This document shows, piece after piece, positions 1 to 19,130 of a stretch of 19,130 nt of DNA (the stretch's first letter is position 1; every line of letters starts with the position of its first letter). Where the stretch lies: positions 1 to 19,130 of the forward strand of contig NZ_ALCA01000135.1 of NCBI RefSeq assembly GCF_000278725.1, given 5' to 3'. A model generated the notes under the pieces. It was given only the letters and a program-made list of their open reading frames with translations. It ran no database searches and had not been told where the DNA came from. Position numbers and translations under genes: made by a program. This stretch comes from Actinomyces sp. ICM47. GTDB lineage: Bacteria > Actinomycetota > Actinomycetes > Actinomycetales > Actinomycetaceae.

Positions 1-120
1 CCGAGCGAAGCTCGCGGCGCGGACGGCTCGCGGGCGGGCCGCCGCCCACGGGCACACCAAGCAGCCCGGCCCCAGCACGCACACACGCGCACACGCACGC
101 GCTCACACGCCATTCAGGCA

Positions 121-155
121 TAACAAAACCGCCCGGCCCCATTGGGGCTGGGCGG
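121..155 (-). terminator. Rho-independent terminator downstream of tRNA-Ser
   Basis: Read on the minus strand, a 12-bp GC-rich stem (144-155 pairing with 129-140, one mismatch at 149/135) closes on a 3-nt loop and is followed directly by TTTTGTTA. It lies just past the 3' end of the tRNA gene, so it most likely ends that transcript. Confidence 0.85.
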
Positions 156-158
156 CAG

Positions 159-248
159 TGGCGGTAGCGCTGGGATTTGAACCCAGGGTGGCTGTGACAC
201 CACACAGCATTTCGAGTGCTGCACCTTCGGCCGCTCGGACACGCTACC
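159..248 (-). tRNA. tRNA-Ser (anticodon CGA, reads UCG)
   Basis: The minus strand folds into a class II tRNA. The acceptor arm GGTAGCG (248-242) pairs with CGCTACC (169-163), followed by discriminator G and an encoded CCA at 161-159. The D-arm has the GAGCGGCCGAAGG pattern typical of serine tRNAs. The anticodon stem AGCA/TGCT encloses the loop CTCGAAA, giving anticodon CGA. A long variable arm and a T-loop reading GGTTCAAATCC follow. A weak promoter-like pair, TTGCGC and TAGAGT with 19-nt spacing, lies upstream at 289-259 on the minus strand. The longest open frame of the following transporter would run into this gene from 216, which is one reason that start is rejected. Confidence 0.95.
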
Positions 249-476
249 TTACCCGGATACTCTACTACATGGACCCCCGCAGAGCGCAAATCGACCGGGC
301 AGGTTGGGATCAGGGCCACACAACGTCACAAGATCACACTGCGGCACGCAACACGGGCACCACCTCAGCATGTAGAACGGTTGAAAACAAAATTAAGTAG
401 CCGCATACCATTCACGACAACGCATACATGCTCTACTCTTGCAGGGTATCTATTCAACGCAGCGAAAGGATTTTTC

Positions 477-2486
477 GTGTCTGCGCCAACTGCGGCGAAG
501 CAAACGTCGCTCAAAGAACTGACCCTGCGCGGCATCATCATCGGCGGCATTATCACGCTGGTGTTCACAGCCGCGAACGTGTACCTGGGCCTGAAGGTTG
601 GTCTGACCTTCGCGACCTCGATCCCGGCAGCCGTCATTTCGATGGCAGTTCTGCGCTTCTGGGGAGATCACACGGTCCAGGAGAACAACATCGTTCAGAC
701 GATTGCGTCGGCGGCGGGCACGCTGTCGGCGGTCATCTTCGTTCTCCCTGGCCTCGTGATTGTGGGCTGGTGGAGCGGTTTCCCGTACTGGGAGACCATG
801 TTCGTGTGTGCGGTCGGCGGTTCGTTGGGCGTCATGTACTCGATTCCTTTGCGTCGCGCGCTCGTGACGGGTTCGGACCTGCCATACCCCGAGGGTGTGG
901 CCGGCGCTGAGATCCTCAAGGTCGGCGATTCGAAGGATGCCGGTGAGGACAATAAGCGCGGCCTGCTCGCGATCACCTGGGGCGCCCTGGCCTCGGCGGC
1001 GATGGCCCTGTTCGGCTATCTGAAGGTGACGGCCTCCGAGGTCGGTGCCGCCTTCAGGATCGGCTCGACGGGCACCATGCTCTCAACCTCCCTGTCGCTC
1101 GCTCTCATCGGCGTTGGTCACCTGGTCGGAATGACGGTGGGCGTCGCGATGCTCATCGGCATGCTGACTTCCTACGGTGTCCTGTTGCCCCTGTACGCGA
1201 ATGGCCAGCTGGAGGGCGCTGAGGACCTGACCGATGCTCTGTCGACGGTCTTTAAGACGGATGTGCGCTTCATCGGCGCGGGCGTCATGGCGGTCGCCGC
1301 CATCTGGACGCTCATCAAGATCATGGGCCCGATCGCCCGCGGCATGTCCGAGTCGCTGCGCGCCTCGCGCGGCGCCAAGGAGGACGGCGCGCAGATCGAC
1401 CGCACCGAGCAGGACATCCCCGGCAAGTGGGTCATCGTTTCCATCTTCGTGGCCATGATTCCGATCGCGGGCCTGCTGTGGTGGTTCATGCGCGGCACGC
1501 AGATCGAGCACAACACGGCCGTCCTGATCGCGGTGTCTGTCCTCTTCATCCTGCTTGCGGGCCTGCTGGTCGCGGCTGTCTGCGGTTACATGGCGGGCCT
1601 GATCGGTTCGTCGAACTCGCCGGTGTCGGGCGTTGGCCTGCTGGTTGTCGTCATCACGGCGGTCGTTATCCTGGCGGTGCACGGTCGCGGTTCGACCACG
1701 GAAGAGAACACGGCGCTCATCGCCTACACGCTGTTCACCTCCGCGATCGTGTTCTGCATTGCGACGATCGCGAACGATAACCTGCAGGACCTCAAGACCG
1801 GCCAGCTGGTGGGTGCGACCCCGTGGAAGCAGCAGGTTGCCCTGGTCATCGGCGTCGTCTTCGGTTCGCTGATCATTCCTCCGGTCCTGGAGCTGATGCA
1901 GAACTCCTTCGGTTTCCAGGGTGCGCCGGGCGCTGGCCCGGACGCGCTGGCGGCCCCGCAGGCCTCGCTGATTTCTTCGCTCGCGAAGGGCGTCCTCGGC
2001 GGCGGCATCGACTGGAAGCTCCTGGGTATCGGCGCGGCGATCGGCGTCGTCGTCATCATCATTGACGAGGTCCTACGCCCCGCGTCGAAGGGCAAGCTGG
2101 CCCTGCCCCCGCTCGCGGTCGGCATGGGCATCTACCTGCCTGCGTCGCTGACGATCCTGATCCCGATCGGCGGCCTGATTGGCTTCCTGTACAACCGATG
2201 GGCTGACAAGCAGGCGGACGTGGAGCGCGCGAAGCGCTTCGGCACGCTGGCTGCGACGGGCCTGATCGTGGGCGAGTCCCTGTTCGGTGTCGTTTACGCG
2301 GGCATCGCGGGCGCGACGGGGTCGGAATCCCCGCTGGCGCTGCCGTTCATTCACGATGGCTTTACTCCCATCGCGAACGTGCTCGGTATTGTGTTCTTCG
2401 CGGGTGCGACGTGGCTGCTGTACGGCTTTGCCCGTAAGATCACGCGCGACGCGGATCGCGATTCGGCGGCGAAGGCAGCGGAGTAG
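477..2486 (+). CDS. OPT-family oligopeptide transporter
   Basis: Integral membrane protein of 669 residues, probably a proton-coupled importer of oligopeptides or peptide-like chelates (family knowledge; the substrate cannot be read from sequence). Many hydrophobic segments are visible along the length. Motifs typical of bacterial OPT proteins include ENNIVQTIASAAGTLS at about 69-84, LPYPEGVAGAEILK at about 125-138, the NDNLQDLKTGQLVGATPWK loop, and a late ALPPLAVGMGIYLPASLT segment. The GTG start at 477 is chosen because GAAAGGA (464-470) sits 6 nt upstream and the family-like sequence begins there. The in-frame start at 216 would overlap the tRNA gene. A possible promoter is TTCACG (411-416), 17 nt, TACTCT (434-439). 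The gene appears monocistronic with a terminator after it. Confidence 0.9.
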   Translation: MSAPTAAKQTSLKELTLRGIIIGGIITLVFTAANVYLGLKVGLTFATSIPAAVISMAVLRFWGDHTVQENNIVQTIASAAGTLSAVIFVLPGLVIVGWWSGFPYWETMFVCAVGGSLGVMYSIPLRRALVTGSDLPYPEGVAGAEILKVGDSKDAGEDNKRGLLAITWGALASAAMALFGYLKVTASEVGAAFRIGSTGTMLSTSLSLALIGVGHLVGMTVGVAMLIGMLTSYGVLLPLYANGQLEGAEDLTDALSTVFKTDVRFIGAGVMAVAAIWTLIKIMGPIARGMSESLRASRGAKEDGAQIDRTEQDIPGKWVIVSIFVAMIPIAGLLWWFMRGTQIEHNTAVLIAVSVLFILLAGLLVAAVCGYMAGLIGSSNSPVSGVGLLVVVITAVVILAVHGRGSTTEENTALIAYTLFTSAIVFCIATIANDNLQDLKTGQLVGATPWKQQVALVIGVVFGSLIIPPVLELMQNSFGFQGAPGAGPDALAAPQASLISSLAKGVLGGGIDWKLLGIGAAIGVVVIIIDEVLRPASKGKLALPPLAVGMGIYLPASLTILIPIGGLIGFLYNRWADKQADVERAKRFGTLAATGLIVGESLFGVVYAGIAGATGSESPLALPFIHDGFTPIANVLGIVFFAGATWLLYGFARKITRDADRDSAAKAAE

Positions 2487-2518
2487 ACCGCTCTGGGCTG
2501 ACCTGATCGCTCATCTTT

Positions 2519-2560
2519 CCCCGGCCTCGTTCATTCACATGGACGAGGCCGGGGTTGCTT
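2519..2560 (+). terminator. Terminator after the OPT transporter
   Basis: A perfect 12-bp stem, CCCCGGCCTCGT (2519-2530) with ACGAGGCCGGGG (2543-2554), has a 12-nt loop and is followed by TTGCTT. It starts 33 nt after the transporter stop codon. The ACGAGGCC core of the stem recurs in other intergenic hairpins of this window. Confidence 0.8.
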
Positions 2561-2575
2561 ATGTGCTCATCTGCC

Positions 2576-2671
2576 CCCAGTGGGTGGGAACTTACGCCCA
2601 CTGGGACGGACATAAATCCCACGATGTGACCACCGAATCGCTTGACACCTGGGGATTAAGCCCATGTCAAG
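2576..2671. promoter_or_regulatory. Two inverted repeats upstream of the LacZ-like gene
   Basis: The gap between the transporter and the LacZ-like gene holds two exact inverted repeats. CCCAGTGGG (2576-2584) pairs with CCCACTGGG (2597-2605). CTTGACA (2641-2647) pairs with TGTCAAG (2665-2671), the left arm also containing a TTGACA -35-like hexamer. Either may be a regulator-binding site or an RNA hairpin. No good -10 partner is found at standard distance, so promoter assignment is uncertain. Confidence 0.35.
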
Positions 2672-2739
2672 GCACATTTGACTGCAATTCAGTAAAATTT
2701 AGGCTTCCATGACTAACAAAAGAATGATACTTTTATAAC

Positions 2740-4350
2740 ATGAGTCACATCCTGGAACCGGACGTCACGTGGCTGCGGGACCCAGGGGCGTCGGTGAACC
2801 GTTTGACGGTGCACGCGACGTGGAGGTCACGCAGGCCACTTCAGCTGCTCTCAAGCACCTGGCAGGTTACCGGTGTCACTGGCACCGCCTCGGAGTTCAT
2901 TGAAAGGGCCCCTTCTTACCAACATTTCGGCGCGACATCCGTGCCCGGCATCCTGGAGCTGGATGACACGTGGATGCGCGGTGAGGCCCAGGCCCGCGAG
3001 GAGGACGCCTCCCGTTCCGACGACACAGAGGACTGCGACCTGGCGCGCGCCTCGATTCTGCGTCGCGAGTTCATTTTCGATGCTCCCTTGAAGGAGGCGG
3101 TCGAGCGCGGTTGGATGATGACCTTGACCTTCGGCGGGTTCTCGGGTCCTCTCTACGCGTGGGTTGATGGAGCCTTCGTTGGTTTCTGTGCGGATGGTTT
3201 CATTCCCGCGGCCTTTGACGTAACCCGCGCACTACAGCCCACCCACACGCATACACTCGCTGTTTTGCTGATGGATTCGCCGGTGTGCTGCCACGGCCTG
3301 TTCCGCGAGGTGTCGCTGGAGGCGCGTCCCCCGGCACACATTGTGGATCTTGTGCCGGTGGCGTCCCACGACGGGCGCGCGGGCGCCCTGACGCTGCGCG
3401 TCGAAACCACGGGCGGCGTCGAGGTGCACGCCACCTTAGTGAACGAGGCCGAGCAGGCGGAGCTATGGTCTGCCTTCGGGTCGCCCGACGAGGTGTTCGA
3501 GGCTCGTGGACTCGAGGTGCTCCCGTGGAGCGCGGAGGAACCCGCGCTGTACCGGTTGATCGTGACGCTGCGCGACGAGGAGGGGATCAAGGACACGGTG
3601 TCCCTTGACCTTGGTTTCCGCAGCATTGAGGCAACGTCCCAGGGGTTGACCCTGGGCGGTAAGGCCTTGATCTTGCGAGGTGTCACCCGCAACGAGTGTG
3701 ACGGGCGCACGGGCTTGGCGGTCAACTTGCCGGAGATGCTCGACGACATCGTGTGGTGTAAGCAGCACGGCGTCAACACGGTTGTGATCGCCGACGCACC
3801 CGGGCACGCGCGTTTCCTGGAGTTGGCCGACGAGTACGGCCTGTACGTCATCGACTGCACGTCAGCCCTGTATGGTCCGGGGGCCGCACGCAACGAGGCA
3901 ATCGAAGCGGCGATCCGCCGCGACCGCGCCCACCCGAGCGTCATCGCCTGGGCGCTGGGTGATGAGGAGGACGAGGTCCGCGCCGCCCGTTCGCTCGATC
4001 CGACGCGCCCGGAGTACTCCCAAGCGTGCTTCCCTAACCTACACAAGGTGCGCGGCGAGGAGCTGCACTACGCGCCGGTGACGGTTGCGCCCTCGTATTC
4101 GGGGGTGACGGTGCGGAACCACATGACGTTTACGTCAACGGCGGACCTGGAGTTCTTGTGCCGCGTCGTCAACGAGGGTCGCGTGACGTGGGAGTACTCG
4201 GCGTCCTTGGATGTGGCACCCGGAGAGACGGGGTTCCTCTCGGTGCCGTGGCCTTCGCCGGGGCTGCGCGAGGTCTCGGTACGCCTGTCCTACAGCACGG
4301 GGTGGGCACCGGCGGGCTTTGAGATCGCGCACGGAGACTTGTCGATGTAG
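2740..4350 (+). CDS. Shortened LacZ-like (glycoside hydrolase family 2) protein, probably non-catalytic
   Basis: The 536-residue product aligns by eye with LacZ-type beta-galactosidases, which are usually about 1000 residues. WLRDPGASVNRLTVHATW at 11-28 matches the LacZ N-terminus. A jelly-roll sugar-binding domain (about 105-198) contains the strand YAWVDGAFVGF. Residues about 200-300 look like the immunoglobulin-like domain. The TIM barrel begins at LRGVTRNECDGRTG (312-325) and reaches WALGDE (404-409), where LacZ has WSLGNE with the acid/base Glu. The sequence then jumps to a domain 4-like segment (about 443-505). The stretch carrying the nucleophile Glu (CEYAHAMGN in LacZ) and the C-terminal domain are absent. 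Mg-ligand residues of the ETHG motif and the RHEHH histidines are also replaced. No Shine-Dalgarno is visible before the ATG, so it may be leaderless (TACTTT at 2728-2733). Probably a pseudoenzyme or a decaying gene kept in frame. Confidence 0.75.
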   Translation: MSHILEPDVTWLRDPGASVNRLTVHATWRSRRPLQLLSSTWQVTGVTGTASEFIERAPSYQHFGATSVPGILELDDTWMRGEAQAREEDASRSDDTEDCDLARASILRREFIFDAPLKEAVERGWMMTLTFGGFSGPLYAWVDGAFVGFCADGFIPAAFDVTRALQPTHTHTLAVLLMDSPVCCHGLFREVSLEARPPAHIVDLVPVASHDGRAGALTLRVETTGGVEVHATLVNEAEQAELWSAFGSPDEVFEARGLEVLPWSAEEPALYRLIVTLRDEEGIKDTVSLDLGFRSIEATSQGLTLGGKALILRGVTRNECDGRTGLAVNLPEMLDDIVWCKQHGVNTVVIADAPGHARFLELADEYGLYVIDCTSALYGPGAARNEAIEAAIRRDRAHPSVIAWALGDEEDEVRAARSLDPTRPEYSQACFPNLHKVRGEELHYAPVTVAPSYSGVTVRNHMTFTSTADLEFLCRVVNEGRVTWEYSASLDVAPGETGFLSVPWPSPGLREVSVRLSYSTGWAPAGFEIAHGDLSM

Positions 4351-4373
4351 CCGTGTAAACAGTCGGATAGATG

Positions 4374-4416
4374 CGTGGGGGGTGACTCGCTCGAGTCGCC
4401 CCCCACGTCTGTCTGT
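4374..4416 (+). terminator. Terminator after the LacZ-like gene
   Basis: A 15-bp stem (4374-4388 with 4393-4407, one G-T wobble) closes on GCTC and is followed by TCTGTCTGT. It begins 23 nt after the stop codon. The long G6/C6 run makes it very stable and it could act in both directions. Confidence 0.8.
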
Positions 4417-4461
4417 GCGCGACGAGGCCGTGGCCGGGAACCGGGGAGGGCCGCCTCAGGC

Positions 4462-4493
4462 GACGAGGCCCGGGAGGGAACCCAGGCCTCGTC
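4462..4493 (-). terminator. Hairpin downstream of the activase gene
   Basis: GACGAGGCC (4462-4470) and GGCCTCGTC (4485-4493) form a perfect 9-bp stem with a 14-nt loop. It lies 18 nt beyond the stop codon of the minus-strand activase gene. No T-run follows on the minus strand, so termination is inferred from position and from similarity to other ACGAGGCC hairpins here. Confidence 0.55.
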
Positions 4494-4511
4494 AACGAAG
4501 GAACGAAACGG

Positions 4512-7500
4512 TCAGCGGAAGGCTGCGCGCCTCGTCGGGATGGTCGGCATGCCGAGCATGACGGAGCCGGACCCGCCGCACGATGCCGGCTCTTCGACGT
4601 CCACGAGCTGCAACACGTCGCCATCGCGCGCCTCCGGGTCCTGTAGGGCGGTGGCGAGCATGAGCTTGATGCGGTTGAGCTGGTTGACCTCGGAGGCACC
4701 CGGGTCGTAGTCGACGGCCACGATGTTGGCCTCGGGGTAGCGGGTGCGCAGCGCCCGGAACATGCCCTTGCCGACGATGTGGTTAGGCAGGCACGCGAAG
4801 GGCTGGGCGCAGATGATGTTCGGGCAGCCGTGTTCGATCATGTCGACCATTTCGGCGGTCAGGTACCAGCCTTCACCGGCCTGGTTGCCCAGGCGCGCGA
4901 TGTCCTGGGAGCGCTCGATCATTTCTTCGATGGGTCGGTGCGCCTCGAACTTGCCGTTCGTGGCCGCGAACGCGCGGTGCACGGGCTTCTCGTACTTCTT
5001 GAGCGCCCACAAAACGATCGGCATGATGTAGCGCTGCTTGCCGTCGATGCCTAGGTTCTCCTTGTCCCACGCGGCGGTCGCCACGGAGTTGTGGAAGAAC
5101 TGCATGAGGCCAGGCAGTTCGGCCTCGCAGCCCTCGGCCTCGATGACGTCGACAGCGTGGTTGTTGGCGTCCGGGTGGAACTTCACGAGGATCTCGCCGA
5201 CAAGGCCGACGCGCGGCTTGCGCGGGATGTCGCGCAGCGGCAGGGCGTCGAAGGCGCGCACGCATTCGCGGATAAGCTTCCCGTAGGAGACGCGTCCGCC
5301 GAGGGCCGCCACGCGTCCCGACGTGATCCACTCCTGGACGTAGCCGTCCCACGTGCGGTACAGCTCCATCGCGGAGCCGGGCTCGGCCTCGTAGGGGCGC
5401 ACGCGCAGCAGCATCGACTGGATGGCATCGCCGATGACGAAGGCCTGGATGGCCTTGTGGATATGGGTGGCGCCCAGACGGAAGCCGGGGTTGTCCTCAA
5501 AGCCCTGGACGGACAGCGCGATGACGGGGACCTGCGGGTATCCGGCGTCGCGCAGGCCCTTGCGCAGCAGAGCCGCGTAGTTACTGGCGCGGCACATGCC
5601 GCCCGTCTGCGTGATGCCCACGGCGGTACGGTCCGGGTCGGCGCGCCCGGAGATGAACTCGTCGAGGAGCTGACCGATGACCACGATCGCCGGGTAGCAC
5701 GAGTCGTTGTTGACGTATTTCAGGCCGACCTCCATGGAGGTGCGGCTCGTGTGTTCGAGGACGCGCACTTTCAGCCCCGCGCTCGCGAACAGCGGGGTGA
5801 GGAAGCGGAAGTGGATCGGGGACATCTGGGGGGCCAGGATCTCGTACCCGGCCTCGCGCATCTCCTCGGTGAAGACCGCGCGGGGCTGGATGTGGCCGGC
5901 TGCCTCCTCGCGGGCGGCGTCGCCGGAGGGGTCACGCAGGGTGGCGGTGTCGACGGAACCCGACACCAAGCCCACGGACGAGGCGGGGGCCAGTTCCGCT
6001 CCATCCGTTCCGTTTTCGCCGTCCCCGGCCCCGGCCTCGTCGATGGTGGAGGCGAGGGAAGCGCGCTCGGTGATCGCCGCGTCGAGGGAACGCAGGCGGA
6101 TCTTCGCAGCGCCCAGGTTGGAGACCTCGTCGATCTTGAGGACGGTGTGCACGTCGCCGCGGCCCTCAAGAATTTCCTGGACCTGGTCGGCTGTGATCGC
6201 GTCGACGCCGCAGCCGAAGGAGTTGAGCTGGACCATCTCGAGGTCGGGTTCGTCGCCGACGCGGGCGGCGGCCTCGTAGAGGCGCGAGTGGTAGGACCAC
6301 TGGTCGAGGACGCGCAGGGGTCGCTCGAGGCGCGCGTCGATGATGGAGTCCTCGGTGAGGACAGCCATGCCGAGGCCGACGATGACCTCGGGGATGCCGT
6401 GGTTGATCTCGGGGTCGAGGTGGTAGGGGCGGCCCGCCAGCACGATGCCGCGCACGCCGTGTTCACGCATCCACTCGATCGTTTCAACACCCTTCGCGCG
6501 GATTTCGGCCTTGACGGCGGCGTCTTCCTCCCACGCCTTGTCCAGCGCAGCCTTCATCTCCTCAACGGGGATGTCGTAGCCGTATTCCTTGAAAGTCTTG
6601 GACAGGTGGGCGGGCAGGTACTCGCGGTTACCGAAGTTCACGAACGGGCTGATGAACTGGGTGCCGGGCTCTGCCAGGCGCTCCATGTTATTGCGGATGA
6701 CCTCGGGGTAGGTCGCCACAATAGGGCAGTTGAAGGAGTTCTCGGACTCGGTGAGCTTCTGCTCGAAGTCGACGCAGGGGTAGAAGATCGTCGTGATGCC
6801 CTTGTTCAGCAGGGACTCGATGTGTCCGTGGACGAGCTTGGCCGGGTAACACACGTTCTCCGAGGGGATGGACTCCATGCCGGTCTCGAAGAGGTCGTGG
6901 TTGGAGCGTCCCGAGATCATAACGCGGAAGCCCAGCGCGGTGAGCATCGTGAACCAGAACGGGTAGTTCTCGTACATGCCGAGCACGCGCGGGATACCAA
7001 TGTCGCCGCGGAAGGCCTTCTTCTCGGTGAGGCGGCGGTATCCGAAGATCCGCTTGTACTTCCAGTCGTAGAGGTTGGGCAGCTCCGACTTCTTGGGCAC
7101 GCGCTCCAGGGAGGCGCCGCGCTCGCAGCGGTTGCCCGACACGTGACGCTCGCCGTTGGAGAACGTCGAGATCGTCATCTGGCAGTGGTTCTGGCACAGG
7201 CGGCAGGTCTTGCGCGTCGTGTCCACGCTGAAGCCCTCGAGGGCCTCGATCGTGGCCAGGGACGAGGTCCCCTCCCCCGTGTCGTGCATGCGCGCGGTGA
7301 GGGCGGCGCCGTAGGCACCCATGAGGCCCGCGATGTCGGGGCGCACGACCTCGCGGCCGGTGAGCAGCTCGAAGGCGCGCAGCACCGAGTCGTTGAGGAA
7401 AGTGCCGCCCTGGACGACGACGCGTTCACCCAGGTCCGAGGGCTCCTTGAGCTTGATGACCTTGTAGAGGGCGTTACGCACGACGGAGTAGGACAGGCCG

Positions 7501-9086
7501 GCGCTGATGTCGCGCACGTCCGCGCCTTCCTTCTGCGCCTGCTTAACGGAGGAGTTCATGAACACCGTGCAGCGGGTGCCCAGATCCACGGGGGACTCGG
7601 ACTCCATGGCCATGCGCGCGAAGGAGCGCACGTCGGTGCCCATCGTCTGCGCGAAGGTCTGCAGGAAGGAGCCGCAGCCCGAGGAGCAGGCCTCGTTGAC
7701 GGAGATGGAGTCCACCGCGTGGTCGCGGATGCGCAGGTACTTCATGTCCTGGCCGCCGATGTCGATGACGGAAGTGACGCCGGGGCAAATGAATTCGGCG
7801 GCGCGGTAGTGGGCCATCGTCTCAATCTCGCCCTCGTCCATGGTGAGGGCGGCCTTCACAAGGCCTTCGCCGTAGCCGGTCGCGCACGAGCGGCCGATCT
7901 CGCAGCCCTCCGGCAGCGCACTACGCACAGCACGCACGATGTCGACGGCCGCGGCCACGGGGTCGCCCTCGTTGGAGGCGTAGTGGGTGAAGACGATGCG
8001 GTCCTGGGAGTCGATGACGACGGCCTTGATCGTCGTGGAGCCCGCGTCGATGCCGAGCCAGCAGCGGCCCTCGGCCTCGTCGAGGCTGGCCTTGGGGATG
8101 ACGTCGAGGCTGTGGCGGGCGATGAACTCCTCGCGGTCCTCGGGGGTCGCGAAGAGGGGGTCCATGCGCGGGGATTCGACCTGAACGGGGGCGGCGGCGA
8201 GGCGCTTCATGAGGGTCGTGAGCTTCTCGCCGCGGGTGTCGACGGAGGTTGCGCCCGCTTCCTCGGCCTGACGTTGTTTTTTGGCGGCCTCCTTCTCGGC
8301 GAGGAGGGCCGCGCCAATCGCGACGTAGAGCTGGGCGTCGTCGGGGGTGACGAAGGCATCGGCCTTGGGCAGGAGGGCTTTGTAGGCCTCGCGCAGGGCG
8401 GGCAGGAAGTGCAAGGGGCCGCCGAGGAACATGACAGTTCCGCGGATCGGACGCCCGCACGCCAGGCCCGCGATGGTCTGGGTGGCGACGGCGTTGAAAA
8501 TGGAGGCGGCCAGATCCTCGTGGGCGGCACCCTGGTTGATGAGGGGCTGGATGTCGGACTTGGCGAAGACGCCGCAGCGTGAGGCAATCGGGTAGAGCTG
8601 GGTGTGGCGGGTCGCCAGTTCGCCGAGGCCGGAGGCATCCGTGTGCAGGAGGGTCGCCATCTGGTCGATGAAGGCGCCGGTGCCGCCCGCGCACGTGCCG
8701 TTCATGCGCTGCTCGGGGGTGGGGTGCAGGTAGGTGAGCTTGGCGTCCTCGCCGCCCAGCTCGATGACGACGTCGACCTCGGGGTGGAGGCGCTGGGTGG
8801 CCTCGGTGCCGGCGATGACCTCCTGAACGAAGGGGATTCCCATGGCCCGGGCGGTCGTCAGGCCGCCGGAGCCGGTGATGGCCGCGTGGACGCGGGCGCC
8901 GGGCAGGGCGCGCTCGACGTCGGCGAGGAGAGCCCCGAGCGATGCGCGCACGTCGGCGTTGTGACGACGGTAGTCAGAGAAGAGGCGACGGTTCCCATCC
9001 AGGACGACGGCCTTGACCGTCGTGGAGCCGACGTCGATGCCGAGCTGGTAGGGGCGCGTGGCCTCGTGGTGACGCTGCGTTGTCAT
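4512..9086 (-). CDS. Acyl-CoA dehydratase activase-related protein (tandem BadF/HgdC ATPase plus DUF2229-like)
   Basis: A 1524-residue cytosolic protein. The first ASKHA-fold ATPase domain (about 12-265) has GIDVGSTTVKA at 16-26 and the activator cysteines in NGTCAGGTGAF and SRCGVF. The second (about 340-605) has GIDAGSTTIKA at 345-355 and cysteines in NEACSSGCGSF and TRCTVF. In HgdC-type activators these cysteines hold a bridging [4Fe-4S] cluster used to inject an electron into 2-hydroxyacyl-CoA dehydratases. A Cys cluster C628-x2-C631-x3-C635-x18-C654 may bind another cluster. Two DUF2229/HgdB-like regions follow (about 685-900 and 1080-1460), separated by a Gly/Ala/Ser-rich linker at about 1012-1064. 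ATG 9086 is preferred over the in-frame GTG at 9104 because AAGGAGGT (9097-9090) sits just before it. No dehydratase subunit is encoded nearby, so the true substrate is unknown. Confidence 0.88.
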   Translation of the reverse strand: MTTQRHHEATRPYQLGIDVGSTTVKAVVLDGNRRLFSDYRRHNADVRASLGALLADVERALPGARVHAAITGSGGLTTARAMGIPFVQEVIAGTEATQRLHPEVDVVIELGGEDAKLTYLHPTPEQRMNGTCAGGTGAFIDQMATLLHTDASGLGELATRHTQLYPIASRCGVFAKSDIQPLINQGAAHEDLAASIFNAVATQTIAGLACGRPIRGTVMFLGGPLHFLPALREAYKALLPKADAFVTPDDAQLYVAIGAALLAEKEAAKKQRQAEEAGATSVDTRGEKLTTLMKRLAAAPVQVESPRMDPLFATPEDREEFIARHSLDVIPKASLDEAEGRCWLGIDAGSTTIKAVVIDSQDRIVFTHYASNEGDPVAAAVDIVRAVRSALPEGCEIGRSCATGYGEGLVKAALTMDEGEIETMAHYRAAEFICPGVTSVIDIGGQDMKYLRIRDHAVDSISVNEACSSGCGSFLQTFAQTMGTDVRSFARMAMESESPVDLGTRCTVFMNSSVKQAQKEGADVRDISAGLSYSVVRNALYKVIKLKEPSDLGERVVVQGGTFLNDSVLRAFELLTGREVVRPDIAGLMGAYGAALTARMHDTGEGTSSLATIEALEGFSVDTTRKTCRLCQNHCQMTISTFSNGERHVSGNRCERGASLERVPKKSELPNLYDWKYKRIFGYRRLTEKKAFRGDIGIPRVLGMYENYPFWFTMLTALGFRVMISGRSNHDLFETGMESIPSENVCYPAKLVHGHIESLLNKGITTIFYPCVDFEQKLTESENSFNCPIVATYPEVIRNNMERLAEPGTQFISPFVNFGNREYLPAHLSKTFKEYGYDIPVEEMKAALDKAWEEDAAVKAEIRAKGVETIEWMREHGVRGIVLAGRPYHLDPEINHGIPEVIVGLGMAVLTEDSIIDARLERPLRVLDQWSYHSRLYEAAARVGDEPDLEMVQLNSFGCGVDAITADQVQEILEGRGDVHTVLKIDEVSNLGAAKIRLRSLDAAITERASLASTIDEAGAGDGENGTDGAELAPASSVGLVSGSVDTATLRDPSGDAAREEAAGHIQPRAVFTEEMREAGYEILAPQMSPIHFRFLTPLFASAGLKVRVLEHTSRTSMEVGLKYVNNDSCYPAIVVIGQLLDEFISGRADPDRTAVGITQTGGMCRASNYAALLRKGLRDAGYPQVPVIALSVQGFEDNPGFRLGATHIHKAIQAFVIGDAIQSMLLRVRPYEAEPGSAMELYRTWDGYVQEWITSGRVAALGGRVSYGKLIRECVRAFDALPLRDIPRKPRVGLVGEILVKFHPDANNHAVDVIEAEGCEAELPGLMQFFHNSVATAAWDKENLGIDGKQRYIMPIVLWALKKYEKPVHRAFAATNGKFEAHRPIEEMIERSQDIARLGNQAGEGWYLTAEMVDMIEHGCPNIICAQPFACLPNHIVGKGMFRALRTRYPEANIVAVDYDPGASEVNQLNRIKLMLATALQDPEARDGDVLQLVDVEEPASCGGSGSVMLGMPTIPTRRAAFR

Positions 9087-9109
9087 GGGACCTCCTTGGA
9101 TCACCCAAC

Positions 9110-9138
9110 AACATAGGTCGCGGGTGTTGTCCAGTCAA
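9110..9138 (-). promoter_or_regulatory. Promoter of the activase gene
   Basis: On the minus strand TTGACT (9138-9133) is followed after exactly 17 nt by TATGTT (9115-9110). Transcription would begin near 9103, giving a leader of about 17 nt that carries the strong AAGGAGGT ribosome binding site. Confidence 0.7.
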
Positions 9139-9249
9139 AGGTATGGATTCCCTTCCCTAAAAACCACAGTAAAACGGCATAGATCCGGGGAAAATCACCT
9201 GTCCGACAGCGAAGGGTACGGAGGGGAAGCACAACACGTCCGACAAGAA

Positions 9250-9420
9250 TTACAACATGTGAAGCGTTTCAAAATTAGACTCTTCAGCAAGATAGTGACC
9301 GTCATGGTTTGTCTGTACCCACGCGGCACCGCGCTGCCTACGCACCCACCCCGCCACGGCCTCGGCGTCAAATCCCCAACGAACACCAACAGCACCAAGC
9401 GGCTGAATCGTAGCTACCAT
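9250..9420 (-). CDS. Possible small protein, 56 residues, unknown function
   Basis: A short minus-strand frame begins MVATIQPLGAVGVRWGFDAE and ends NFETLHML. It is bounded upstream by an in-frame stop and fills the otherwise empty stretch between the activase promoter and the Abi block. Its composition reads like a real soluble protein: balanced hydrophobics, a basic segment WVRRQRG, and an acidic tail. I do not recognise it, and no clear ribosome binding site precedes the ATG. It may be a remnant of a DNA-binding or mobile-element protein, or chance. The rest of 9139-9510 holds nothing else that I can support. Confidence 0.3.
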   Translation of the reverse strand: MVATIQPLGAVGVRWGFDAEAVAGWVRRQRGAAWVQTNHDGHYLAEESNFETLHML

Positions 9421-9510
9421 GAACTTGCAGACAAGCCCGCCTCATCGCACGCTAAGCTAGTCATACGATACGAGCAGGCCGCCACGTCACAGGCCCGGGA
9501 GGGGATCAGT

Positions 9511-9867
9511 ATGAGTGGACGTATCACGTACCGCGACACGAAACCCTTTTGTGTTCCCGCATCGCTTGATGAACTCGCGGGTCCATCCACGGGCATCGTG
9601 CATCTCCCCGTGCGCTTGAGCTGGGCACCGGGGGATGGTTCCTTTAGCCTTGATGACGACGGCGAACGAACGACGGTCTACCAATGCGTCATCGGTGAGG
9701 GCAGCGTGGAAGACCAACGACGCTACCTCAACTGCGACATCCTCAGCAACATGTGGCCAACACTGCGCCTTGACCTGGCGATCACAGCCGCATGGGAAAA
9801 CCGCTTCAAGGCACTGTGCGGGAGGAACAGATGGCTCACTCTGTACAAGAGACGCAGCGCCAGCTAA
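9511..9867 (+). CDS. Small conserved actinobacterial protein, partner of the AbiEii-like gene
   Basis: A 118-residue soluble protein. The ATG is supported by GGGAGGGG (9497-9504) 6 nt upstream; the frame is open further 5' but without a good start. The pattern LPVRLSW ... VYQCVIGEGSVEDQRRYLN ... MWPTLRLDLAITAAWE resembles a protein often found just upstream of AbiEii-type nucleotidyltransferases in mycobacteria and other actinobacteria (recollection, not searched). Its 3' end overlaps the start of the next gene by 37 nt, so the two are translationally linked. By position it could be the antitoxin or regulatory partner. No helix-turn-helix is evident, so that role is an inference. Confidence 0.7.
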   Translation: MSGRITYRDTKPFCVPASLDELAGPSTGIVHLPVRLSWAPGDGSFSLDDDGERTTVYQCVIGEGSVEDQRRYLNCDILSNMWPTLRLDLAITAAWENRFKALCGRNRWLTLYKRRSAS

Positions 9868-10492
9868 TCGCATGCGCACTCGAGGTCCTCGCAGATGCGG
9901 CTTCGCCCTCGCTGGTTCAGGCGCGATCCGTGAACACGGGATGACGCAGCGACCCACCAACGACATTGACCTCTTCACGGTCATGCAAGCCTCCACGCGG
10001 TTCCCTCACGCAGTAGACAGCCTCATTGAACACCTCACTGCCAACGACTACGACGTCACCATCGAACGCGTAAGCCCCTCTTTCGCCCAGCTCTCAGTCA
10101 CACCACCGCACGGGGTTCCACTCAGCGTTGATCTCGCTATCGACTGGCGCGCCCACACACCTGTTCGCCTCGACGTTGGCCCCGTTCTTGACATTGAGGA
10201 CGCCGTCGGCAACAAACTGAGCGCCCTGTACTCCAGGAGCTACCCCCGCGACTATCTCGACGTCGATGCGATCCGCTCCACCGGAACGATCAGCGATGCG
10301 CGCCTCATCGAGCTCCTTCAGGAACGCGACGCAGGCTTCGACGTAGGATTCTTTACAGAGTGTCTGCGCGGAGCACACAGCATCAGCCTGACACAAGTTG
10401 CGGCCTACGGTATCAATGCCTCGCAGCTCCATACAATCCAACAACGTTTCCACGCCTGGGCCGACGACATCGACAATCAATGCAACGAATAG
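9831..10492 (+). pseudogene. AbiEii/AbiGii-type nucleotidyltransferase, frameshifted near its N-terminus
   Basis: Translation should start at ATG 9831, which has GGAGGA (9821-9826) 4 nt upstream and gives MAHSVQETQRQLIACALEVL. At about 9900 the frame must shift for the family sequence to continue. The other frame reads FALAGSGAIREHG and then RPTNDIDLF, together the GS...DxD signature of AbiEii nucleotidyltransferases. One missing base in a Gly codon (GC at 9900-9901) explains this. Later landmarks are PVRLDVGPVLDIEDAVGNKL and RDYLDVDAI, with the conserved Lys and Asp. Without correction the first frame stops at TGA 9942-9944, which overlaps an ATG at 9941 (ATGA) that would give a 183-residue protein lacking the GS motif. 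AbiEii toxins modify nucleic acid or nucleotide targets in abortive infection. This may be a real pseudogene, a programmed frameshift or a base-call error. Confidence 0.75.
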
Positions 10493-10540
10493 CCGCAAAG
10501 ACGGCGTGACTTCCTCCGACGTGAATCCCCACCACTCACA

Positions 10541-10595
10541 GACGAGGCATGCAACCTCGTCATGCCTGCCGTGCCTGCCCCGCCACGGCCTCGTC
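10541..10595 (+). terminator. Terminator-like hairpin after the AbiEii gene
   Basis: GACGAGG (10541-10547) pairs with CCTCGTC (10555-10561). A second partner, GCCTCGTC at 10588-10595, could form an alternative longer stem, and GCCGTG/CACGGC lies between them. The site is 49 nt past the nucleotidyltransferase stop. No strong T-run follows, so efficiency is uncertain. Confidence 0.45.
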
Positions 10596-10630
10596 ACGCC
10601 TTTAGCGCACGCCGTGCCTCACTCTTCCGC

Positions 10631-10802
10631 CCGCTAACCTTCTATTCCGCACGTAAACCCTCTTACCTGCACGTGGGCAGGGCCGCCCACGTACGGAATA
10701 GCGGGTTAGCGTGCGGATCAGAGGTCCCACACGCGGAAATAGCGGGTGAACGCGCGCCGCTTAGGAAGCATCCGCCGCGAGTCGGTGCGAGCTATTTCGC
10801 AC
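10631..10802. repeat. Cluster of four imperfect repeats, two in each orientation
   Basis: Copies of a unit close to GTGCGGAATAGCGGGTTAGC occur at 10631-10652 (minus), 10691-10716 (plus), 10731-10756 (plus, 40 nt after the previous) and 10785-10802 (minus, shortened). The first two face each other and flank a perfect 8-bp hairpin, ACGTGGGC (10671-10678) with GCCCACGT (10685-10692). TATTCCG (10643-10649) and CGGAATA (10694-10700) extend the symmetry. The last copy is itself a palindrome, GTGCGA...TCGCAC. No gene is found in 10493-11012 apart from this cluster and the Abi_2 leader. Confidence 0.6.
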
Positions 10803-10882
10803 AACCGCGCATTGAGGGCTGCGGATGAGCCAAACACACTGGCGTAAGTACTTCAATCCCAGCAGATCTCACAGATCGACCT

Positions 10883-10912
10883 TTGACTGGCGGGCACAGA
10901 TAGCAGTAGACT
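10883..10912 (+). promoter_or_regulatory. Promoter of the Abi_2 leader, with operator-like inverted repeat over the -10
   Basis: TTGACT (10883-10888) and TAGACT (10907-10912) are separated by 18 nt, a good actinobacterial sigma-70 pattern. The -10 is overlapped by the perfect inverted repeat AGCAG (10902-10906) TAGA CTGCT (10911-10915), a possible repressor site. Transcription would start near 10919, about 94 nt ahead of the gene. Confidence 0.6.
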
Positions 10913-10918
10913 GCTGCT

Positions 10919-10995
10919 ACTACGTCAGATGCCCAGGGGTTCTGCTCCAGGGTATCGGGGGGTCGGATCTCAGATTCGGCCCCCTCATAATTTTC
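10919..10995 (+). ncRNA. Candidate small structured RNA ahead of the Abi_2 HEPN gene
   Basis: Between the promoter and the gene the transcript can form two hairpins. The first is CCCAGGGG (10932-10939) with CTCCAGGG (10945-10952), one A-A mismatch. The second is the terminator-like stem at 10958-10984. An RNA of about 77 nt ending in the T-rich tract at 10985-10994 is predicted. RNA-antitoxin systems of type III have this layout before an RNase toxin, and structured RNAs have been reported upstream of some AbiF-like genes. I cannot compare this one to any covariance model. It could equally be only an attenuated mRNA leader. Confidence 0.35.
10958..10994 (+). terminator. Strong intrinsic-terminator-like hairpin 18 nt before the Abi_2 start
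   Basis: GGGGGTCGGATCT (10958-10970) pairs with AGATTCGGCCCCC (10972-10984) along its full length with two G-T wobbles, in practice a 12-bp stem with a 3-nt loop. TCATAATTTT follows at once. It sits between a promoter and the coding start, so it must either end a short RNA, attenuate the Abi_2 mRNA, or stop read-through from upstream. Confidence 0.7.
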
Positions 10996-11012
10996 GGTAC
11001 AGCGAGGTCCGC

Positions 11013-12239
11013 ATGAAGCAGTGCATCACCGTTGATGAGCAGATTGCCCTACTGAAGAATCACGGAGTCTCCTTCGACCTCATGTCTGAGGCAGAGGCCC
11101 GAGAGTTCTTATATTCGCGCTCCTATTTCTTCAAAATCAAGTCCTACGAACGCAACTACACCCGCATCGAAAAGGATCGTTCTTACACCTACTCTGGACT
11201 CGACTTCGGCCACCTCGTCGAGCTGTCATACATCGATTTTACCCTGAGTCGCATCTGCCTCTCACTGGCGCTGAGTACCGAGCATTTTCTCAAAGTTCGA
11301 CTCAATCAGCTCATTATGAACGATCCTAAACCGGACCTGTCAGAGGTGCTCGTGCGCCGCATTCTCAACGGCGACACATCCTCCATCCGCTCCAACCCCT
11401 ACACCGAGGACATGTGGGTGGCGTGTGATGGCAATCCTTCCATCTGGCACCTGTGGGAATTGCTCCCATTGAACGAACATATCCGCCTCTACTCGTCTTA
11501 CTTCGATTACAGAGGAGAGAGCGCTCCCTTCGCTCACCTGTTACTCATCGTACGTAAGCTCCGAAACGCTGTTTCCCATGGCAACTGCCTGCTCGCCGAT
11601 GTCTCACGTCCTTCGGAACAGCGTCGTCAATCTGGGGGGCAGAAATACGACAAGGAGGTGACGCTCGCGGCCCTTCGTATGTGCGAAGTCAGCCCGCGTC
11701 GTAATTCCGGCAAGAAAAAGGCCCTCAACGAGGCACTGGATCGGCTCGTTGTCAACAACTTCGCTGCTGCCCTTCTCTGCCATCTCGAGTTCGCTGATTC
11801 ACACAAAGCTCTGAACCATATGGTGGCTGATCTCAAGCATTTTAATGAGAGAATCGAGCGGCATCGTCCGCTGTTCTTCGGAGACTTGCACGTCGAAACC
11901 CCGCGCAATCAGCTCGTCAATTCAACACTGAGCGCCATTCAACGTCTGATCGTCGGATATTGCCGACAGGCAGAACGAAAACTCACGAAACTGACACCCA
12001 TCGACTACTCAGCGGCTGTGACCAGACCTGTACACCCGGACTCACGCACGGGCGGCGACGGGGATTGCACGGACCTGGGTAGCCTTGACGCTCGCCCACA
12101 GGGAATCACCGACGCCGAGGCCCAGGTCGGCCCATGCGGACGCCGTGACCCTGGCGGTCACCGAGACTCCGCCCGCGAGCGCGACGCGCACGCTGACAAG
12201 GGAGCCGTCGACGTCGATGCCTGCGACGACGCCGGGTAG
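11013..12239 (+). CDS. Abi_2 (AbiD/AbiF-type) abortive infection protein with HEPN motif
   Basis: A 408-residue protein. The N-terminus TVDEQIALLKNHGVSF, then a SRSYFFKIKSYERNY segment, is typical of the Abi_2 family. RNAVSH at 184-189 fits the R-x4-H active-site motif of HEPN ribonucleases, so the likely activity is RNA cleavage that stops growth on phage infection (family inference). ATG 11013 has CGAGGT (11003-11008) 4 nt upstream; the in-frame ATG at 10929 lies inside the leader hairpins and is rejected. The last 66 codons run antisense through the 3' end of modBC, with a 198-nt convergent overlap. This tail (from about residue 344) is Asp/Arg/Gly-rich and unlike the family, so the original stop codon was probably lost. 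The gene is visibly more AT-rich than modBC, which suggests acquisition. Confidence 0.82.
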   Translation: MKQCITVDEQIALLKNHGVSFDLMSEAEAREFLYSRSYFFKIKSYERNYTRIEKDRSYTYSGLDFGHLVELSYIDFTLSRICLSLALSTEHFLKVRLNQLIMNDPKPDLSEVLVRRILNGDTSSIRSNPYTEDMWVACDGNPSIWHLWELLPLNEHIRLYSSYFDYRGESAPFAHLLLIVRKLRNAVSHGNCLLADVSRPSEQRRQSGGQKYDKEVTLAALRMCEVSPRRNSGKKKALNEALDRLVVNNFAAALLCHLEFADSHKALNHMVADLKHFNERIERHRPLFFGDLHVETPRNQLVNSTLSAIQRLIVGYCRQAERKLTKLTPIDYSAAVTRPVHPDSRTGGDGDCTDLGSLDARPQGITDAEAQVGPCGRRDPGGHRDSARERDAHADKGAVDVDACDDAG

Positions 12240-14063
12240 GACGCTTCGCGGCGAGGCGTGGGGTTCTTCGCGGGAGAGGGCGACGGCCTCGGGCGGGAAG
12301 GTGAGGGCGATGCGCGCCGACTCTTCTCCGGAGGTGGCGCCGTCGGAGGCCGCCCACAGCGTCCCCTCGCCGACGCGCACGCCGACGAGGCCGGGGCGGG
12401 CAACAGCCGACCCGGTGACGATGTTGAGTCCGGCCAGGCGGGCTGCGAACACCGACGTGGGCGAGGCGAGCACGCGGGCGGGTTCGCCTTCCTCGACGAT
12501 GCTCCCCTCCCCCATGACGATCATGTGGGAAGCGAGGGCCAGGACTTCGGCAATGTCGTGCGAGACGAGCAGGGTCGTGATGCCCGCGCCCGTGAGGCGC
12601 TCGCGCAGGACAGCGGAGACCTGGGCGGTGGCTTCGACGTCGAGGGCAGCGGTCGGCTCGTCGAGGATGAGCACATCGGGGCGGAACACGAGCGCGCGGG
12701 CGATGGCGACGCGGGCGGCTTGGCCGCCAGACAGGTCGGAGGCACGCCGGTGGGCAAGGTCGGCGATACCCACGGCGCGCAACTGCTCGAGGGCGACTGC
12801 CCGGGCCTCAGCTCGCCCGACGCCGCGCACGCGTAGCGGGAACGCGACGTTGCTGAGGACGCTCATGTGCGTGAAGATGCGCGGCGCCTGGGAAACCATG
12901 GCAACGCCGCGCCGCCGCGCAGGCACGAAGGTGGCGGCGTCGTCGACGAGGCGCTCGCCGATCTGCGCGCGACCGGAGTCGAGCCGCAGAGTCCCGGCGA
13001 CAACTTGGGCGAGCGTGGACTTGCCAGCACCGTTATGCCCGACGACGGCCGTCACGAGGCCTGGGCTCAGACGCGCGTCCACGTCCCAGCCGCGCTCACT
13101 CACCGTCCCGGCGACGCGGACAGCGGCGGCAGAAGCGTCGTCACCGGAATCACCGATGCCGGATTCTCGGTGAGCCGCCAGAGATCCATCGGCGCGTGCA
13201 CCCGAGGCAATCCCAGACGCAGAACCGCACCCCGACCTCGTCGATGACAAACGCGAACGCACGAGGGAGGCGACGCTCCCCCACGGGGTTTCCGTCAGCG
13301 CGACGACGAGTGCCGCGACGCCGAGGAGTACGACGCCGAGCGCGAGGGCCAGGTCGGCATCGGACTCGCGTGCCAAGTAGATCTGGAGCGGCATCGTGCG
13401 GGTCACGCCCTGCATGGACCCTGCGAACGTGAGGGTCGCTCCGAACTCGCCGAGGCATCGGGCCAGCGCGAGAGCTGCACCGCGCCCCAGACCGGGCAGA
13501 ACGGTCGGCAACGTGATCTGCCAAAAGACGCGCGAGGGCGAAGCCCCCAGGGAGGAGGCCATCTCGTCGAGGCCGCGCTCACGGGCGCGCAGCGCGGATT
13601 CGAGGGTGACGATGAGGAAGGGCAGGGAGACGAAGACCTGCGCGATGACGACGGCTGTCGTCGTAAAAGCGATGTCGAGGTCGGCACCGCTCAGCAGGGC
13701 ACCCAGCGTCGAGCGCCTGCCGAAGGCCGAGAGCAGTGCGATGCCGGCGACGACGGGCGGCAGCGAGAGCGGCAGGGCGACGAGGATGCGAGCAGCGCGT
13801 ACGCCCCGCCATGAGCGCGAGAGGATAAGTGCGGCGGGAACACCGAGGAGGAGGTCGACGCCGAGGGCCACAGCGCACGTGCGTAGCGACAAACTGAGGG
13901 CGGCGGCGGCCTCGGGCGTCGCGAGTGTGGTCCCTAGAGTTCCCCAGTTGACGCGCCCCAGCATGAAGGCGAGGGGCAGCAGCAGGAAGCAGAGGGCGAG
14001 CGCGCCGAGGCCCCCCGCCCAGACGGGCAGGGGGCTGACGGCGGGCGTCCTGCGTGAGGTCAT
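12042..14063 (-). CDS. modBC: Molybdate ABC transporter, fused permease and ATPase (ModB-ModC)
   Basis: A 673-residue fusion that transports molybdate across the cytoplasmic membrane with ModA. Residues about 12-265 are the ModB permease, with several hydrophobic helices and the EAA loop (EMASSLGASPSRVFWQITLP, 167-186) that contacts the ATPase. A Ser/Ala/Gly-rich linker spans about 268-312. Residues about 315-540 are the ModC ATPase: Walker A GHNGAGKST (342-350), signature LSGGQ (444-448), Walker B LILDEP (465-470) and switch His in SHD (501-503). The tail (about 548-670) resembles the TOBE/MOP molybdate-sensing domain. The ATG lies 9 nt after the modA stop with only a weak ribosome binding site, so translation is probably coupled. 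Its 3' end overlaps the convergent Abi_2 frame, and no separate terminator is seen. Confidence 0.92.
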   Translation of the reverse strand: MTSRRTPAVSPLPVWAGGLGALALCFLLLPLAFMLGRVNWGTLGTTLATPEAAAALSLSLRTCAVALGVDLLLGVPAALILSRSWRGVRAARILVALPLSLPPVVAGIALLSAFGRRSTLGALLSGADLDIAFTTTAVVIAQVFVSLPFLIVTLESALRARERGLDEMASSLGASPSRVFWQITLPTVLPGLGRGAALALARCLGEFGATLTFAGSMQGVTRTMPLQIYLARESDADLALALGVVLLGVAALVVALTETPWGSVASLVRSRLSSTRSGCGSASGIASGARADGSLAAHRESGIGDSGDDASAAAVRVAGTVSERGWDVDARLSPGLVTAVVGHNGAGKSTLAQVVAGTLRLDSGRAQIGERLVDDAATFVPARRRGVAMVSQAPRIFTHMSVLSNVAFPLRVRGVGRAEARAVALEQLRAVGIADLAHRRASDLSGGQAARVAIARALVFRPDVLILDEPTAALDVEATAQVSAVLRERLTGAGITTLLVSHDIAEVLALASHMIVMGEGSIVEEGEPARVLASPTSVFAARLAGLNIVTGSAVARPGLVGVRVGEGTLWAASDGATSGEESARIALTFPPEAVALSREEPHASPRSVLPGVVAGIDVDGSLVSVRVALAGGVSVTARVTASAWADLGLGVGDSLWASVKATQVRAIPVAARA

Positions 14064-14072
14064 GCGTCGACG

Positions 14073-14873
14073 CTACTTGACGGCAGGAGTGAAGCCAGCC
14101 TCACTGAGGAGGGCCTGTCCTTCCTCGGAGAGGACCAGGTCGATCCACTTCTGCCCGTAGTCCTTCTTCGTGGAGGCGCTCACGAGCGCGATCGGGTACT
14201 CGTTGACGGCCTCGTCGGCACCCTGGATATCGACGGTGTCAACGGCGTCACCCTCGGCCAGGGCATCGGACTTGTAGACGATGCCGGCGTCGGCCTGGCC
14301 GGAGGACACCTTGCCGCGCACGTCGGTGACGGCCTGTTCCTCGGAGACGGGGTGCAGGGTCACGCCGAGCTTCTCGGTGAGGGTCTTGGTGAGCTTGCCG
14401 CAGGGAACCTCGGGCGCGCAGATGACCAGCTTAACGCCGTCGAGTGAGGAGTCGAGACCGGTGATGCCCGCCGGGTTACCGGGCGTCGTAATGAGGGTGA
14501 GGCTGTTAGACGCGAAGAGGGTCTGGTCGTCGACCTGGGAGGCGTCGGCGGCCTTCTTCATGGTGGACTCGTTCGCGGTGGCCAGGACATCGACGTCTGC
14601 ACCCTCGCCGAGCTGGGTGACCAGGTCCTGCGACCCGGCGAAGTTGAAGCGGACATCGACGTCCGGGTAGGCGGCCTCGAAGGAGGTTTCGAGTTCCTCG
14701 AAGGTCTCGGTCAGCGAGGCGGCGGCGTAGACGTTGAGAACGACCTCGCGGGAGGGGACCGTTGCGTTGTCGGACGAGGCCGTGGAGTCGGCGGCGGGGG
14801 TCGTGCCGCCCGAGCAGGCGGCGAGGGCCAGGGCGGCAGCACCCACGAGGGGGAGGAAGCGGAGGGAACGCAC
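14073..14873 (-). CDS. modA: Molybdate-binding lipoprotein ModA
   Basis: A 266-residue extracytoplasmic solute-binding protein. The GTG start at 14873 is chosen because AAAGGAGA lies just upstream and the signal peptide begins correctly there; the earlier ATG at 14948 would span the promoter. The signal is RSLRFLPLVGAAALALAACS with lipobox LAAC, Cys20 being the lipidated residue. The mature protein starts with an Asp/Ser/Thr-rich spacer, then VLNVYAAASLTETFEEL, typical of ModA with the AASL oxyanion-binding turn. RFNFAGSQDLVTQL and QADAGIVYKSDAL are further ModA landmarks. It delivers molybdate or tungstate to the ModBC protein encoded immediately downstream. Confidence 0.93.
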   Translation of the reverse strand: MRSLRFLPLVGAAALALAACSGGTTPAADSTASSDNATVPSREVVLNVYAAASLTETFEELETSFEAAYPDVDVRFNFAGSQDLVTQLGEGADVDVLATANESTMKKAADASQVDDQTLFASNSLTLITTPGNPAGITGLDSSLDGVKLVICAPEVPCGKLTKTLTEKLGVTLHPVSEEQAVTDVRGKVSSGQADAGIVYKSDALAEGDAVDTVDIQGADEAVNEYPIALVSASTKKDYGQKWIDLVLSEEGQALLSEAGFTPAVK

Positions 14874-14908
14874 AGGGATCTCCTTTTGAGAGGGGATTGA
14901 ACGCGATA

Positions 14909-14937
14909 AATCTAACAAGTGCAATGCGGCCAGGCAA
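14909..14937 (-). promoter_or_regulatory. Promoter of modA-modBC
   Basis: On the minus strand TTGCCT (14937-14932) and TAGATT (14914-14909) are separated by 17 nt. The predicted start near 14902 leaves a leader of about 30 nt. I see no ModE-type palindrome and no room for a molybdenum-cofactor riboswitch in the leader. Confidence 0.6.
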
Positions 14938-15174
14938 CAGGCCGCCACGACAACAATCTGCCGACTCTGGACGCCTTCATTCTCAAGGAAAATACCCCTA
15001 CCTGTTTAATTCGCTCTCACCCCGCTTAAAAAACTCACGGGAGATCACCGACCTCCGATCCACCACACGAACCGCACCCGGAGCATGCAAGCCAGCAATT
15101 GCCTCGGCCCCACCGGACATAAAACGCACCCACACCCCGTACCCTCACAGCCCTCTCACACCCACGAAAGGGAC

Positions 15175-15180
15175 TAGGAT
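15175..15180 (+). promoter_or_regulatory. Possible -10 element of the MogA-like gene
   Basis: TAGGAT lies 35 nt upstream of the ATG and fits TANNNT. The -35 region at 17-nt spacing (CCTCTC, 15152-15157) is poor, so this is tentative. The rest of 14938-15170 is an A/C-rich divergent intergenic region in which I see no gene. Confidence 0.3.
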
Positions 15181-15214
15181 CACACTCATACGTAACCGCT
15201 TCTCGGAGGACACC

Positions 15215-15727
15215 ATGCCCAAATCCGTCGACTACGACCTGAGCCAGATCAACGCCCACATCATCGCCTACTCGGACCGCATCCAGCGCGGCACGAAGGA
15301 GGATCGGGCGACCCCCGCATGCGTCGGAGCGCTGACTACGGCAGGCCTGGACCAGGTGACGATGGCCGCGATCCCCGAGAGCGCCGACGTCCTCGACACG
15401 GAAATCCGCGAGGCACTCGCCGCTGGCGCGCGTTTCATTCTGATCCTGGGGGGCTCGGGCTTCGGCGTGGGCAACTATGCGCCCGAAGTCGTCCGCTCGA
15501 TCATCGAGGTCGAGATCCCCGGCATCGCCGAGCAGATCCGCGCCCACGGCCTGACCAACACCCCCCTGTCAGGCCTGTCCCGCGAGGTCGTCGGCGTGAC
15601 CGCGCGAGACTCCTCGGGGGCGCTCATCATTTCCTCCCCCGGCTCGCGTGGCGGCGCGCTCGACACCCTCGAGGTGGTCACACCCCTGCTGCCCGCGATC
15701 TTCCACCAGCTCGACGAGCAGCGCTGA
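15215..15727 (+). CDS. MogA/MoaB-like molybdopterin-binding domain protein
   Basis: A 170-residue cytosolic protein of the MoCF_biosynth fold. MogA adenylylates molybdopterin before molybdate insertion. SDRIQRGTKED (20-30) corresponds to the SDR...GERED start of the family. LGGSGFGVGNYAPEV (78-92) corresponds to TGGTGxxxxDVTPE. Later EIPGIAEQIRAHGL, TPLSGLSREVVGV and SSPGSRGG match the family's VPGLAE, LSRxVAG and LPGSPGG segments. The conserved Asp of the DVTPE motif is Asn87 here, and its Thr is Ala89, so adenylyl transfer may be weakened. GGAGGA (15205-15210) stands 4 nt before the ATG. Its place divergent from modA-modBC supports a role in molybdenum cofactor metabolism. Confidence 0.8.
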   Translation: MPKSVDYDLSQINAHIIAYSDRIQRGTKEDRATPACVGALTTAGLDQVTMAAIPESADVLDTEIREALAAGARFILILGGSGFGVGNYAPEVVRSIIEVEIPGIAEQIRAHGLTNTPLSGLSREVVGVTARDSSGALIISSPGSRGGALDTLEVVTPLLPAIFHQLDEQR

Positions 15728-15798
15728 CCACCACGCAGCAACAGACGAGGCCTCGGCTCGTTAGTGTCCGGGGGCGGCGGCGAGGCCTGGCCGGGCTT

Positions 15799-15843
15799 CG
15801 AGATCGATCACTCCGAGCCGTAGGCTCGAGTGTGGCGATCTCG
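15799..15843. repeat. Long imperfect hairpin between convergent genes
   Basis: CGAGATCG (15799-15806) pairs with CGATCTCG (15836-15843). Inside it CACTCCGAGCC pairs with GGCTCGAGTG apart from one bulged C, around a GTA loop. It lies between the MogA-like gene (+) and the surface-protein remnant (-). It may act as a bidirectional terminator, although no T-run follows. It adjoins an 18-nt sequence that also occurs at 27-44. Confidence 0.5.
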
Positions 15844-15879
15844 CGGGCGGGCCGCCGTGGGCCGCCGCCCGCGGACACC

Positions 15880-15921
15880 GGAAACGAACGAGGCCGCGGC
15901 GCACGCACGCCACAGCCTCGT
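15880..15921 (-). terminator. Terminator after the surface-protein remnant
   Basis: On the minus strand ACGAGGCTGTGGCG (15921-15908) pairs with CGCCGCGGCCTCGT (15901-15888) through 14 positions, including wobbles, and is followed by TCGTTTCC. It starts 13 nt after the last stop codon of the surface-protein remnant. Confidence 0.65.
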
Positions 15922-15934
15922 CGTTGTCGGAAGG

Positions 15935-16329
15935 TCAGCCCTTGCGTCGACGCAGGAACACGGCACCACCCGCGAGGACGACAAGCACACCGCCTCCGGC
16001 GATGAACCACCACAGGCTAGGGACGGGCGCCGCCGAAGAACCCGAAGACGCGGTCGTGATGACCGTGACGTTGCCGTCCGCGTCCTTCTGTTCAATGAGC
16101 GCCCCGGTCGCGTCGAAGTGGTACGAGATGCCGTCAACATCGAGCCACTGGTCGACCACGGCTGAAGCGGAATTGTTGAAGTAGTAGAGGTTGCCGGAGG
16201 GGCCGTCCCACCAGCCGGTTGTCGCAGCGGGGCGGCCCGCCTTGAACCACCACGCGCGCGGGGTCTCAGATTCGTATTCGTGGCCCCACTCGGAGTTGGA
16301 GACGCCGTCGTAGGTAATGCCGTCCTCAT
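15935..16329 (-). pseudogene. C-terminal remnant of a surface protein: aromatic repeats and membrane anchor
   Basis: The frame reads VNEDGITYDGVSNSEWGHEY, then WWFKAGRPAATTGWWDGPSG, then VVDQWLDVDGISYHFDATGA. These aromatic repeats resemble choline- or glucan-binding cell-wall repeats. A Thr/Ser/Ala/Pro stretch, a membrane helix (SLWWFIAGGGVLVVLAGGAV) and FLRRRKG follow; no LPXTG motif is present. The frame differs by one from the metallo-beta-lactamase-like gene immediately upstream, which stops at 16330. No start with a ribosome binding site exists, so this is probably the detached end of that gene. The ATG at 16159 is inside a repeat and unlikely. Confidence 0.65.
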
Positions 16330-16860
16330 TTACTTGTAGATGATGTCGTCTGCGTTGGCGATGTGGTCGGAGTGGGCGTGGGTGCCCAGGTAGAACGCGA
16401 CGTTGGTGTCGTTGACTCCCTGGTCGTCGAGGTATTGCAACAGCCAGTCAGTGGTGGAGGCGGCGGCCACCGCGATGCCGGTGCGCGCGGGGTAGCGCGG
16501 GTCGGAGCCATCGGGCAGGTCCGCATCTTCGCCGCCGTCGATGATGCCGTACCAGCCGCCGCTCTCGATGAGGATCGCGTCGGAGGATCCGGAGGAGAGG
16601 ATAAAGATCTTCGTCTTCTCGTCGGTACTGGGCGCGAAGGTGAGGGTGGAGGCGCTCACGGTCGAGGCCTCGACAGACTTCGCGTTCGCCAGCGGGATCG
16701 TGGTGCCGGGCACCCACGAACCGGACTGGGTGCCGCTCTGAGCGCTGCTCTGGGGATCGTCGGAGCGGGCGGCCGGGGCGCTCGCCAGGGTCAGGGACGA
16801 GGCCGTGGCCACCACTGTGGCAAGCGCGAGGAGGGCTGTGCGGCGGGTGCGTGACGACAT
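16330..16860 (-). CDS. Secreted metallo-beta-lactamase-fold protein, truncated
   Basis: A 176-residue product. A signal peptide (about 1-32) starts MSSRTRRTALLALATVVATA. The mature part carries IFILSSGSSDAILIESGGWY, then IIDGGE, and THAHSDHI at 160-167, whose H-x-H-x-D-H core binds two metal ions in metallo-beta-lactamase hydrolases; the start resembles the ComEC C-terminal type. The protein stops ten residues after this motif, so the second half of the fold with the other metal ligands is absent. The cell-wall repeats and anchor that would follow lie out of frame just downstream. AAAGG lies about 7 nt before the ATG. An internal deletion with frameshift is the simplest explanation; the product is probably inactive. 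Confidence 0.7.
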   Translation of the reverse strand: MSSRTRRTALLALATVVATASSLTLASAPAARSDDPQSSAQSGTQSGSWVPGTTIPLANAKSVEASTVSASTLTFAPSTDEKTKIFILSSGSSDAILIESGGWYGIIDGGEDADLPDGSDPRYPARTGIAVAAASTTDWLLQYLDDQGVNDTNVAFYLGTHAHSDHIANADDIIYK

Positions 16861-17002
16861 CGGAGGGACCTTTCGCGCGGGATTTTTGTTTGTAGAATAT
16901 CGCGCAAAGCGCGCCCACCTGCGTCAATGCGCGGCGGGCGGCGCTTAGTGAGGATAATCGCCGGTTCCGCGGTTAGGAGGCGTAGCCGGCCCAGCGGCCG
17001 TT

Positions 17003-17653
17003 TTATTCAGAGTGTCGTGGCGACAACTGGTCGAGCCATGCGATCAATTCGGGCATGTCGGTCCAGGGTGCCGCGTCCCACGCGGTGACACCCTTCGCAA
17101 AGCTTGTCCGTCGGTGTTTTACCCGTGAGCAGGCGTCGTCGGTTTGATCGATGAGCCACTCGGGGATGCTCATCCCTTTCGAGTAGGTTCCCTGCTTCCA
17201 CTTGTTTTCTAGCTCCTTGCAAGCGGAAACGGCGGTCCGACTCGAGCATGTGTTCGCGCAGTGATAGACGAACCACGCCTCGATGCAGGGATTCGATAGC
17301 ACCACGCCGCGAGGCAACCTCGACTGCTCTGTTAACCACTTCTGCAGGTTCTTGGCGTGGGGTCTATTCTCATCCACGTCGCAAACGATCCAGGCACCGC
17401 TGACGCTCTCGGGTCCCAGCTCTGCTGCTTTCCGTTTGACGTTCACCAGGAGATTCTTGAGCGAGGATTCGTCACCACTCCCGCAGAAATCAAAAGCAAA
17501 TGCTCCCCGATAACGGTGCTGATTGAGCGCCTTGAGATACTTTTTTTCCGTAGCGCCTTCGACCGCGAGGAGGACAAGGGGCTTCACCTGTTTGCTATGA
17601 GAGCGACCCCTGAACCCACGTGAGGCTTTCCTCGTCGGTGCCTTCTTGCCCAC
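17003..17653 (-). CDS. RloB-family protein, second gene of a defence-like pair
   Basis: A 216-residue protein with a basic N-terminus (RKASRGFRGRSHSKQVK). VLLAVEGATEKKYLKAL (about 27-43), WIVCDVDEN and VVLSNPCIEAWFVYH are the recognisable RloB blocks. The Glu of EGATE and the DxD of CDVDEN fit a TOPRIM-like nuclease centre (inference). The GTG start has AGGAGG 4 nt upstream; that site overlaps the stop of the ATPase gene, with an 8-nt gap, so the two are co-translated. RloA/RloB pairs were named from restriction-modification-linked genes in Campylobacter, and ATPase plus RloB pairs occur among abortive infection systems such as AbiL (recollection). The ATPase would act as sensor and RloB as effector. 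Confidence 0.82.
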   Translation of the reverse strand: MGKKAPTRKASRGFRGRSHSKQVKPLVLLAVEGATEKKYLKALNQHRYRGAFAFDFCGSGDESSLKNLLVNVKRKAAELGPESVSGAWIVCDVDENRPHAKNLQKWLTEQSRLPRGVVLSNPCIEAWFVYHCANTCSSRTAVSACKELENKWKQGTYSKGMSIPEWLIDQTDDACSRVKHRRTSFAKGVTAWDAAPWTDMPELIAWLDQLSPRHSE

Positions 17654-17661
17654 ATCGCCTC

Positions 17662-18978
17662 CTAGAGCCGCGGAACGCCGCCAAGGCGACCCGACATGTA
17701 CATCCGCTGCAGGTCACTGCCTGACCGAATGTCGGAAGCAGGGAAGTCCGTGAGCCTCGTGAGTTCTGAGCGGTGATCGTTCTTCTCCACCAGCCAAATC
17801 TCATCGCGCCGCAGAAGGTCAACGCGGAGTAGATGCAGCTCATGCGTCGTAAAGATCAGCTGGCGCTGCTCGTCGGGTCCCGATGCATCCAGGAACAGCC
17901 GAATGAGCTCCTCCGTAAGCTTCGGATGAAGCGAATCTTCGAGTTCGTCGATCAGGTAGACCCCGGAGTGCTGTCTCTTTCCCGCCCAGTAGAGAATGGG
18001 CAACAGGTTGAGATAACGGATGCTACCGTCGGATTCCTGCTCGAGGGGCAGCCGAAACCCCTTGTTTCCACCCCCATGCACGGTGACAAGACGCTCATAG
18101 ACAACATGTTCATCCTCTGCCAAGCGAGCGCGGAAAACGGCGCCACTCTCCGCATTGAGGTACGCCTCAGAAGTGTTATCGAGCAGCTGTCCCTCGACCT
18201 CATCAAGGATTTTTTCTTCTGCAGGCACCTTTGCTCGAGGCACCTCTATGAAGCAGATGTCGGAGATGCCCGTGTCAGCGGCTGTCAACCCCTGCCCAAC
18301 AGCGGTACGAAAATCCTCATCGTGCGCGATTTGCTGCGGCATGAGGATGTAACGTGCTCCCCGCTTGAGGATTGTCAGGCGCTTAAACCATTCGATGACG
18401 GAGCCCAGAAGACTCTTCTCATCATCGATGAATCCCGCATTGAAGCAGGTTTCGAGGAAGAGGCGATTTGGTTGCACCGTCTTCGACGCCGCATCGAGGG
18501 ACACGTCGTCCTCAAGATCGCCATAGAGAGAGACCTCCTGGCCGCGGCGTTCAAAGACCGCCTGCTCATCTTCCGAGCGCACGCGATAGAGGGACTCTTC
18601 GACGATTTCTCCCGCGTTGAACGCCACCTCGTAGTAGACGATAGCCTTGCGATTCGACGTCGCATCCTGTACATCGAGGACGATTTCGACGCCAATGACG
18701 CTGGGCCTGTTGGCACCGAAGAGAAGGTGCGGGTGATAGTGCAGGCGTTGCCCACGCTTACGCGGCTCGCGCAGCATGACCTGCAGGTGGGCGAGAGCAT
18801 CGAGGAGAGTAGATTTCCCCGCCGCATTCGCACCGTAGATCGCAGCAACGGGAAGCACGCGATTCTTGCTGCCGAGGTAGAGGGTCTCTCCGTGGCGGCT
18901 TTCTTTGCCCGCAATCATCGTAAAGTCGACCGGTTCCGAGAAGCACTTCCAGTTGTCAAGGTGCAGGACTCGCAGCAT
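17662..18978 (-). CDS. AAA_15/AAA_21-type ATPase (RloA-like), first gene of a defence-like pair
   Basis: A 438-residue SMC/ABC-like ATPase. VLHLDNWKCFSEPVDF at the N-terminus is the usual strand before the nucleotide site. Walker A is YGANAAGKST (48-57). A signature-like ESDGSIRYLNLLPI (315-328), Walker B GVYLIDELEDSLHP (339-352) and FTTHE (376-380) with the switch His complete the ATPase. The middle part (about 90-300) is family-specific and may sense the trigger. Only a weak GAGAG precedes the ATG. The partner RloB-family gene follows after 8 nt. A 21-bp palindrome overlaps the likely promoter. The pair is more AT-rich than the mod genes and probably horizontally acquired. OLD- or PARIS-type ATPases are alternatives, but the RloB partner favours RloA. 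Confidence 0.82.
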   Translation of the reverse strand: MLRVLHLDNWKCFSEPVDFTMIAGKESRHGETLYLGSKNRVLPVAAIYGANAAGKSTLLDALAHLQVMLREPRKRGQRLHYHPHLLFGANRPSVIGVEIVLDVQDATSNRKAIVYYEVAFNAGEIVEESLYRVRSEDEQAVFERRGQEVSLYGDLEDDVSLDAASKTVQPNRLFLETCFNAGFIDDEKSLLGSVIEWFKRLTILKRGARYILMPQQIAHDEDFRTAVGQGLTAADTGISDICFIEVPRAKVPAEEKILDEVEGQLLDNTSEAYLNAESGAVFRARLAEDEHVVYERLVTVHGGGNKGFRLPLEQESDGSIRYLNLLPILYWAGKRQHSGVYLIDELEDSLHPKLTEELIRLFLDASGPDEQRQLIFTTHELHLLRVDLLRRDEIWLVEKNDHRSELTRLTDFPASDIRSGSDLQRMYMSGRLGGVPRL

Positions 18979-18999
18979 CGCACTCTCACTTTCCCACTT

Positions 19000-19038
19000 A
19001 GATGTAAAAATTCTACATCTTCCCAGGAATGAATTCCA
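19000..19038 (-). promoter_or_regulatory. Promoter of the RloA/RloB pair with a 21-bp palindromic operator
   Basis: AGATGTA (19000-19006) and TACATCT (19014-19020) are perfect 7-bp arms around a 7-nt AT-rich centre. On the minus strand the palindrome covers a -10-like TAGAAT (19015-19010) whose -35-like partner TGGAAT (19038-19033) is 17 nt upstream. A second small palindrome, GGAAT-GA-ATTCC, lies at 19026-19037. A repressor bound here would block the operon. The cognate regulator is not in the window. Confidence 0.5.
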
Positions 19039-19090
19039 GGTGCTCTACACCACCCAGTCCGTTGAACAACCGAAACACCACGAAAAACGC

Positions 19091-19130
19091 CACACACAAA
19101 AGCCGCCCGGCCGCTTCCATGTGCGGCCGG
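19091..19130 (-). terminator. Terminator cut by the right window edge
   Basis: On the minus strand GCGGCCGG and CCGGCCGC arms (19123-19130 and 19107-19114) form a hairpin with an 8-nt loop, followed by GCGGCTTTTGTGTGTG. It would end a minus-strand transcript that starts beyond the window. The tail resembles that of the tRNA-Ser terminator at 121-155. Confidence 0.65.

Follow-up and report, generated by a model that had tools for sequence, protein, structure and literature searches.

The window, i.e. the whole stretch of 19,130 nucleotides of Actinomyces sp. ICM47 DNA that was analysed, carries between positions 10883 and 12239 of its forward strand a promoter-like hexamer pair, which is followed by two abutting hairpins and an Abi_2 gene (Table 1). 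Both promoter hexamers named in an earlier note on this DNA and the 18-nt spacer between them are present; by itself, the pattern is near chance (3 sites in 3.3 kb scanned vs. a mean of 1.1 in shuffles). By eye, a -10-like hexamer was found 9–10 nt 5' of an ACGU-type tag in seven of seven loci (window, L001, L003, L057, L058, L059 and L040). The leader transcript is expected from the sequence to extend from approximately 10919 to approximately 10995, both ends being predicted.

Table 1. Features of the Abi_2 locus in the window.
Feature	Position	Strand	Basis or description
Sigma-70-type promoter	10883..10912	+	TTGACT 10883-10888, 18-nt spacer, TAGACT 10907-10912; 9/12 matches
Conserved two-hairpin leader RNA	10922..10996	+	Models R1, R2; 73/75 identical to L001
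Hairpin 1, putative toxin-binding element	10928..10956	+	7 bp, A.A mismatch, 5 bp, 3-nt loop
Hairpin 2, putative terminator/attenuator, abuts hairpin 1	10957..10985	+	13 bp, 3-nt loop
T-run (weak terminator tail)	10991..10994	+	Sequence
GAGG, presumed Abi_2 ribosome binding site	11004..11007	+	Sequence; conserved in L001
Abi_2/AbiF-like HEPN protein, 408 aa	11013..12239	+	Pfam PF07751, PADLOC AbiD, AlphaFold2 model
HEPN motif RNAVSH, residues 184-189	11562..11579	+	Alignment A2

The Abi_2 gene and its surroundings

The tail CATAATTTTC is T-rich, as had been claimed, but as an intrinsic terminator it is weak here, because its four Ts start six bases past the stem; the tails of L003, L057 and L059 are better. 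The ATG of Abi_2 lies 27 nt past the stem of hairpin 2 and about 18 nt past the T-run. By sequence anatomy, a small RNA, a terminator (weak in the window) and a putative RNase toxin gene are arranged behind one promoter, as in an RNA-antitoxin module, and relatives have kept this arrangement as a unit. A tandem-repeat antitoxin array was not found, since none of the three direct-repeat families in 10450-11100 falls within the leader. The stretch upstream of the promoter (10626-10717) shows large inverted repeats, imperfect with 86% complementarity between their 29-nt arms and including a repeated AATAGCGGGT unit; at the same place in L001 they are poorly conserved.

The encoded protein matched Pfam Abi_2 (E 1.7e-8, 35.5 bits vs. 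a cut-off of 25.6) and PADLOC AbiD (E 1.4e-8). The R-x4-H HEPN motif RNAVSH was confirmed, and R184 and H189 are invariant in all 28 rows of alignment A2, which comprises the protein of the window and 27 of its 48 relatives. The homologous core covers approximately codons 1-343 (to 12041). The last 65 codons (12042-12239) are antisense to the end of a modBC-like gene (12042-14063), and because of this overlap and of the unlike tails of the relatives in A2, the C-terminus may be accidental. In a comparison of the AlphaFold2 model (pLDDT 88) with the PDB, 8vz6 was the best match (Z 13.7, clearly ahead of the others) and also ranked first by Foldseek, with low TM-scores. No sequence match to 8vz6 was obtained, and the link therefore rests on the predicted fold.

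A protein search yielded 48 relatives at E ≤ 0.001, nine of them with at least 84% identity over at least 99% of the query and most others with 37–55%. L001 is a close copy of the locus on one public genome contig (86–90% identity). In the family of L001, whole-genome searches detected Abi_2 in 2 of 213 genomes (G001, which is L001's own, and G065); it was found in 15 of 396 genomes of a phylum sample and 10 of 396 of an order sample, each including G001, and in 34 of 189 genomes of a second family. Several members of the latter, which is probably Bifidobacteriaceae, are matched by a 16S primer. By DNA, no relatives of the locus were found in plasmids, and by protein the phage and plasmid relatives are distant only (all <60% identity).

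Some of the related genes show peculiarities. In L003 (G065), no ATG, GTG or TTG is present at the expected Abi_2 start near reverse-strand position 1489, with the leader intact; a TTG follows 13 codons further in. In L057 (847-2511, minus strand), Abi_2 is fused to a DnaQ-like exonuclease (PF00929, 134 bits). The L058 gene, with 607 codons, is of similar length to that of L057, and the Abi_2/PF00929 domain pair also occurs in 3 of the 48 relatives.

Upstream of the Abi_2 module, an AbiEii-like nucleotidyltransferase is encoded at 9635-10492 (+; PF08843, 44.2 bits). An AbiEi partner was not recognised; two upstream frames (9559-9867 and 9085-9867) match no Pfam family. Together with the Abi_2 module, this gene gives the region the look of a small defence island. 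At 17003-18978 (minus strand), an RloB-like/AbiLii gene adjoins an AAA ATPase/AbiLi gene, which is a second abortive-infection pair in the window.

Structure and conservation of the leader RNA

The first hairpin of the earlier note (10932-10952) is present, but its true extent is longer, and the 13-bp hairpin (10958-10984) is essentially as described (Table 1). The leader region folds with -43.8 kcal/mol (z -3.6), and none of 200 shuffles was equally stable. Between the window and L001, 73 of 75 leader bases are identical, compared with 92 of 140 aligned bases in the preceding 150 nt and 882 of 1029 bases in the Abi_2 codons.

A covariance model (R1) was built from the window and L001 leaders only. 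With filters off and five loci (L001 and four others), it matched L059 (E 4.9e-7), L057 (5.5e-6) and L003 (3.5e-4), in each case directly 5' of an Abi_2 gene, and the leader of L058 was not found. With default filters and 64 sources, L057 was the only match beyond R1's own sequences, and L059 and L003 were missed. Hairpin 2 is nearly palindromic, and R1 also matches its opposite strand in L001 and the window, with a better E-value in the filters-off run than L057 and L003. A second model (R2) was built from L059, L057 and L003 only, leaving out the window and L001 sequences, with a structure derived from R1. Among the 64 sources, it matched L001 (E 2.4e-15) and the window (E 2.4e-14).

In the alignment of the L059, L057 and L003 leaders (A8), 93.3% of cells pair, and both partners change in 17 of 25 pairs (11 of 13 in hairpin 2), counts which lean toward the structure of R1, because A8 was aligned to it. 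Neither value was reached by any of 500 shuffles, and a control with partners slid by 1–3 columns gave 2–4 double-changed pairs. The Abi_2 proteins of these three loci are 42–48% identical to that of the window. The compensatory changes for which the earlier note had suggested searching were therefore found: the leader is conserved by structure before homologous genes in other genomes, and a lack of hairpin conservation there, which would have refuted the note's reading, was not observed. A structurally conserved RNA thus occurs together with the putative toxin gene, and, judged by its conservation in sequence and structure, the leader is an RNA under selection.

Read by eye, the leaders share a common plan, which consists of a -10-like hexamer, 9–10 nt, a tag reading ACGU(C)AGA or nearly so, hairpin 1, hairpin 2, a T-rich tail and the Abi_2 start. 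Hairpin 1 measures 28–29 nt and is interrupted by a single internal mismatch, which is A.A for the window, A.C for L003, C.U for L057 and U.U for L059; hairpin 2 abuts it or lies near. The loop of hairpin 1 is UNCG, except in the window and L001 (UCU). L058 has kept the tag and gives a weaker R2 match (E 0.022); L060 and L061 show two hairpins by eye, yet no R2 match. Eight distinct loci exceed 340 bits with the A2 profile (window, L001, L003 and L057-L061), five of which have an R2 match below 1e-13, three of those five having built R2. In 12 distant loci (L005-L011, L014, L015, L017, L022 and L026), no such leader was seen by eye, and the R2 matches in L011 and L014 (E 0.006 and 0.01) lie 3' of the Abi_2 gene, not 5'. 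Two of the weak R2 matches (E ~1e-4 to 0.1) were read individually (G208/L111 and window 4345-4417) and discarded, as they look like ordinary terminators. A looser count of hairpins plus tails did not separate Abi_2 leaders from shuffles (feature in 0–70% of shuffles). It was set aside, because it does not discriminate and flags 4 of the 12 loci that are leaderless by eye (L005, L007, L008 and L014).

When 402 genomes of the two families were scanned with R2 (strict filters, E-values per genome), 20 matches reached E ≤ 0.1. They fall in 18 genomes, and five are below 1e-6; these counts are lower bounds, since a copy in G807 was missed there though matched among the 64 sources. Four of the five strong matches precede Abi_2 genes (G001, G065, G1056 and G974), and the other 16 loci, including the fifth strong one, are without an Abi_2 relative within up to 1.5 kb on either side. 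The leader copy in G807 (L040 652-728, identical to L110 14603-14679, both minus strand) adjoins a decayed Abi_2 gene; in the DNA examined, no intact Abi_2 gene was recognised behind it.

The earlier note had also proposed a covariance search against RNA families found upstream of AbiF/AbiD genes. For RF03085, the abiF RNA, neither the window nor its parts gave a match at the gathering score or at E up to 10, and the leader is hence no match to this family. The loci of 20 relatives gave none at the gathering score, and 6 of 25 Abi_2-bearing genomes matched at E ≤ 1, none above the cut-off. The best sub-threshold match (G739, 34.2 bits) adjoins an ORF resembling HipA by eye. More distant Abi_2 leaders (L065, L066 and L067) show by eye a hairpin with a GUGAAG 3' bulge and an RF03085-like topology, followed by a strong terminator. 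In another Abi_2 group from five genomes (L012, L013, L020, L021 and L023), very similar two-hairpin leaders precede the gene, which are possibly a third RNA type.

Copies of hairpin 1 in phages and prophages

R2 also matched an orphan site in G1056 (C1:80561-80634, E 1e-8), and no Abi_2 relative was found in the surrounding 35 kb examined; the Abi_2 gene of this genome is located on another contig. Nine surrounding proteins were identified with PHROGs (single-strand binding protein, exonuclease subunit, HNH, small and large terminase subunits, portal, head protease, major head protein and tape measure), and due to these identities the orphan is placed in a prophage. By eye, its hairpin 1 plus tag differs in 1 of 34 bases from the leader of G1056's own Abi_2 gene. 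When a 27-base core was searched in 189 genomes with three mismatches allowed, three sites were found (two in G1056, one in G1074), and none with the reversed control. The G1074 copy reached only E 0.075 with R2; it adjoins a tRNA gene in a stretch that is prophage-like by ORF reading, with no Abi_2 gene in 19 kb.

In viral contigs, three exact pattern matches were detected, and R2 matched at the site in two of them (L147, E 1.7e-9; L157, E 4.6e-7), while the pattern site of the third, L156, gave no R2 match. No Abi_2 gene was found in the 14.75 kb of L147 and the 6 kb of L157 that were examined. A 17-base gapped pattern hit 44 viral stretches, with a strong R2 match in L147 only, and no viral contig was hit by exact or near-exact patterns derived from two leaders. 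Beside the other three copies, a neighbouring phage gene shares 42, 64 and 91% identity with its L157 counterpart. This gene is present in eleven viral loci, of which L162 and L163 (the contigs of L157 and L147) clearly have the RNA. In L165, the hairpin is weaker (E 1.4e-5) and spelled differently, its mismatch being A.A and its loop UUCG; the other eight showed no clear RNA copy.

Tag, 5' arm and loop persist across the phage copies despite identities of the neighbouring gene down to 42%. When hairpin 1 is compared across two leaders and five phage rows, both partners change in 7 of 12 pairs (0 of 500 shuffles), a count that is inflated by related rows and in which 14.3% of cells are unpaired; the L059 row was left out of the pair listing of the copies, its register being wrong. 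L147 and L157 carry extra mismatches, and L157, with two more than the G1056 leader, has a 33-mer that prefers another fold. The window, L003, L057, L097 and L165 fold below most of their shuffles (5–21 of 500 were as low), which L147 (103), L161 (94) and L157 (316) do not. The copies in L097, L147, L157 and L161 precede HNH/terminase genes, and tRNA genes adjoin those of L147, L157 and L161, which may be a coincidence or a replacement of cleaved tRNA. L097, L147 and L157 share a second hairpin by eye. A promoter was not seen before the phage copies.

It is conceivable, if rather doubtful, that phages of Bifidobacteriaceae-like hosts carry the stand-alone hairpin 1 as an RNA decoy, which would mimic the AbiF antitoxin and keep the HEPN toxin inactive during infection; the decoy would lie within a small RNA/tRNA cassette ahead of the HNH/terminase genes. 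Such mimicry is a reasonable lead, because pseudo-antitoxins are documented for ToxIN, where phage escape mutants carry pseudo-ToxI (PMC5086642). Alternatively, the copies may be what is left of a lost abi gene or module, or the leader may sense them as a phage RNA. If they are mimics, AbiF joins ToxIN among the systems which phages defeat with a counterfeit antitoxin RNA, and the pair of toxin and prophage in G1056 is a ready test case. The isolated position of the copies favours a hairpin 1 that acts in trans.

Proposed function and comparison with known systems

The anatomy of the locus, the covariation of both hairpins, their linkage to the gene, the AbiF-like predicted fold and the invariant R and H were observed. 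The locus is probably a toxin module of the AbiF type from an actinobacterium, with an RNA antitoxin encoded upstream; in this simplest account, the RNA would both bind the protein and limit its mRNA. One promoter would give rise to an RNA of about 75 nt with two stacked hairpins. Most transcripts would end at hairpin 2, so that the RNA outnumbers the toxin mRNA, and read-through would yield the Abi_2 HEPN protein, which would dimerise into an RNase. Hairpin 1 would bind this protein and hold it inactive. Once an infecting phage disturbs transcription or titrates away the RNA, the toxin would be freed and growth would stop. RNA-protein binding, termination, dimerisation, toxicity and phage defence are what we infer for the module. 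The reading of the earlier note (RNA antitoxin or attenuation) is supported by the structural conservation and by an architecture matching the published AbiF system (PMC12373285), and the RNA probably restrains the protein.

An unlikely alternative is that the hairpins act only in cis and tune Abi_2 transcription or translation as an attenuator or sensor, perhaps released by a phage protein as reported for lactococcal AbiD1, while the RNA never binds the toxin. The position of hairpin 2, 27 nt before the start codon, is attenuator-like, and AbiD1, whose 5' UTR is structured and whose transcript terminates prematurely, is a precedent (PMC12373285). However, a cis-only switch does not predict that hairpin 1 possesses a conserved tag of its own, a usual UNCG loop, compensatory changes and copies away from any Abi_2 gene. 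That the RNA serves a Cas13-like effector as a guide or for target recognition, instead of being an antitoxin, is very improbable: the hairpins are nearly fully paired with only a short 5' tag and 3' tail free, so that no spacer-like segment is seen, and the stem sequences drift freely.

Even less can be said for a gene that starts with the ATG at 10929 and whose codons produce the hairpins as a by-product. An open frame runs from 10929 onward in the window and from 2917 onward in L001, and the leader of L058 is free of stops in the frame of Abi_2, but such stops occur in the leaders of L003, L057 and L059, most A2 rows begin at the residue aligned with 11013, and paired columns covary; this reading was rejected. 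Chance inverted repeats, to which the failure of the loose hairpin-plus-tail test to separate Abi_2 leaders from shuffles might point, are practically incompatible with the reciprocal R1/R2 matches and the covariation.

The AbiF-type module with an RNA antitoxin, which is preferred here, belongs to a kind of system that is already known from the AbiF/RCd22 results (PMC12373285) and from the summary of PbAbiF-AbiFr and Cas13 descent in PMC12737573, where AbiF is the proposed Cas13 ancestor. The locus of Clostridioides difficile phi027 has a similar layout of promoter, hairpin RNA (RCd22, ~100 nt), predicted Rho-independent terminator and Abi_2/HEPN gene. C. difficile AbiF is toxic, and changes of R202 and H207 abolish its toxicity; RCd22, located upstream of abiF, reduces abiF expression when acting in cis, with lower transcription of the gene; supplied in trans, it neutralises the toxin by binding the protein (PMC12373285). 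In contrast to RCd22, which contains two RF03085 motifs and a separate terminator, a single, differently built hairpin abuts a terminator-like hairpin here, and RF03085 is undetected. PbAbiF-AbiFr (PDB 8vz6; Zilberzwige-Tal et al. 2025) resembles the predicted fold at 14% sequence identity, a likeness that concerns the protein alone; one RNA per monomer and inhibitory bulge nucleotides are reported for it (PMC12737573, PMC12373285). RF03085 is likewise a small hairpin RNA upstream of Abi_2 genes; it has 37 nt with a 6+3 bp stem, an 11-nt loop and a 6-nt 3' bulge, whereas hairpin 1, at 28–29 nt, contains a single internal mismatch and closes with a loop of 3-4 nt.

Toxins of the ToxN type have a fold that differs from HEPN. 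In type III toxin-antitoxin systems (ToxIN, AbiQ, TenpIN), the gene of an RNA antitoxin, a Rho-independent terminator and a toxic endoRNase also form one operon, but their antitoxin is a tandem repeat array (PMC5086642), whereas one hairpin unit is combined with a HEPN protein here. The lactococcal AbiD1 leader is comparable in its structure and in early termination before an Abi_2-family gene, and differs in that a phage protein is reported to act on it (PMC12373285).

Literature searches on AbiF, Actinobacteria and antitoxins listed no paper described as reporting this leader RNA, and the word beginnings 'actino' and 'bifido' are absent from the main text of PMC12373285. Few RNA partners of AbiF are described in the literature covered. 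A distinct RNA on the same toxin fold leads to the questions which RNA features inhibit the HEPN dimer and how an antitoxin RNA could become a guide. Compared with the known systems, the leader would be a second, structurally distinct RNA solution on the AbiF toxin fold, in Actinomycetota.
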